From the NCBI RefSeq assembly GCF_000219535.2, contig NZ_CP007806.1, forward strand, positions 564,001-628,000: a stretch of 64,000 bases of DNA. The letters are read 5' to 3'. Below the pieces are notes generated by a model, which was given only the letters and a program-made list of their open reading frames with translations, was not told the DNA's origin and made no database searches. This DNA comes from Brevibacillus laterosporus LMG 15441. GTDB taxonomy: Bacteria; Bacillota; Bacilli; Brevibacillales; Brevibacillaceae. Position numbers and translations under genes: made by a program. Positions within the stretch are counted from its first letter, which is position 1, and each line of letters begins with the position of its first letter. This document shows positions 1 through 64,000 of the stretch, in pieces.

Positions 1-1
1 A

Positions 2-1009
2 GAGGTTATAACAGCGAGTGCAGCTATCCCTTCGAGTCTTTCTATTGCAGAAGGTAATTCACAACAAACTCTTTTCGAACAGCAAAGGGAGAAATATACA
101 GGAATTGTTACTGGAAAAACAAATCAGGGGCTTACAATCTTTACTGAAAATGTGCCTGCTAATGTGCTTACAAATATAAATATAGGCGATTCAGTTGATA
201 TATATTCTTCATATAGTTCTAAAGGTGCTGAGAATAAAGCGGAAGACTTTATAATCGGAACGGTCATAGATTCAGATAGTGATTATGGTTATGCTACAGT
301 GGAATACAAAAGCAACGAAGGAAAAACGGAGATAGTAGATGTTATCTTTACGGAAGCTCACTCCTATAAAGCCGGGGATAAAGTGAGAGTAACGAATAAG
401 TCAAAATGGGAGCATAAAAAAATTGGACCAAATAATGCAATGTTTGCTTCAGGAGATTCTATTTCTAAAGTTGCTGAGAAGGAAGGAGAAGACTTTATAA
501 TTGGTTCGATCACAGAAACAGACAGTGATTATGTGATTGTTGAGTACAAAAGCAACGAAGGAAAAACAGAAAATGTAGATGTTCTTCTTCCAAAAGGTCA
601 TTTCTTTAAAGTAGGAGATAAAGTAAAAGTAACAAATAAGGAAAAATGGGAGCATAAAAAAATCGGGTTGCATCATGTGAAGTTTGCTTCCGAAAACTCT
701 ATTTTCAACGTTACGAAGAATGACTCCGAAGACTCTATTTCTAAAGGTGCTGAGAAAGAAGCGGAAGACTTTATAATCGGAACGGTCATAGATTCAGATA
801 GTGATTATGGTTATGCTACAGTGGAATACAAAAGCAACGAAGGAAAAACGGAGACAGTAGATGTTCTCTTTACGGAAGCTCACTCCTATAAAGTTGGAGA
901 TAAAGTGAAAGTAACGAATAAGTCAAAATGGGAGCATAAAAAAATCGGACCAAATAATGTAACATTTGCTTCAGGAGACTATATTTCTAAAGTTACGGAG
1001 AATGAATAA
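2..1009 (+). CDS. Secreted protein with three tandem ~70-residue repeats, 5' end outside the window
   Basis: The frame is open from base 2, so the start lies upstream of the window; the GTG at 152 is internal. The first visible residues (VITASAAIPSSLSIAEG) look like the end of a signal peptide, so the protein is probably exported. Three repeats follow, each running from EDFIIG through VEYKSNEGKTE and KWEHKK to FAS, at 242-451, 488-691 and 764-973. A weaker related stretch (GIVTGKTNQGLTIFTENV) precedes them. The repeats are short, beta-rich and highly charged, suggesting small extracellular beta-domains. Repeats 1 and 3 are almost identical in DNA, repeat 2 has diverged, so duplication or conversion was recent. 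I do not recognise the family and assign no function. Confidence 0.75.
   Translation, partial: EVITASAAIPSSLSIAEGNSQQTLFEQQREKYTGIVTGKTNQGLTIFTENVPANVLTNINIGDSVDIYSSYSSKGAENKAEDFIIGTVIDSDSDYGYATVEYKSNEGKTEIVDVIFTEAHSYKAGDKVRVTNKSKWEHKKIGPNNAMFASGDSISKVAEKEGEDFIIGSITETDSDYVIVEYKSNEGKTENVDVLLPKGHFFKVGDKVKVTNKEKWEHKKIGLHHVKFASENSIFNVTKNDSEDSISKGAEKEAEDFIIGTVIDSDSDYGYATVEYKSNEGKTETVDVLFTEAHSYKVGDKVKVTNKSKWEHKKIGPNNVTFASGDYISKVTENE
242..451 (+). repeat. Repeat 1 of the secreted protein
   Basis: This 210-base unit encodes about 70 residues, EDFIIG to FAS. It matches repeat 3 (764-973) almost base for base, with few substitutions. Confidence 0.8.
488..691 (+). repeat. Repeat 2 of the secreted protein (diverged)
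   Basis: This 204-base unit has the same framework (EDFIIG, EYKSNEGKTE, KWEHKKIG, FAS) but is two codons shorter and has many substitutions relative to repeats 1 and 3. Confidence 0.75.
764..973 (+). repeat. Repeat 3 of the secreted protein
   Basis: This 210-base unit is nearly identical to repeat 1 at DNA level, including silent positions. That indicates recent duplication or gene conversion that skipped the middle unit. Confidence 0.8.
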
Positions 1010-1122
1010 TAATAAAGAATTAAACTACCTACATGGATTAAGAGCCACAAAACACTATTAGGTTGTTTGTGACAGTAAGGTAGTAGTTGCTGTGGCAGGG
1101 CTGTAGGTATGTATATACGATG

Positions 1123-1155
1123 AAAAGCATCTCATTGAGGTGCTTTTCTTTTTTA
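1123..1155 (+). terminator. Rho-independent terminator after the repeat protein
   Basis: AAAAGCATCTCA pairs with TGAGGTGCTTTT across a two-base loop and is followed by a T-rich run. Confidence 0.7.
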
Positions 1156-1295
1156 AGTTACTTATTTTTACATTTGTTATATAATAATCAAGGATTAAAA
1201 TGGGGGTTATTGGTAGATGCAAACTAGTCCTCAAAGCAGATCATAGTTACTTTTTTATATGTAGCTATGAAAATTCATTGATAGGAGAATACAAG

Positions 1296-1931
1296 ATGGA
1301 ATGGATGTTTTTCTTGCTTTTGATTCTGATTATAGGTGTTGTAATATTTCTGAAATTCGGGAGTTTCCTCAAAAAATCCCCAAATACGAGACAAATAACG
1401 AATGATATTGATCCATTGTCTATCGATATCCATGATATAGATAACATGCTGGATGGCTCAGAATTTGAGATCTATTTGTATAGACTGTTTCATGCATTAG
1501 GCTATAAAGAGGTGTATAAAACAGTCGGGAGCAGAGACTTTGGGGCTGACTTAGTATTTACAGATCGCTCTGGGGTTCGCAATGTTGTGCAAGCGAAACG
1601 TTATAAGATTGATAATTTAGTAGGAATTAGTGGTGTGCAAGAGGTATATTCCTCGATGAGATTTTATAAAGCGAAGAAGTCCATTTTGATTGCAACATCT
1701 ACCTATACGGATTCATGTGAGACTCTGGCAGGGATTAACCATGTAAAATTGTTAGATCGTACGGATTTAATCTCCATTATCGTAGCTTTCAAACAAGGGG
1801 ATTTAGAAAAGGCAAAAAATATAATTGAAGCAGAGCCGAGAGTAATTTTGGACTCATGGACTGATTATACAGATTCAAGTCGAGAAATGAAAAAGGATAA
1901 AAGGGCGGAAAAGCTAATACGAGGAATATGA
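1296..1931 (+). CDS. Membrane-anchored Mrr-like restriction endonuclease domain protein
   Basis: I start it at ATG 1296, preceded by AGGAG at 1283, giving 211 residues; the frame is open further upstream to 1200 but has no ribosome site there. Residues about 3-22 form one hydrophobic segment (FFLLLILIIGVVIFL), so the nuclease domain is probably tethered to the inner face of the membrane. The following domain has the Mrr_cat layout: an early Glu-rich helix (EFEIYLYRLF), then GSRDFGADLV with the metal-binding Asp and VVQAKRY with the Gln-x-Lys catalytic pair. Mrr-type domains cut DNA, often modified DNA. There is no methyltransferase or specificity subunit beside it, so it is a solitary enzyme, perhaps defensive. 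The target is unknown. Confidence 0.75.
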   Translation: MEWMFFLLLILIIGVVIFLKFGSFLKKSPNTRQITNDIDPLSIDIHDIDNMLDGSEFEIYLYRLFHALGYKEVYKTVGSRDFGADLVFTDRSGVRNVVQAKRYKIDNLVGISGVQEVYSSMRFYKAKKSILIATSTYTDSCETLAGINHVKLLDRTDLISIIVAFKQGDLEKAKNIIEAEPRVILDSWTDYTDSSREMKKDKRAEKLIRGI

Positions 1932-2010
1932 TTTTGGGTTGTGTGGTTGTGTGATTCAGTAGTATCTGCATATTGACACTAGATATCGTTGTCTGATACA
2001 TTTACTACGA

Positions 2011-2028
2011 AAATGAGAATCATTATCA
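2011..2028 (+). promoter_or_regulatory. Fur box upstream of the siderophore-binding lipoprotein
   Basis: AATGAGAATCATTATC closely matches the Fur consensus (GATAATGATAATCATTATC) and lies about 37 bases before the start codon. This predicts repression by iron. Confidence 0.75.
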
Positions 2029-2064
2029 AAAAAACCTTGTTAGTACATATTGGGGAGAGATTCC

Positions 2065-3045
2065 ATGTTAAGGAAAAAGTCATTCTTCTTCATTACAGCG
2101 ATGCTTATCATGCTGTTGGTTCTGATGACTGCTTGTGGCAACACGAGTAGTACGACAAGCAATAGTGCTTCTACAGCAAAGGAAAAGGAAACAACTGCTG
2201 AGGGAATGCGCAGCTTTGAAACGAAAAAGGGAGTTGTAAACATTCCTGTAAAGCCAAAACGAATCGTTACTGATTTTTACGGTGGGGAATTGCTTTCTGT
2301 GGGAGCAAATGTTGTCGGTGTTGAGCCAACTGCTTTCAAAAATCCGTTCTTAACCGATCTTCTCAAAGGGGCTACTGATATCGGAGAGCCTATTAGTACA
2401 GAGAAAACATTGCAGCTAAAGCCTGATTTGATTGTTGTTATGAAGGATGAAAACTATGAAGCATTATCCAAAATTGCTCCTACCCTGCACATCCCATATG
2501 GGACGGCCACTAACATCTATGAAACAGTTAGATTGTTTGGTGACATTGCTGGGGAAAAGGAAAAGGCAGAGGAATTTATCGCTGCATTTGATAAAAAGGC
2601 GGCGGAGGGTCGCCAGAAGCTAAAGGGTGTTATTGACGAGAATGCTACCTTTGGACTTTATGAGCTGACCGATAAGGGAGAGCTGTGGATTTTCGGAGAT
2701 AACGCTGGTCGAGGCGGACAGGCAATCTATAACGCACTGAAGCTTAAAATGCCGCATGCCAAGAATAAAGCGGAGGAACAGACGCTACAGCTATCTATGG
2801 AAATGCTACCGCAGTATGCTGCCGATTACATGTTCTTGACAACCTATGATCCTGAGAAAAAGGGAGAAGCATTAAAGCAATTAAAATCCTCAGCCGTTTG
2901 GAAAAATCTAAAAGCGTCTAAAAACAATACGTTATTCTATAACGATTTTGATACGTTTTATCGCTATGATCCAATCGCTATTACTGGACAGATAGATCTA
3001 ATCGTTGACATGCTGTTGGAAAGAAGCAAGGAAACTAAAAAGTAG
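2065..3045 (+). CDS. Iron-siderophore ABC transporter substrate-binding lipoprotein (FhuD/YfiY-like)
   Basis: I start it at ATG 2065, after GGGGAGA, rather than at TTG 2050, giving 326 residues. The N-terminus has a charged segment (MLRKKS), a hydrophobic core and a lipobox (LMTAC), so it should be a lipid-anchored surface protein. The mature part has the two-lobe periplasmic-binding layout of family FecCD/FhuD: GVVNIPVKPKRIV, then LKPDLIVVMKD, and near the end the IDLIVDMLL helix. It would bind a ferric siderophore (hydroxamate or similar) and deliver it to a FecCD-type permease. No permease or ATPase gene follows, so it relies on components encoded elsewhere. A Fur box lies directly upstream. 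The ligand cannot be read from sequence. Confidence 0.85.
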   Translation: MLRKKSFFFITAMLIMLLVLMTACGNTSSTTSNSASTAKEKETTAEGMRSFETKKGVVNIPVKPKRIVTDFYGGELLSVGANVVGVEPTAFKNPFLTDLLKGATDIGEPISTEKTLQLKPDLIVVMKDENYEALSKIAPTLHIPYGTATNIYETVRLFGDIAGEKEKAEEFIAAFDKKAAEGRQKLKGVIDENATFGLYELTDKGELWIFGDNAGRGGQAIYNALKLKMPHAKNKAEEQTLQLSMEMLPQYAADYMFLTTYDPEKKGEALKQLKSSAVWKNLKASKNNTLFYNDFDTFYRYDPIAITGQIDLIVDMLLERSKETKK

Positions 3046-3058
3046 CGAGCGGATTATC

Positions 3059-3095
3059 ACCCCACTTGTAGAGCTATGCTCTGGTGGGGTCTTTG
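3059..3095 (+). terminator. Terminator after the binding lipoprotein
   Basis: ACCCCAC pairs with GTGGGGT, enclosing an inner AGAGC/GCTCT stem. The tail is only moderately T-rich (CTTTGCTTGCTT). Confidence 0.55.
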
Positions 3096-3295
3096 CTTGC
3101 TTAAAAATAACTTCTACCTGTACCTGATAGATTCCTTCTGTCAGGTTGAATGGTTACGCTAGACAGCTTGAACATCAATGAATTCTAGTTTTTTCATCGG
3201 ATGTCCCTTTGAAAAGGAGACGATCAATTAATCTCTCATGAATGAGAAATTCTTTTTTGGTAAATTTTTTTTCGACAAAAAAATCAATATCTTGC

Positions 3296-3325
3296 TTGAC
3301 AGTCGTTCATATACCTTAGTATAAT
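3296..3325 (+). promoter_or_regulatory. Sigma-A promoter of the T-box/NSS transcript
   Basis: TTGACA at 3296-3301 and TATAAT at 3320-3325 are separated by 18 bases. Both hexamers match consensus exactly. Transcription should start near 3332, just before the T-box leader. The 200 bases before it (3096-3295) hold nothing I recognise. Confidence 0.8.
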
Positions 3326-3331
3326 TCGTAG

Positions 3332-3640
3332 TAATTTCAAACGGAAATATATTCGGAATATTGAATGCTATGAATAGGAATAGTAAAGACATGTATTTGT
3401 GCAGAGAGCTATGGGTTGGTGCGACATAGTCAAATAACATCTTGAACTCGCCTAGGAGCAGTAAGGTGGAACGGAAGTATACTTCTTAGTAAATCTTAAC
3501 GACTAACCTTCGATATCAGGTTTGTAATCAAACGATTACTACTAAGTGGATTCATTATGGAATCAATAAGAGTGGTACCGCGTTAAGTAAATGGCTTAGC
3601 GTCTCTTTATAAAAAGAGATGCTGGGCCTTTTTTATTTTA
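3332..3640 (+). promoter_or_regulatory. T-box leader, predicted leucine (CUC) specifier
   Basis: The leader carries the T-box core AAGAGTGGTACCGCG at 3568-3582, followed by a terminator (GCGTCTCTTT/AAAGAGATGC, 3598-3623, then a T-run). Upstream lie the Stem I landmarks: AGTA at about 3383, AGAGAGC, a GGTGCGA loop, and the 3' side of the specifier loop, GAA-CTC-G. The triplet CTC (3447-3449) occupies the same place, relative to the closing GAGC, as ATC in the ilvA leader of this window, and a purine follows it. Uncharged tRNA-Leu should therefore stabilise the antiterminator and switch on the transporter. The specifier reading is mine by alignment and is less certain than the T-box itself. Confidence 0.85.
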
Positions 3641-3719
3641 TACAGGAAGAAATGGAGGTTTTTTGCTTGATCAATAATATGTTTATTCATATAAAGTAAT
3701 TTAATTAGGGGGAAATGTA

Positions 3720-5066
3720 ATGAAACAGACGGAGCAATGGACGTCGAAATTAGGATTTATCATGGCAGCAGCAGGCTCTGCGATTGGCCTTGGCGCAATA
3801 TGGAAGTTCCCATATATTGCTGGAAAGAGCGGGGGAGGAGCATTCTTTTTAATCTTTATCTTGTTTACTGTATTAATAGGCCTTCCGCTATTGATAGCTG
3901 AATTTATGATAGGGCGTAGTACACAAAAACAAGCAATTCAAGCTTTTAAAAATATTGCACCAAATACAGGATGGCACTGGATTGGACGTCTTGGGGTAGG
4001 TACTTGCTTTATTTTGCTATCATTCTACAGTGTTGTTGGCGGTTGGATATTAATCTATTTATTCAGAGGAATTACAGGACAGATTATTGCACCACAGCAA
4101 AATTATGCGGCGCTATTTACAGAAACAATTGGGAACCCAGTTTGGGCCATTGTCGGGCATTTTGCCTTTATGTTTATTACGATATTTGTTGTATCAAAAG
4201 GTGTACAAAATGGAATTGAAAAAGCAAGTAAATACATGCTACCAGCATTGTTCATTCTATTTTTGGCTCTTATTATTCGTTCATTAACACTTGATGGTGC
4301 AATGAAGGGTGTTACGTTTTTCTTACAACCTGATTTCTCAAAAATTACTTCAGAAAGTATTTTATTCGCAATGGGTCAATCATTCTTTGCGATTAGTATT
4401 GGGATTTCCATTATGATTACGTATAGCTCTTATTTAAATAAAAAAGAAAGCTTGCCACGATCAGCCATAACGATTGTTGGATTGAATTTATTTGTTTCTC
4501 TTTTTGCCGGCCTTGCTATTTTTCCAGCAGTATTTTCATTGGGAATGGAACCAACAGAGGGACCGGGATTGCTATTTATCATTTTGCCATCCGTGTTTAG
4601 CCAGATTCCATTTGGAAGCTTCTTCTTAACCGTATTTCTTGCACTATTCACCTTTGCAACTTTAACATCTGCATTTTCTTTACTTGAAACAGTTGTTTCA
4701 GCGCTAGCGAATGGACAGCAAGAAAGAAGAAAAAAATTAGCATGGGTAATGGGGCTTTGCATTTTCTTAGTTGGTATTCCGTCAGCACTTTCATTTGGTA
4801 TATGGAGTGATATTACCATCTTTGGTAAAAACATTTTTGATGCAGTAGACTTTTTCTCACTTAATATTTTAATGCCACTTGGAGCTTTGCTAATTAGTAT
4901 TTTCGTTTCATTTAAAATGGAGAAAAAGATACTAGAAGCTGAATTCTTCGTAGGTGGAAACTACGGAAAGACTCTGTTTACTTGCTGGGCATTCTTGCTT
5001 CGATTTGTTGCTCCAATTGCGATTATTATTGTTTTTTTGAATGCGGTTGGTATTATTCAGTTTTAA
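3720..5066 (+). CDS. Na+-dependent amino-acid symporter, NSS (LeuT/SNF) family
   Basis: This is a 448-residue membrane protein with about 11-12 hydrophobic segments. Its N-terminus carries the NSS signature: TSKLGFIMAAAGSAIGLGAIWKFPY, written here in part as GSAIGLGAIWKFPYIAGKSG, which contains the first sodium and substrate site. GGGAFF and the PLLIAEFMIGR helix end follow. These proteins import amino acids with sodium. The leader upstream is a T-box predicted to read tRNA-Leu, so leucine or another branched-chain amino acid is the likely substrate (inference). Start ATG 3720 follows GGGGGAAA. Length is typical of bacterial members. Confidence 0.9.
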   Translation: MKQTEQWTSKLGFIMAAAGSAIGLGAIWKFPYIAGKSGGGAFFLIFILFTVLIGLPLLIAEFMIGRSTQKQAIQAFKNIAPNTGWHWIGRLGVGTCFILLSFYSVVGGWILIYLFRGITGQIIAPQQNYAALFTETIGNPVWAIVGHFAFMFITIFVVSKGVQNGIEKASKYMLPALFILFLALIIRSLTLDGAMKGVTFFLQPDFSKITSESILFAMGQSFFAISIGISIMITYSSYLNKKESLPRSAITIVGLNLFVSLFAGLAIFPAVFSLGMEPTEGPGLLFIILPSVFSQIPFGSFFLTVFLALFTFATLTSAFSLLETVVSALANGQQERRKKLAWVMGLCIFLVGIPSALSFGIWSDITIFGKNIFDAVDFFSLNILMPLGALLISIFVSFKMEKKILEAEFFVGGNYGKTLFTCWAFLLRFVAPIAIIIVFLNAVGIIQF

Positions 5067-5249
5067 GAGTTTAAATATTCAGTAAAATTCTGGCGTTATA
5101 TATTTTTCTAAATCTTTCCTTAAAATAGGAGAGGGGTACAGCCAGCATTTTAAAAACACGTTAAATAAATCATAAAACAGCAAAAAGTCGATTTCCTGTA
5201 TGCTAAGGATAATCGATTTTTTGCTGTTCCTGCTTTTGAAGCGGTGAAC

Positions 5250-5411
5250 GAGCTTACGTATGGCGTATTTTAGAGGTGTTGCAAAATCTAACTGATCTGG
5301 CAGCATTCCTAATGCATCTCCCACAACGGGGATGAGCTGAATATTCAGCATGATGGCTAGCTCAATGAGATTTGGATAAGCATAGCTGTCCACTGCAATT
5401 TTGTTATCAGG
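5250..5411 (-). pseudogene. Remnant of a MocR-type (GntR/aminotransferase) regulator
   Basis: On the minus strand the translation NTPDNKIAVDSYAYPNLIEL and then NIQLIPVVGDALGMLPDQLD resembles the aminotransferase part of MocR regulators (pattern VEEPTYPN..., then LIPVPVDEEGMLPDAL). The similarity fades into unrelated codons towards 5079, and neither the HTH domain nor the PLP lysine region is present. This is a decayed fragment, not a gene. Recognition is by eye. Confidence 0.45.
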
Positions 5412-5662
5412 TGTATTCCAATAAGCTTGCGATTGAGAGATATAATGGGGAACTCAAATTCCTTTTATCTGGTTTCCATGACATAGGATAATTATAAATG
5501 AATTAACTAGCATGTTGATTGAGCCTCCTGATAATTGTCTTGCATACAATTTCAACATTTTAACCATACGATTTGGGTGTTATAATCAGTACAAATAAAA
5601 AGTAAGAGTTGAAATTGTTGCCTAGCAAGGAATAAAATCTGTAAAAAGGATGGGAAAGAAAG

Positions 5663-6142
5663 ATGTCGCTAGAAAGAGTCAAATCATATTTTGCACAATA
5701 TGGTATGGAAGATAGAATTATAGAGGTTCCAAAATCTAGTGCAACAGTAGAACTGGCAGCACAAGCCTTACACTGTGAGCCACAGAGAATCGCAAAAACA
5801 CTTTCTTTTACATTAGAGAGCAAGGTTATACTGATTGTTGCAGCAGGTGACGGTAAAATTGATAATCAGAAATATAAACGCCAGTTTGGAGAAAAAGCGA
5901 AAATGCTTGACGCAAGTGAAGTAGAAACCCAAATTGGTCATGCGGTAGGCGGTGTATGCCCATTTGCAGTCAATAAAGGCGTTGATGTTTATTTAGATCA
6001 ATCACTGAAACGCTTTACAACGGTTTTTCCTGCCTGCGGTAGTGCAAATAGTGCCATTGAATTAACGATAGAAGAGTTGGAAGAGTACTCGCAATATATA
6101 GAGTGGATTGATGTATGTAAAGGGTGGGCGGATTCAAACTAG
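5663..6142 (+). CDS. YbaK/EbsC-family aminoacyl-tRNA editing protein
   Basis: The 159-residue protein matches the single-domain YbaK/EbsC fold: SSATVELAAQALHCEPQRIAKTL, a beta strand ILIVAAGDGKID, the segment QKYKRQFGEKAKML, and the conserved GHAVGGVCPF motif. Family members hydrolyse mischarged tRNA, typically Cys-tRNA(Pro) or Ala-tRNA(Pro), in the cytoplasm. Start ATG 5663 follows GGAAAG. A TATAAT at 5581-5586 may be its -10 box. The specific tRNA substrate is uncertain. Confidence 0.85.
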   Translation: MSLERVKSYFAQYGMEDRIIEVPKSSATVELAAQALHCEPQRIAKTLSFTLESKVILIVAAGDGKIDNQKYKRQFGEKAKMLDASEVETQIGHAVGGVCPFAVNKGVDVYLDQSLKRFTTVFPACGSANSAIELTIEELEEYSQYIEWIDVCKGWADSN

Positions 6143-6144
6143 AT

Positions 6145-6402
6145 TCAGCTTCTATGTAACATTCATAGGTCTTTTCGTGATTCTCATTACGTTTGGTCTC
6201 GTTGTGCGCAGAATCATTTATAAGAAAGATAGACCCCAAATCTGGGAAAGCGGAGATATCTGTACCGAGCTCTGCACAAGAGTACCTGAAGAACCATCCA
6301 GTTACGTTTGTTGGCATTTGGCCGAACGGTCATCAAGCTCCTGAACTTGTCTATTTGCCATTACATCCCCAGATTTTTTTATCTCGACAAGATAATTTGT
6401 AG
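6145..6402 (+). pseudogene. Frameshifted small membrane protein (possible)
   Basis: Just after the YbaK gene, one frame gives a hydrophobic helix (FYVTFIGLFVILITFGLVV). A second frame continues with a plausible soluble part (SGKAEISVPSSAQEYL, then NHPVTFVGIWPNG) and stops at 6402. Joining them needs a frameshift near 6210-6235. I do not recognise the family. It could also be noncoding. Confidence 0.3.
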
Positions 6403-6407
6403 GACGT

Positions 6408-6439
6408 AAAAAAGCCCTGAAGCAGATCAGGGCTTTTTA
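6408..6439. terminator. Bidirectional terminator between convergent genes
   Basis: AAAAAGCCCTGA pairs with TCAGGGCTTTTT across a six-base loop, with T or A runs on both sides. It serves the plus-strand YbaK transcript and the minus-strand caspase-like gene. Confidence 0.8.
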
Positions 6440-6478
6440 CATGCTAGATTCATTTGTTTTGTGATAATGAGCTATCTA

Positions 6479-7036
6479 TTACTGGTTTTCATAGATTTGA
6501 TACATCGACATGTTTTCATCATCCATCGCCTTGCTTACTTGGAAGGCCTCTTGAATGCTTTTCTTATTTTGGATGATCTCGTAGAAAAATCGCGAAACAA
6601 ATAGTAGCGCGGCATTTCCATCTGGATAGTCGTTTGGACCAATATACGTTTGGCATCCACAATGTAGGAATGCTTTTGCCAGTTCAGGATCACCTAAAGA
6701 ACATCCGTTAGCAACAACGATTTTCCCTTCCAATCTGGCAAAACGAGAAATTTCCTCTGGTCCAAAGTTGCCCGGCACCTCATCTGCATCATACACGTCT
6801 TCTCCTAGCTCCGGCATGATGAATTTCCCTTCATCTCCGTGGAAGTTGAGAATAATCATGTCAGTATTGGGATATAAGTCCTCACCCGATAAGATGGCAG
6901 TGAAATCATTTGGTCTACCTATCCAATACGTAAAGACTCTTGCGCCAAAATACTCCAAAGTAGCTCGGATTGCTTGTGTATCCATATCAGAATCAGGCCC
7001 GCAGACTAAAGCAACATGCATTTCTGGTTTACTCAT
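6479..7036 (-). CDS. Small stand-alone caspase-like (clan CD, CHAT/C25-type) protein
   Basis: I start it at the ATG whose first base is 7036 (185 residues), because GGAGGA lies seven bases before it and overlaps the earlier ATG at 7051. The domain begins MHVALVCGPDSDMDTQAI. Two conserved elements fit the clan CD protease fold: a strand ending in His-Gly (DMIILNFHGDEG) and a later strand ending in Asn-Gly-Cys (GKIVVANGCSLGD), giving a His/Cys dyad. Then GCQTYIGPNDYPDGNAALLF resembles the region after the catalytic Cys in CHAT proteins. It has no partner domain (no TPR, NB-ARC or transmembrane part) and no obvious effector or sensor beside it. Function and activity are unknown; the fold assignment rests on these two motifs. 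Confidence 0.6.
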   Translation of the reverse strand: MSKPEMHVALVCGPDSDMDTQAIRATLEYFGARVFTYWIGRPNDFTAILSGEDLYPNTDMIILNFHGDEGKFIMPELGEDVYDADEVPGNFGPEEISRFARLEGKIVVANGCSLGDPELAKAFLHCGCQTYIGPNDYPDGNAALLFVSRFFYEIIQNKKSIQEAFQVSKAMDDENMSMYQIYENQ

Positions 7037-7268
7037 CATTGATTCCTCCATAATTTCATTTTCATAACCCTAAAATGAGTGGATATGGAGGTGGTGCTCG
7101 TGCTTTTTTTAAGAAATTGACAACACGTTACTTCTTATTCGGCTTCATATGAAACTCCTTTTGAAATGAATTTATTATTTTATCAAATATAGCATAATAA
7201 AGATGAATAGTGCAAATATTTGGTGTATTATTTGGTAGGTACTTAATAAAGAAATGAGGATTCTAGCT

Positions 7269-8084
7269 ATGGATGAAAAGATACCAAAAAAGATTAGACC
7301 TTTATTACAAGAGTATAGTGACGTATTACTGTCTGAATTAACTGATGTGATAGAAGGGATTTATTTATATGGTTCGATCGCTTTGCAAGCATTTGATGAG
7401 CATAAAAGTGATATAGATTTCATGACAATTGTAAAAAGAAGATTAACGCACGAAGAGCTTGAAAGAGTAAGCAAGCTACATCATAAGCTAAAGAAGGATA
7501 ATCCACTTGCCCAAAAATTAGACGGTATGTATATCAGCCTTGATGACATTGGACGAGATAATAAATCCTTACAGCCTTACCCATGCTGCGCTAGTGGAGT
7601 TTTTAAAAAAGAGGGGCACTGGGATAGCAATCATGTGACGTGGTGGACATTAAAGCATTATGGAATAACGATTGCGGGTAAAAGGATAAATGAATTAGGA
7701 ATTGCTACAGAGTGGCAGGATGTTCATGCGACAATGCATTATAACATAAATGAATATTGGGCCAAAAAGGGGAAAAGCCGGATTTTTTTCTTGTTTGATG
7801 AGTGGATTGAAGACGCTGTAGTAACCTTGTGCCGCATTTATTACACCTTAAAGGATCAAGAAATTATTCCAAAGAATAAAGCAGTAGAGCATGCACTTCA
7901 AGCGCTGCCCTCTGACTGGCACCTACTTCTTAGAGAAACCTTGAGAATTCGTAACAGAAAAAATGAACCATCGTATTTTTCTTCCAGAATAAAGAGAGCG
8001 CGAGAAACAAGGAATTTCATAGCATACATGATTACTTTTTGTAATCTGCATTTTTTTACGAATGATAGTCATTTGGAATTATAG
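7269..8084 (+). CDS. Nucleotidyltransferase, aminoglycoside adenylyltransferase-like
   Basis: I start it at ATG 7269, which has GAGGA eight bases upstream; the earlier ATG at 7254 has no ribosome site. The 271-residue protein carries the polymerase-beta-type motif YLYGSIALQAF...SDIDFM, with GS and the two metal-binding Asp residues. A helical C-terminal region follows (residues about 150-260), as in ANT(9)/AadA enzymes (DUF4111-like). Relatives transfer AMP to streptomycin or spectinomycin. Sequence alone does not show that this copy gives resistance. It stands alone. Confidence 0.75.
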   Translation: MDEKIPKKIRPLLQEYSDVLLSELTDVIEGIYLYGSIALQAFDEHKSDIDFMTIVKRRLTHEELERVSKLHHKLKKDNPLAQKLDGMYISLDDIGRDNKSLQPYPCCASGVFKKEGHWDSNHVTWWTLKHYGITIAGKRINELGIATEWQDVHATMHYNINEYWAKKGKSRIFFLFDEWIEDAVVTLCRIYYTLKDQEIIPKNKAVEHALQALPSDWHLLLRETLRIRNRKNEPSYFSSRIKRARETRNFIAYMITFCNLHFFTNDSHLEL

Positions 8085-8106
8085 GACGGAATAGAATATT
8101 GACAAG

Positions 8107-8125
8107 GATAATGATTATCACTATC
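8107..8125 (+). promoter_or_regulatory. Fur box upstream of the methyltransferase-ABC module
   Basis: GATAATGATTATCACTATC matches the 19-base Fur consensus at nearly every position. It lies about 180 bases upstream of the methyltransferase gene and predicts iron-repressed transcription of the module. Confidence 0.85.
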
Positions 8126-8302
8126 ATTTAATTATGGAAATATTTCCAAAAGAGTAGTCGCTTTCCAGGTTATGTATCATTCGCTCCGTTGGGTTTCTAC
8201 CATACTTTTAAGTAATAAGTTGTCGGTTTGCTACTATGTGTTTTTCGCAACTTGCTTGTAAGCATTGGAATGGAAATTTCAGGTTGAAGGGGAAGAGAAT
8301 AG

Positions 8303-8962
8303 ATGAAAAGCACAGGAAATCAAGACTATATTCCGGCTTTAAAATTTCATTGGTTGACCCGATTGTATGACCCTTCGTTGTGGGGAATGAAGGAAATAGC
8401 CTTCAAAGGGCATCTTGTGAGTCAAGCGAATTTGATGCCAGAGCAACGCATCTTGGATTTGGCTTGCGGAACAGGTACCTTGACTCTTATGCTCAAGCAG
8501 GCACAGCCACATGCAGAAGTAATTGGACTAGATGCCGATCCTAACATACTATCCATAGCTAGAAATAAGGCAGAGGAACAACAGGTAGCTCTTACCTTTC
8601 GACAAGGAATGTCGTATGAGCTTCCCTTTGAGGATAATCACCTCGATCATGTTTTTTCTAGTCTGTTCTTCCATCATCTGTCTCGGGAGATGAAGCGTAG
8701 TACGCTGCAAGAATTATGGCGAACCCTGCGTCCGGGTGGAGAAGTGCACATCATTGACTTTGGTAAGCCTCATAATGTAGTAATGAGGGCAGCGTTTTTT
8801 ACCGTGCAGCTATTAGATGGCTTTGAAACTACAGCAGATCATGTTACAGACGTTCTTCCTGAACTTTTTAAAGACACCGGGTTTGAGAATGTTCGACCAA
8901 TAGGTGATTTTAAGACAAGAGCAGGCTCCCTTCGTGCCTACTCAGCAAGAAAACCCGCCTAA
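8303..8962 (+). CDS. Class I SAM-dependent methyltransferase (UbiE-like fold)
   Basis: The 219-residue protein has the full Rossmann motif set: RILDLACGTGTLTLML (motif I), VIGLDADPNIL (acidic end of strand 2), FEDNHLDHVFSSLFFHHL (motif II region) and LRPGGEVHIIDFG (motif III). It methylates an unidentified small molecule in the cytoplasm. A strong Fur box upstream and two siderophore-type ABC half-transporters downstream suggest a role in iron or siderophore metabolism. A terminator overlaps its stop codon, so it may be transcribed apart from the transporters. GGGGAAGAG precedes the ATG. Confidence 0.8.
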   Translation: MKSTGNQDYIPALKFHWLTRLYDPSLWGMKEIAFKGHLVSQANLMPEQRILDLACGTGTLTLMLKQAQPHAEVIGLDADPNILSIARNKAEEQQVALTFRQGMSYELPFEDNHLDHVFSSLFFHHLSREMKRSTLQELWRTLRPGGEVHIIDFGKPHNVVMRAAFFTVQLLDGFETTADHVTDVLPELFKDTGFENVRPIGDFKTRAGSLRAYSARKPA

Positions 8963-8979
8963 ATAGGGGCGGGTTTTTT
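8950..8979 (+). terminator. Terminator overlapping the methyltransferase stop codon
   Basis: AAACCCGCC pairs with GGCGGGTTT and a T-run follows. The stop codon lies in the loop. Confidence 0.75.
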
Positions 8980-9139
8980 GTGTTGTTTCCAGACTAATTT
9001 TTTACAATGGAAAAAAATCCGTGAAGTGGTTGCCTTTCACCGGCAAGTGGCAGAGAAAATGTAATCAAACAGCTATCATTGTTATGTAACGGTACACGAT
9101 TTATTTCATTTTGGCAAAAAAAAGAAGGGAGGGAATCGG

Positions 9140-11005
9140 ATGAAGCAAAAAACAGGAGTTCCTCGACTGCTTGAAATCGCGGGCGAAAAGCGTGGATTAT
9201 TAATCGTCTCGGCTTTGCTCTCTACAGTGAGTGCAATCAGTATGCTGGTGCCGTATGCGTCGGTTTACTTTATTTTAAAGGAATTATTGGAGTATGCTTC
9301 CAATCCTGTCTTGGCCAATGGGGATTTAATGATTCGTTGGGGTGTTATCGCCTTGCTTGGCCTTCTCGTGAGTCTAGTAACAATGTATGCAGGGGGAATG
9401 GCTTCGCATCTTGCGGCATTTCGTATTTTGTACGGTTTGCGTGTTCGTCTCGCTTCCCATATTGGAAAATTACCACTGGGCTGGTTGAGCGGAACCTCTA
9501 CAGGTGCTGTCAAAAAAACGCTGGAGCAAAATGTAGAAAAGGTAGAGACATTTATCGCTCATCAGCTACCTGACTTAGTCCACGTGCTGGTTACCACGAT
9601 TCTGATGATTATTGTCATGTTTTACCTCAATATTTGGCTTGCGGTTGCTTGCATGATACCTATTTTAATTGGATTTGGTGCTCAGTTATTTCTCATGACT
9701 GGCCCAAAAATGAAAGATAGTATCAAGCTTTATTATGACTCACTGGAGAGGATGAATGGCTCCGCCGTCCAATATGTGAGAGGGATGCCAGCTATCAAGG
9801 TTTTTGGACAGACTGTGCATTCGTTCCGCAAGTTTCATGTCGATATGATTCTTTATCGTGATTATTGTGTGAATGTTACAAATCAGGTGGAAAAGGGATT
9901 CTTGATTTTCAAGGTGACACTGGGCTCTTTTGCGGCATTTTTTTTGCCTGTCGGAGTTTTCCTGCTGAGTAGTCAGCCAGAAAGCATCGCATTTGCTTCC
10001 ACACTGTTGTTTTTTTTAGTGATGGCCCCTGGGATTTCTTCTTCTATGTTTAAAATAATGTATTTGACGTCAACCTTGCGGGAAATAAGTGAGGGGGTAG
10101 AGCGAATTGATCAGATAGTAGCAGAAAAGCCAATCCCAGAGCCTGAAAATCCGCAGAAGCCGCGTAGGTTTGATATTCAATTTGATCATGTTTGCTTTTC
10201 GTATCCATCCAGTGAAAAATTTACTAACAGCTCTTCTGACATCTCTACTGGTGACGAAATACTCTCACAGATTTCCTTTACAGCAAAGCAGAATCAAGTG
10301 ACGGCTTTAGTGGGACCCTCGGGTGCTGGTAAGTCAACGGTTGCCAATCTGGTACCGCGCTTTTGGGATGTAGGGGAGGGAGCGATCAGAATTGGGGGAG
10401 TGGATATTAGAGAAATTGCAGGTAAGGATCTGATGAATACGGTGGCGTTTGTCTTTCAGGAGACCTTTTTGTTCTACGATACCGTATTTCATAATATTGC
10501 AGTCGGAAGTCCTCATGCCTCTTTAGAGCTGGTGATGGCGGCAGCCCGGGCGGCGCAGTGTCATGATTTTATCAGCAAGCTTCCCAGTGGTTACGATACC
10601 TTGATCGGAGAAGGTGGCGTGTATTTATCTGGAGGAGAAGAACAACGTATTGCTGTGGCTAGAGCGATCCTAAAAAACGCTCCTGTGCTTGTGCTAGATG
10701 AGGCAACGGCTTTTGCTGATCCGGAGAATGAATACGAAATGCAGCTTGCTCTTAAAGAACTGATTAAGGGAAAAACGGTTATTGTTATCGCCCATCGACT
10801 GTCCACCATCCGAGATGCTGATCAAATCATCGTGCTTCATGAGGGGCGTATTTCAGAACAGGGAAAACATGAGGAATTATTGGCTTCTAAAGGGTTGTAC
10901 AATCGAATGTGGCGCACGTATATAGACGCAGAGCAATGGCAGATCGGAATGGATGAGGAGGGAAGCATAGGTTATGAGCATGTTGCACAACATCACAGTG
11001 GGTAA
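9140..11005 (+). CDS. ABC transporter, fused permease-ATPase half (YbtP/IrtA-type)
   Basis: The 621-residue protein has a six-helix type IV transmembrane domain (residues about 15-310) followed by an ATPase domain. The ATPase shows Walker A GPSGAGKST, Q-loop FVFQETF, signature LSGGEEQR, Walker B VLVLDEAT and switch His in VIAHRLST. The form DEATAFADPENE is typical of siderophore-linked halves such as YbtP/YbtQ and IrtA/IrtB. The next gene overlaps by 32 bases and encodes the second half, so the two should form a heterodimer in the cytoplasmic membrane. YbtPQ and IrtAB import ferric siderophores although they have exporter folds. Direction and substrate here are unproven. Confidence 0.88.
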   Translation: MKQKTGVPRLLEIAGEKRGLLIVSALLSTVSAISMLVPYASVYFILKELLEYASNPVLANGDLMIRWGVIALLGLLVSLVTMYAGGMASHLAAFRILYGLRVRLASHIGKLPLGWLSGTSTGAVKKTLEQNVEKVETFIAHQLPDLVHVLVTTILMIIVMFYLNIWLAVACMIPILIGFGAQLFLMTGPKMKDSIKLYYDSLERMNGSAVQYVRGMPAIKVFGQTVHSFRKFHVDMILYRDYCVNVTNQVEKGFLIFKVTLGSFAAFFLPVGVFLLSSQPESIAFASTLLFFLVMAPGISSSMFKIMYLTSTLREISEGVERIDQIVAEKPIPEPENPQKPRRFDIQFDHVCFSYPSSEKFTNSSSDISTGDEILSQISFTAKQNQVTALVGPSGAGKSTVANLVPRFWDVGEGAIRIGGVDIREIAGKDLMNTVAFVFQETFLFYDTVFHNIAVGSPHASLELVMAAARAAQCHDFISKLPSGYDTLIGEGGVYLSGGEEQRIAVARAILKNAPVLVLDEATAFADPENEYEMQLALKELIKGKTVIVIAHRLSTIRDADQIIVLHEGRISEQGKHEELLASKGLYNRMWRTYIDAEQWQIGMDEEGSIGYEHVAQHHSG

Positions 11006-12710
11006 TCCTAAAATGCTGATTAAACCAGTCGTCTATACCACATTGGCTAACCTCGTAGGAATTCTGCCATTTATACTATTGGTAGAAGTAGCACGTCTGA
11101 TCTTCCAGCCTTTCACCAGCTCAGGTGTGGAAATGGATTTTGCAAGGCTATGGTGGGTATGCGCAGGTCTGGGGGTGTCCATGGTCTTCTTATATCTGTG
11201 TGAGCTTCCGGCATACCGAGCACAATTTCGTGGAGCTTATAACGCAGCGGTGGATGGAAGAACAAGGTTGGCAGAACATGTAAGAAAGCTTTCGCTGGGA
11301 TTTTTAAACAAACGTGACCCAGGGGACCTTGCCAACATGATGATGGGAGATATCTCATTAGTAGAGCATGGGATTTCTCATGTTGTTCCACAGATGATCG
11401 GCGCACTCATTATGCCTTTTCTTGCTCTGATCGGGCTGTCTATATTAGACTGGCGCATGGCGTCGGCTATGTTTTTGGTATTTCCAATAGCGATCGCCCT
11501 AGTGCTCATGACTTCTAAATTACAACGCAAGCTTGGCAGTCAGCATATGCGAGCCAAGATAGATGCGGGTAATCGTTTGCAGGAATATTTACACGGAATT
11601 CGAGTGATTAAGGCCTATAATTTGACTGGTGAAAAATTTATACGTTTGGAGAACTCATGTAAAGAGTTGATGAAGCGCAGTCTCCTAATCGAGGGTCTGC
11701 TTGGACCGATTGTATTGAGCGCAATTGCATGCTTACGAGCAGGACTTACTGTCATGGTGATTGTAGGTGTTCATTTATTGCTTGGAGGCAGTCTTGATCT
11801 CATGACATTTGTTACTTTCTTACTTGTTGGTACACGAATTTTCGAGCCCTTAACAGTTGCGCTTATCAATTATGCAGAATTTCGTTATCACGAGCAGGCA
11901 GGGGAACGAATTGTGCAATTGTTACATGAGCCAATTATGTCTGGAGAGCTTTTGCCCCCAGAGTGCCACGATATTGAATTAAACAACGTTACCTTTGGCT
12001 ATCAGGATAAAGCTGTGCTGCGTGAGGTGAGCTTACGTTTGCAGGCAGACTCTTTTACCGCATTGGTCGGACCGTCAGGAAGCGGGAAAAGTACGGTTCT
12101 TCGCTTGATTGCTCGCTTTTATGATCCTGATCAGGGGACAGTTACCCTGGGAGGCGAGGATATCCGCCGTATGAACCCTGAGGAGCTATTACGCAAGGTA
12201 TCTATGGTTTTTCAGGATGTGTATCTGTTTCAAGATACCATTGCAAATAACATTAGATTTGGCAAAAGTGATGCATCCCAGCATGAGATTGAGGAGGCGG
12301 CTAGACTCGCCTGCTGCCATGATTTTATCGCAAAGCTACCACAGGGATATGATACGTTGGTGGGAGAGGGCGGAAGTACGCTTTCAGGAGGCGAAAAGCA
12401 ACGAATCTCGATTGCACGAGCTATTTTAAAAAACGCTCCCATTGTTTTATTGGATGAAGCAACTGCATCACTGGATCCTGAGAATGAGGCGGAGATTCAA
12501 AAGGCTATTGACCAGCTTGTGCGAGGGAGAACTGTCATTGCGATTGCTCATCGGCTAAAAACAGTGAAGGCAGCAAGCCAAATCGTTGTGTTGGAGAACG
12601 GACAGATCAAAGAGCAGGGGAAACATGACGAACTCCTCGCGTTAGGCGGGCTGTATGCACGCATGTGGAGATTGCAACAAGAAGCTCGTGGATGGGGTGT
12701 ATCTAATTAA
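10974..12710 (+). CDS. ABC transporter, fused permease-ATPase half (YbtQ/IrtB-type)
   Basis: The 578-residue partner overlaps the previous gene by 32 bases. It has six membrane helices (residues about 15-310), then an ATPase with Walker A GPSGSGKST, signature LSGGEKQR, Walker B IVLLDEATASLDPENE and the switch His in IAHRLKT. Both ATP sites of the heterodimer look intact. A ribosome site (GGAGGG) lies inside the end of the upstream gene. A terminator and then an AraC regulator with its own Fur box follow, the arrangement seen around yersiniabactin-type uptake genes. Confidence 0.88.
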   Translation: MSMLHNITVGNPKMLIKPVVYTTLANLVGILPFILLVEVARLIFQPFTSSGVEMDFARLWWVCAGLGVSMVFLYLCELPAYRAQFRGAYNAAVDGRTRLAEHVRKLSLGFLNKRDPGDLANMMMGDISLVEHGISHVVPQMIGALIMPFLALIGLSILDWRMASAMFLVFPIAIALVLMTSKLQRKLGSQHMRAKIDAGNRLQEYLHGIRVIKAYNLTGEKFIRLENSCKELMKRSLLIEGLLGPIVLSAIACLRAGLTVMVIVGVHLLLGGSLDLMTFVTFLLVGTRIFEPLTVALINYAEFRYHEQAGERIVQLLHEPIMSGELLPPECHDIELNNVTFGYQDKAVLREVSLRLQADSFTALVGPSGSGKSTVLRLIARFYDPDQGTVTLGGEDIRRMNPEELLRKVSMVFQDVYLFQDTIANNIRFGKSDASQHEIEEAARLACCHDFIAKLPQGYDTLVGEGGSTLSGGEKQRISIARAILKNAPIVLLDEATASLDPENEAEIQKAIDQLVRGRTVIAIAHRLKTVKAASQIVVLENGQIKEQGKHDELLALGGLYARMWRLQQEARGWGVSN

Positions 12711-12756
12711 GTAGATTGGTTTTCTATATCAATAAATTGTAAAGAGTAAAGCCAAG

Positions 12757-12791
12757 GCCTGAGGTATCGTACCCTCAGGTTTTATTTTTTG
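12757..12791 (+). terminator. Terminator after the ABC pair
   Basis: CCTGAGG pairs with CCTCAGG, followed by TTTTATTTTTT. Confidence 0.8.
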
Positions 12792-12859
12792 TACAACATG
12801 TGCTGGAATATCATTTTATCGCATACATAAGCAGCTAGGATATGATAAACTGCTTATAA

Positions 12860-12878
12860 ATGAGAATAATTATCATTA
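12860..12878 (+). promoter_or_regulatory. Fur box upstream of the AraC regulator
   Basis: ATGAGAATAATTATCATTA is a near-palindromic match to the Fur consensus and ends about 50 bases before the start codon. Confidence 0.75.
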
Positions 12879-12927
12879 GATGCAGCATATATCACAACCT
12901 TTGTGTGCGCAGATAGGAGGGGAGAAA

Positions 12928-13893
12928 ATGATTGTTCAAGCAGAAAATACAGAGCTTACAGATTTCAATGCAAATGTTCTACATCAAATCCTAGGTCATT
13001 CCTCTGTAGAGCCCTATGAGCATTGCGGCAGGATACCGTCCCATCTTGGCGAAGGTCATTTCAGTTGCATGCAGCTTCGGGACGGCATGGAATTGCAGAT
13101 GAGCGATATGATTTTATATGAGAACGTTTCGTTTGATGTAGGCATTCGCTATCCGCATCTTGAGCTTGCGTTTACGCTAGATGGGGGTGGGTATTTCTCT
13201 GTTGAGGGACAAAACAAGGATATTGTAACAGAAGCAGGTAGTGCCCAACTCGTTTATTTACATGATATAAGATTTCATGCCGAGCAAATCAAAGAAAGAC
13301 CAATTGTTCACATGGAGCTGCGCATGGATGCGAGGCTTTGGGGCAGCCTGTTTCCAAATATAAAGCTTGGGAATAATCAGTCCTTCCTCTATCTTCAGGA
13401 TACGATTCGTCCGAAAATGCAGGTTCTACTACAGCAACTGCGCAATTGTTCTTATAGCGGGTCAGCCAAGCGCCTTTATATGGAAGGAAAAACCTTAGAG
13501 CTTTTGGCATTATTTATCTATGAAATGGAAATGGGGCAGGTCAAAGGGCGCAGCAGGTTAAAAAAAGACGATATTGATCGAATTTATTTAGCTCGTGATA
13601 TTTTGATAAAAATGCTAGGCCAGCCACCCAGCCTGCTTGCTCTATCGAAATTGATTCATCTGAATGATTACAAGCTCAAGATCGGCTTTAAAGAAGTGTT
13701 TGGTATGACTGTATTTGAATTTGTTAGACAACAACGGATGGAAAAAGCGAGAATGCTATTGGAGAATAATAAGATTAGTGTCAGCGAAGCTTCCTCGCTC
13801 GTGGGCTATCATAATTTTAGTCATTTTGCCTCTTTATTTCGCAAAACATATGGTGTTAACCCAAGTGAATATGGCAAGAATGCTTTAAAGTAA
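12928..13893 (+). CDS. AraC-family transcriptional regulator (PchR/YbtA-like context)
   Basis: I start it at ATG 12928 behind GGAGGGGA (321 residues), not at the upstream ATG 12880. The C-terminal 100 residues carry two helix-turn-helix units: SLLALSKLIHLNDYKLKIGF followed by the conserved GMTVFEFVRQQRMEKAR, then ISVSEASSLVGYHNFSHFAS and RKTYGVNPSEY. The N-terminal 200 residues would sense a ligand. With a Fur box upstream and YbtPQ-like genes before it, the likely role is activation of iron uptake by the cognate ferric siderophore, as for PchR and YbtA. The ligand is not identifiable. Confidence 0.85.
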   Translation: MIVQAENTELTDFNANVLHQILGHSSVEPYEHCGRIPSHLGEGHFSCMQLRDGMELQMSDMILYENVSFDVGIRYPHLELAFTLDGGGYFSVEGQNKDIVTEAGSAQLVYLHDIRFHAEQIKERPIVHMELRMDARLWGSLFPNIKLGNNQSFLYLQDTIRPKMQVLLQQLRNCSYSGSAKRLYMEGKTLELLALFIYEMEMGQVKGRSRLKKDDIDRIYLARDILIKMLGQPPSLLALSKLIHLNDYKLKIGFKEVFGMTVFEFVRQQRMEKARMLLENNKISVSEASSLVGYHNFSHFASLFRKTYGVNPSEYGKNALK

Positions 13894-13936
13894 AGAGGAT
13901 GTCAGAAATGCCTATCATATTCAGCCGCTATAGATG

Positions 13937-13975
13937 AAAATGACCGCCAAGGATCAGCTAAGGCGGTCATTTTTG
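13937..13975 (+). terminator. Terminator after the AraC gene
   Basis: AAAATGACCGCC pairs with GGCGGTCATTTT, followed by a short T-run. Confidence 0.8.
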
Positions 13976-14178
13976 TGTATCCTGATACACCTAGCACATT
14001 ACATGACCAGCAGATGCTTCCAAAAACTCAAGTTGCAATCATCCTCGTATTTTTTCATGTATAATAAGCGAAAGTAAGGTATGAAGGGATCAGCTATAGA
14101 TTTGTCCATGCGGCAATTAGGATGAATGGCAAAAAATAAATCAACTCTTTACAGAATATAGGGAATGAGGAACGAGTT

Positions 14179-15054
14179 TTGAAGACATTTAAAAAGATGT
14201 ACATTGAAATTACTAGTGTTTGCAATCTTGCCTGTAGCTTCTGTCCACAAACAGGTCGACAAGCTAGGTTTATTAAGCTAGACACGTTTACCAATATTTT
14301 GGATCAAATTAAACCACATACAAAGCACATCTATCTTCATGTGAAGGGCGAACCGCTCCTGCATCCTAAAATTGATCAATTGCTAGATGTAAGCCATGAA
14401 AAGGGATTTAAGGTCAACATTACGACAAACGGAACCCTTATTCAAAAGAATCGTGCCAAGCTACTGGGTAAGCCAGCCCTGCGTCAAATGAACTTCTCGT
14501 TGCATAGCTTTGATGGTCATGAAGGCTCTGTTGATCGTGATAAATATTTATCCAACATTCTATCCTTTGTTCGAGAGGCGGCGGAGCATAATGTAATCAT
14601 ATCCTTTCGTCTCTGGAATCTGGATAAAGATAACGCAACGAATCTTCAAAGAAATAGGAACAGAGAGACCTTAGAGATGCTGGAAAAAGAATTTAATCTG
14701 GACTATAAGATTGAAGAAAAAGTAATTCCGGGTAGCGGGGTTAAGATTGCTGAACGAATTTATCTCAATCAGGATCATGAATTTGAATGGCCGAGCTTAC
14801 ACGCGCCCGAGGATGATGGAAAAGGCTTTTGCCATGCCCTTCGTACTCAAGCAGGAATCCTCGTGGATGGAACGGTTGTGCCGTGCTGTTTGGATGGGGA
14901 AGGTGTGATTAATTTGGGCAATGTCCAAACTACACCTTTCTCTGAAATCGTAGAGAGCGAGAGAGCAAACAATCTTTTTGACGGATTCTCAAGACGCGAG
15001 GCTGTTGAGGAATTATGCAGAAAGTGTGGATATCGAAAGCGGTTTGGAGCTTAG
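14179..15054 (+). CDS. Radical SAM/SPASM-domain protein
   Basis: The 291-residue protein starts at TTG 14179 behind GAGGAAC. The cluster motif CNLACSFC (Cys-x3-Cys-x2-Cys) at residues about 15-22 binds the SAM-cleaving [4Fe-4S] cluster, and LHVKGEPLLHP is the GEP-type SAM-binding strand. The C-terminus has a compact Cys set: FCHALRTQ, VPCCLDGEG and ELCRKCGYR, typical of a SPASM or twitch auxiliary cluster. Such enzymes modify peptides or proteins or act on small molecules. I find no short precursor-peptide gene within 300 bases on either side. It is an orphan between two terminators. Confidence 0.85.
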   Translation: MKTFKKMYIEITSVCNLACSFCPQTGRQARFIKLDTFTNILDQIKPHTKHIYLHVKGEPLLHPKIDQLLDVSHEKGFKVNITTNGTLIQKNRAKLLGKPALRQMNFSLHSFDGHEGSVDRDKYLSNILSFVREAAEHNVIISFRLWNLDKDNATNLQRNRNRETLEMLEKEFNLDYKIEEKVIPGSGVKIAERIYLNQDHEFEWPSLHAPEDDGKGFCHALRTQAGILVDGTVVPCCLDGEGVINLGNVQTTPFSEIVESERANNLFDGFSRREAVEELCRKCGYRKRFGA

Positions 15055-15089
15055 TGTGGATTATGGAGATTATTAGCATAGAAGTAACC

Positions 15090-15128
15090 AAAAAAAGAAC
15101 ACCTATAAAATTAGGTGTTCTTTTTTTG
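15090..15128 (+). terminator. Terminator after the radical SAM gene
   Basis: AAAAAAAGAACACCTA pairs with TAGGTGTTCTTTTTTT. It separates this gene from the biosynthetic cluster. The next 240 bases are very AT-rich and should hold the cluster promoter, but I cannot pick a confident -35/-10 pair. Confidence 0.85.
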
Positions 15129-15371
15129 GGTTGCATAAAATCTGTAAAATATTCAAATTTATGAAACCTTCTTTATTATATATGAGGGCATTAGTTACTA
15201 GAGAGATTAATTTAGTAAAAATAAGTTAATTTATTTTTTATTGATTATTAAAATTGTATATATAATACAAAAAATTCAATTGTAGTAACTTGTTTTTTGA
15301 ATTACATAATGATAACATGTAGAAAAAATAGCAAATAATACCAATTATTTAAAAAATGAGAGGATAAGTCG

Positions 15372-16118
15372 ATGGGTAAGGAATCGATTACAGTTGTGAC
15401 CGGATATCATTTTTGTATAAATAAAGAACGAATGAGCTCGAATAAATGGTTTGGCAAAATAAATGATATGGTATTCACCTCAACATATACACAAAAACCG
15501 TTTAAAATTCATCAAAAATTGACACCGTTTCTTCTGCAATCCGTTGCTTACGTTGTTTCTGTATTAAAGCAGAAAAATCTTTTACCCAGGCCAGATCGAA
15601 GAGGAGTCATTATGAATGTGCCTAATGCTGTCTCTGCAGAAATTGACTCTTACCTCAATGCTTTTCATCAACCGCGCAGAAGAATTAGACCTCATCAGAG
15701 CTTAGCTATCGATTCAAGTTCTCCAACCGCACTTGTTACACTTCAATTCAATTTTAAAGGACCCTCTGCCACATTAACTGATCGGTATGGCGGCTTGAGT
15801 GGTTTAGGTTGGGCATACAATCTGTTAAGGGAGAATCGTTCTGATTTAATGATAGTAGTTGATATAGACCGAGAGTCCTCCTTAACAGATGATTTTGTTG
15901 GAAGTATCAGCGTTGCGGCGTTAATAAAGGAGTCTTCCACGGGAGAAATAGCACCAGTTGGAAAACTAACGGATTGGACATTTGAATATCCGAGAAAAGA
16001 CAGTTTATACGGCAATAAACTAGAACAGGTAATGATCTGGCTGGAATCGGAAAACTCATCGCCATGGTTTGGTTATGTCGATCCTGACAACTGGGCAATT
16101 TGCTTTACGAAATCATAG
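15372..16118 (+). CDS. Half-size ketosynthase-like protein without the active Cys (chain-length-factor-like)
   Basis: The 248-residue protein resembles the N-terminal half of beta-ketoacyl synthases (PF13723-like). After FNFKGPSATLTDRYGGLSGL comes GWAYNLLRENRSDLMIVVDID, which matches the nucleophile elbow and following strand. At the place of the catalytic Cys there is Tyr139-Gly140, and the His/His half of a synthase is absent. It should be catalytically dead as a condensing enzyme and may pair with the intact ketosynthase 13 bases downstream, as chain-length factors do in type II systems. It is the first gene of the cluster. Function is inference. Confidence 0.7.
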   Translation: MGKESITVVTGYHFCINKERMSSNKWFGKINDMVFTSTYTQKPFKIHQKLTPFLLQSVAYVVSVLKQKNLLPRPDRRGVIMNVPNAVSAEIDSYLNAFHQPRRRIRPHQSLAIDSSSPTALVTLQFNFKGPSATLTDRYGGLSGLGWAYNLLRENRSDLMIVVDIDRESSLTDDFVGSISVAALIKESSTGEIAPVGKLTDWTFEYPRKDSLYGNKLEQVMIWLESENSSPWFGYVDPDNWAICFTKS

Positions 16119-16131
16119 GGGGGAGCACGGA

Positions 16132-17262
16132 ATGAGAGTGGGTATCGCTGGTTTAGGTATCGTTTCTCCTTATGGATTCGGTTTTGAGCTATTTGCCAAA
16201 GGTCTGCTTGCCGGGAAAAATGCCCTTGCCTCCTTAACAAGATTTGACGCCCAAGGGTTTCGATCTCAAATAGGCGGACAAGTTGACTTTCAAAGTGATA
16301 AATTGGAAGAATCTATAGCGCAAATTTGGTTGAACAAGGCCTTACAGGAGGCAATAGAGCAGGCAGAGTACAAGCTAGAGATATGGCGTGATTGCAAAAA
16401 AGCTATTATCTTACCAGTTGTCTGCGGGGATTCTATGTCTGGATTTGGAGAAAGGGCAGAGGTATGGGTGAAAGACCCTCTAGAGTTCCTCCCTTTTGAA
16501 TGGCGTGAGCAAACACCCGTACTACGTTTGTCAGCAGCATGTTCTTCTATCAGTTCTGCAATCGCAATGGCAAAAAGTCTTGTCTCACAAGGACAACTAG
16601 ATATGGTAATGATTGCACGAGCAGAACTTCTTAATGAATATGAATATGCTTCGCTCGATATTGTTAAGGCTATTTCAACTGAGACAGCGCGTCCCTTTGA
16701 TCAAAATCGTAGTGGGATTTTAATAGGAGAAGGGGCGGGGGTCATTTTACTTGAGTCAGAGGAATGCCTGCGAGATCGTGGGAAAAAGCCACTAGCCTGG
16801 ATAGATGGAATTAGTCATATCGTTAGTGGGTATGAAACAAATATGGTTGAGCTAGATAAAGACAGTGTGATACATACGATGTGTGAGGCGTTAGAGGATG
16901 CAAAACGTAAAAAAATCGATTGTATTCAGGCTCATGCAACAGGTACCCCTCAAGGTGATCTCGTTGAGGCAGTAGGCATTGTGGAGGCTATAGAGGAGGG
17001 GAGTATGATCCCGGTAAGCTCACATAAAGGGGCAATTGGACATTTGCTACGCTGTTCAGGAGTAATGGGATTAGCCGCAGGGGTCCTTTCTTTGCAAACG
17101 AACGTTATTCCAGCAACTCTTGGTTTGATAAATCTCGACCCGGCTTGTCCGGTTCAGGCGGTAATCGGACATAGTATGAAGGCAACAGTAGAGTCTGTGC
17201 TTATCAACAGTTTTGGCTTCTGCGGAAATTATGTGTCTATGGTAGTTACCTCACCTAAATAG
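16132..17262 (+). CDS. Beta-ketoacyl synthase (KAS II/FabF-like), active site intact
   Basis: I start it at ATG 16132 behind GGGGGGAG (376 residues); the frame extends upstream into the previous gene. The catalytic set is present: Cys137 in LSAACSSISS, His268 in QAHATGTPQGD, Lys299 and His304 in SSHKGAIGHLLRCSG. It should catalyse decarboxylative condensation of a malonyl thioester with an acyl or aminoacyl group held on a carrier protein. It is slightly shorter than FabF (about 410). Immediately upstream is the inactive half-size partner. The acyl substrate is unknown. Confidence 0.88.
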   Translation: MRVGIAGLGIVSPYGFGFELFAKGLLAGKNALASLTRFDAQGFRSQIGGQVDFQSDKLEESIAQIWLNKALQEAIEQAEYKLEIWRDCKKAIILPVVCGDSMSGFGERAEVWVKDPLEFLPFEWREQTPVLRLSAACSSISSAIAMAKSLVSQGQLDMVMIARAELLNEYEYASLDIVKAISTETARPFDQNRSGILIGEGAGVILLESEECLRDRGKKPLAWIDGISHIVSGYETNMVELDKDSVIHTMCEALEDAKRKKIDCIQAHATGTPQGDLVEAVGIVEAIEEGSMIPVSSHKGAIGHLLRCSGVMGLAAGVLSLQTNVIPATLGLINLDPACPVQAVIGHSMKATVESVLINSFGFCGNYVSMVVTSPK

Positions 17263-17336
17263 TGAGAAACATAAGCATTAGCAATGCATTGCGATATAAA
17301 AAATTTATAAGATCGTGTCGGAAAGTAGGATGAAAT

Positions 17337-18338
17337 ATGAGTTTGATACACGTTTCTAATCTACAGAAAGAATATGCTTATTACAGAAAGGAGGTTGGGT
17401 TGCTTAACTCTATTAAAAACCTATTCCATCGGGAAAAGCTGGTCAAGGAAGCGGTACAAAAAATTTCATTTGATATCGATGAGGGAGAGATGATGGCTTT
17501 TCTTGGACCAAATGGAGCAGGAAAAACAACAACTTTGAAAATTTTATCCGGCATCTTGCATCCCACTAGTGGAGAAGCAACTGTGATGGGGTATGTTCCA
17601 TGGGAACGTAAAAAGGAATTTAAAATGAAATTTTCGATTGTTATGGGACAGAAAAGTCAGCTATGGTGGGATTTGCCCGCTAATGAATCCCTATTTTTAA
17701 ATAAATTCATTTACGAAGTAGAAGATCGAGAGTATCAGAAGACGTTGGATGAGCTAACAGAATTACTTGATGTCAAGGATATTTTAGATGTACAAGTGAG
17801 AAGGCTTTCCTTGGGAGAACGAATGAAGCTAGAATTGGTGGCCGCATTAATTCATCGACCTAAGGTTATCTTCTTGGACGAGCCTACAATTGGATTAGAC
17901 CTTATCTCACAGAAGAGCATCCGTAAATTTCTAAAGTATTACAATGAAGAGACGAAGGCTACGATCATTTTGACAACACATTATATGAAAGATGTAGAAG
18001 ACCTTTGCAAAAGGGCTATTATTATCAATCAGGGAAAGATTGTGTATGATGGCAACTTAAATAAAGTAAACGAATTGCTGAATCAGAAGAAGCTCGTTAA
18101 AATTCAATTTTCTACCCCTGTTCCACAATCAGCTGTAGAAGCTTACGGAATTGTGAGGGAGCACAACGAATTTGAAAGTCTTATCGAGCTTGATCGTGAA
18201 TTTTTAAAGCAAAACTCTAAGCTGATATTGGAGCATTTGCCTGTAAGTGACATTAATGTAGAGGATATCCCCATCGAAGATAGCATTACGATTTTGTATA
18301 AGAAGGATGAGAAAAATGAGAAGGTTGCGCAGTTTTAG
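17337..18338 (+). CDS. ABC-2 type exporter ATPase (COG4586-like)
   Basis: The 333-residue ATPase has Walker A FLGPNGAGKTTTLK, a Q-loop (MGQKSQLWW), the signature LSLGERMKLE, Walker B VIFLDEPTIGLD and switch His in LTTHYMKD. It begins with an extended N-terminal segment typical of the COG4586 group, whose members pair with two different permeases (COG4587 and COG3694). The two permease genes follow with overlap and a 2-base gap. Together they should export the cluster product or confer self-protection at the cytoplasmic membrane. Confidence 0.88.
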   Translation: MSLIHVSNLQKEYAYYRKEVGLLNSIKNLFHREKLVKEAVQKISFDIDEGEMMAFLGPNGAGKTTTLKILSGILHPTSGEATVMGYVPWERKKEFKMKFSIVMGQKSQLWWDLPANESLFLNKFIYEVEDREYQKTLDELTELLDVKDILDVQVRRLSLGERMKLELVAALIHRPKVIFLDEPTIGLDLISQKSIRKFLKYYNEETKATIILTTHYMKDVEDLCKRAIIINQGKIVYDGNLNKVNELLNQKKLVKIQFSTPVPQSAVEAYGIVREHNEFESLIELDREFLKQNSKLILEHLPVSDINVEDIPIEDSITILYKKDEKNEKVAQF

Positions 18339-19137
18339 GAAATACATTCATACCTTTCAATTAGGGATACAGACAGCAGTGGAATATCGAGCTAATTTTG
18401 TGTTGGGAATTGTGGGAAGTGTATTCTCCATCACCATATTAACCTACTTATGGACAGCTATTTTTGATAGCCAAAGTCCCGGGTCTACCGTTTTTGGATA
18501 TACCTTTCAGGAGATGATCACGTATACACTGATTGCGGCAGTAACTGCCAAGATTATTCAAGCTGGTTTTGAGTATGATGTAGCGGAAGATATAAAGGAG
18601 GGTGGGCTTAACAAATTTATCATTAGACCGATTGGATATCTTCCTTACAAAATTTATTCGTTTCTTGGCTCTAAGCTAATTTATATTGTGGTCAGCTTTT
18701 GTTTAATCTTTCTCATTTTATTTGTCTTAAATAGACTGATCCAAGTAGAGATTAACCTCGTTAATATCGGTTATTTTCTGATTACACTCTTACTTGCTCT
18801 CGTATTAAACTTCTTTATCTTCTTTAGCATTACTACCATAGCTTTTTGGCTTGAAAATGTTTCTTATATTTTTGAAGCTCCGAAAATTTTGCTTGTAATA
18901 TTAAGTGGAGGGATTTTTCCGCTAGATGTCTTCGATGATACAATTCTCTCCTTTCTAAACTATTTGCCATTTAAATATACGGTCAATTATCCAGTAGATG
19001 TGCTTATTGGGAAGTACCAGGGGATAGAACTGGTGACAGGTATGGGGCTACAAGTATTCTGGATTATCGCTTTTGCTGTTCTCTCCAAATTGTTATGGGG
19101 CATCGGTATTAAAAAATATATAGCTATAGGTGGATAA
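18316..19137 (+). CDS. ABC-2 permease (COG4587-like)
   Basis: The protein (about 273 residues) has six hydrophobic segments and overlaps the end of the ATPase gene. ATG 18307 is also possible, but AAGGA sits at the right distance for ATG 18316. Features such as FEYDVAEDIKEGGLNKFIIRP, the cytoplasmic coupling loop, are characteristic of this permease group. It is one of two unlike permeases expected to form a heterodimer. Confidence 0.82.
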   Translation: MRRLRSFRKYIHTFQLGIQTAVEYRANFVLGIVGSVFSITILTYLWTAIFDSQSPGSTVFGYTFQEMITYTLIAAVTAKIIQAGFEYDVAEDIKEGGLNKFIIRPIGYLPYKIYSFLGSKLIYIVVSFCLIFLILFVLNRLIQVEINLVNIGYFLITLLLALVLNFFIFFSITTIAFWLENVSYIFEAPKILLVILSGGIFPLDVFDDTILSFLNYLPFKYTVNYPVDVLIGKYQGIELVTGMGLQVFWIIAFAVLSKLLWGIGIKKYIAIGG

Positions 19138-19139
19138 AC

Positions 19140-19952
19140 ATGGCATGGGTTAAAGAAGTGAAAAAAATGGTAAAAATTTACTATCTATTTTGTAAAAACT
19201 GCTTAATGGCGCAGATGGAATATCGTTTTAATTTTTTTGTCGGAGTCATTGTGGAGAGCGGTTTTGTATTATCCAAGTTGATTTATATCTTTGTGATATA
19301 CCAGTCAGGTTTGATTATTGAAGGATTAAGCAGAGACTCTATTCTATTGTTCTCAGGTACATTTATGCTGGTTACAGGGGTATATGTTAGTCTTTTCGTT
19401 GTTAATTTTTTTAAAATCTCAGAGGATTATATACACGAAGGAAAACTAGATTTATACATTACAAAACCAATATCCCTACAATTTCTTACCACAATGAGAT
19501 ATATAGATTTTGGCTTGGCGATTCCCAATCTGATTGTCGGAAGTGTGCTGTTGGTAATGGGATGGAGTCGATTAGGAATTGAGGTTAGCTTGGCTAATAT
19601 CGCAGGCTACACCCTATTTTTAATTGGAGGAATTGTAATTAGTTACACAGTCATGTTGATTCCGCACCTCTTTTCGTTTTGGTTTATTAAAACATCCGCT
19701 GTAAATGATTTGAGCAATGATATTTGGGAATTTGGGCACATGCCAGCAAGAATCTATGGTAAAACAATCCAGACCATCGGTATTTACATTATTCCGTTAT
19801 TTTTAGCGAGCAACTTTGGACCATTGTATCTCCTAAATCAATTAAGCGTGGTAAATATGATGTGGGGTATTCTTGCTCCGCTAGCATTGTTGCTTTTGAC
19901 TCGATTACTGTGGAAGGCAGCGGTTCGGAATTATTCTAGTGCAAGCAGTTGA
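19140..19952 (+). CDS. ABC-2 permease (COG3694-like)
   Basis: The 270-residue protein has about six hydrophobic segments and a coupling loop (EDYIHEGKLDLYITKPISLQF) parallel to that in the preceding permease. It starts 2 bases after the previous stop, so the two are translationally coupled. It completes the exporter. Confidence 0.82.
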   Translation: MAWVKEVKKMVKIYYLFCKNCLMAQMEYRFNFFVGVIVESGFVLSKLIYIFVIYQSGLIIEGLSRDSILLFSGTFMLVTGVYVSLFVVNFFKISEDYIHEGKLDLYITKPISLQFLTTMRYIDFGLAIPNLIVGSVLLVMGWSRLGIEVSLANIAGYTLFLIGGIVISYTVMLIPHLFSFWFIKTSAVNDLSNDIWEFGHMPARIYGKTIQTIGIYIIPLFLASNFGPLYLLNQLSVVNMMWGILAPLALLLLTRLLWKAAVRNYSSASS

Positions 19953-19978
19953 GTTTTTATAAGAGAGGTGAAAAATGA

Positions 19979-20986
19979 ATGAAATTCTCAGTTAGCTTTT
20001 TTTCGAACGTAAATGATACCACAGCCCAAAACATGCAGGATCACTATGAATTTCTATTCGAAGTAATCCAATATGCGGAGAAGAATGGCTGGTATGGTGT
20101 CTGGTTTCCTGAGAGGCATTATCATACCTTTGGTGGGTTATTTCCTAGTCCATCCGTTTTTGCAGCGGCTGTAGCAAGGGAAACAAAGAAACTTCGTATT
20201 CAAGTTGGAAGCGTCATATTGCCTCTCCATTCGCCCATTCGAATTGCAGAAGAATGGGCAATGGTGGATCAATTGTCAAAAGGGCGAGTAAGTATTTCCT
20301 TTGCTTCTGGCTGGAACCCCAACGATTTTAAAGAAAATCCAGAGCATTTCGATCAGCGGAAAATACGAATGTGGCAGGGAATAGAAAGGATTGAAAACCT
20401 TTGGAATGACAAAGAAACAGATGTAACTATATTTCCAAAACCCTATCAACAACAAATCCCGATTTATGTAACAGTAGCTTCTTCTAAAGAAACCTGTTAT
20501 GAGGCTGGAAAACATGGATACCATTTGTTAACCCATTTTATTTTTAATGATATGAATGATGTAAAGCAAAAGATTGAGTTGTATCATGCTGGATTACGTG
20601 AGGGAGGTCATAGCATAGAAGACAAAGATGTAACTATCTTGCTTCACACCTATCTTGATCATGATCTTGAAATGGTAGAAAAGACTGTAAAGAATGCTTT
20701 TTTTGAGTATCAGCATGCATTCCTGTCATTGGCAGAGATGATCCCCCATTATGAAAGTAAACGAGAAGAAGAGATTGCAAAAACAATGATGCTTAGGAAA
20801 TATTCTCCTCATTATTCCTTGCTAGGTACTCCAGAGACTTGTTCAACTGTATTGAGGAAGCTAGAGGAGATCGGGGTTACGCAAGTTGCTGCTCTGATAG
20901 ACTTTGGATTACAAAGACAGAAAATCATGGAGAGCTTGGAACGATTGCAGCTACTTGTAAAAGAGGAGAATGCCCAGACTATTTGA
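19979..20986 (+). CDS. Luciferase-like flavin monooxygenase of the MupA/Atu3640 biosynthetic type
   Basis: The 335-residue protein matches bacterial-luciferase-like flavin-dependent oxygenases. Evidence includes the first strand MKFSVSFFSN, GVWFPERHYHTFGG, the flavin-binding SVILPLHSPIRIAEEWAMVD and GRVSISFASGWNPNDF. The last two are typical of the subgroup found inside PKS and NRPS clusters (MupA/Atu3640 family). It should use reduced FMN and O2 to hydroxylate a substrate, possibly one bound to the carrier protein encoded next. BtrO in butirosin assembly is a precedent for an LLM enzyme working on an ACP-bound acyl chain. ATG 19979 is used because the ATG at 19975 is out of frame. Confidence 0.85.
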   Translation: MKFSVSFFSNVNDTTAQNMQDHYEFLFEVIQYAEKNGWYGVWFPERHYHTFGGLFPSPSVFAAAVARETKKLRIQVGSVILPLHSPIRIAEEWAMVDQLSKGRVSISFASGWNPNDFKENPEHFDQRKIRMWQGIERIENLWNDKETDVTIFPKPYQQQIPIYVTVASSKETCYEAGKHGYHLLTHFIFNDMNDVKQKIELYHAGLREGGHSIEDKDVTILLHTYLDHDLEMVEKTVKNAFFEYQHAFLSLAEMIPHYESKREEEIAKTMMLRKYSPHYSLLGTPETCSTVLRKLEEIGVTQVAALIDFGLQRQKIMESLERLQLLVKEENAQTI

Positions 20987-21004
20987 TGAAAGGGAATGGA
21001 AAAA

Positions 21005-21268
21005 ATGAAACAAGCGAAGATACGTAAAATCCTACAAGACCTGCTTGAAATCAAGGAACCTATTACTGAATGTGACGACTTAACAAAAATGGGGTTAGAC
21101 TCTATGACTACAATTCGTTTAATTGTAGCACTAGAGCAAGCATTTGATCTGGAATTTAGTGAGGAAGATCTCTTGTTGGATAATTTTCGAACTGTTGAGA
21201 AAATAAGTGGTTTAATCAATGTAAGACAATCAGAGAAATTAGTTTATACAGAAAAGAGTGAGTGTTAA
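21005..21268 (+). CDS. Acyl carrier protein
   Basis: The protein has about 87 residues (90 if the upstream ATG at 20996 is used; that ATG sits too close to AGGGA). The phosphopantetheine site is clear: KMGLDSMTTIRLIVALEQAF, with the attachment Ser in the DSM motif. It has four-helix ACP length plus a charged tail. Its stop codon overlaps the next start (TAATG), tying its expression to the amino acid:carrier-protein ligase. It is the only carrier protein in the cluster, so all tethered chemistry probably takes place on it. Confidence 0.9.
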   Translation: MKQAKIRKILQDLLEIKEPITECDDLTKMGLDSMTTIRLIVALEQAFDLEFSEEDLLLDNFRTVEKISGLINVRQSEKLVYTEKSEC

Positions 21269-22383
21269 TGAAAAAACAGTATCATGTAGCCGGAACACTT
21301 TCTCAATCGCAGGCAGAAGCGATTACTTCGAAATTGGTGTATAGTCTTGAGGGGATTTCTCATTGCTCCTTCTATCCTGAAACAAAGCAAATTGAAATTG
21401 ACATCGTTGATAAAAGCAAAGAAACACAGATTGACCAGGTTATTCAGACCATGATTGAGGAGCAAAAGGGTATACGTTCTTTTCCTAATCGGATCATACG
21501 AAAGACCGATGGAGACATCACAAAAATACGAATCAATGAGGAAGAAATGCTAGCAGAGTTTTCAGAGCTTATTCGAAAGGAGTCTGCTGTTACTTTATAT
21601 GAGGCATTACAACGTCTTTTTGCGGAATACGCAGAATCTAAACAAGCGAGGGCGAGAATATATTCGTCCTTAATTCCAAGACAGACAATGGAAAAATGCC
21701 AGTATGTGAAAAACTTCCCACAAAACCTTTATGTAGTTGCCGAATTTCCTCATGAGTATGAAGTGCTTAATCAGGTTGGTCAAACTGATAATTATGAAAA
21801 ATATACTCGTTGCAGTGAGTATCTTCTTTCACCAGCTCTATGTTTTCATTGCTATGAGGAGTATTCTAATCAGACATTGCATGAACCATTATTACTTAGT
21901 ACAGAAGGGATTTGTTTCCGTCATGAGGCACCATGGCGTTTGGGAAAACATCGACTTCATAATTTTCGAATGAGAGAGTTTGTTTTTATGGGGAATGAGT
22001 CCTTTGTCGAAGAAACAAGGTCCTTTTTTTTAGATTTGATATGGAAATTATTTGTTGATTTAGGATTTAATGGTTACATAGAGACGGCACATGATCCCTT
22101 TTATTTTCCTCATCATGCTGAGAAAAGTCAGTATCAGCTAATGGCTCACATGAAATATGAGCTAATTATCTCAACTGACATGGGGAATTTTTCAATTGCG
22201 TCATTTAATAATGTAAAAGACACGCTATGTAAAGAGTTTGGCATTACTGAACCAAACGGTTCAATATTGCATTCAGGATGTGTGGCTTTTGGGATTGATC
22301 GGTGGGTATATGCCTTGCTGGCTGTATATGGTACACAGCTTCATGAATGGCCTGCTCAGATAAGAGAAATCTTGGATTTATAA
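21268..22383 (+). CDS. Amino acid:[carrier protein] ligase, class II aminoacyl-tRNA-synthetase-like
   Basis: The 371-residue protein starts at ATG 21268, overlapping the ACP stop by one base. Residues 180 onward match the Bll0957/Atu2573 family, homologues of archaeal-type seryl-tRNA synthetase that load amino acids onto carrier proteins instead of tRNA. The zinc ligands expected for that family are present: Cys192 (LLSPALCFHCYE), Glu220 (ICFRHE) and Cys338 (SGCVAFGIDRW). Motif 2 (FRMREFVFMG) and motif 3 (GCVAFGIDRWVYALLA) are clear. Characterised members use glycine or alanine. Residues 1-90 form an extra N-terminal part not needed for catalysis, perhaps for ACP docking. The tRNA-binding arm is absent. 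Confidence 0.85.
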   Translation: MKKQYHVAGTLSQSQAEAITSKLVYSLEGISHCSFYPETKQIEIDIVDKSKETQIDQVIQTMIEEQKGIRSFPNRIIRKTDGDITKIRINEEEMLAEFSELIRKESAVTLYEALQRLFAEYAESKQARARIYSSLIPRQTMEKCQYVKNFPQNLYVVAEFPHEYEVLNQVGQTDNYEKYTRCSEYLLSPALCFHCYEEYSNQTLHEPLLLSTEGICFRHEAPWRLGKHRLHNFRMREFVFMGNESFVEETRSFFLDLIWKLFVDLGFNGYIETAHDPFYFPHHAEKSQYQLMAHMKYELIISTDMGNFSIASFNNVKDTLCKEFGITEPNGSILHSGCVAFGIDRWVYALLAVYGTQLHEWPAQIREILDL

Positions 22384-22422
22384 ATTCTTACCTTTAGATA
22401 AATAGAAGGAGGCTTATTACTA

Positions 22423-23628
22423 ATGATTTTTGCTACAAACGAAAGAGACGTGCAATTAAAACGATTGGACAAGCTTATTTCAGGAATCCGAACGAATAAA
22501 GCAGAACTGTTAGAAATTTTAACGGAGATTGCTACTTATGATAGTGCTGAGGCTGAGATAGAATCTTCCCTCTCTACTCTACTTGGAGCTGAACAGGAAG
22601 TGGAGCGCTACAATCCTCCTTCTATTAATCGGATTGCAGTTTATCATTCATCAAACGTTTTGTTGTACTCCTATGTCTTATATGCTGCTATTCCAAGTTT
22701 ATTTTGCAAGGAAATCTTGATTAGACCCTCTACAAAAGCTTTATCTACAATGGTAAAGCTTCATGATTTCATAATGAAACAGGCGGACATGCCATCTCAG
22801 CTACTTCCTATTTCTCAACGGAAATTTAAAGAACAGGCAGGACAGCCAGATGTAGTTGTCTTTACTGGAAATTATGAGAATAGTTTGAAGGTGCAAAAAA
22901 CCTATCCACACTCTTTGTTCTTGTATTTCGGAGCGGGAATTAATCCATTTATCGTTGGACAAAAAGCAAATCTAGCAGATGCTTCTAAGCGAGCTGTGGC
23001 TGCACGCGTCTATAATTCGGGACAGGATTGTATGTGCCCCAACGTTTATTTTGTCCACGAGAATATTAAAGAGAATTTTCTATCTACACTGATTCAGGAC
23101 ATTAAAGAATTACGCATTGGTAAGCGAAATGAACCAGGAAATGTAATAGCTCCGTTATTTTATGAGGGGTTGTCAGAGCAGGCACAGGAGTATTTCACAC
23201 CAATAAAAGATCGTATTGTTTACGGTGGATCGGTGGATGTGTCCAGTAATTATGTAGAGCCTACTGTTGTCGTGTCCTCTCTTGAAAAAATTGGTGAGGT
23301 AATTGAGTTTTTCTGTCCGATCTTTCATGTTGTAACCTATCGAGATGAACAAGAGGTAATAGATTGGTTACATGCTCCTGAGCGTATAGAGAGTACTCTT
23401 GGTGCTTCTGTTTTTGGAATACCAGAATTAGCTGAAAAATTACGCTCTACCCACATCGTGTCAGAAAATGTAAGCCTGTACGATATTGAAAACGGAAATA
23501 GCCCGTTTGGTGGTTATGGTTTACAGGCAAATTATGTGTGTTATCAGGGAAGTTTTACTAGTCGTCCTCTTTTAATCTCCAAAGAAGTATCAGTCGCATT
23601 CAACAATAAGGAACTACATCATTCATAA
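22423..23628 (+). CDS. Aldehyde dehydrogenase family protein, short and lacking the general-base Glu
   Basis: The 401-residue protein has the ALDH nucleophile motif NSGQDCMCPN (Cys203) and the C-terminal NSPFGGYGLQ segment. It is about 80 residues shorter than usual at the N-terminus. Where most hydrolytic ALDHs have ELGGKNP, it reads YFGAGINP, so the general-base Glu is missing. Loss of that Glu is usual in acylating (thioester-forming or reducing) members such as methylmalonate-semialdehyde dehydrogenase. It may therefore interconvert an aldehyde and a thioester. AAGGAGG precedes ATG 22423. The substrate is unknown. Confidence 0.78.
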   Translation: MIFATNERDVQLKRLDKLISGIRTNKAELLEILTEIATYDSAEAEIESSLSTLLGAEQEVERYNPPSINRIAVYHSSNVLLYSYVLYAAIPSLFCKEILIRPSTKALSTMVKLHDFIMKQADMPSQLLPISQRKFKEQAGQPDVVVFTGNYENSLKVQKTYPHSLFLYFGAGINPFIVGQKANLADASKRAVAARVYNSGQDCMCPNVYFVHENIKENFLSTLIQDIKELRIGKRNEPGNVIAPLFYEGLSEQAQEYFTPIKDRIVYGGSVDVSSNYVEPTVVVSSLEKIGEVIEFFCPIFHVVTYRDEQEVIDWLHAPERIESTLGASVFGIPELAEKLRSTHIVSENVSLYDIENGNSPFGGYGLQANYVCYQGSFTSRPLLISKEVSVAFNNKELHHS

Positions 23629-23648
23629 CTAAAGAAGGATGTGAAATA

Positions 23649-25364
23649 ATGGAAGCAGTAGAAAGTCTGACGATCTGGGATGCTTATGCGAGAGTACTTG
23701 CAGAACAGGGCATAACAAAGCTGTTTGGTATGGTGGGAGATGGTGGGGGGTTAATTGAATCCGCTTATAAAAAAGAAGGAATAGGCATTTTCACGGCACG
23801 TGACCAACGAATAGCGGTTGGAATGGCAATGGGGCATGCTCAGGTATCAGGGAGTCCAGCCGTGCTTGTTACTAGCCCAGGACCTGGAATTGCAAACTGC
23901 ATAATGGGTGTTTTAGAGGCATATTCGGCCGCTGTACCTTTAATTATTATCTCCAATGCTACTGCACGGAACATGCGCGGTGAAGGGGCATTTCAAGAAA
24001 CCAATTCCATTGCCATGATGCAACCCGTGACTAAATGGTGTTATCGTGTAGAGCATCCAGAGAAAGCCATTTGGGCTTTGCGACGTGCTATTTTTTTAGC
24101 TGTTAATGGAAAACCGGGGCCAGTCTATCTTGAGATTCCAGATGATCTAACATGGATGGAGCTAAGCAGTGAATCGTTCTCTGATGCTGATAAAAGAAAC
24201 CTTGATGAACAAGGACCGATTTTTTCGCAGCCTGAAGAAGAGAGTATACGTAATTTATTCGCTCAACTAACGAAAGCAAAGCGTCCTATCCTCCTATTAG
24301 GCGGGGGGTGTCAACATCGGCCATTTGTGTCTGAATTAACAATCTCTTTAGCAGAGGCACACGGATTAGCTATCTTTACTACAGCATCTGGAAGAGGAAT
24401 CGTAGATGAGAGGCATCCCAATGCTTTTGGAAATGTAGGCTTGTATACGTTACCGCAAATCAAGAAGCTCCTTTTTGAGGCAGATTTGATTATAGCGATT
24501 GGAACTCAGTTAGAGGAGACAGCTTTAATGGGATGGAAGGAGGCCTTATTACATTCATTCTTTGTACATATTGATTGCCATTATGAGTCGCTGGAACGTT
24601 CTGTTCATGCCAATTACAGGTTGCTTGGAGATGCCCAACTGTCTTTGCAACTCTTGTGGAAAATGTCAAGCGAGAATCTGAATTGGATTACGACTAACAA
24701 AAATGAGTGGATAAAAAGAATGCAGGAGGTAAAAAAAGAAGCTCTGTCAGTATGGGCAGAAGTAGAAGATATAAAAGCACCTGTGAGAAGGATGCTTAAG
24801 GGAATCGAACATGAATTTGGAGAGCATGTCATCTTGGTTCAAGATAATGGGCTACATGATATGTGGGGATATTCGTATCCTGTTTATACGGTGGCTCCGC
24901 CCAGCCGCACAGTGGTTCCCGGTGAACAAACAGCCCTAGGTTTACCGATGGGTATATCCTTAGGAGCTAAGATTGCTGCTAGAAAAGCGAATGTTATTGC
25001 TTTACTTGGAGACGGTTCGTTTGAAATGGGATATTCAGCTGTGGGGAGTGCCGCTGAGCATCAATTAGGTATCACTTTTATTGTCATAAATAATGGTGGA
25101 TTTTCTTGGCCAAGATTTCAGCAAAGCATGAGCGAAATAGAAATAGGCTGCTCTTTTCAAATAGAGCTAGACTATGCAGCTTTAGCTAAATCGGTTGGCG
25201 GCTATTATGCTAAACTGACTGACCTAAATGAGTACCAAAATGCATTAAAAGAAGCAAGGCTGTATACAGAACAAAATAAGATTGCTTTGCTAGAATTAAT
25301 AGTTAGTTGGGACCAGGATTTACCAATTACGGTGATGATGCAATATGGAGACAAAGAACAGTAA
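23649..25364 (+). CDS. Thiamine-diphosphate enzyme, acetolactate-synthase-like, with Glu-to-Gln change
   Basis: The 571-residue protein has the three ThDP domains. The N-terminal PYR domain includes LFGMVGDGGGL and TSPGPGIANCIMGVLEAY; the C-terminal PP domain includes LLGDGSFEMGYSAVGSAAEH and NNGGFSW (the GDG...NN cofactor motif, about residues 454-482). At the position of the catalytic Glu (RHEQ in acetolactate synthases) the sequence is ARDQRIAVGMA, so Gln53 replaces it. Glyoxylate carboligase is a known ThDP enzyme without that Glu. Likely reactions are decarboxylation or carboligation of a 2-oxo acid feeding the pathway. It starts 20 bases after the ALDH gene. Confidence 0.82.
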   Translation: MEAVESLTIWDAYARVLAEQGITKLFGMVGDGGGLIESAYKKEGIGIFTARDQRIAVGMAMGHAQVSGSPAVLVTSPGPGIANCIMGVLEAYSAAVPLIIISNATARNMRGEGAFQETNSIAMMQPVTKWCYRVEHPEKAIWALRRAIFLAVNGKPGPVYLEIPDDLTWMELSSESFSDADKRNLDEQGPIFSQPEEESIRNLFAQLTKAKRPILLLGGGCQHRPFVSELTISLAEAHGLAIFTTASGRGIVDERHPNAFGNVGLYTLPQIKKLLFEADLIIAIGTQLEETALMGWKEALLHSFFVHIDCHYESLERSVHANYRLLGDAQLSLQLLWKMSSENLNWITTNKNEWIKRMQEVKKEALSVWAEVEDIKAPVRRMLKGIEHEFGEHVILVQDNGLHDMWGYSYPVYTVAPPSRTVVPGEQTALGLPMGISLGAKIAARKANVIALLGDGSFEMGYSAVGSAAEHQLGITFIVINNGGFSWPRFQQSMSEIEIGCSFQIELDYAALAKSVGGYYAKLTDLNEYQNALKEARLYTEQNKIALLELIVSWDQDLPITVMMQYGDKEQ

Positions 25365-25431
25365 GTATGTCTCATGGGAACATTCGATTAAAAAAGGTAT
25401 GTAGATGTCTAAATAAGCTAGGAGGAATCCC

Positions 25432-26394
25432 ATGAATCTGGCTATTCCCACACACCACCCTGTCATGTATAACAAGCGAAAGGAATTTTTAGATTGCTTA
25501 GAGTATCTTATTTGTTCTTATATTCAAGGATTTGGAGTGCCGTATCACTGGCTTTTGTCCGACAGATGGGGATTTTATTATCGAAGCATCGATGATTTTA
25601 CAGCAGCCAAGGAAGAGGTATTAATACCTTTTCCAGATACATTACAAAAAATTTACAAGGCAGAGTTCCTTCATTATGAAAAACGAGAGCTATTGGATGT
25701 AGTGAAGGAAACCATTAATCAAAATCGACATCTTTTCACTGTTGTGGACGGTAGATTCTTTCCATGGTATACAGATATGGAAATTTTCTCTCATTTTGTT
25801 TTAATTCAAGACTATGATCCTGTATCCAAGCTTTTTTATATAACAGATTTATGGCCGTATGAATTTTCTGACTGGTTCCCGATTGAACCTACCAAACAAG
25901 CTTATGAAGTAGAAGGTAGGTATAGCTTTACATTGACCGAACCATCCCTACAAATCAATGACGAACTGCTTCGACAGCAATTTAGGTCCGTGTGTAACAA
26001 AATTAATGGTACTGATACCGGATATGTGGGCTATCTCAGCGGACAAAAAGCACTCCTTGCGTGTCAGCAAGATATGATATTACATGGGAAAGACTTAGGA
26101 GCTCATCTGGATAAAATATTTGACATGTTAAAACGAGTAATAAACTATCGAGATGGATTTCTTGAATTCATTTTATATGCAGATCAGGATCAAACAAGCC
26201 CAGTTTACAAGGAAATAGACCCGGCACTAATTATTTTAGTAGAAGAGACGGTAAATGTTTGGGCTGTCTTTCGAAATTACTTAATTAAGGCAAAGGTTAC
26301 AGGAAGCACTAATTTTCAAAAACAGATTGATTGGGTGAATAAAATCATTGAAAAAGAAAAAGAAGTTTATGAAAAAATAATCAAATATTTCTAA
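25432..26394 (+). CDS. BtrH-like acyltransferase/papain-fold protein, first copy
   Basis: The 320-residue protein has a papain-like triad in the order of BtrH_N domains: Cys22 in DCLEYLICSYIQGFG, His121 in SHFVLIQDYDP and Asp139 in FYITDLWP. An all-helical C-terminal half follows. BtrH moves an acyl chain from a carrier protein to the amine of an aminoglycoside, so this protein may transfer the ACP-bound chain to an amine. Similar folds are also peptidases (C39), but there is no precursor peptide here. AGGAGG precedes ATG 25432. Assignment is by motif order and context. Confidence 0.6.
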   Translation: MNLAIPTHHPVMYNKRKEFLDCLEYLICSYIQGFGVPYHWLLSDRWGFYYRSIDDFTAAKEEVLIPFPDTLQKIYKAEFLHYEKRELLDVVKETINQNRHLFTVVDGRFFPWYTDMEIFSHFVLIQDYDPVSKLFYITDLWPYEFSDWFPIEPTKQAYEVEGRYSFTLTEPSLQINDELLRQQFRSVCNKINGTDTGYVGYLSGQKALLACQQDMILHGKDLGAHLDKIFDMLKRVINYRDGFLEFILYADQDQTSPVYKEIDPALIILVEETVNVWAVFRNYLIKAKVTGSTNFQKQIDWVNKIIEKEKEVYEKIIKYF

Positions 26395-26426
26395 ATTGAT
26401 AGAAAAGTAATTGAGGTGCTTGAACA

Positions 26427-26996
26427 ATGGATATGAGAGAGGCACATATAATTGATTTGGCATCCATTTATAATACAAAAGGAGTATCAATCCAAGACCC
26501 AAAGCTGGTTGCTCAGCTGGATCATATACACAGCAGCATTCCAGGAGAGATATTTCCAAGCGATGAAGTAATTTCATACCAAGGAATCCCTTTTGCCTTT
26601 CCATTAACTGAAGCGGTTGATAACGATGTTATAAGTTGTGATGGCCAAATCGTTGAAGTAAACGCTCAAAGGTCCTTTCAAACCTTAGCTTTCCTCGGTT
26701 TTTCATTATTTGGCGATTATCAGGATAAATTTACAATTCATTATGCGGATGGGGTGGAAGAAGAAGTGCGATTTGGTTTAACTAACTGGAAACAGTATAA
26801 AACTGGAACGCCACTATTTGGAGAGCAGATAGCGATGTCTCTCCCCTATTATGTAGAGAACATGATCCTTACTGAACTTCCAAGAACCGTTTGGCTGCAA
26901 AAAGTAACTCTTCAGCATTCGGGGCACATCAAGCAAGTTATACTGCCAAGAAATCCATATTTGATTGTAATTGCTCTTACCCTGTGTAACGTATAG
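26427..26996 (+). CDS. Single-domain beta-sandwich protein, carbohydrate-binding-like
   Basis: The 189-residue protein has no signal peptide and no catalytic motif. Its pattern DLASIYNTKGVS, PSDEVISYQGIPFAFP, DNDVISCDGQIVEV, TLAFLGFSLFGD and FTIHYADGVEE closely follows beta-sandwich domains found at the C-terminus of secreted glycosidases (NPCBM-like group). Here it stands alone and should be cytoplasmic. It lies between the two BtrH-like genes with GAGGTG before ATG 26427. It might bind the product, the acceptor or the enzymes. I assign no function. Confidence 0.55.
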   Translation: MDMREAHIIDLASIYNTKGVSIQDPKLVAQLDHIHSSIPGEIFPSDEVISYQGIPFAFPLTEAVDNDVISCDGQIVEVNAQRSFQTLAFLGFSLFGDYQDKFTIHYADGVEEEVRFGLTNWKQYKTGTPLFGEQIAMSLPYYVENMILTELPRTVWLQKVTLQHSGHIKQVILPRNPYLIVIALTLCNV

Positions 26997-27028
26997 AGCC
27001 TACAGGTTGGAAAGGAAGCGTTACAGCA

Positions 27029-28174
27029 ATGAAAATACCATTTCTACCAGAAAGAAAAGCTCCTTACTACTCTATTTGTCTTCATGTCATCTTGCATGAG
27101 CGATTAAGGAATGAGGGAATGACTAGTTTTCTTAGCTTACATCCTAATCTAGAGATGTATAGTGTAACAGTTTATTCTAAGAAACAAGACACAATCAACA
27201 TGCAGTATGGTTTATGGGATGAATATATAGATTCTTTCCGTTTAGGTAAGCTGGGTTACGGAATCAGCCCAGAGCATATGGGTTATGAAGTAGAGAATAT
27301 CTCGTTTGCTTCCTATGAGGAAGGAAAACAAGCTATTATGCATAATATTCAAAACGGAAAACTTTCGTTGATTGGTGCTTCATATTTTCACCTGCCTTAT
27401 AGCGAATTTTATCATAGTGATAAGTATCTAATAAATTACAGTAGTCTCCACCCCGGAATTACGAAGCATTGGATATCTGTATATGGGATAGATGAGCAGA
27501 AAGCACTGATCTATGATGGTGTTCCGGGAGATTACGTTGGGAGTATACAACTTCAGGACTTTGAAGCGTGCTGGCGTGGAGATCGAGCTATAAAACAATT
27601 AGAAAACAATTCGAAAGTACAGGGGAAAAAAGAGTTTCAAATGCTACAGCTATATGAAGTTTCAAAAATAGAACAAAGTGATGTTATGAAACTAATGGAG
27701 AGTGTAGCCACTACAGTTGCTTTTGAATATACTCGGGGGTTGATCATTCGAGAAAATAACGAAACACATTACTTTGGAAGAAGTGCAATTCATCAGTTAG
27801 TAGAGGATTTGGGCTCCTATTTACAGGATGATCAACTAGGCGGGGAACACCTTTCTGATTATGGTCAAGCTGTTTTGGAAATAAAACTGATGCGCTACTA
27901 TTATCTGGATTTGCTTAAAGATTTGGTAATGTTATACGGTTTTGTTTATGAGGAGGACTTGGCCCAGTTTGAGAAGATTGTGAAACGATGGGAAGTCATC
28001 AACATTGGTCTGATGAAGCATATTTTACGACAGTCACCACTTAAAAAGTTTTTAAAAACAACAATTGAGTCAATAGAGCAAGTGGGGATGCAGGAGAATC
28101 AATTTTTTATTGAGTTTCTTCACAGACACTCTCATATTTCCTTAGTAGAGCCCATAAAAACAATCCAAATATGA
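27029..28174 (+). CDS. BtrH-like acyltransferase/papain-fold protein, second copy
   Basis: The 381-residue protein repeats the architecture of the gene two positions upstream, with low similarity. Candidate triad: Cys17 in YYSICLHVIL, His147 in GITKHWISVYGID and Asp163 in LIYDGVPGDYVGS, then a helical C-terminal half. Two such proteins in one cluster would suit two successive amide-forming transfers from the carrier protein. The Cys assignment is less certain than the His and Asp. GGAAAGGAAG precedes ATG 27029. Confidence 0.55.
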   Translation: MKIPFLPERKAPYYSICLHVILHERLRNEGMTSFLSLHPNLEMYSVTVYSKKQDTINMQYGLWDEYIDSFRLGKLGYGISPEHMGYEVENISFASYEEGKQAIMHNIQNGKLSLIGASYFHLPYSEFYHSDKYLINYSSLHPGITKHWISVYGIDEQKALIYDGVPGDYVGSIQLQDFEACWRGDRAIKQLENNSKVQGKKEFQMLQLYEVSKIEQSDVMKLMESVATTVAFEYTRGLIIRENNETHYFGRSAIHQLVEDLGSYLQDDQLGGEHLSDYGQAVLEIKLMRYYYLDLLKDLVMLYGFVYEEDLAQFEKIVKRWEVINIGLMKHILRQSPLKKFLKTTIESIEQVGMQENQFFIEFLHRHSHISLVEPIKTIQI

Positions 28175-28199
28175 TCTCCCAGAGAAGGGAAGAAGCGGC

Positions 28200-29555
28200 T
28201 TGATAAATTATGAGGTTTTTGTTGGTAATACATCCTATACAGCACTTATTAAACAAGAAATACAACAGCTTACGCTTTGTATGAATCATCAGGGAGTTTC
28301 AGCAGGTAATCTGGTTGCGATTGCTATTCACGAACCCATCTCTTGGTTGGTTGCCTATTATGCCTGCAAAGAACTGGAGGCAGTTCCTGTTGTGATCGGA
28401 AAGGTGGCCGAATTAGATAAACAACTGGAGATAGTCCGAGCTGACTATGTGTGCTATACAAGCGATCATTATAAGATACAAATTGAGAGCCTATCTGTGG
28501 TAAAGGAAAGAAATATACCTAGCAATACAGGGCTCATCTGCAGAACCTCAGGCTCAACTGTAGGAATGCCTAAATATGTAGCCTGGAGTAAAGAAGGGAT
28601 TACGTATCAGAAACAGGAGACGACACGAGTATTCGGATACAAAGAGGGAGAACGGCTTCTTTTTACATTGCCACTTTGGGGAGCTTATGGATTAAGTATT
28701 GTGGGAGTTTTGGAACACAACAGTATGGATTTGGTTATTCCTGCTAATTTACGTCCGCGCTCCATAATTACCGTTCTGGAAAAGCAAAACGTCTGCTGGG
28801 TAGAAAGCGCTCCTTTTTTTTATCAAACTATGCTTCCTTATCTATTAAAAGAGCAGAGAGGGATTGAAGAAATTGGAGTAAAGGGATGGGGCTGTGGAGG
28901 CGACCTGCTTACCCATACTTTTGTTCAACAATGGGTGAAAATGACAGGGGTTCCCATATTGGATGGTTATGGATTAACGGAAGCGGGTCCTAATGTATCA
29001 CTGAATCGTCCTTATGATTATTGTTATGGAACCGTCGGCAAACCTCTTAGCGGAACAGAAATCAATTTTTCTGAGGATAGAGAGTTGTGGGTTCGAAGCC
29101 CTTCAGTAATGCTAGGTTATTATGCCAATGGACAAGTAGATGCTTCGATGCTTCATAATGGATGGCTGTCTACTGGTGATATGGCAACGAGAGATGAACA
29201 TGGATACGTGACTATTTTGGGAAGAAAAAAGAATATCATTATTGTCAATGGATATAATGTCAGCCCGGAATATGTGGAAAGAACGATCAGAGAACATCAC
29301 GGAATAAGAGACGTAGCTGTTGTAGGGGTCCCTCATCCAACACGTGGAAATCGATTGTGTGCTTTTGTAGTGGGGGATGCTTCTCTTACAAAAAGAGATA
29401 TTGACCTATTTATAAAGGATAAGGTAGACGAGCCTTCCCGACCAAGTTTTTATGAAATAATCCCCCATCTACCGGTACTTGCTAACGGAAAGACAGATCG
29501 AAATCAACTGAAAGCGATAGCTGAAGTCCGATTTGGTCAAGAAAGTTTCGCGTAG
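28200..29555 (+). CDS. AMP-forming acyl-CoA/acyl-ACP ligase (ANL superfamily)
   Basis: The 451-residue protein starts at TTG 28200 behind AGAAGGGAAG; the nearby ATG is out of frame. Core motifs are present: CRTSGSTVGMPKYV (phosphate loop), DGYGLTEAGP (A5), WLSTGDMATRDEHGYVTILGR (A7-A8) and the C-terminal catalytic Lys in LANGKTDRNQL (A10). It is somewhat short because the N-terminal subdomain is reduced. It should adenylate a carboxylic acid and pass it to CoA or to the cluster ACP. It is the last gene of the cluster and is followed by a strong terminator. The acid is not predictable. Confidence 0.85.
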   Translation: MINYEVFVGNTSYTALIKQEIQQLTLCMNHQGVSAGNLVAIAIHEPISWLVAYYACKELEAVPVVIGKVAELDKQLEIVRADYVCYTSDHYKIQIESLSVVKERNIPSNTGLICRTSGSTVGMPKYVAWSKEGITYQKQETTRVFGYKEGERLLFTLPLWGAYGLSIVGVLEHNSMDLVIPANLRPRSIITVLEKQNVCWVESAPFFYQTMLPYLLKEQRGIEEIGVKGWGCGGDLLTHTFVQQWVKMTGVPILDGYGLTEAGPNVSLNRPYDYCYGTVGKPLSGTEINFSEDRELWVRSPSVMLGYYANGQVDASMLHNGWLSTGDMATRDEHGYVTILGRKKNIIIVNGYNVSPEYVERTIREHHGIRDVAVVGVPHPTRGNRLCAFVVGDASLTKRDIDLFIKDKVDEPSRPSFYEIIPHLPVLANGKTDRNQLKAIAEVRFGQESFA

Positions 29556-29612
29556 CCACCTGTAAGTAATAGGACGTCAATAAAGGAGACATGTAGTTTC
29601 AGACTATCTATC

Positions 29613-29663
29613 GACAAACCTCTTTTATGTTAATGACATAAAGTGGGGTTTGTTTTATTTTTC
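29613..29663 (+). terminator. Terminator closing the biosynthetic cluster
   Basis: CAAACCTCTTTTATGT pairs with ACATAAAGTGGGGTTTG, with minor mismatches, and TTTTATTTTT follows. Confidence 0.8.
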
Positions 29664-29714
29664 GTTTGAAAAAAGTTATATAAAGATGAAAAAATGTAAT
29701 CATGGATTTATATT

Positions 29715-30194
29715 TTAGGATGTGGTTAGACTTTTTTGCATCTGATAATTACCTAACAAAATCCCTCGGCGCACGACAGTTTGAGCCTGAATTGATTCAT
29801 ATCCATGGGATTCGAAAAAGGGCTTAGCCGTAATGCTTGCATGTGTAGTGATTGTAGTAAGACCAAGTTTTTTAGCTTCTTTTTCCATACAACGTAATAA
29901 TCGGGAAGCAATTCCTTGCCTCTGAAAATCCTTATGGACGTAAAGCCTATCTAAATAGCCTTGAATCGTCATATCACAAAACCCAACGATTGTACGGTTT
30001 ATTTCAGCGACATATGTTCTATTAAGGCGTAGTGACTCAGGCCAACTGATCAGCTTGTTCATTTGTTCGTCCGCTGGAGCCCAAGCATTGAGCTGTTCTG
30101 GTGAGTAGTCATGTGCCGCAATAGAATGAACTGTATCATAAAAGAGTGAGACCAGATGCTCTGTATCCGATTCAGTATACATTCGAACGATCAT
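29715..30194 (-). CDS. GNAT family N-acetyltransferase
   Basis: I start it at the ATG with first base 30194 (159 residues), since AGGAAG overlaps the earlier ATG at 30212. The acetyl-CoA-binding motif is RLYVHKDFQRQGIASRLLRCM, split here as YVHKDFQRQGIASRLL. The following TTHASITAKPFFESHGYE and VVRRG are typical of the family. It acetylates an unidentified small molecule or protein. It converges with the biosynthetic cluster and is probably unrelated to it. Confidence 0.82.
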   Translation of the reverse strand: MIVRMYTESDTEHLVSLFYDTVHSIAAHDYSPEQLNAWAPADEQMNKLISWPESLRLNRTYVAEINRTIVGFCDMTIQGYLDRLYVHKDFQRQGIASRLLRCMEKEAKKLGLTTITTHASITAKPFFESHGYESIQAQTVVRRGILLGNYQMQKSLTTS

Positions 30195-30415
30195 TATCAT
30201 CTTCCTTTTCATATTGTAATAAATAAGAAAACAGTATAATGCTATGGAAAAAGAAGAAGCAATCTTTTACAATCATTATATCTGATTTGATATTTGGCTG
30301 CTTCAGACTCTTATTTGACAATCTATTTTGAAAATTTTGCATTATCCTGTGATCAGCTTATGTTCTGTCTGCTAGATTGGAAAAACTTGATGTGACGACA
30401 TAGCATTATCATTCA

Positions 30416-30680
30416 ACAGAGGGGATTCTGGATATTACATATAAAGGTGTTAATAAATGGACAGCTTTGCAGCAATGGGGGATTCAAAAGGATCAAATGG
30501 TTTGCTTTGGAAACGATCTGTATGACCTCCCGATGTTTCAATAGGTTACTACTCTGTATTGATTGGCAAGTGTGAACCTTTCAGGCTTTGCGCGTAGGGA
30601 ACATGGCATTTGATGATCAAATAGAACAAAATATGATCACTACATTACAGGAGCTATGCTTCCGATTTGCTGAAGTGAAA
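30416..30680 (+). pseudogene. C-terminal remnant of a HAD-family (Cof-type) phosphatase
   Basis: The translation at 30424-30540 reads LDITYKGVNKWTALQQWGI and then CFGNDLYDLPMFQ, the conserved DI..GVNKW and FGND..D motif pair of Cof-type HAD hydrolases. It then stops at TAG, and further related codons (YYSVLIGK) appear with more stops. The catalytic N-terminal DxD part is missing, so this is a decayed gene. Confidence 0.6.
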
Positions 30681-30736
30681 TAGCCAAAAATACTTATACG
30701 ATCAATGTAGAATTGATAGAAAGAGGTGTATTAGCT

Positions 30737-31429
30737 TTGCAACGATCATTAGAAGAGAGACGTGCAGGATTACGTGAAGCGGAAAGAAAAGCAGAAGAGT
30801 TATTCAAACAGGTTGAAGAGAAGGGAATATTGCGCAGTGGAGTAACGGAAAAGCAGGTGAATAAAGAAATATATGAATTGGCTTTTCAAATGTATGGTAT
30901 CAAAAAATATTGGCATAAACGGATTGTAAGAGCGGGTAAAAATACACTGTATCCTTACCGTGAGAATCCCCCAGACTTAACGATCTCTGAGGAGGATATT
31001 ATTTTTCTTGATTTCGGCCCCATTTTTGAAGAATGGGAAGCGGATTTTGGACGGACATACGTGCTTGGAACTGATCCATATAAGCTAAAGCTACGTGATG
31101 ATATCGAGAAAGCTTGGCAGGATGGGAAGGACTTTTTCCGATCAAAACCCAATATAACGGGAAGTGAGCTATTCGAATATATGTGTCGTCTCGCAGAGCA
31201 GTATGGATGGGAATATGGAGGACCGCACGCAGGTCATCTAATAGGGGAATTCCCTCATGAGCGAATTCAAGGGGATGAGGTAGAGAATTACATCCATGCT
31301 GATAATAACATTGACATGCGAGAGCCTGATAAGGATGGGAGACCGCGAGATTGGATCTTAGAGGTGCATTTTGTTGATCGTGAGCGTGAAATCGGAGGGT
31401 TTTTTGAGCAGTTATTAACAGTCGAATAG
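30737..31429 (+). CDS. M24-family metallopeptidase (Xaa-Pro aminopeptidase-like)
   Basis: I start it at TTG 30737, eight bases after AGAGGTG (about 230 residues); the frame continues to 30713. It is a compact pita-bread domain with all five metal ligands in order: Asp in FLDFGPIF, Asp in EADFGRTY, His in GPHAGHLIG, Glu in ILEVHF and Glu in GGFFEQLL. It lacks the N-terminal domain of classical aminopeptidase P, so it resembles methionine-aminopeptidase-sized members. The substrate is probably a short peptide or related compound; the start codon is uncertain. Confidence 0.78.
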   Translation: MQRSLEERRAGLREAERKAEELFKQVEEKGILRSGVTEKQVNKEIYELAFQMYGIKKYWHKRIVRAGKNTLYPYRENPPDLTISEEDIIFLDFGPIFEEWEADFGRTYVLGTDPYKLKLRDDIEKAWQDGKDFFRSKPNITGSELFEYMCRLAEQYGWEYGGPHAGHLIGEFPHERIQGDEVENYIHADNNIDMREPDKDGRPRDWILEVHFVDREREIGGFFEQLLTVE

Positions 31430-31495
31430 CCTTGGGGGAGTTGAATTTTATAAAAAATAAGCAGGGAATCAATGAGCTTTCGATAAGAAATGAAT

Positions 31496-31532
31496 AAAAA
31501 GAGCGTCCGCAATAAAGGAGACGCTCTTTTTT
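31496..31532 (+). terminator. Terminator after the M24 gene
   Basis: AAAAAGAGCGTC pairs with GACGCTCTTTTTT. The A and T runs make it usable from both strands. Confidence 0.8.
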
Positions 31533-31580
31533 AGTCATTCTTGTACTGCCGCAATCATATCGGAGCGGCAGGCATTGTTA

Positions 31581-32135
31581 TTAACGTATCAGCAACGAAT
31601 TGATCAGCTCTGATGCCATTTTCAATAAGGCTTGCAGTTGAATCGCTAATGAACTGCTTAGCTCAGCAAACATGTTAGCGTCCATTGATACAATAATGAG
31701 CAGAAGGCAGGCGATAAATACGCCTTTTTCTACGGAACTTCCTGTTTTAAAAGCAAGAGGCAATTTTATTCTTGCTTTACTAAAAGGATAGAACAGGGGT
31801 ACACCGGCAACCGTTAATAAATCCCCTACGATATGAAAGAGATATCCAATCCACAAGCCTAAAAATACGTTCTCCTTCATAAAGAATCCAAGGGGAAATA
31901 AACAAAGCCAAAAAGGCAGAGCATGTGTTAGGCCACGGTGTCCTAATGTTTTACTCATTACCCTCGATGTTTTGGATAGTTTTTTACCTATGTAAGATTT
32001 AGGATGATCAATATCGGGCAATAAGCTTCCCACAGCTACTCCCATTACATAGTCTGTTTGGAATGGGATATCCAAAAACTTCGCTACACATACCCCAGCC
32101 AGTGTTGAAAAAGCAATATGCGTTTTATACTTCAA
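31581..32135 (-). CDS. YdjM-like membrane-bound metal-dependent hydrolase (DUF457)
   Basis: The 184-residue membrane protein starts at TTG (first base 32135) behind AGAGGGGGAG. It shows the DUF457 His/Asp pattern: THIAFSTLAG near the N-terminus, GSLLPDIDHPKS, LGHRGLTHALPF and YLFHIVGDLLTVAGVPLFYPF. These residues bind metal in the membrane plane. Family function is poorly defined; related proteins are linked to phospholipid turnover or the SOS response. Confidence 0.8.
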   Translation of the reverse strand: MKYKTHIAFSTLAGVCVAKFLDIPFQTDYVMGVAVGSLLPDIDHPKSYIGKKLSKTSRVMSKTLGHRGLTHALPFWLCLFPLGFFMKENVFLGLWIGYLFHIVGDLLTVAGVPLFYPFSKARIKLPLAFKTGSSVEKGVFIACLLLIIVSMDANMFAELSSSLAIQLQALLKMASELINSLLIR

Positions 32136-32217
32136 GATGCTCCCCCTCTTTTTGCTGTAAACAAAGAGGGAATAATTCCGTACTACAGATGATACCGCTC
32201 TTTGAATAGCTTCTGAT

Positions 32218-32246
32218 AAAAAAGAGAACTTTTGTTCTCTTTTTTA
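32218..32246 (-). terminator. Terminator after the mqnB-mqnD operon
   Basis: AAAAAAGAGAAC pairs with GTTCTCTTTTTT across a four-base loop. On the minus strand it lies downstream of mqnD. The 200 bases between it and mqnD hold nothing I recognise. Confidence 0.7.
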
Positions 32247-32453
32247 TACTACCATATTTCTTTGCAGGTGGGCAGTCTTTCTTGAAATAATTTACTTTTT
32301 AGTGGGAAACCATACCGCTTCAAATAAAAGACGCGTAAAGGAGTAGTGTGCCAAAAAACACTGCCAGAAGAAAATGACTACATTCTCAAAATGGCGGCTT
32401 ATTTATTGACATTCTATGCCTGGAAGCGTTTGTTACTTTAAAAAGAAACTCGA

Positions 32454-33311
32454 TTATCGCAATAATTTCAGATCAAACTCCGGAACAAGTCCTTCTTGTG
32501 CAGCGCGACTTAAAAGAGCAGTTACGGCCGCATATCCATCTTCCCCTAGATCCGCAGTAAATTTGTTTACATACAAATTAATATGAGCTTGGGTTACTGC
32601 TGGGTCCATTTCCTGAGCATGGTGCATGATATATTCTCTGGACGCTTCCGGATGTGCCCAAGCATATTCTACGGAGGCACGGGTCCAGCTAGCAATAGCA
32701 TCCAAATCCAACGAGCGTCGAGCGATAATGGCACCTAGTGGAATCGGTAGCCCTGTATCCGTTTCCCACCAATTACCTAAGTCAGTCATCAAAGAAAGAC
32801 CATAGGAAGGATAAGTAAAACGTGCTTCGTGGATTACTAAACCGGCATCAATTTTACCATCGCGTACAGCAGGCATAATTTCGTGGAAAGGCATTACAAT
32901 AATTTCTCCTACTCCGCCGGGCACATTTTGGGCAGCCCATAGACGGAATAATAGATAAGCGGTGGAGCGTTCGCTAGGAACAGCTACGCGTTTGCCAGAT
33001 AAAGCGGAAGGCTCAGCTTGTTGTTGGGATGGCTGATCAATAGCAGACGAGTTTTTCGTTAAGACTAAGGGACCGCACCCTCTACCCAACGCTCCGCCAC
33101 ATGGCAGCAGGGCGTATTCCGACAATACCCAAGGAAGTGCAGCGTAGGAAATTTTGAGTACTTCTGGACCAGTTAAACTAGCTGCAAGTCCATTCGTGAT
33201 ATCAATATCTGCGTACATAACATCTAGGGCTGGAGCTTGGGGAATGAGTCCATGAACCCAAGCATGAAAAACAAATGTATCATTAGGGCAAGGGGAAAAG
33301 GCAATTTTCAT
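32454..33311 (-). CDS. mqnD: 1,4-dihydroxy-6-naphthoate synthase MqnD (futalosine pathway)
   Basis: The 285-residue protein begins MKIAFSPCPNDTFVFHAWVHG, the hallmark N-terminus of MqnD, and continues with the two-lobe binding-protein fold: VLKISYAALPWVL, ALGRGCGPLVL, KRVAVPSERSTAYLLF and IDAGLVIHEARFTY. It converts cyclic dehypoxanthinyl futalosine to 1,4-dihydroxy-6-naphthoate in menaquinone synthesis. Its ATG overlaps the end of mqnB by four bases, so the two are co-translated. The presence of mqnB and mqnD indicates the futalosine route rather than the classical Men route. Confidence 0.93.
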   Translation of the reverse strand: MKIAFSPCPNDTFVFHAWVHGLIPQAPALDVMYADIDITNGLAASLTGPEVLKISYAALPWVLSEYALLPCGGALGRGCGPLVLTKNSSAIDQPSQQQAEPSALSGKRVAVPSERSTAYLLFRLWAAQNVPGGVGEIIVMPFHEIMPAVRDGKIDAGLVIHEARFTYPSYGLSLMTDLGNWWETDTGLPIPLGAIIARRSLDLDAIASWTRASVEYAWAHPEASREYIMHHAQEMDPAVTQAHINLYVNKFTADLGEDGYAAVTALLSRAAQEGLVPEFDLKLLR

Positions 33312-34024
33312 CGTAACACCTCCACAAGTACTGAGCTTACTTTTTCAAGAGCTTCTAATGCTTCTTTTATACGCCAAGCGGAACGGTCGCGCGGACCTAC
33401 AGGATTAGAAATAGTGCGAATTTCCAATACGGGAATCTCGAATTGCTGTGCGGCGGTTGCTACTCCATATCCCTCCATCGCTTCAGCAGTCGCTCCCACT
33501 ATTCTGCTGGCTATGGCTGTGGCTGTTTCGGCACGGCCTGTTACTGTGGAAACCGTGAGAATTGAGCCGGTATGGGTAGGTAAACCGGCAATGCGCAGGG
33601 CTTCTGCTACACGCTTTGCCAGCGTAATGTCTACAGGGATTCGAGCGGAACCAAATCCTAGTTCGTCCAAGCTTAGAAATCCATCAGAGGTTTCGGCACC
33701 GAGATCGGCGGCCAAGATTTCATCTGCTACCACCACTGAAGCTATATCAGCTTTCTCTTTAAATCCACCAGCAATACCAGCGCAAATGACTACATCATAT
33801 GCAGTCGCCGCCAACGTGCGTGCTGTACTTGCTGCGGCACAGACTGCACCAACACCACCCACTAGAACGTTGAAGCCTTCTGCACCGTTTAAGCCGCGGA
33901 TTACCGCTTCTTGTTCGGCTTCTACAGAGGTGACGATAAGTATACGTTTTAGTGATCGTGAGGATGGATTGTTCGAGTTTACAAATGTACCCGAAGAGAT
34001 TTCTGCTTGTTTAGCTTGATTCAT
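33308..34024 (-). CDS. mqnB: Futalosine hydrolase MqnB
   Basis: The 238-residue protein is a nucleoside-phosphorylase-fold hydrolase. After a 25-residue leader come ILIVTSVEAEQEAVIRGL, VLVGGVGAVCAAASTA, VVICAGIAGGF, AEAMEGYGVATAA (the MEG purine-ribose contact) and EIRTISNPVGPRDRSAW. MqnB removes hypoxanthine from futalosine. AAGGAG precedes ATG 34024 and mqnD follows with a 4-base overlap. The two enzymes are consecutive or near-consecutive in the pathway. Confidence 0.92.
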   Translation of the reverse strand: MNQAKQAEISSGTFVNSNNPSSRSLKRILIVTSVEAEQEAVIRGLNGAEGFNVLVGGVGAVCAAASTARTLAATAYDVVICAGIAGGFKEKADIASVVVADEILAADLGAETSDGFLSLDELGFGSARIPVDITLAKRVAEALRIAGLPTHTGSILTVSTVTGRAETATAIASRIVGATAEAMEGYGVATAAQQFEIPVLEIRTISNPVGPRDRSAWRIKEALEALEKVSSVLVEVLR

Positions 34025-34244
34025 GTGAACAATCTCCTTTTCGTGTAAACCATAACGTGAGCTCTTGAAAGACTATATAAAACGAATCCTCTCTATAATA
34101 AAGAAGAAAGCGGAATATAAAAGCTTCTGCCTCCAATTATACAAAGTTGAGCCGTTGAGTGAAACACTTTATAAGGCGTTCAAGTTTGAGTTATGCGTTG
34201 TCGACTACTGTTTTGGCTATCTGTATATAAGGATGAAGACATAA

Positions 34245-34278
34245 TAAAAAAGACTCCGATCTTGTCTATCGGAGTCTC
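34245..34278 (-). terminator. Terminator after the glutaminase gene
   Basis: AGACTCCGAT pairs with ATCGGAGTCT. On the minus strand it is followed by a T-run (AAAAAA on the plus strand). Confidence 0.75.
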
Positions 34279-34296
34279 ATGCACTTATCTTTTTAG

Positions 34297-35292
34297 CTAA
34301 AAAATACTTAAATCCCATTGCTGAGCCATTTCTTTTAGCAACAGGGAGCCAGCCACGCTATTGCCAACCTCATCAATTGAAGGACTAAAAATCCCAATTC
34401 CGCAACCATCGGCAAAAGGTAAGTCACGGGAGCGATAGCGAGGTGGTACAGCGGAGAGGATACCTCCAGAGACCCCGCTTTTCGTTGGAACGCCCACAAA
34501 GGCAGCGAATTTACCAGACGCGTTATACATTCCGCATGTCAGCATTAGAGATTTAGTGAAACGAGCTACGTCCTTAGGAAGTACTTGTTCCTGACGAATC
34601 GGGTGGTAGCCGTCTAGGGCCAGGATTAAGCCGATTAGGGCCGTATCCTTTGTCGTTACCTCAAGCGCGCACTGTTTTAAATAAACCTCCAGAGCACTCT
34701 CCACATCTCCGTCTAAGAAACCAATATCCTTCAGATAATAAGCTAAGGCGCGATTGCGGTGAGCAGTATTCCACTCTGACTGGAATACCTCTTCATTTAG
34801 CACGGGAGCGGTCCCGATTAGTTGGATAAATAGCTTGTTAAGTGAATCCATTTTTTGGGTAACAGAATCACCAGCGAGCATAGATGAAACTGTAATGGCC
34901 CCCGCGTTAATCATCGGATTGTAGGGACGACCAGGTTTGCTCATTTCTAATCGAATAATCGAATTAAAAGCATCACCAGTAGGCTCTGCATCAACTCGCT
35001 GCAAAACATGCGGAATGCCATATTCCATACATACCGCGACTAGGCTGAGTACTTTAGAAATACTTTGCAATGTGAATGGAGCCTCACAATCGCCAGCGGT
35101 AATCATCGTTCCATCTGTACCTATTACAGTAACTCCTAGCTGATGAGGATTCATCTTGCCTAGGGCAGGTATATAGTCAGCACACTTCCCTTGAGAAGCT
35201 GCATCCTTAAATTGATCAATCCAATGTAACAATTGAGCAGATACTTGCTGATGCTGTTCTGTTTCTGACGGTGCCAAGATACTTGGGCTCAT
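34297..35292 (-). CDS. glsA: Glutaminase GlsA
   Basis: The 331-residue protein is a serine beta-lactamase-fold glutaminase. It shows the catalytic Ser-x-x-Lys motif in FTLQSISKVLSL, then PGRPYNPMINAGAITV (Asn and Tyr contacts), GCGIGIFSPSIDEVGNSVAGS near the C-terminus, and length typical of the family. It hydrolyses glutamine to glutamate and ammonia in the cytoplasm. GAAAGGGGAG precedes the ATG at 35292. It is a single-gene unit with its own terminator. Confidence 0.93.
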   Translation of the reverse strand: MSPSILAPSETEQHQQVSAQLLHWIDQFKDAASQGKCADYIPALGKMNPHQLGVTVIGTDGTMITAGDCEAPFTLQSISKVLSLVAVCMEYGIPHVLQRVDAEPTGDAFNSIIRLEMSKPGRPYNPMINAGAITVSSMLAGDSVTQKMDSLNKLFIQLIGTAPVLNEEVFQSEWNTAHRNRALAYYLKDIGFLDGDVESALEVYLKQCALEVTTKDTALIGLILALDGYHPIRQEQVLPKDVARFTKSLMLTCGMYNASGKFAAFVGVPTKSGVSGGILSAVPPRYRSRDLPFADGCGIGIFSPSIDEVGNSVAGSLLLKEMAQQWDLSIF

Positions 35293-36030
35293 CTCAGATG
35301 CTCCCCTTTCATATTAAAAATAACTTGAATAACATACCAAGACAGGGGCACTGCCAGTTAGTATGACCCACATTCCCATATTCATATCAATGGTAGTGAG
35401 AATCGCCAGCTTAATGTGTCGTGGAACTCTATTTTAAAATCATAGAGGTGTAACAGCAAGTATATTTCCAAAAAAAGCTTATTTTTTTCAAGAGAGGGAG
35501 AATAGTGGAAAAAAAGAAAAAGCCACCAATTATAGGTAGCTTTATGGTTTCCATATTGTAAGCTGTCCCACATGACTTCATGTCGGTGTTTTATAACCTT
35601 ATTCGAATTCTTTTTCCCTTACGACATAGTATCTGGAAAAAGATAGATATAGCATTTTTGAACCTCAAAACAACGAAAGCCCTACCTCTCTTCCGTCCTT
35701 ACGGCTCCGATGACCGCGCCAGTGTGAATCGGGTAAATCAAAACGCTTGCCTGAAAATGAATTGCTTCTTTGGAAAATAGTTTTTGGACGTGAGATTTGA
35801 AAAACAGGTGAGAGTAATTCATTTCGAGGAAAAAAGAATTGGTTGGGTGAAGGTAAAAAATCATCTTAATATGAAAAACACAAGGATAATTGTAACATGT
35901 TGATAAATAAAAAGCAAATTCTATTAAAAAAATAAAAAAAATTTTAGAAATGTGTAATTTTACAGGTAACATTTATGATTTTTTGATATTATTTACTATA
36001 AGCTAATAAAGACGATGGAGAAGCCGACCT
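35293..36030. other. 738-base intergenic stretch, nothing recognised
   Basis: The stretch is AT-rich, with only short open frames lacking ribosome sites or recognisable motifs. Part of it must hold the glsA promoter on the minus strand. I see no RNA gene or repeat. Confidence 0.5.
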
Positions 36031-36420
36031 ATGATTACGGAGCTGGAGAAAAAGGATTTTCTAAAGCTTCAATTGATTTTGAAGGGAAAAGCTAGCCTGT
36101 TTCTTTAAGCAGTGATTACAGGTAATCCTCCATATATTGTGTCTTTATTGACGATCCAGATCAACCTACTTTGTGACTGCAAGGCATTGGTGAATTTCAT
36201 GTAATCGTAAGCATAGCTAATGATGTATTAGCAGTGCGAAACGATTGGATGCACAAAATCGGCTACGTTTGGACAAAAACATGAATCATTTCGCGATAGA
36301 TGAAACACAAAGCATGGCTCATTGAATGTATCGGTATCATATCAAGCTGCGTATAGAGACAACGAAACCCAAGGAGCTAGATATCTTTTAATGAAGGTAT
36401 TCCCTCTAATGCGCTCTATA
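36031..36420 (+). pseudogene. Decayed GNAT acetyltransferase (PF12746-like)
   Basis: From ATG 36031 the frame reads ITELEKKDFLKLQLILKGKA, then AVITGNPPYI; in another frame it continues VFIDDPDQPTL. This matches the start of GNAT_acetyltran proteins (AVIEGNNPGRVFVDDPDNPK). Stops and frameshifts interrupt it, and further fragments (VSYQAAYRDNETQGARYLL) follow. The rest up to 36700 has no open gene. Confidence 0.5.
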
Positions 36421-36711
36421 CCAGACGAAAGCTCTTCCGTCTATCCATAAAGATTGATGATGAATTGTCTACAAGACTCCGCTCTTCTAAAACTACAGGG
36501 TTCTTGTTAAATAAGCTGAAACGGTTCTGAGATTCCCAAAAAGCCTTCATACAGATAGGTTTGACTGGAGCATAGTTCATGACAACTGATCATGAGCAGG
36601 TTGATGTCAGCATTCGTATCAGGAAAACCTCTTTCTATTCAGTTTTGTATGTACGAATGATGACGCAAGAGAGACAAAAGAAAAAAGGATAAGGACAGGG
36701 AGAAAATAGAG

Positions 36712-37950
36712 ATGAAAATATGGTTAAAGACTTTCTTGCTATCTGGGTTACTGCTGTTGCTATTCGGTTTACAGCCTTCCCAATCCCTAGCAAGTGGAAA
36801 TGCAAAAATTTTACTAGATGGTTATCCACTAAGCTTTCCGGTACAGCCTCAAGTAGTAAAAGGAACGACTTTAGTGCCATTCCGAGCGATTGCAGAAGCG
36901 ATGGGAATTCAGGTGCAATGGGATAATGCAACGCGGACGATCGTTGCTACCAATCCAAATGGAACTGCTGGAACACAGCTTCGCCTACAAATCAACAATG
37001 CTACTGCTTATGTGAATAATCAACCAATCAAATTGGCTGTAAGCCCTACGCTTTACAAGGGGAGCGCATTAATCCCGTTGCGGGTTTTCAGTGAGCAATT
37101 TGGGGCTACGGTTAACTGGGACGGTGCTAACCAAACTGTATTATTGCAATCTCCACCAAAAGATATATATACGATGGCTTTCTATGCCATTTCTTCATTT
37201 AGTGAGCGACAACTTATCTCTTCCTTTGATGCGGTTGCCTTTGGTTGGGCAAGAATCAACGAAAATGGTGAGTTTACACTTCAAGGAAAAGATTTTTATT
37301 GGCCTAAATCAGCAGGAGATGTAACGCCAGAGGGGATTGTAAGTGAAGCAAAGGCAGGCGGAACACAGCCATACTTCATGGTTTTTGCTTCAGATCGCAA
37401 AGGTGAGCTAATGAAAATGCTTCAAACCGCGCAGCTACGTCAACAAACGATTGATGGAATTTTACAAACTGTGCGCAATCAGCCGTTTGAAGGAGTTGCC
37501 TTAGATTTTGAAGGATTGGGCTTGAGCGGAGATATCGAGCTTGAGAAACGTCTATACACGGAATTTATTGGACAGTTAGCTCCTGTGTTACATCAGGAAG
37601 GTAAAAAGCTGTCACTAATCTTGCATCCGCCAAACGGTTCCTATAAAGGCTACGATTATGCACAATTAAGTGCTATGGCAGACGATTTGATTATCATGGC
37701 GTATGACTATGGACAAAAGGGACAGCCGGAGAATTTGGACAAAGTAAATGAGGCTATCCAGCTTGCGTTAAAGCAGGTGCCAAAAGAGAAGCTGATCCTA
37801 GGTATCTCTATGGGCAGTGAAAATGCTGGCACCATTAACAGTAAAATTGGTCTAGCTAAACGATACGGTTTAAAAGGTGTTTCTCTATGGCGATTAGGAT
37901 TAATTGGAGAGCCTACTTATTTAGAAATGAAAAAGGCTGTAGCGATGTAA
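36712..37950 (+). CDS. Secreted stalk-domain protein with a GH18-like catalytic domain
   Basis: The 412-residue protein has a signal peptide (MKIWLKTFLLSGLLLLLFGL, then cleavage near SLASG). Residues about 30-145 form two copper-amine-oxidase-N-terminal (stalk) repeats: LLDGYPLSFPVQPQVVKGTT, VPFRAIAEAMGIQVQWD and PLRVFSEQFGATVNWD. Residues 150-412 form a GH18-type TIM barrel with FEGVALDFEGLG (catalytic Glu at the end of DFE), DDLIIMAYDYG and GVSLWRLGL. Such proteins act on peptidoglycan or spore cortex or bind cell wall. The DxxDxDxE motif is reduced to one Asp and the Glu, so activity needs testing. GGGAG precedes ATG 36712. Confidence 0.82.
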   Translation: MKIWLKTFLLSGLLLLLFGLQPSQSLASGNAKILLDGYPLSFPVQPQVVKGTTLVPFRAIAEAMGIQVQWDNATRTIVATNPNGTAGTQLRLQINNATAYVNNQPIKLAVSPTLYKGSALIPLRVFSEQFGATVNWDGANQTVLLQSPPKDIYTMAFYAISSFSERQLISSFDAVAFGWARINENGEFTLQGKDFYWPKSAGDVTPEGIVSEAKAGGTQPYFMVFASDRKGELMKMLQTAQLRQQTIDGILQTVRNQPFEGVALDFEGLGLSGDIELEKRLYTEFIGQLAPVLHQEGKKLSLILHPPNGSYKGYDYAQLSAMADDLIIMAYDYGQKGQPENLDKVNEAIQLALKQVPKEKLILGISMGSENAGTINSKIGLAKRYGLKGVSLWRLGLIGEPTYLEMKKAVAM

Positions 37951-37988
37951 CGGTACATCCTTTTATCACATGGCATATATAATCGCTA

Positions 37989-38023
37989 AATCCATCCCTC
38001 ACATTGAAGGGATGGATTTTTTT
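37989..38023 (+). terminator. Terminator after the stalk/GH18-like gene
   Basis: AATCCATCCCT pairs with AGGGATGGATT, followed by a T-run. Confidence 0.8.
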
Positions 38024-38118
38024 ATGTCTGATTAGTAAAGAGATTGTACTTTAAAAATTACAGGATAGAAATTAAATTACCTCATTACGATTTGCTACAG
38101 AGTTAAATACATAAGGGA

Positions 38119-38158
38119 AGAAGCGTCTAAATGATGAATTTGGATGCTTCTTTTTTTG
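38119..38158 (+). terminator. Second hairpin with T-run upstream of the collagen-like gene
   Basis: GAAGCGTCTAAAT pairs imperfectly with ATTTGGATGCTTC, followed by seven Ts. There is no gene between this and the previous terminator, so it may back up the first or attenuate a short leader. Confidence 0.6.
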
Positions 38159-38264
38159 GCTAAAGGGTGATGAACATACCGGTACATGTGCAACAAAAGA
38201 GGCACATTTTTCCAAAAAATAGTTTATTTACACCATACCCTTATTAATAATTTGAATACTGTAA

Positions 38265-39692
<1,428 letters not shown>

Positions 39693-39709
39693 ATCAGATC
39701 AATATGTTA

Positions 39710-39747
39710 AAAAAGCTGCTCTTCTGAAATAGGAGAGCAGCTTTTTC
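39710..39747 (+). terminator. Terminator after the collagen-like gene
   Basis: AAAAAGCTGCTCT pairs with AGAGCAGCTTTTT. Confidence 0.85.
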
Positions 39748-40246
39748 TTTAGACATACCTTCATGTGAATAATACTTAATGAACAGTTACGAATTTCCTA
39801 TAAATTTCATGTTGCCATTTTGTCCAAAATTAGGAAATAATAAGTATATACCACAATACCATATACCTCTTTTGTTTTTACTCCTATTATCTTACTATCA
39901 ACAGCTTCTCAACGTGTAAAGCCAACCAAGAAAGGGTATGCACATAGCTATATTTTTATGAATAGATATCATCCCAAATTTTTAAAGAAGTCCTCTAATG
40001 TTTATAAATAAACTAATTGTTATTTTTATCATGTCATTTTTATTAGAATTTATCTATATTATATCTGCATAAATAAATATATGATTATTTACACATATAA
40101 TTGTATGGGAGAGTTGAATATCCTGAATAATTATAATATAGTGCCAATTATAATAAATAGATATATAAGTATTGAAGAGGTGTCTTTGCTTGATTTTGCT
40201 ATGTATTACATAAGGAATGGAAACTATTGAAAAGAGGTGACAGGCT
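39748..40246. other. 500-base AT-rich intergenic stretch, nothing recognised
   Basis: It holds no open frame with a ribosome site and no stable hairpin that I can see. The end of it must contain the promoter of the GNAT gene at 40247. Confidence 0.5.
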
Positions 40247-40747
40247 ATGTTTCAATTAGAAACAAACAGAATGATCTTGCGAAAAATGAAGTTGTCAGAT
40301 GTGGAAAAATTACGCAGGATATTTACTGACCCTATTGCTATGCAGTTCTATCCATCTACGAAAAATGAAGAAGAGACGGTTGCATGGATCAAGTGGAATC
40401 AGGGGAATTATGAAAAATACGGAATAGGATTTTGGATTGCTGAGAATAAACAGGATGGGGAATTTATAGGGCAATGCGGCTTGGTACCTCAAGAAATTAA
40501 TCTTCAACAAGAAATTGAAATTGGTTATTTGATTGTCCGTAAATATTGGGGACAAGGATTAGCTACAGAATGTGCAGTTGCTTGTAGAGAATATGGTTTC
40601 CATAAGCTTGGCCATGACCGTTTGATTTCACTTATTGATAAAAGGAACGTAGCGTCCAGACGTGTTGCGGAGAATGTCGGTATGACATGGAAAAAAGAAA
40701 TAAGTAAATGGAATAAAACGATACAATTATACAGCATAACCAAATAA
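40247..40747 (+). CDS. GNAT acetyltransferase, RimJ/RimL-like
   Basis: The 166-residue protein follows the Acetyltransf_3 pattern: [41 protein letters not shown] (the acetyl-CoA loop is RKYWGQGLA) and [18 protein letters not shown]. It acetylates a protein N-terminus or small molecule; the substrate is not predictable. AAAGAGGTG precedes ATG 40247. The YnfA gene follows within about 30 bases and may be co-transcribed. Confidence 0.85.
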
Positions 40748-40773
40748 CGGATATGCCCAGAAGGAGAAAGTCA

Positions 40774-41100
40774 TTGTTAGCATCAATTTTCTTATTTATC
40801 ACAGCCGGTCTAGCTGAGATTGGTGGCGGCTATCTGGTTTGGCTATGGTTACGAGAGGCAAAACCAGCCTGGTATGGTCTTGTAGGGAGCATCATTCTTA
40901 TCGCTTATGGGATTATTCCAACTTTGCAGAGATTTCCTACATTTGGACGAGTATATGCAGCTTATGGAGGAGTATTTATTATCCTAGCGATTATGTGGGG
41001 GTGGTTAGTAGATAAAAAGACTCCAGATATGTATGACTGGCTAGGAGCAGCGATTTGTATAGTTGGTGTGGGTGTTATTTTGTGGGCGCCTAGATCATAG
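40774..41100 (+). CDS. ynfA: YnfA family (UPF0060) small membrane protein
   Basis: I start it at TTG 40774 behind AGGAGA, which gives 108 residues, the usual length of YnfA; ATG 40753 would add seven charged residues. Four membrane helices are visible, with the signature [17 protein letters not shown] and [16 protein letters not shown]. YnfA proteins resemble small multidrug resistance transporters and may act as dimers. Confidence 0.88.
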
Positions 41101-41102
41101 GG

Positions 41103-41142
41103 GCATGGTTTCTATCTTAATGTAAAGATAGAAACCATGCTT
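41103..41142 (+). terminator. Terminator after ynfA
   Basis: GCATGGTTTCTATCTT pairs with AAGATAGAAACCATGC with a short loop. The tail is TTATTTAT. Confidence 0.7.
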
Positions 41143-41275
41143 ATTTATGTGGCATTTTTTAAAAAAATATGGTAAAGTTTAAATCCTACTTTACATATAG
41201 GAATTAATGTATTATAACTTGAATATGCTTTAGTTACCTTCATGAGAATTTATCACACAGAACGGAGGGAATCCA

Positions 41276-42664
41276 TTGTCAACAGTTTGGATTTTACTTA
41301 ATATTGCTATCATGTTACTCATTATTTTTGGACTATATACCATGCAAAAGAAACATATCTCCTTTTCGAAGCGTGTGTTTACCGCACTGGCTGTTGGGAT
41401 TGTCTTCGGAGTGGGCTTACAGCTTACCTATGGGGCAAAAACAGACATTATAAAGGATTCGATAGAATGGTTTAACATTGTAGGTAAAGGCTACATTAAG
41501 CTTTTACAGATGATTGTAATGCCTCTGGTATTTATATCCATTTTAGCTGCTTTTACAAAGGTTAAGCTAACGAATAATATCGGAAAAATTAGTTCCTTAA
41601 TTATTGGTATCCTAATTGCAACCACTGCGGTATCTGCCGCTATTGGGATTGGAACAACACTCGCCTTTCATTTAGAAGCTGTTCAAATTCAGCAAGGCGA
41701 CCAGGAAACAAATCGAGCTGCTCAACTAGAAAAGACGTTTGGTCAAATTCAAGATTTATCTCTTCCTCAGAAAATCGTGGAATTATTACCGGCCAACCCG
41801 TTTCTTGATCTAACAGGCCAACGTTCTACTTCTACGATTGCAGTTGTTATTTTTGCTGCCTTGCTTGGCATGGCGTTCTTAGGTGTAAAGGGGAAACAAC
41901 CGGAACACGCTACATTCTTTGCCAAAATTGTCGATACATTTTATACGATAATTATGCGGGTAGTGAGCATTATTTTACGCTTAACTCCTTATGGGGTACT
42001 AGCTCTCATGACCAAGGTAACGGCTACTAGCGATTACTTAGCAATTCTTAAATTAGGAAAGTTTGTGCTTGCCTCCTATGTCGCGATTCTCATTATGTTT
42101 GCTATCCATCTGATTTTACTTGCTGTTACTGGACTTAACCCTATTTCTTATTTGAAAAAGACGTTTCCTGTTTTAACTTTTGCATTTACTTCACGTTCAA
42201 GTGCAGGAGCATTGCCTTTAAACGTAGAAACGCAGCGTGATAAATTGGGAGTACCGGAAGGAATAGCTAACTTTGCTGGATCTTTTGGTTTATCCATTGG
42301 TCAAAACGGTTGCGCAGGTATTTATCCAGCCATGTTAGCTGTGATGATTGCCCCTACAATTGGGATTGATCCATTGACGCCTTCTTTCATCGTATCTCTT
42401 ATTGCTGTCGTTGCGATTAGTTCCTTCGGAGTTGCAGGCGTAGGTGGTGGAGCCACTTTTGCTGCTCTTCTGGTCCTCTCTACAATGAACATGCCAATTG
42501 CATTAGCTGGTTTGTTAATTTCTGTAGAGCCATTAATTGATATGGGACGTACAGCTCTAAACGTGAGCGGCAGTATGGTAGCCGGTGTGATCACTAGCCG
42601 TGTAACGAAAGAGTTAGACACCAATATTTACAATGAACAAACGCAAAAACATGTAGAAGCGTAA
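41276..42664 (+). CDS. tcyP: L-cystine/dicarboxylate:cation symporter TcyP
   Basis: The 462-residue protein starts at TTG 41276 behind GGAGGG. It has the DAACS-family fold with an N-terminal lipophilic half and the C-terminal re-entrant hairpins FAFTSRSSAGALPLNVE and GGGATFAALLVLSTMN. SFGLSIGQNGCAGIYPAM is the motif that in TcyP replaces the usual NMDG. It imports L-cystine with a cation. The immediately following gene, ilvA, has its own promoter and leader. Confidence 0.88.
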   Translation: MSTVWILLNIAIMLLIIFGLYTMQKKHISFSKRVFTALAVGIVFGVGLQLTYGAKTDIIKDSIEWFNIVGKGYIKLLQMIVMPLVFISILAAFTKVKLTNNIGKISSLIIGILIATTAVSAAIGIGTTLAFHLEAVQIQQGDQETNRAAQLEKTFGQIQDLSLPQKIVELLPANPFLDLTGQRSTSTIAVVIFAALLGMAFLGVKGKQPEHATFFAKIVDTFYTIIMRVVSIILRLTPYGVLALMTKVTATSDYLAILKLGKFVLASYVAILIMFAIHLILLAVTGLNPISYLKKTFPVLTFAFTSRSSAGALPLNVETQRDKLGVPEGIANFAGSFGLSIGQNGCAGIYPAMLAVMIAPTIGIDPLTPSFIVSLIAVVAISSFGVAGVGGGATFAALLVLSTMNMPIALAGLLISVEPLIDMGRTALNVSGSMVAGVITSRVTKELDTNIYNEQTQKHVEA

Positions 42665-42712
42665 GACCATCGGATTGTTTACTTACAGTCTTTTCGCTTT
42701 GCTTCTTTTTCA

Positions 42713-42758
42713 AGTGTCGCACGAAACAATTCCTTTGTTCGTGGCGGCACTTTTTTTG
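42713..42758 (+). terminator. Terminator after tcyP
   Basis: GTGTCGCACGAAACAA pairs imperfectly with TTTGTTCGTGGCGGCAC, then seven Ts. It ends six bases before the -35 box of the ilvA promoter. Confidence 0.75.
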
Positions 42759-42763
42759 TAAGG

Positions 42764-42792
42764 TTGACAAGCCAGTAACATCTCACTATAAT
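42764..42792 (+). promoter_or_regulatory. Sigma-A promoter of the ilvA T-box transcript
   Basis: TTGACA (42764-42769) and TATAAT (42787-42792) are 17 bases apart. Both hexamers are perfect. Confidence 0.88.
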
Positions 42793-42798
42793 TCTGAA

Positions 42799-43240
42799 CA
42801 ATAAGTATTGGAATGTTATGAAAAAATATGCATGAAGCCGTGAAGAGGAAGAGTAAAAGAAAGCTCTAGTGTCAGAGAGCCGTCTCAATGTGCTGCGAAG
42901 ATGGTCGCTATCTTTCCTTGAAAATCACCTCAGAGCTTTGTTGTGGAACAGATCAGTGCAGAGCAGAAGCAGGGGAGAGTCAGAGCTTACCGAAACTCTC
43001 AATCTCTGCGATCATTAGTACATGACAACGAATTGTCCACGTTATCGGACTAAGTCTATTTGAACCTTCTTGAACGTATGTGGTGTATGGATCGCTTTAC
43101 ATGCGAGTCATGAAGGAAGGGGGAATTAGACTTGTGGAGTCCGTTTTTGTGAAGAAACGGAGAATGCTCAGTGGTATCGCGACTCTCGCCTAAGCAATGG
43201 AAGTAAAATTCTTTCATGCTGGGCGAGTTTTTTTGTTATC
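42799..43240 (+). promoter_or_regulatory. T-box leader, predicted isoleucine (AUC) specifier
   Basis: The leader runs about 440 bases from the predicted start site to a terminator (CTCGCC/GGGCGAG then T-run, 43184-43236). The T-box core is CAGTGGTATCGCG at about 43169-43181, with TAT where most leaders have TAC. Stem I shows AGAGAGC and a specifier-loop 3' side GAAA-ATC-ACC; ATC (42924-42926) is followed by a purine. ATC is an isoleucine codon, and threonine dehydratase is the first committed step to isoleucine, so leader and gene agree. Confidence 0.85.
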
Positions 43241-43267
43241 GAAAAAAATAGAGAGGCGGAGAAACTG

Positions 43268-44527
43268 ATGAATGTAACAACCAGCAAGCTAACCATAGAA
43301 GATATTCTGGTGGCGAGTCATCTATTGCGAGAAGTTATTGTCAAAACACCGCTACAGTACAATGCCGTTTTGTCAGATAAATACCAATGCAATGTATTCT
43401 TAAAGCGGGAGGACTTACAGGTTGTTCGTTCCTTTAAATTGCGCGGTGCGTATTATCTCATGCGTACATTATCGGATGAGCAAATGAAACGTGGTGTCGT
43501 TTGTGCTTCCGCAGGTAATCATGCACAAGGGGTTGCTTATTCCTGTAAAGCTTTAGGAGCTCGCGGTACGATCTTTATGCCCAGCACAACACCTCGTCAA
43601 AAGGTGTCTCAGGTGAAGTTATTCGGCGGTGATCAGGTTGAGATTGTATTAGTGGGTGATACCTTCGATGATTCTTTTTCTGAGGCGATCAAATATGGTA
43701 AGGAACATGACATGACGTTCATTCATCCATTTGATCATGAAAAAATTATTGCGGGTCAAGGCACGGTAGGCATGGAAATCCTAAATGATATGACAGAAGC
43801 GTTGGATTACCTGTTTGTAGGTATCGGAGGAGGAGGCCTGGCGGCAGGTGTTGGAACTTGTGTCAAGGGGATTAGCCCTCTAACCGATGTCATTGGAGTA
43901 GAGCCCCAAGGAGCGGCTTCTATGAAGCAGTCCTTTAGAGAGAATCAAGTGATCGCTTTGCAAGAGATTGATACATTTGTGGATGGGGCTGCGGTTAAGC
44001 AGGTAGGGCAGCTCTCATACGAGCTATGTAAAGAGGTGCTTGACGATATTGTCACGGTACCAGAGGGAAAGGTATGCAGTACAATTCTTGATTTATATAA
44101 TCAAAATGCAATTGTAGCTGAGCCTGCCGGGGCACTTACCATCGCGGCACTGGATGAGTACAAGCATAAAATTAAAGGGAAAAATGTGGTCTGTATCGTT
44201 AGTGGAGGAAATAACGATATTGATCGCATGCAAGATATTAAGGAACGGTCTTTAATCTATGAGGGACTCAAGCATTACTTCATCATTAACTTTCCTCAGC
44301 GTGCGGGGGCCTTGCGGGAGTTTCTTGATGAGGTGCTAGGGCCTACAGATGATATTACTAGATTCGAATATACTAAGAAAAATAATAAGGATAACGGACC
44401 TGCATTAGTTGGCATTGAATTAAAGCAAAAGGATGATTATGAGGCATTAATGGAACGAATGAAGCAAAAGAACTTCCCTTTCATGGAAATCAATCATCAT
44501 CCTACTTTGTTTAACCTACTCATTTAG
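43268..44527 (+). CDS. ilvA: Threonine dehydratase, biosynthetic, single-ACT short form
   Basis: The 419-residue protein is a fold type II PLP enzyme. The PLP Lys lies in VVRSFKLRGAYYLM, the pyridine-binding loop in CASAGNHAQGVAY, and the phosphate-binding Gly loop in VGIGGGGLAAGV. Residues about 335-419 form one ACT-like regulatory domain (HYFIINFPQRAGALREFLDE). It deaminates threonine to 2-oxobutanoate for isoleucine synthesis. Length matches the Bacillus-type short form rather than the E. coli enzyme (about 514). Isoleucine control through the T-box adds to any feedback by the ACT domain. Confidence 0.93.
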   Translation: MNVTTSKLTIEDILVASHLLREVIVKTPLQYNAVLSDKYQCNVFLKREDLQVVRSFKLRGAYYLMRTLSDEQMKRGVVCASAGNHAQGVAYSCKALGARGTIFMPSTTPRQKVSQVKLFGGDQVEIVLVGDTFDDSFSEAIKYGKEHDMTFIHPFDHEKIIAGQGTVGMEILNDMTEALDYLFVGIGGGGLAAGVGTCVKGISPLTDVIGVEPQGAASMKQSFRENQVIALQEIDTFVDGAAVKQVGQLSYELCKEVLDDIVTVPEGKVCSTILDLYNQNAIVAEPAGALTIAALDEYKHKIKGKNVVCIVSGGNNDIDRMQDIKERSLIYEGLKHYFIINFPQRAGALREFLDEVLGPTDDITRFEYTKKNNKDNGPALVGIELKQKDDYEALMERMKQKNFPFMEINHHPTLFNLLI

Positions 44528-44608
44528 TAGAAATGGGTGCAGAATTTTCTTATTAGAAAGAAAAATGAGCCCCCGACATAACATCAGAGGGCCGCTTCTA
44601 TTAGGGAG

Positions 44609-46030
44609 CTAGATGATGTGGTACGTTTTATTATCCTCTGGAGATCCATTACTCATGGGCTTTCTTTTAATCCGCAGGAAGTAATAGAGTAAACAGAATA
44701 GAGCGAACACTCCGCCGCAATATAAGGCAACCCGCTGATCTTTATCAAAGGCTAGGCTGATAAGTACAACTAGGTTGAGTGTCAAACTAATTAAGGGCAG
44801 GATTGGATAAAACGGAGTCCGGAATTTGAGATCTTTTAGCTTCCCACCATTTTTTAGATAATGCTTACGGAATGCTAATTGAGAGGCAGAAATTGAAATC
44901 CAGCCTACCTGTGCTCCTAATCCTGCAAGGGAGATCAACCAGAGATATACGGTATTTTCAGCATACACGCTGGAAAGCAAGGATAGCAGGGAAATGGAAA
45001 ATGTGAGTAATAGGGCGTTCATGGGGACGCCTTTTTTGTTTACTTTGCCGAGTGTTGGACTGGCCATTTCTGTTTTAGATAAAGACCACAGCATTCGAGT
45101 GGCCGCATATAAACCGGAATTAGCTACAGATAGTAATGCTGTTAGGATAACAAAATTCATAATATCGGCGGCATATGGGATACCAATTTTGTCGAACACC
45201 ATGACGAATGGGCTTTCAATCACTCCTGCTTGTTGATGGGGAATCTGGCCGGCTAAAATCGTAATCGCCAGCACAAAAAAGATGAGTGTTCGCCAAACGG
45301 TAGCTCGAATTGATTTTGGAATGTTTTGCTCTGGATTGTCACTTTCACCAGCAGCAATGCCAATGAGCTCGGTTCCCTGAAAGGAGAAATTCACCGTAAT
45401 CATCGTAAGCAACAGACCAGTAATTCCATTAGGCAGCCAGGAGGTTTCGGCAAAATTGCTTAGCAGGGGAGCAGCTTCGCCACCTCGGAAGGGAATGATA
45501 CCAAACATTGCACCACCGCCGAGCACGATAAAGGCTAAAATAGCCGCTACCTTGAAACTGGAGAACCAGAATTCAGTCTCACCAAAAGCTTTAGCTGACA
45601 GGGCATTAAGTAAAAAGAGGATGACGCCAAAAATAGCGCACCACATCCAGACGGGTGAATCTGGAAACCAACGTTGCATGAGTAGACCAGAAGATAAAAG
45701 CTCCAGAGCTACTGTTACAGCCCAGCCCAACCAGTATATCCATCCAATAGTAAAACCCATTGCTGGACTAATAAATTTAGTTGTATACGTCTGGAACGAG
45801 CCAGATACAGGCATAGCAACCGATAATTCACCGAGGCAGAGCATGGTGAGATACATGATAAACCCACCTACAAGGTAGGAAATGATGGCTCCGATCGGAC
45901 CTGCTTGGCTAATGGTATAGCCGGAGCCTAGAAAGAGTCCTGTGCCAATAATTCCGCCGAGTGAGATCATAAATAAGTGTCTACTTTTCAGCGTGCGTTG
46001 CAATTCATGAGAGGAACGTTGTGTGGACAT
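44609..46030 (-). CDS. Amino-acid permease, RocE/RocC-like (APC superfamily)
   Basis: The 473-residue protein has 12 hydrophobic segments and the AAT-family N-terminus [20 protein letters not shown], then [27 protein letters not shown] precedes ATG 46030. A sigma-54 promoter lies directly upstream, and the rocR regulator gene follows on the same strand side at 46211. This points to arginine or ornithine uptake, as for RocE and RocC. GABA-permease-like substrates remain possible. Confidence 0.85.
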
Positions 46031-46090
46031 GTCCTTCTCTCCTTTCTATGATCTCACAGTGAGATGTATGCGTTTACAGAGAAAATATTA

Positions 46091-46107
46091 TGCAACATTC
46101 GTACCAA
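46091..46107 (-). promoter_or_regulatory. Sigma-54 (SigL) promoter of the permease gene
   Basis: On the minus strand the sequence is TTGGTACGAATGTTGCA: GG, ten bases, GC, matching the -24/-12 consensus TGGCACG-N4-TTGCA. Confidence 0.85.
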
Positions 46108-46185
46108 TTGAAATTTTCCGAATTATAAAGATAAATAAAAAGGGGTGCAAAAAAAATTGTCGGTTTTTGTTTGAAAAACTTTGCT

Positions 46186-46200
46186 GCCAATTTTTTTTGC
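46186..46200. promoter_or_regulatory. Probable RocR-type upstream activating site
   Basis: GCCAATTTTTTTTGC is an imperfect 15-base dyad of the same form as two sites before rocD (GCAAAA-N3-TTTTGC). It lies about 90 bases upstream of the permease sigma-54 promoter. A weaker copy (GCAAAAAAAATTGTC) begins at 46147. Confidence 0.5.
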
Positions 46201-46210
46201 ATGTTGATAC

Positions 46211-47761
46211 TTATTGATTTTCTTGTTGTAAACGGCGTAAGCGATATTGCAAACTTTGTCGACTCATCCCTATATGTTCTGCGGTATGGGATATATTTCC
46301 TGCAAACTGATCTAATTTTTTTTGAAGATAGATCGCTTCAAAGGATTGTAGCACTTCTTTTAGTGATAAAGAATCCTGCTGTAAGAGGTGTAGGGTATCT
46401 TTCATATAAGACTCGTGCAAAATTGGTTGAGTATTGGTGGTTCCTGTCGAATAGGCTCTACTAGACGGAATAGATGACAAAGGGGCTTCTTTATGATCTA
46501 TCCCCTTTTGTTCCTGACCCTCGAAGGCTGGCGAAGAAGGAATGGATGTTGATCCAGGTAGTTTACGCCGAATATGGTGGAGAGGTAGATGGTCAAGTGC
46601 AATGCTGGTTTCATCGGTTAGCATTAAATTCATCGCACCTTCAATGAAGTGTTCTAATTCACGAACATTTCCAGGCCAATCATAATCTCCAAAAAAACGT
46701 TGTACATCTTCGGTTATACCTACTACATCCATTTGAAACAGGCGGTTATATTTTTCGATGAAATGGGTAACTAAAGGAGGAATATCCTCACGACGTTCAC
46801 GTAGCGGCGGAATGAGCAGGGTGACCACACCTAGACGATAATATAAATCCTTGCGCAATTTGTTTGCTGAGATTGCTTCGATTGGGTCCTCATTAATGGC
46901 GGCGATAATGCGTACGTTAATGGTACGATCCTTGGTATCACCGATGCGTCGGATGGTTTTCTCCTGCAAGGCGCGCAACAATTTGGCTTGAAGGGATAGG
47001 TTAAGCGAATTTAGTTCATCTAAAAACAGGGTTCCACCTTCTGCTTGCTCAAATAAACCAGGTCTTTGTATGGCTCCCGTAAAGGCACCCTTTGTTGTGC
47101 CGAATAATAGTCCCTCGATTAAGCTGTCAGGGAGAGCTGCACAATTTTGCGAAATAAAAGGGGACTTGGCTCGCATGCTTGCATTATGAATGCTTTGCAC
47201 AAACAACTCTTTGCCAGTTCCAGTTTCTCCGACAATCAGAACGGAGGAGGAGGTGCGTGCTACTCGATTTGCATGTTCAATCATTTCACGAATGGCAGGA
47301 CTATTTCCAATAATGCTGGCAAAGGTATAACGAGTGTTACCCATCTCTTTTTTTACAAAATAATTTTCACGTATCATCCGCTCCATTTTGGTTACATCAT
47401 TAGCGATTTCTACTGCTCCAATATTTTTCCCATGTTGCTGCAAGGGGAGAGTGTTGCTAATGGTAGTAATCTCTTGTCCCTTTCCGTTTAAATAGGTTTG
47501 TCTGATCTGGCGCAGGCTCTCTCCCTTATGTAGAGCTTGAAGTAAGGTGCTTTCCTGACCAGGAGAAAATTGAAAAACGTCTAGCAGTTTTTTGCCAAGA
47601 ACATCCTCTTTTTGCATGCCTTCTAGTTCTGCCATTTTACGATTATATAAAATAGAGGTGCCATCCGCGTCGATCACGTGCACACCTTCATTCATTTCGT
47701 CCAAAATATGAGCAACCATTGCAAGAAAGGTTGTTCCGTCCATCAATCGAGAAGTGGACAT
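46211..47761 (-). CDS. rocR: Sigma-54-dependent activator, RocR-like
   Basis: The 516-residue regulator has three parts. Residues about 10-135 form a PAS sensor (MNEGVHVIDADGTSILYNRK). Residues about 150-385 form the AAA+ domain with Walker A GETGTGKE, the sigma-54 contact loop GAFTGA, Walker B GTLFLDELN and an arginine finger region. The C-terminus has a Fis-type HTH (NISHTAEHIGMSRQSLQYRL). It should activate SigL promoters of the adjacent permease and rocD in response to arginine or ornithine, as RocR does in B. subtilis. A longer linker (residues about 400-460) precedes the HTH. The start follows GAGGTGAG. Confidence 0.9.
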   Translation of the reverse strand: MSTSRLMDGTTFLAMVAHILDEMNEGVHVIDADGTSILYNRKMAELEGMQKEDVLGKKLLDVFQFSPGQESTLLQALHKGESLRQIRQTYLNGKGQEITTISNTLPLQQHGKNIGAVEIANDVTKMERMIRENYFVKKEMGNTRYTFASIIGNSPAIREMIEHANRVARTSSSVLIVGETGTGKELFVQSIHNASMRAKSPFISQNCAALPDSLIEGLLFGTTKGAFTGAIQRPGLFEQAEGGTLFLDELNSLNLSLQAKLLRALQEKTIRRIGDTKDRTINVRIIAAINEDPIEAISANKLRKDLYYRLGVVTLLIPPLRERREDIPPLVTHFIEKYNRLFQMDVVGITEDVQRFFGDYDWPGNVRELEHFIEGAMNLMLTDETSIALDHLPLHHIRRKLPGSTSIPSSPAFEGQEQKGIDHKEAPLSSIPSSRAYSTGTTNTQPILHESYMKDTLHLLQQDSLSLKEVLQSFEAIYLQKKLDQFAGNISHTAEHIGMSRQSLQYRLRRLQQENQ

Positions 47762-47828
47762 AGCAGCTCACCTCAATTCGTCATTTTATCAATTTGGTGT
47801 AGTCATTCTAACATAGATAGAGGGAGGT

Positions 47829-47843
47829 GCAAAATATTTTTGC
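47829..47843. promoter_or_regulatory. Probable RocR upstream activating site 1 of rocD
   Basis: GCAAAATATTTTTGC is a perfect 6-3-6 dyad lying about 95 bases before the -24 element of the rocD promoter. Confidence 0.65.
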
Positions 47844-47870
47844 TAGTGAAGACCTTTTGCAATTGTTTGT

Positions 47871-47885
47871 GCAAATTTTTTTTGC
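47871..47885. promoter_or_regulatory. Probable RocR upstream activating site 2 of rocD
   Basis: GCAAATTTTTTTTGC is nearly the same dyad, 42 bases (four helical turns) after site 1, so both face the same side of the DNA. Confidence 0.6.
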
Positions 47886-47935
47886 GTAGTAAGCTCATTT
47901 CGTGCAAGAAACGCTTGGTTTTTTACAATTTTTTG

Positions 47936-47953
47936 CTGGCATAGAAAATGCAT
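47936..47953 (+). promoter_or_regulatory. Sigma-54 (SigL) promoter of rocD
   Basis: CTGGCATAGAAAATGCAT has GG (47938-47939) and GC (47950-47951) separated by ten bases, as required for SigL. Confidence 0.85.
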
Positions 47954-47989
47954 AAAACTATAATCAGACAGATATAGGGAGGTTTATTG

Positions 47990-49180
47990 ATGACAACGAC
48001 AAAACAAATTATTGATCAGACAGAACGGTTCGGAGCACATAATTATCATCCATTGCCGATTGTTATTTCCAAAGCAGAGGGCGTCTGGGTAGAAGACCCT
48101 GAGGGCACTCGCTATTTAGATATGTTAAGTGCCTATTCTGCCTTGAATCAAGGACATCGCCACCCAAAAATCATTCAAGCGCTGAAGGATCAAGCGGATA
48201 GAGTAACCTTAACCTCGCGAGCCTTTTACAACGATCAGCTTGGTCATTTTTATGAAAAAGTGGCTACCTTGACAGGCAAAGATATGGTCATACCAATGAA
48301 CTCGGGAGCAGAAGCGGTGGAAACAGCAGTTAAAGCAGTACGTCGTTGGGCGTATGATAGTAAAAAAGTGCCGGCTAATCAAGCGGAAATTATTGTGTGT
48401 GAAGGGAACTTCCATGGACGCACAGTAACCATCACCTCCTTCTCTTCCGCAGATGAATATAAACGCGGCTTTGGACCATTCACCCCTGGCTTCAAGGTTA
48501 TTCCGTACGGTGACAGCAAGGCATTAGCAGAAGCGATTACTCCTAATACGGCCGCTTTTTTAGTAGAGCCGATTCAAGGAGAAGCTGGGATTGTCATCCC
48601 AGAGGAGGGCTTTTTACGTGAAGCGCGACGTCTCTGTGACGAGCATAATGTTTTGCTACTAGCAGATGAAATCCAAACTGGCTTTGGACGTACAGGAAAA
48701 ATGTTTGCCACAGATTGGGAAGGTATAAAAGCAGATATGTACATTATGGGTAAAGCGTTAGGCGGCGGAGTTTTCCCAATCTCTGCTGTAGCCGCTGACA
48801 GCGAGGTATTAGGCGTATTCGAACCAGGCTCCCACGGGTCTACCTTTGGTGGAAATCCACTAGGCTGTGCAGTAGCAGTGGCCGCGCTGGAAGTATTGGA
48901 AGAAGAAGGATTAGTGGAACGCTCCCTAGAGCTTGGTGCTTATTTTATGGAAAAAATAAAAGAGATCAAGAACCCGCATATAAAAGAGATTCGCGGTAAA
49001 GGGTTGTTTATCGGATTAGAGCTGGATACAGAAGCACGTCCGTATTGTGAAAGCTTAAAAGCATTAGGCTTGCTGTGTAAGGAAACGCATGATACGACGA
49101 TTCGTTTTGCACCGCCGCTTGTTATCACGAAAGAAGAGCTGGATTGGGCGATTGAACGAATTAAGCAAGTATTGGCGTAA
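47990..49180 (+). CDS. rocD: Ornithine aminotransferase RocD
   Basis: I start it at ATG 47990 behind GGGAGG (396 residues). It is a class III aminotransferase: [47 protein letters not shown] (PLP-ring Asp) and the PLP Lys in [13 protein letters not shown], then [14 protein letters not shown]. It converts ornithine and 2-oxoglutarate to glutamate semialdehyde and glutamate in arginine catabolism. It is divergent from rocR and driven by the sigma-54 promoter with two upstream sites. Confidence 0.95.
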
Positions 49181-49209
49181 AGCGAAAGAAGAGCTAGTTA
49201 CTTATAAGG

Positions 49210-49243
49210 AAAAGAGCCAGAATGTCTGGCTCTTTCTATTTTT
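49210..49243 (+). terminator. Terminator after rocD
   Basis: AAAGAGCCAGA pairs with TCTGGCTCTTT, followed by TCTATTTTTT. Confidence 0.8.
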
Positions 49244-49255
49244 TCTAACCTATTT

Positions 49256-49444
49256 CTACTTTTTATCCGTGAGATTTACTTCCCAATCGACATTTCTATA
49301 TTCCTTTTTAGCAAAGTGATATTTGATAGTCAGCTCTTTTGGCATTGTAGTTAGCTCGTGAATAGTTAACGTGTTATCAGAAGATCGATAGATACGATAG
49401 GATTTACCGGTTTCATCGATTGCTCTTTGCATCGTTGTATTCAC
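49256..49444 (-). CDS. Small hypothetical protein
   Basis: The probable start is GTG (first base 49444), after AGGCAGGAA, giving 62 residues; the frame is open to 49492 without a ribosome site there. The sequence (NTTMQRAIDETGKSYRIYRS, then KYHFAKKEYRNVDWEVNL) is charged, beta-prone and has no recognised motif. It is divergent from the aldo/keto reductase gene and ends close to the rocD terminator. It could be spurious. Confidence 0.4.
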   Translation of the reverse strand: MNTTMQRAIDETGKSYRIYRSSDNTLTIHELTTMPKELTIKYHFAKKEYRNVDWEVNLTDKK

Positions 49445-49525
49445 AACGTTCCTGCCTAAAAAATTACGAAATAGATTGTTGTATGCTATCATAGCGTTGA
49501 GACTTTTGTGAGCGGAGGGATAGAT

Positions 49526-50356
49526 ATGACGTTACGTATGACAGATGGAGCAACATTGGCAAACGGAGTAGTAAAGCCGTGGCTAGGGCTTGGAGTCTAT
49601 AAGGCAGAAGACGGCGCTGAGGTGGAGAAAGCCATTCATATGGCGCTGGAGGCTGGCTATCGGAGCATCGATACAGCGGCAATTTATGAAAATGAAGCTG
49701 GAGTCGGCAAAGCGATCCGAGATAGTAAAATTCCACGTGACGAGATTTTTGTCACGACAAAGGTGTGGAACACGGAGCAAGGCTATGAGTCAACCTTACA
49801 AGCCTTTGAGGCTAGTCTTCAAAAATTAGGCTTGGATTATATTGATTTATATTTGGTGCACTGGCCGGTTCCTGGTAAATATAAAGAGACGTGGAGAGCG
49901 TTGGAGACTCTTTATAAAAAAGGGCTTGTCCGTTCGATTGGTGTAAGTAATTTTCATATTCATCATTTGGAAGATTTGTTGTCAGTATGTGAAGTGAAAC
50001 CGATGCTGAACCAGATAGAGATGCATCCCTATTTAATACAGAAGGAATTGCGTCAGTACTGCGAGCAGAACGGAATTTATGTAGAGGCTTGGCGTCCTCT
50101 GATGCGAGGTAATCTGGAGGTTCCTCTGCTGCAAGAAATGGCAGAGCGCTATCAGAAAACTCCTGCTCAAATCGTGTTACGCTGGGATTTACAGCATAAT
50201 GTTCTGGTTATACCTAAATCTGTGAAAAAAGAACGGATTATTGAGAATGCGGGTCTGTTTGATTTTGAGCTTACGGATGCAGACATGGCGCTGTTAGACG
50301 GATTGAATCGAGATCAACGTTTCGGCCCCGATCCCGATCACTTTGATTATGAATAG
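49526..50356 (+). CDS. Aldo/keto reductase (YvgN/DkgA-like)
   Basis: I start it at ATG 49526 behind GGAGGG (276 residues). The AKR catalytic tetrad is present: Asp in YRSIDTAAIYEN, Tyr in the same segment, Lys in VTTKVW and His in YLVHWPV. The NADPH-binding C-terminus (VIPKSVKKERIIENAGLFDF) is canonical. It reduces small aldehydes and ketones such as methylglyoxal in the cytoplasm. It is a single-gene unit. Confidence 0.9.
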   Translation: MTLRMTDGATLANGVVKPWLGLGVYKAEDGAEVEKAIHMALEAGYRSIDTAAIYENEAGVGKAIRDSKIPRDEIFVTTKVWNTEQGYESTLQAFEASLQKLGLDYIDLYLVHWPVPGKYKETWRALETLYKKGLVRSIGVSNFHIHHLEDLLSVCEVKPMLNQIEMHPYLIQKELRQYCEQNGIYVEAWRPLMRGNLEVPLLQEMAERYQKTPAQIVLRWDLQHNVLVIPKSVKKERIIENAGLFDFELTDADMALLDGLNRDQRFGPDPDHFDYE

Positions 50357-50366
50357 ATAAAAAAAG

Positions 50367-50414
50367 AAAAAACATTTCACGTGTCCATGAAGTAGGAACG
50401 TGGAATGTTTTTTG
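50367..50414. terminator. Bidirectional terminator between convergent genes
   Basis: AAACATTTCACGT pairs with ACGTGGAATGTTT, with A and T runs on either side. Confidence 0.7.
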
Positions 50415-50415
50415 T

Positions 50416-51252
50416 TTACAGTATCATTTGATCAAAACGATAGCTGTGAACGAGCTGGGCAGGCAGAATTTTTATGTCATAGACTTCTGTGAATGGTAGC
50501 TCGATCTCATCGACCTGGATGAAAGATTTTTTATCAATGATCTTAATACTGGCGTTCTTTTCCGTGGTCAAATTACGCGGCTGACTAACCCCCAGCAGAA
50601 TGTAATCATCTGTAAAGCAGAGCCCGCGTGGATATCCGGGATGGAGTAATGAATGAGTCTGATCATCCTCTTGTATTAAAAGACGTTGTAGTCCTGAATC
50701 GCATACATACCGACGATTCCCTTCTGCTTTCGGAGTATGGGGATGAGTCAGCTCCAACCAGAGCTTTTCCTTCGTTTCCACATCCATGATAAAGCCATTG
50801 TAAAGAGGATCGTTATAATAATCTCCGTGTTTCATTCCCTCACAAAAGGCAGATACCACCAAACGTCCATTCCAGAAATCAATACAGTTTACATGCCAAG
50901 AATCTCCTTCACCAGGAAATGACCATCGTTGCGTAATTTTCCCAGTATCCGTACAAAGCGAAACAATTTCATTTGTGCCAGTAGATACAGCATATAACAC
51001 ATCATCTCGTACCAGCAGATCATGGATATCGGCCAGATCATGATTAATCAACTTTTTTTGAGTACCATCAGGGTGATAGAACATGAGTAAAGCTGAATCA
51101 GCAAGGTGAAAAGAACGTATGACAGATGAGTTGTGTAGGGCAAGTCCCGTTGATGAGAAGTTATCAAATACGTGCATTACTCTGTTTTCATAACAAGCCA
51201 AACCACCACCGTTAGGGGCGCTTATTAAAAGGGCTTCAGATAAAGATAACAT
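50416..51252 (-). CDS. Beta-propeller protein, DUF4915-like
   Basis: I start it at the ATG with first base 51252 behind AGAGGGA (278 residues); the upstream frame to 51354 has no ribosome site. Repeated blades are visible (DIHDLLVRDDVLYAVSTGTN, WHVNCIDFWNGRLVVSAF, GYPRGLCFTDDYILLGVS), each with a short His/Asp-aromatic pattern. This fits a cytoplasmic six-bladed propeller of the DUF4915/TIGR03032 type. It has no signal peptide. Function is unknown. It is divergent from cysC. Confidence 0.65.
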   Translation of the reverse strand: MLSLSEALLISAPNGGGLACYENRVMHVFDNFSSTGLALHNSSVIRSFHLADSALLMFYHPDGTQKKLINHDLADIHDLLVRDDVLYAVSTGTNEIVSLCTDTGKITQRWSFPGEGDSWHVNCIDFWNGRLVVSAFCEGMKHGDYYNDPLYNGFIMDVETKEKLWLELTHPHTPKAEGNRRYVCDSGLQRLLIQEDDQTHSLLHPGYPRGLCFTDDYILLGVSQPRNLTTEKNASIKIIDKKSFIQVDEIELPFTEVYDIKILPAQLVHSYRFDQMIL

Positions 51253-51461
51253 GTCAAATCCCTCTTTTCTACACCGGAATTTTGCTTGTAATGGACCGCC
51301 AGCTATCTTGCTCATTTTCCTTACTACTATATTCAAATATGTAGGAGCCGACACATTATTGAGACAGAAGTAAGCGGCCCGTCAAACCGAGTGGAACAAG
51401 CCTAACAATGGTACAAGCAACTGTGCATAATGTAATAAAAAAAGAGGGAGAGAGTGAGGAA

Positions 51462-52082
51462 GTGGGTAATCAACCGACTGATCATACGCAACAGATTGTG
51501 TGGCAAACGTCAACAGTAACACAACAGGAACGCTTTGGACTAAACGGTCATAAAAGCTGTGTGCTATGGCTAACTGGATTATCCGGATCAGGGAAGTCAA
51601 CGATTGCATTTGCTGTTGAGCGGGCACTGTTGGCTCAAAAAATTCGCTCCTATGTGCTAGATGGCGATAATATCCGGCATGGTTTGAATAAAAATTTAGG
51701 ATTTAGCAAAGAAGATCGGCAAGAAAATATTCGCAGGGTAGCAGAGGTAGCCAAGCTGTTTGTGGATGCGGGGCTTATGACTATCGTTTCGTTTATTTCC
51801 CCCTATGAAGAAGACCGGCAAATGGCTCGAATGCTGTTTGCTGATCAGGTTTTTTATGAAATCTATATAAAGTGTCCGTTAGAGGTCTGTGAGCAAAGAG
51901 ATCCGAAGGGCTTGTACAAAAAAGCGAGAACGGGAGAAATAAGCCAGTTTACAGGAATTAGTGCGCCCTATGAGCCGCCGGTTAATCCTGATTTCATTTT
52001 AGAAACCGCCCATTGTTCAATTGAAGAAGCTGTAGAAGCGATTCTTGTATTGGTTAAGAAACAAGGGGAAATAGACCAATAA
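51462..52082 (+). CDS. cysC: Adenylylsulfate kinase CysC
   Basis: I start it at GTG 51462 after GAGTGAGGAA (206 residues, usual CysC length). Walker A is LWLTGLSGSGKST. APS-kinase motifs VLDGDNIRHGLNKNLGFS, DRQENIRRVAEVAKLF, FISPYEEDR and RDPKGLYKKARTGEI, then FTGISAPYEPP, are all intact. It phosphorylates APS to PAPS. No ATP sulfurylase or PAPS reductase gene is adjacent, so it may serve sulfation or link to distant sulfate genes. Confidence 0.92.
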   Translation: MGNQPTDHTQQIVWQTSTVTQQERFGLNGHKSCVLWLTGLSGSGKSTIAFAVERALLAQKIRSYVLDGDNIRHGLNKNLGFSKEDRQENIRRVAEVAKLFVDAGLMTIVSFISPYEEDRQMARMLFADQVFYEIYIKCPLEVCEQRDPKGLYKKARTGEISQFTGISAPYEPPVNPDFILETAHCSIEEAVEAILVLVKKQGEIDQ

Positions 52083-52302
52083 GAAGGCTTGTAGGGGTCA
52101 TAGATGGAAAATAACAAGTCTTTCGGATTAGACAAGGTAGGAATGTGGTGTTCCTATCTTGTTATATTAAATCTATTAGGATCAACTGAGTAAAAATTTG
52201 TAATTTATAAAACAACCTTATGCTTTCTATCAAAACAGCGTATAATGGAGAAGTCTGTTTACCGCAACCAGACAACCAGAAGAATTCCATGCCTTGGTGC
52301 AT

Positions 52303-52338
52303 GGGAGAGGTTCGCGAACTCCCTCTATAAAAAACTAC
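52303..52338 (+). promoter_or_regulatory. preQ1-I riboswitch controlling queCDEF
   Basis: AGAGGTTCGCGAACTCCCTC followed by TATAAAAAACTA matches the preQ1 class I aptamer: a short stem, C-rich loop and the A-rich tail that makes the pseudoknot. A TATAAT at 52241-52246 is a likely -10 box. The region between the aptamer and queC (52339-52434) has further pairing around the ribosome site. Binding of preQ1 should reduce expression of the operon. Confidence 0.9.
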
Positions 52339-52434
52339 CTGGGGACAAGTTTCATATGAAAGTTCAAGAACGCTCTTTCTTCGTAGACCCTTGAAGACAA
52401 CGATTCTTCAAGAACACGAAAGGGATGAAGCGAG

Positions 52435-53103
52435 ATGAAAAAAGACAAAGCGGTGGTTGTATTTAGTGGTGGCCAAGATAGCACAACGTGTTTGTTTTGG
52501 GCATTAAAACAGTTTGGTGAGGTGGAAGTAGTCACATTTGATTACGGCCAGCGTCACAAGCAAGAAATTGAATGTGCGCAGCGAATTGCCAAGGAACAAG
52601 GTGTAGGGCAGACGATTATGGATATGAGTCTGTTAAACCAATTGGCTCCTAATGCGTTGACACGCGATGATGTCGCGATTGAACAAGTAGAAGGTGAAAT
52701 CCCCAATACATTTGTGGATGGACGCAATCTGCTCTTTTTGTCGTTTGCAGCGGTCTACGCTAAGCAAATTGGCGCTCGACATATCATCACGGGTGTTTGT
52801 GAAACCGATTTTAGCGGGTATCCAGATTGTCGAGATTCCTTTATCAAATCACTCAATGTCACGTTGCAGTTAGCGATGGATTATCCATTTGTGATCCATA
52901 CACCACTTATGTGGCTAAACAAAGCGCAGACGTGGAAGCTATCCGATGAACTGGGTGCGTTTGAGTATATCCGTGAAAAAACCTTGACCTGCTACAACGG
53001 AGTGATTGGCGATGGATGTGGGGAATGCCCTGCTTGCCAGTTGCGTGCCGCAGGCCTGGAAGCGTACGAAGAGGAGCGAGCGAACAATGGGAAACTTCTA
53101 TGA
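52435..53103 (+). CDS. queC: 7-cyano-7-deazaguanine synthase QueC
   Basis: The 222-residue protein has the PP-loop [17 protein letters not shown], then [14 protein letters not shown], and the C-terminal zinc site [19 protein letters not shown] with four Cys. It converts 7-carboxy-7-deazaguanine to preQ0 with ATP and ammonia. The stop lies 17 bases inside queD, so the genes are coupled. Confidence 0.95.
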
Positions 53104-53575
53104 TTTTCGCATTGTCGAACGCTTGCAGCGATATGAACAGGATATCCAGAAAAAAGAGCTGCGTTATCATCAAAAGCGAGTGCTGGTAAGTAAAGAATTC
53201 ACTTTTGATGCCGCTCATCATCTGCATGCTTACGAAGGGAAATGTAAGAATTTACATGGACACACCTATAAGGTTGTGTTTGGCATTAGTGGTCGTCCCA
53301 ATGAAATTGGGATTACCGTAGACTTCGGAGACATTAAAACGATCTGGAAGGAACAGATCGAGGTTTATTTAGATCATCGTTATTTAAATGAAACGTTACC
53401 ACCAATGAATACAACAGCAGAAAATATGGTAGTGTGGATTTTTGAAAAAATGGAAGAGTCGCTTACCAATAGCTCTATTTATCTCGAACAGGATGTACGT
53501 GTGGAATTTGTACGGCTATTCGAGACACCGACTAGCTACGCCGAAATGCGCCGGGAGTGGATGTATCATGAGTAG
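53087..53575 (+). CDS. queD: 6-carboxytetrahydropterin synthase QueD
   Basis: I start it at ATG 53087 (162 residues), inside the end of queC. Zinc ligands are the three His of [20 protein letters not shown] and LHGHTYKV; the catalytic Cys is in [10 protein letters not shown], and downstream LDHRYLNE and the Glu of [11 protein letters not shown] are present. A 30-residue N-terminal extension precedes the core. It makes 6-carboxytetrahydropterin from dihydroneopterin triphosphate, the first step of queuosine synthesis. Confidence 0.95.
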
Positions 53576-54311
53576 CATTCCTGTGCTAGAAATTTTTGGT
53601 CCGACAATCCAAGGAGAAGGAATGGTTATTGGGCAAAAAACCATGTTTGTACGTACGGCTGGCTGCGATTATCGGTGCAGTTGGTGTGATTCTGCCTTTA
53701 CATGGGATGGCTCGGCTAAAGAGCAAATCAGCATGATGACAGCGGAGGAAATTTGGAATCAGCTACAGGAGCTTGGCAAAGACTGCTTCTCGCATGTCAC
53801 GATCTCAGGGGGAAATCCGCTATTGCTGGCCCCGCTTGGAGAACTAGTCCAGTTGCTACATTCTCACAACATTCGCATTGGTGTAGAAACCCAGGGGAGC
53901 AGATGGCAGGAATGGTTAGCTGAAGTGGATGATATCACCTTATCCCCGAAACCGCCTAGCTCCGGGATGACGACAAATATAGACCGACTGGATGAAATAG
54001 TTGCCAAGCTTACTGACAACCCTCTTCTATCAACTGATCAACAGGTTAGCATGAAAGTGGTTGTATTTGACAATGAGGATTTCCAGTATGCAAAAGAATT
54101 ACATCAGCGTTATCCGCAGGTGCCGTTTTATTTGCAAGTAGGGAATCCTGAATTGGCTGATATTGAAGGTGAACGAGAAGACTTGCGTGATCAGTTACTA
54201 CAATCATTGGAATGGTTGGTGGACAAGGTAGCCATGACCAAAGAGTTTAACAATGCCAAAGTTCTACCACAGCTACACACCCTGCTGTGGGGCAATAAAC
54301 GAGGCGTGTAA
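53568..54311 (+). CDS. queE: 7-carboxy-7-deazaguanine synthase QueE (radical SAM)
   Basis: I start it at ATG 53568, overlapping queD by eight bases (247 residues). It begins IPVLEIFGPTIQGEGMVIG, then FVRTAGCDYRCSWCDSAFTW with the radical SAM Cys triplet, HVTISGGNPLL and ITLSPKPPSSGM. It converts 6-carboxytetrahydropterin to 7-carboxy-7-deazaguanine. Confidence 0.95.
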   Translation: MSSIPVLEIFGPTIQGEGMVIGQKTMFVRTAGCDYRCSWCDSAFTWDGSAKEQISMMTAEEIWNQLQELGKDCFSHVTISGGNPLLLAPLGELVQLLHSHNIRIGVETQGSRWQEWLAEVDDITLSPKPPSSGMTTNIDRLDEIVAKLTDNPLLSTDQQVSMKVVVFDNEDFQYAKELHQRYPQVPFYLQVGNPELADIEGEREDLRDQLLQSLEWLVDKVAMTKEFNNAKVLPQLHTLLWGNKRGV

Positions 54312-54367
54312 TATCGTCTGACCGAAATGTGCCTTCCAGATGTGAGAAAAAGAGCTAAAGGAGTTTC

Positions 54368-54880
54368 ATGAAGATGACCCATAATAATCAATCTACCAAC
54401 CCGCAATTAAAAGATTTAACGCTGCTTGGCAATCAACAGACAGCGTATCATTATGAATATAATCCAAATGTTTTGGAAGCATTTGACAATAAGCACCCAT
54501 ATCGCGATTATTGGGTAAAATTTAATTGCCCCGAATTCACCAGCCTCTGTCCGATGACAGGTCAGCCAGATTTTGCAACCATTTATATCAGTTATATACC
54601 TGATAAGAAAATGGTTGAAAGCAAATCCTTAAAACTGTATCTATTTAGTTTCCGCAATCATGGTGATTTCCATGAGGATTGCATGAATATTATTATGAAC
54701 GATTTAATCAAGCTAATGGACCCAAAATATATTGAGGTATGGGGGAAATTCACTCCACGCGGAGGTATTTCGATTGATCCCTATTGCAATTACGGGAAGC
54801 CAGACACTAAATTTGAAGAGATGGCAGAGCATCGCATGATGAATCATGACATGTATCCGGAGAAAGTGGATAATCGATAG
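54368..54880 (+). CDS. queF: NADPH-dependent preQ0 reductase QueF
   Basis: The 170-residue protein is the short, homomeric QueF type. [20 protein letters not shown] contains the catalytic Cys and Asp, [15 protein letters not shown] is the QueF motif and FHEDC the substrate Glu. It reduces preQ0 to preQ1, the riboswitch ligand, closing the feedback loop. AAAGGAG precedes ATG 54368. Confidence 0.95.
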
Positions 54881-54895
54881 AATGAGCATTATATA

Positions 54896-54950
54896 GCAAA
54901 AGAGGCGGTCTTCATCCCGATTTTGATCGGAGATGGGCCGCCTCTTTTAA
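54896..54950. terminator. Bidirectional terminator between queF and tatC
   Basis: AAAAGAGGCGG pairs with CCGCCTCTTTT, enclosing an inner ATCCCGATTTTGATCGGAGAT stem-loop, written here as ATCCCGAT/ATCGGAGAT. Confidence 0.75.
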
Positions 54951-54958
54951 CAATTCGA

Positions 54959-55693
54959 CTACCCTGGGGTAATCTGCTCTCTCTCTAGCTTTTTACGATA
55001 CACTATTCTTGAGATTCCAATGCTTAATTCGTATAACCCAATCAGCGGTACAAGTACCAAGATGTCCGATATGATGTCTGGTGGAGTTACCGAGATAGAA
55101 ATGATGGATAGTAGAAAATAAGCGGGCTTGCGTAATTTTGCTAACCGATACGGATTCACAATACCCAAATGACTGAGAAATAAAACCACCAGTGGAAGCT
55201 CGAATAGTACCGAGAAGGGTAAGCAAAAAGCGAGCATAAAGCTGAAATAGTCGCTAGCCGTAATTAAGAGCTGAAAGTTATTGTTGGACAATCCAAGCAC
55301 GAATTGATACACCATAGGGAACAAGATAAAATAGGCAAACATTGCCCCGCTGATAAACAACAGAAACAGAGCGGGAATATACATCAATGTTACCTGACGT
55401 TCTCTAGTGGTTAGAGCTGGAGAAACAAAGCCCCATATCTGAAAAGCTGCAAACGGAATCGTAATCGCGACGGCGGCCCATGCAGATAGCCTCATATAAA
55501 TGGTTAGTACATCGGTAGGGCCTAAGATGGTCAGCTTTTCTCCAGAACGATTCGTGAGGAATTGATAAATAAAATCTACATATAAAAAGCAGATAACAAA
55601 GCTGATCAAAAATGTGGCAATGACAATAATAATCCGTTTTCGCATATCGCTTAGATGGTCGAAGATATGACTTGAAGTGTTGGAAGGGTCCAA
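54959..55693 (-). CDS. tatC: Sec-independent translocase TatC
   Basis: I start it at TTG (first base 55693) behind AGAGGT (244 residues); the frame continues to 55732. Six membrane helices, with the conserved FDHLSDMRKRI near the N-terminus and WGFVSPALTTRERQ in the first periplasmic/cytoplasmic loop region. It recognises twin-arginine signals. Directly upstream are tatA and a Tat substrate gene. Confidence 0.93.
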   Translation of the reverse strand: MDPSNTSSHIFDHLSDMRKRIIIVIATFLISFVICFLYVDFIYQFLTNRSGEKLTILGPTDVLTIYMRLSAWAAVAITIPFAAFQIWGFVSPALTTRERQVTLMYIPALFLLFISGAMFAYFILFPMVYQFVLGLSNNNFQLLITASDYFSFMLAFCLPFSVLFELPLVVLFLSHLGIVNPYRLAKLRKPAYFLLSIISISVTPPDIISDILVLVPLIGLYELSIGISRIVYRKKLEREQITPG

Positions 55694-55733
55694 TGAAATT
55701 CTACCTCTTTCAACTAGATTCGAACAAACCAAT

Positions 55734-55967
55734 TTAGGAAACCTCTTTTTTAGCTGGCTCCATAGCTTTTGTTGCTTCTGGCGTTTTCGCTGGTTCTGAG
55801 GACTGGTCCGGTTCCTCGTCCTTGGTTAAATCCTTGGCTGCTGTTTTAAATTCACTTAGGGTACGTCCAAAGGCACGACCAATCTCAGGCAGCTTGCTAG
55901 GGCCAAAGATAACCAATGCAATAATTAAAATCAGGATAAGACCTGGAATCCCAATAGATGATAGCAT
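55734..55967 (-). CDS. tatA: Sec-independent translocase TatA
   Basis: The 77-residue protein has one N-terminal helix ([20 protein letters not shown]), the [15 protein letters not shown] hinge-amphipathic helix and an acidic, Pro-rich tail. It forms the pore with TatC. AAGGAAGGGAG precedes the start. Confidence 0.95.
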
Positions 55968-56029
55968 GTGGATTTATCTCCCTTCCTTAATATAGAGTGT
56001 CTATCTATCTTCAAAGGCAGGTGTAGCGG

Positions 56030-57673
56030 CTAAAATCCATGAATAGCAATTACTCCTGGCAAAGCGAGAGAGGATGCCCCGCGAGGCCAGTGACTGGTTG
56101 GCTTATCGTAAGACTCTAAATTTTCACCAGGATGCTGAACGGATAAAAATAAAGTTTTTTCATCGGGTGTAAACCAAGGTCCTGTCATCTCCGCACCAAC
56201 TGGGGCTGAAGCAAACTGACTAGCTACGCCTTTATGATCACCAGAAGTAGGAATAAAATAGACTCCATTATTCCCAAAGGCACGGTAGATTCCCGTATTC
56301 ATAGAACCAGAGGAGATGTCAGTCACGACCCACAGATTGCCTGCACTATCAAAGGTCAGATTATCTGGAGCCGCAAAGCCACTTTGCGGACCACCTGTCG
56401 CAAAGATTTCAAAATCAAACTCTACGCCAGCGTGATCGTTATTCTTTTCAAACAGGCGCATGATATGACCATAAAAGTTACTATGATTTTTATTGTTTGT
56501 TAGGGAAATAAAGATGGAACCATCAATCGGATGAACCTCCACATCTTCGGGACGATCCATTGGTGTCCCACCAGCTACTTTTGCAGCGATGCGACAGTTA
56601 ATCAACACATCTGCTTGGGAAGTAAATTGCGGTTTTTTGTCTTTGTCCACAGCTTTTTGCAAGGCTTCGGTCTTGTGGTAATCGAGAGCTATCCATTTCC
56701 CCTTTGCAAAATTGGCCACATACAGCGTGCCTTCCTCTAGCAGCTTGCTGTTGGCTTTACCTTTAGCCTTATCGTACTTATTTTTAGATACATATTTATA
56801 CACGTACTGATCAGTCGCGTCATCGCCCATGTATACCACTAATTGACCACCAGGAGCTAGTGTCATAGCGGTATTTTCGTGCGAAAAGCGTCCAAGTGCC
56901 GTATGCTTTTTAGGAGTAGAGTTTGGATCGAATGGGTCCACCTCCACTACCCAGCCATAGTGGCGCTCGTCAGCAAGCTTGCAATCGGTGACCACATCCT
57001 GAAAATTCTCTTCACAGGATAAAATAGAATTCCACAGGGTGACACCCCCAGAGCAGTTGGCAAATGTACCGACTACTTCTTTCGCCAGGCTAGTGGCAGG
57101 GCCTGTCATGAGGTGTTTGGTTAATCCGCTAACACGGCGACCATAGTTGGAGGTAGGAACCAATGTCCACTTACCTTGCTCCTTTTTAATTTCAATGACA
57201 GACCCGCCTAATGCGTACAGGTATTTACTGATTTGTTCTTGCGTGCGTTTATTATTTTGGGGATCAGCGTTTAGGTTATCATAGCCATTTACATAGTATT
57301 CTAGCTCACCGCAATATTCATGATTCGTCCAGAGTAAACCATGATCTGATTTTCCGTTCAGTGGCAGGAAACAGTTGAAATCAGCATTAAAACCAAAAGT
57401 ATCGCCGGAAGCGTTAATTTTATCACCATAAAGGGCAATGACATTGTAAGTGAAGCCTTGGGGAAGAATGACGTCATCCTTTGTGCTTGGTTTAATCGGG
57501 GTGAATTTCGGATGAAAGGCTTTAGGAGGAGATTGAAGGCCAAATAGATGATCTGCTGTTTTCCCAGAAATGGACTCTCCTTTGGCAAGGGTCGGAATCC
57601 CTGTAGCCAATGAAGCGAGAGCAGCGGTGCCGGTTCCAAGAAATGTTAAAAACTGACGACGGTTTACTTCCAT
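56030..57673 (-). CDS. Tat-exported PhoX-family alkaline phosphatase
   Basis: The 547-residue protein begins with a twin-arginine signal (NRRQFLTFLGTGTAALASLA) and has the DUF839/PhoX layout: LLWTNHEYCGE, NCSGGVTLWNSILSCEENF, LGRFSHENTAMTLAPGG, VYMGDDAT, DRPEDVEVHPIDGSIFISLT and FAAPDNLTFDSAGNLWVVTD. These Glu and Asp positions bind Ca and Fe in PhoX. It is an extracellular phosphomonoesterase. It sits just upstream of tatA-tatC on the same strand, as PhoD does beside tatAdCd in B. subtilis. I see no convincing PhoP-box repeats. Confidence 0.88.
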   Translation of the reverse strand: MEVNRRQFLTFLGTGTAALASLATGIPTLAKGESISGKTADHLFGLQSPPKAFHPKFTPIKPSTKDDVILPQGFTYNVIALYGDKINASGDTFGFNADFNCFLPLNGKSDHGLLWTNHEYCGELEYYVNGYDNLNADPQNNKRTQEQISKYLYALGGSVIEIKKEQGKWTLVPTSNYGRRVSGLTKHLMTGPATSLAKEVVGTFANCSGGVTLWNSILSCEENFQDVVTDCKLADERHYGWVVEVDPFDPNSTPKKHTALGRFSHENTAMTLAPGGQLVVYMGDDATDQYVYKYVSKNKYDKAKGKANSKLLEEGTLYVANFAKGKWIALDYHKTEALQKAVDKDKKPQFTSQADVLINCRIAAKVAGGTPMDRPEDVEVHPIDGSIFISLTNNKNHSNFYGHIMRLFEKNNDHAGVEFDFEIFATGGPQSGFAAPDNLTFDSAGNLWVVTDISSGSMNTGIYRAFGNNGVYFIPTSGDHKGVASQFASAPVGAEMTGPWFTPDEKTLFLSVQHPGENLESYDKPTSHWPRGASSLALPGVIAIHGF

Positions 57674-57924
57674 TGGTTGAATCGCTCCTTTTCCTTGTTA
57701 AAAGCTCGTTTTCGCTTTTCATTGTAAAGAGCTTGTCAGGAGATGAGGTTAAGCTGGGATGAAGATTCTATGAAAGAGAAACGAGTTTTTTTACAAAAGG
57801 AATGATAGTGATAGGAAGAGAGGAAAAGGCTGGAGCTTATTAATGGACGGGATTTTAGGAAAGATCAAATGGGGTAAAAGTAACGAGAATTATTAAAAAG
57901 GTATAGGCAGTGTAAAGAGTTATG

Positions 57925-58245
57925 ATAGAGGCTTTTAAAAAAATTAACATTCAATTTCTAAGCTTGTCTATTCCTTTTCTAATGCATATGTTGAACTGCC
58001 CATCGAAAATCCGGAGTCGGTTATTTCTGAGGTCATTATGTTTTACGAGCAAAGAGGCCTAATTCCTAGATTTTATGTTAAAAATGTAGAGAAGGATTTG
58101 CTGTTCCTTCCATTACGAAAAGAGCAAGTGGGCATAAAGATACGACCATGTTAGGAAATATTGCCATGCTACCCAAATTTAGAGGGAGGGAACTCGTTCG
58201 TCAGCTCATTATTCATATGCAAAAGGAAGTGGGAAAAGCATAGCC
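57925..58245 (+). pseudogene. Decayed GNAT acetyltransferase
   Basis: One frame reads ELPIENPESVISEVIMFYEQ then RGLIPRFYVKNVEKDLLF, and another frame continues MLGNIAMLPKFRGRELVRQL to a stop. The last segment is the acetyl-CoA loop of GNAT enzymes. The frame changes and there is an internal stop near 58151. The 250 bases between phoX and this remnant hold nothing I recognise beyond the phoX upstream region. Confidence 0.55.
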
Positions 58246-58341
58246 GCGGTACGCGAAGAAGGATGATGAACGAGCGCTGAGTACGATTGTATCGTTTTGG
58301 ACATACTAAAAGTAACATTTTTTGAAAGAGTCTGAATTTCT

Positions 58342-58357
58342 TGTGATAACATTCACA
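58342..58357 (+). promoter_or_regulatory. FNR/CRP-type palindrome upstream of ackA
   Basis: TGTGATAACATTCACA is a perfect TGTGA-N6-TCACA site, the consensus bound by Bacillus Fnr. It lies about 125 bases before ackA and about 30 bases before a possible -10 (TAAAGT, 58375-58380). Confidence 0.6.
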
Positions 58358-58479
58358 GATACGAGGATTCATGCTAAAGTAGATTACTAGAGATTGTGAT
58401 GAAATCGGTCTATGCTGATTCTTCATTAATCGAGAGAGACAACGAAAGACAAACAACAAGATAGGATAAAGGTGATCAT

Positions 58480-59679
58480 ATGGCAATCGTACTATCCGTA
58501 AACTGTGGTAGCTCCTCTTTGAAATACCAATTGTTTGACATGCCTTCTGAGCGTGTATTGGCAAAAGGTCTAATGGAACGTATTGGCATGGAGGATTCCA
58601 TGTCTTCATTCCAAGTAGGCGATGGAGAGAAGCTAAAAGAAACGCTTGATCTGAAAGACCATGAAGTAGCTGTAAAAAAACTAATTGCTTTGTTAACTGA
58701 TCCAGAAAAAGGCGCTATTAAAGATATTACAGAATTAGATGGCGTTGGTCATCGTGTAGTTCACGGCGGCGAGACTTTTAAAGATTCTATATTGGTAACA
58801 GATGAAGTAATTAAAAAACTAGAAGAGCTTTCTGAGCTAGCTCCTCTACACAACCCAGCAAACATCATGGGAATTACTGCATTCCAAAAAATTCTACCGA
58901 GCGTTCCTGCGGTTGCAGTTTTTGATACAGCTTTCCACCAAACTATGCCTGCTAAATCTTACTTGTACAGTATCCCAACTGAGTACTATGAAAAGTACGG
59001 TATCCGTAAATACGGTTTCCACGGTACTTCTCACAAGTATGTAATGCAGCGTGCTGCTGAATTATTGGATCGTCCAGTAGAAAAACTACGTTTGATTAGC
59101 TGCCATTTGGGTAACGGTGCTTCCTTGGCTGCTATCTACCGTGGTAAATCCATTGATACATCCATGGGCTTTACACCACTTGCTGGTTTGCCAATGGGTA
59201 CTCGCTCTGGAGATATCGACGTAGCATTGCTTCCTTATCTACAACAAAAAACAGGTCTTTCTGTTGACCAATTAGTAGATGTTCTAAATAAAAAGTCTGG
59301 TCTTCTAGCTGTTTCTGGCTTGTCCAGCGATCTTCGCGATATCGAGTCTGCAGCAGAGAACAATGACGAGCGTGCCGAGCTTTCTCTACAAATCTTTGTA
59401 GAAAAAATCCGTAACTACATCGGTTCTTATGCTATGCAAATGAACGGTGTAGATGCAATCATTTTCACAGCCGGTATTGGTGAAAACAGTGATATCATCC
59501 GTGGTCGCGTATTGGATAAATTAGAGTGGATGGGTGTATACTTCGACCGTTCTAAAAATAACGTACGTGGTAAAGAAACTGATCTTACTTTCGATCATTC
59601 TCCAGTTAAAGCTTTCATTATCCCTACAAACGAAGAGGTAATGATTGCTCGCGACACAATGAAATTTGCTAAACTATAA
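58480..59679 (+). CDS. ackA: Acetate kinase AckA
   Basis: The 399-residue protein is full length. It shows [81 protein letters not shown] and FTAGIGENS. It interconverts acetyl phosphate and acetate, making ATP during overflow or anaerobic growth. AAGGTG precedes ATG 58480. An FNR-like site upstream suggests anaerobic induction. Confidence 0.96.
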
Positions 59680-59689
59680 GATATAAAAT

Positions 59690-59738
59690 GAAAAAACTCT
59701 CCTAGCGCTTTGTTGAAGGTGCAGGAGAGTTTTTTTAT
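59690..59738 (+). terminator. Terminator after ackA
   Basis: AAAAAACTCTCCT pairs with AGGAGAGTTTTTTT around a loop of about 20 bases. Confidence 0.8.
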
Positions 59739-59743
59739 ATGAT

Positions 59744-59937
59744 TATTCTATTATCTTTTTAAATTGGCGCATATTCTCTGTGATGGCAGTTTCCGTAGGG
59801 AGACGTTCCATACTGGATGCCCCGAAGAACCCGACAACACCTGTCTTATGTTTTAAGACATAAGTGGCATCCTCAGGCGTAGCAATTGGACCATCATGAC
59901 ATAAAACAATAATATCGGGGTTAAGAGGAACCTTCTT
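59744..59937 (-). pseudogene. C-terminal remnant of a PEP-hydrolase-like TIM-barrel protein
   Basis: The minus-strand frame reads NPDIIVLCHDGPIATPEDAT, then VVGFFGASSMERLPTE and a normal stop at 59744. This matches the C-terminus of the phosphoenolpyruvate-hydrolase/Tm-1-like TIM-barrel family (PF09370 type). Coding breaks off upstream of 59937 without a start, leaving only about 64 residues. Confidence 0.6.
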
Positions 59938-60071
59938 ACAATATGATCGGAAAGTATACTTCTCTAAAATTTATTCTGTTATGTTGAGAGCATCAGGTTT
60001 ACAATATAAGAAGAATAGCAATCATACTAGCAGGTATAAAGCAGGAATAGTACAAGGGGGATTTTAAGCAC

Positions 60072-60881
60072 ATGACTATGCATAAAGCTCTGACTATCGC
60101 GGGTTCAGATTCAAGCGGTGGAGCAGGAATTCAGGCAGACTTAAAAACATTTCAGGAACGCAATGTTTATGGAATGACTTCTATTACAGCATTGGTAGCT
60201 ATGGATGAAAACTGGGCCCATCTCGTTTATCCGCAACCTCTTGAAGCGATTGAGGCACAATTGGAAACAACTATGCATTATGTGGGTGTAGATGCCCTGA
60301 AGACAGGGATGCTGGCAACAAAAGAAGTAATTGAGCTGGCTGCCCGCAAAATTGCTGAATATAATGTAACGAAGGTTGTTGTTGACCCGGTAATGATTTG
60401 CAAAGGGGAAGACACTGTTCTCTTAGATGAGCAAGCTATTAAAGCGATGCGTGAAGAGTTAATCCCAAGAGCAATGGTGGTAACACCTAACTTGCCCGAA
60501 GCTGCATTTCTTAGTGGTTTAAAGATTAATACGGTTGAAGATATGAAAGCGGCGGCGAAGAAAATCCATGAGATGGGAGCCAAATATGTCTTGATCAAAG
60601 GCGGCGGTCGTCTTGAGGATAGCCAAGCGGTAGATCTTTTGTTTGACGGGGAGTCATTCGAAATCTTAGAAACAGAAAAATTCGATACCACATTTACTCA
60701 TGGGGCAGGCTGCACATATTCTGCTGCAATTACTGCTGAATTGGCAAAAGGAGCGGAAGTGAAGGATGCTGTTAAAACAGCGAAGGCTTTCATTACAGAA
60801 GCGATTCGCCAAGCATTCCCGTTAAACCAACATGTGGGACCAACATGCCATTCTGCTTACCGTGCAGTAGAAGGTAAATAA
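60072..60881 (+). CDS. pdxK: Pyridoxine/pyridoxal kinase PdxK (ThiD-like)
   Basis: The 269-residue ribokinase-fold protein has LTIAGSDSSGGAGIQADLKT at the start and the anion hole THGAGCTYSAAITAELAKG near the end. The Cys in GAGC (rather than GTGC of most ThiD) is typical of the Bacillus-type PdxK with its lid Cys. It phosphorylates pyridoxine, pyridoxal or pyridoxamine; some activity on HMP is possible. It is a single-gene unit; AAGGGGG precedes the start. Confidence 0.88.
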   Translation: MTMHKALTIAGSDSSGGAGIQADLKTFQERNVYGMTSITALVAMDENWAHLVYPQPLEAIEAQLETTMHYVGVDALKTGMLATKEVIELAARKIAEYNVTKVVVDPVMICKGEDTVLLDEQAIKAMREELIPRAMVVTPNLPEAAFLSGLKINTVEDMKAAAKKIHEMGAKYVLIKGGGRLEDSQAVDLLFDGESFEILETEKFDTTFTHGAGCTYSAAITAELAKGAEVKDAVKTAKAFITEAIRQAFPLNQHVGPTCHSAYRAVEGK

Positions 60882-60895
60882 ACCAATTCTGATAA

Positions 60896-60938
60896 AATAA
60901 GCTCTGTCTGAAGGAATGAGACAGGCTTATTTTTTTAC
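60896..60938 (+). terminator. Terminator after pdxK
   Basis: AATAAGCTCTGTCT pairs with AGACAGGCTTATT, then a T-run. Confidence 0.8.
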
Positions 60939-61114
60939 GAGTTTCCTTACTTTTCAGTAAATATTGTCCAATTTATTAAATCTTTGCAAAAGGAAGCACA
61001 TTTGACATACCCCACTAGCCCTTTCGAGTCATGCTGTGTTATAGCGACATATTTATCATAATAATGGCGTGATTGGATGACTGCGCTTACCATACCCCAA
61101 AAAGGAGGGGACTT

Positions 61115-62488
61115 ATGCGGCGACATACAGCTTTCAGGGTAGGTAGTTATATTTGCTTGGTTCTGATGCTGGCCTGTTTGGTAGCTAGTGGTTTCATCAT
61201 ACGACCGGCGCAAGCTAAGGAGATGAAAAATGAGTTACAACAACTGATTGATCAGGCTAAGACGGATACGATTCTCAAAGTGCCAGCAGGAGAATACAGT
61301 GGTCCTATCCTGATCACTAAGCCGATTCATGTAGCGGCAGAGGGTACCGTAACTGTACGTAGCCAAGGGGATGCTCCTGTAGTCACCTTGAAAAGTAACC
61401 AAGCAAGTCTGCGTGGTCTTACTTTATTAGATGAGCGTCAAGGTGCAGAGACTGCTACGCTAGTAATGGAAGGCAGCCGAAATGTAGTAAAAGAGCTCAC
61501 GATTGAAACAAAGGGAACAGGTCTTCAGCTACGAAACGGTGAGCATAACCAGATCATTGGTAACAAGATCAAAGGGTTGTTGGCGGGAAAAGCTATTCCT
61601 ACTGGTTTAAATGAAACACGCAGTCCAGGAAAAAAGGGAAATGGAATTGACTTGAAAGAGGCCAACAACAATACCATTATGGGGAATTTGGTTGAAAATA
61701 TGTTTGACGGTATCTATGTAGAGACCAGTCACAACAACCGTGTGGAGAAAAACATGGTCTACGATTCCCGTTATGGCTATCATCTCATGTTTAGTAATGA
61801 TGTTACCTTGATACACAATCAGGGCGATCGGAATGTAACTGGCGGTATGGTCATGGGCTCGGACAATGCAATCGTTACAGATAACCGATTCACCAAGCAA
61901 AATGAGAGCGTTAACTCGCAAGGTATCCTGCTGTTTGATGTGCAAAAGGCAAGAGTGGAACGTAATTACGTGGAAGGAAACCGCGTTGGGCTTTATGTAG
62001 AAGCGGCAGAAAAGAATGAAATTTCCTATAATCAAATATTGCAAAATTACATCGGTTTGCAATTGAAAGAATCGAAAGACAATTCATTTACAGGCAATCA
62101 TTTTATTGGAAACGTAACTCAGGCAGAGGCTCAAGGCAGTACAGATAACCTTTTGCAGATGAATTATTGGGACAGTGCTCAAAGCGTAGATTTGCAAGGG
62201 GATGGTAAGAGCGATTTGTCCTACCGTATTAATCCATTTTTCTTTGCTTTAACAGATCAAGTAGAGGCATTCCAGATTTTCTTTCAATCACCGGGACTAT
62301 TATTTTTAGAGAGCATGTTTGATGATCATTCTGGCGCATTTTTGCATGATCCACAGCCTTTGATGACGCCAATCGAGCAACAAAACCAAGCATCTACAAC
62401 TCATTCGCCGATAATCCTTGTGATTAGTGCGATTATGTTTTTAGGAAGCATTTATTTTATCTACTTAATGGGGGTTCGTACAAAATGA
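61115..62488 (+). CDS. nosD: NosD-like periplasmic copper-processing protein
   Basis: I start it at ATG 61115 behind AAGGAGGGG (457 residues). It has a signal segment (residues about 7-33, cleavage near AQA), then a right-handed beta-helix built of short repeats (NNTIMGNLVENMFDGIYVET, NNRVEKNMVYDSRYGYHLMF, NDVTLIHNQGDRNVTGGMV), and ends in a membrane helix (PIILVISAIMFLGSIYFIYL). NosD works with NosF and NosY in maturing the copper site of nitrous oxide reductase. The nosL start overlaps its stop. Confidence 0.9.
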   Translation: MRRHTAFRVGSYICLVLMLACLVASGFIIRPAQAKEMKNELQQLIDQAKTDTILKVPAGEYSGPILITKPIHVAAEGTVTVRSQGDAPVVTLKSNQASLRGLTLLDERQGAETATLVMEGSRNVVKELTIETKGTGLQLRNGEHNQIIGNKIKGLLAGKAIPTGLNETRSPGKKGNGIDLKEANNNTIMGNLVENMFDGIYVETSHNNRVEKNMVYDSRYGYHLMFSNDVTLIHNQGDRNVTGGMVMGSDNAIVTDNRFTKQNESVNSQGILLFDVQKARVERNYVEGNRVGLYVEAAEKNEISYNQILQNYIGLQLKESKDNSFTGNHFIGNVTQAEAQGSTDNLLQMNYWDSAQSVDLQGDGKSDLSYRINPFFFALTDQVEAFQIFFQSPGLLFLESMFDDHSGAFLHDPQPLMTPIEQQNQASTTHSPIILVISAIMFLGSIYFIYLMGVRTK

Positions 62489-63150
62489 AAAAAACACATA
62501 TGATTTGGGCAAGCATTACATTGGTTTCCGCTTTAATGACAGGCTGTGGAGGACAGTCAGCACAGCCGGTGGCGATTAATGAAAGCGTTGATAAATGCGA
62601 TATCTGCAACATGCAAATCGCTGATGATCATAATGCAACTGAAATCATTTTAAAGGATGGAAAAGCACTAAAATTTGATGACATCGGCGATCTGTTTGCT
62701 TGGATTAAAAAGAACGGAACTGAAAAAATTGACGTGAAATTCGTGCGTGATTACCACACGAAAGAGTGGATGAATCTAAACGATGCTACTTTTGCTTACG
62801 ATAAAGAATTTAAAACACCAATGGCTTACGGAGTGTACTCTTTTAAAGATAAGCAATCTGCGGAAGCGTTCGTAAAAGAACAAGGTAAAGGCCAAATCCT
62901 GACAGCAGAGCAGCTTAACAGCCATAATTGGGAAATGAATATGGATCAAATGGAGCATCACGGTGATAAGAAGCATCATGGTGATATGGAGCATAAAGAG
63001 GGAGACAAGGCTGGCGAACATTCACAACAACATGATGCAGGTAAAGCTGAGGGGCATTCAACACAACAGCACGATGCAGGTAAAAGCGCAGGCGAACACA
63101 ATGGCTCTACTCCATCCACTGAAACACCAGCTAGTGGAGCAGGGCACTAG
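62485..63150 (+). CDS. nosL: NosL-like copper-chaperone lipoprotein with His-rich tail
   Basis: The 221-residue protein has a lipobox (ALMTGC) at residues 17-22 and the NosL motif KCDICNMQIADD (Cys-x2-Cys-x-Met copper site), then FDDIGDLFAWI and TPMAYGVYSFKD. Residues about 155-221 form an unusual low-complexity His/Gly/Asp tail (MEHHGDKKHHGDMEHKEGD) that could bind extra metal. It overlaps nosD by four bases. Confidence 0.88.
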   Translation: MKKTHMIWASITLVSALMTGCGGQSAQPVAINESVDKCDICNMQIADDHNATEIILKDGKALKFDDIGDLFAWIKKNGTEKIDVKFVRDYHTKEWMNLNDATFAYDKEFKTPMAYGVYSFKDKQSAEAFVKEQGKGQILTAEQLNSHNWEMNMDQMEHHGDKKHHGDMEHKEGDKAGEHSQQHDAGKAEGHSTQQHDAGKSAGEHNGSTPSTETPASGAGH

Positions 63151-63205
63151 GACGATTTGTTAAAGCGCACTTGCCCGAGGGACTACAGATAGAGGAAGTG
63201 TTGAT

Positions 63206-64000
63206 ATGCAAGCTATCCATATCGCCAAGCGGGAAATACAGATTGGATTTCGCAATCCGTGGGCCTATTCATTCTTAGCCCTCTTCTCGCTATTTAGCCT
63301 AGCTTTGTTGTTGATTCAAGCCCAAGCCTACATGGAGGGGTATACCCATACGACAGGAGCTATGCTTAATTTAATCTTATATTTATTACCACTGATGACG
63401 TTGCTGCTTGGTTCCTTTTCTATTACTTCGGAAAAGGAAGAAGGAAGCTGGCAGTTACTTTCTACGTATCCGCTCTCTACATCCGCGTTTCTTGGTGGGA
63501 AATATCTGGGGCTAGCTGCTGTTTTAATTGCGATTATCAGTTTTGGATATGGCCTATCTGGATTGGTAGGAGCTTTGTTTGGCAAAGGCTTTACGCTTTC
63601 ACTGTTAGTGTTTTTCTTCCTTTTTTCTATCTTATTAATCTTGCTGTTTTTAGGGATTGCCGTATGGATCGGAACCTTCTGTCAGAATCGTTGGCAGGCT
63701 TTAACGGTTGGTGTTAGCATTTGGTTCTTGTTTATTTTAGCTTGGCCTACCCTATTGATCTCCGTTCTGGGCTGGTTGCCTTATCAAGCAATTAAGCCTG
63801 CGGTGCAAATTTTAACCATATTAAATCCAGCCGAATTAGTTCGTATTTTTATGGTTATTAAAATGGGGGGCGGCTCTATTTTTGGTCCCGAGTACTACCA
63901 ATGGGTAGACTGGTTAAAGACCAGTATGGGTACGACTTTGTTCGCTGTTTTTTGCCTGCTTTGGGTGGTATTGATGATGGCTGGATCTATCTTGGCCTGG
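63206..64000 (+). CDS. nosY: NosY-like ABC-2 permease, 3' end outside the window
   Basis: The frame is open from ATG 63206 (behind AGAGGAAG) to the window edge, 265 residues, so it is truncated. It begins MQAIHIAKREIQIGFRNPWA, typical of NosY, then has the ABC-2 helices including TSEKEEGSWQLLSTYPLS and GKYLGLAAVLIAIISFGYG. It is the membrane part of the NosDFY transporter. nosF would be expected just beyond the window. Confidence 0.85.
   Translation, partial: MQAIHIAKREIQIGFRNPWAYSFLALFSLFSLALLLIQAQAYMEGYTHTTGAMLNLILYLLPLMTLLLGSFSITSEKEEGSWQLLSTYPLSTSAFLGGKYLGLAAVLIAIISFGYGLSGLVGALFGKGFTLSLLVFFFLFSILLILLFLGIAVWIGTFCQNRWQALTVGVSIWFLFILAWPTLLISVLGWLPYQAIKPAVQILTILNPAELVRIFMVIKMGGGSIFGPEYYQWVDWLKTSMGTTLFAVFCLLWVVLMMAGSILAW

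Follow-up and report, generated by a model that had tools for sequence, protein, structure and literature searches.

A synthetase-like amino acid:carrier-protein ligase in a putative type II, NRPS-free gene cluster of a Brevibacillus laterosporus relative

A soil-dwelling relative of Brevibacillus laterosporus encodes, side by side, an amino acid:carrier-protein (aa:CP) ligase and an acyl carrier protein (ACP). The two are read here, with a confidence a little above even, as the putative means of loading an amino acid in a type II pathway that is built on carrier proteins and free of modular non-ribosomal peptide synthetases (NRPSs). The pathway roles of aa:CP ligases are poorly known, and the pair lies in a run of 14 co-directional genes that offers a bounded test case. 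The kind of enzyme is known and the pathway variant is new: the ligase seems to supply a type II route that has no NRPS and makes its amides with papain-like enzymes.

The gene cluster and the ACP–ligase pair

The 14 genes cover positions 15372–29555 of the window (the whole 64,000-nucleotide stretch of DNA that was analysed), all on the + strand. The cluster limits, computed like the gene pair, its conservation, the family memberships and the active-site residues, were set by comparison between genomes and not by annotation. The genes, preceded by two upstream neighbours, are:

12880–13893, + strand: AraC-type protein, possible cluster regulator (HTH_18, E 2.3e-18)
14179–15054, + strand: radical SAM/SPASM protein, probably accessory
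15372–16118, + strand: degenerate ketosynthase (KS) partner (KS-beta, AmcG position), 248 aa, lacking the catalytic Cys motif (Pfam ketoacyl-synt only, E 0.0013)
16132–17262, + strand: KS with Cys158, His289 and His325, numbered from TTG 16069, the likely real start being ATG 16132 (fabF, E 1.4e-55; AmcF, E 2e-40, below cut-off)
17337–19952, + strand: ABC exporter, with ATPase (17337–18338) and two permeases (18307–19137 and 19140–19952) (ABC_tran, ABC2_membrane_6)
19979–20986, + strand: FMN-dependent luciferase-like monooxygenase, MupA/Atu3671 family (TIGR04020; PuwE 6ket)
20996–21268, + strand: ACP, phosphopantetheine site Ser36 in GLDSM (PP-binding, E 1.1e-11)
21268–22383, + strand: aa:CP ligase, class II, SerRS-like, with Cys192/Glu220/Cys338 and an N-domain of ~105 residues
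22423–23628, + strand: aldehyde dehydrogenase (ALDH)-like protein, Cys203 kept, Tyr168 in place of the general-base Glu (Aldedh, E 1.3e-27; alignments)
23649–25364, + strand: acetolactate-synthase-like ThDP enzyme, Gln53 in place of the cofactor-activating Glu (TPP_enzyme N/M/C; alignments)
25432–26394, + strand: putative second BtrH-type papain-like acyltransferase, Cys22/His121/Asp139 (hhalign and triad alignment; no Pfam annotation)
26427–26996, + strand: 189-aa protein (no Pfam match)
27029–28174, + strand: BtrH-type acyltransferase, Cys17/His147/Asp163 (BtrH_N, E 1.5e-7, above cut-off)
28200–29555, + strand: AMP-forming acyl ligase, 451 aa (AMP-binding, E 3.8e-29)

Gaps between the 14 genes range from −50 to 74 bp, the value of −50 depending on the unlikely TTG start of the KS. 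The same gene order is found in a B. laterosporus genome (L002; 93–99% identity), in a second locus (L018; mostly 85–97%) and in an Aneurinibacillus (L003; 71–96%). Because the block from the KS partner to the AMP-forming ligase is common to three B. laterosporus-group genomes and Aneurinibacillus, its genes can be said to travel together; this type of ligase and the cluster occur in the same three genomes of the B. laterosporus group. The radical SAM gene is kept in the B. laterosporus group, and the Aneurinibacillus locus, flanked by apparent transposase remnants, has neither the AraC nor the radical SAM gene. No modular NRPS is encoded among the 14 genes, and promoter and terminator scans gave signals at chance level only. 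Elsewhere in the window (38289–39692) lies a gene for a collagen-like repeat protein with GPT/GAT repeats, of exosporium type by appearance.

The ACP gene starts at ATG 20996 (or 21005) and its TAA stop ends at 21268, the base at which the ligase ATG begins, so that stop and start share one base within TAATG (21266–21270). The first-pass annotation had seen this overlap and described the two products as fused by it. The identical one-base overlap is kept in the three orthologous loci (L002, L003 and L018; four loci with the window), whereas the word ‘fused’ is inexact, the genes encoding two separate polypeptides. The arrangement is real, conserved and not due to chance. Ligase and ACP do share a single frame at L020:9420–10853 (− strand) and L021:8789–10279 (− strand), in two genomes of one genus and beside purine genes. 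In the genome of the window itself, a second, divergent ACP/ligase pair occurs with an ATP-grasp-looking gene (L026, C1:2757500–2777000).

A distant subfamily of amino acid:carrier-protein ligases

The family had been proposed at first pass from the zinc set Cys192/Glu220/Cys338 and from motifs 2 and 3, and each of these elements is confirmed. The ligase matches Pfam tRNA-synt_2b (E 1.2e-7), and among solved proteins Bll0957 (PDB 3mey and others) is the nearest to it (E 1.8e-28). The three zinc ligands lie at exactly the positions given, align with those of Bll0957 and are invariant in 12 of 12 aligned sequences; motif 2 is FRMRE (233–237) and motif 3 is GIDR (342–345). A SerRS-like class II core with Cys-Glu-Cys zinc ligands and a cognate ACP gene next door, two marks of an aa:CP ligase, are both present. 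The match to NCBIfam NF005479 (‘amino acid--[acyl-carrier-protein] ligase’) is clear (E 2e-41) and reaches 142 bits, below the equivalog cut-off of 357. By these scores the protein is placed in a distant subfamily of aa:CP ligases outside the NF005479 equivalog, and at this distance from the characterised family any specificity assigned to it is a prediction.

An extra N-terminus had also been noticed and put at 90 residues. The extension is there, but it is longer: the sequence aligns with Bll0957 and type-2 SerRS from residue 107–109 onwards, which leaves ~105 residues, and residues 1–105 match no Pfam family. The tRNA-binding domain of SerRS, described at first pass as missing, may be absent. 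This N-domain is not peculiar to the window ligase, since relatives in Bacilli and Streptomyces align along it (L019, L021, L022, L028 and L029). For both the ligase and the 25432 protein the AlphaFold model, with a mean pLDDT of 39–40, is too poor for fold searches. The phylogeny against Bll0957 that had been suggested was built from 22 ligases and leaves many forks open. Bll0957 falls into a clade (100/100) of rhizobial and Burkholderia sequences with a single one from Brevibacillus, and the window ligase lies outside it, the deeper forks being open; the only other well-supported groups are L024/L031/L034 and L020/L021/L022/L029/L030. Compared with Bll0957-type ligases, the window protein shares the SerRS-like class II core, the Cys-Glu-Cys zinc set, motifs 2 and 3 and the adjacent ACP gene. 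It differs in its ~105-residue N-domain, its distant sequence, its position outside the well-supported Bll0957 clade and its gene context, in which a monooxygenase and BtrH-type transferases replace an acyl-CoA dehydrogenase and DUF1839.

By analogy with the family, whose Bradyrhizobium and Agrobacterium members load Gly or Ala according to the first-pass annotation, the ligase is likely to charge a carrier protein with a small amino acid, and glycine is the favoured, predicted substrate. Sister ligases in L029 and L031 adjoin genes for a 3-hydroxyacyl-CoA dehydrogenase and an acyl-CoA dehydrogenase, the set that makes aminomalonyl-ACP from serine in the zwittermicin pathway; because of these aminomalonyl-type neighbours, the specificity of Bll0957 cannot simply be carried over. 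Related ligases also occur in other settings. In Paenibacillus herberti, the N-terminal domain of a pyruvate phosphate dikinase (PPDK_N) precedes a ligase core (62% identical) in a fusion, and a BtrH-like gene is close by (L004:8303–10723). On a plasmid of Streptomyces decoyicus, a related ligase and ACP lie beside a glycine amidinotransferase, a peptide ligase related to PGM1 and dpg genes (L028:13083–16092).

Partner enzymes encoded around the pair

The stop codon of the monooxygenase gene lies 9 bases upstream of the ACP start. With 342 bits against TIGR04020 (cut-off 244) and PuwE (6ket; E 1.1e-76) as by far its best solved relative, the flavoenzyme is newly assigned here to the MupA/PuwE family and would be expected to oxidise next to a thioester. 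The monooxygenase domain of PuwE helps to make a 3-amino-2-hydroxy acyl unit, with the 2-hydroxy group next to the thioester, according to a bioinformatic assignment (PMC4219810). Whereas the known enzymes work within an NRPS/PKS module, the window protein is stand-alone and encoded beside a synthetase-like ligase, and gene order suggests that it acts on the ACP-bound unit. The gene order in Rhizobium gallicum is ACP, acyl-CoA dehydrogenase, ligase and DUF1839. DUF1839 proteins are papain-like (PMC10318531), and an Agrobacterium member has been predicted to join an aminoacyl group to an amine (PMC2922099). The rhizobial and window sets may therefore be variants of one scheme, namely loading, oxidation while tethered and papain-like transfer.

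Two proteins are candidates for such a transfer. The 27029 protein is recovered by BtrH_N above the cut-off and has the Cys-His-Asp triad. The 25432 protein has no BtrH_N match in Pfam, its best orthologue (L003) giving a weak one below the cut-off (E 0.062). Its four-row profile, when compared by hhalign with 29 BtrH-family proteins, gives a probability of 98.6 (E 5.4e-16; 285 columns aligned). Probabilities stay below 1 for five shuffled controls and for six window proteins unrelated to the family, and the 27029 protein, which itself belongs to the 29-protein set, reaches 100. Between the two four-row alignments hhalign gives no result, the profiles being too shallow. In the alignment, Cys22/His121/Asp139 and Cys17/His147/Asp163 occupy the catalytic columns. 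These profiles identify the 25432 protein, not previously recognised as such, as a second papain-like protein of the BtrH type, a putative acyltransferase, so that the cluster encodes two, both with Cys-His-Asp. Searches of plasmids returned no relatives of the 25432, 27029 or 15372 proteins.

BtrH is an ACP:aminoglycoside acyltransferase (PMC10318531). The window shares with butirosin biosynthesis the BtrH_N papain-like family, the Cys-His-Asp triad and an ACP in the cluster, and differs in having two divergent copies and, apparently, a synthetase-like ligase to load the amino acid. By gene context, butirosin-like acyl transfer is the closest functional analogue; the first-pass annotation, which rightly judged the cluster context to be informative, had looked to the Bradyrhizobium and Agrobacterium ligases alone, a comparison that proves too narrow. 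The 189-aa protein (26427–26996) has a relative of 25% identity (E 4e-8) in Alkalihalophilus, at L029 10454–10996. Its family adjoins BtrH, ligase and ACP genes in two unlike clusters (window 26427–26996; L029:10436–11002).

The KS keeps Cys-His-His and scores 138.8 bits against AmcF, below the equivalog cut-off of 325; its partner has no match to the AmcG model. AmcF–AmcG is a KS pair that adds a single C2 unit, working with one ACP (PMC10698177). As in the cispentacin/coronafacic acid systems, a competent KS is found with a degenerate partner, one ACP and one AMP-forming acyl ligase, but with these lower scores, and no counterparts of AmcC, AmcD or AmcE were seen in the cluster. Of 399 Bacilli genomes, four encode the degenerate partner, and each of the four also has this cluster. 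In one of them (G003; L018:2667–3409) its gene is frameshifted past residue 191 and the remaining cluster looks intact.

The AMP-forming ligase, the ALDH-like protein and the ThDP enzyme (22423–25364 and 28200–29555) make up a set that recurs elsewhere. ALDH relatives (36–43% identity) occur in seven further Bacilli genomes, and in the six loci that were read (L077–L082) the ALDH gene lies between genes for an AMP-ligase and a ThDP enzyme, both akin to the window enzymes. In five of these loci the gene after that of the ThDP enzyme encodes a KS of FabH or FabF type, as called by model in L077, L079 and L080 and by a near-identical sequence start in L081 and L082. In all eight aligned ThDP sequences, Gln (DQR) stands where acetolactate synthase has Glu (HEQ); in all eight aligned ALDH sequences, Tyr or Phe takes the place of the general-base Glu and the catalytic Cys is kept. 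Glyoxylate carboligase is a natural exception to the ThDP Glu. Substitutions so conserved across copies speak for a changed chemistry and against decay. The recurring triad, whose ThDP and ALDH active sites are altered and which is newly recognised here, may be a general way for Bacilli to handle an acyl unit.

A proposed scheme and its alternatives

In the scheme that we favour, the ligase would convert a small amino acid, glycine by preference, to the aminoacyl-AMP in its zinc-bearing site and pass it to the phosphopantetheine of the adjacent ACP. The MupA/PuwE-type flavoenzyme would oxidise the tethered unit at the position adjoining the thioester. A second acyl unit could be made by the AMP-ligase, the ALDH-like and the ThDP enzymes and extended by the KS pair, much as AmcF–AmcG add one C2 unit. 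The two BtrH-type transferases would then pass ACP-bound acyl groups to amines via Cys-His-Asp, each forming one amide, and the ABC transporter would export the product. In all this the ligase substrate, the order of steps, the acceptor and the product are inferred. Against the scheme, a single ACP would have to carry both acyl units unless a further ACP is brought in from elsewhere.

The same genes can be read in other ways. The ACP, ligase, ALDH and ThDP genes are consecutive (20996–25364), and the ALDH-like enzyme is without a general base for acyl-enzyme hydrolysis, as expected in a thioester-linked reaction. It is thus conceivable, if unlikely, that the aminoacyl-ACP is reduced and not transferred, the ALDH-like enzyme freeing an alpha-amino aldehyde to which the ThDP enzyme adds a 2-oxo acid donor, to give an amino-ketol. 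However, the six other Bacilli loci combine ALDH and ThDP enzyme with an AMP-ligase and fatty-acid-type genes, with no aa:CP ligase relative in the stretches read; because of this pairing, the regular partner of ALDH–ThDP is the AMP-ligase. A very unlikely reading takes up a proposal made for the rhizobial operons (PMC2922099): ligase and ACP would act on a target in the cell envelope, and the remaining cluster would be unrelated; the tight spacing of the 14 genes and their joint presence in Aneurinibacillus speak against it. That the ligase is a decayed, inactive synthetase is scarcely credible. Its divergence from the studied members is all that points this way, while the zinc set and motifs 2 and 3 are kept and the ligases of two genera are 88–97% identical between genomes.

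A possible product

It is tempting to propose that the favoured scheme leads to spergualin or a close relative, a refinement that we regard as possible but on balance improbable. The cluster is a testable candidate for the source of spergualin, parent compound of the drug gusperimus. The ligase would form glycyl-ACP, the BtrH-type transferases would join the glycine unit to spermidine and to a 3-hydroxyacyl chain from the KS pair, and the monooxygenase would alpha-hydroxylate after N-acylation. With the same reserve, this would be a cluster for spergualin-type compounds in which the glycine destined to become alpha-hydroxyglycine comes from a synthetase-like ligase instead of an NRPS, and in which two papain-like transferases form the amides. 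No published spergualin gene cluster was found in the open-licence literature.

Spergualin contains a C7 guanidino acid component, and the main objections arise there. Simple decarboxylation of arginine followed by a C2 extension gives a C6 and not a C7 chain, and the cluster has no keto reductase. A protein query found no glycine amidinotransferase relative in four genomes (G000, G003, G004 and G107), so that no guanidine-forming enzyme was found for the pathway; this query finds relatives below 60% identity in plasmids and bears on that enzyme family, not on others. As a probe for amidinotransferases, Pfam ADI (PF02274) was dropped, as it misses the annotated glycine amidinotransferase of L028. 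On the other side, the bonds of spergualin are matched by the two amide-forming candidates, the KS pair and the thioester-adjacent monooxygenase, and the producer belongs to the same species group, spergualin being a B. laterosporus product that contains alpha-hydroxyglycine (PMC10204066).
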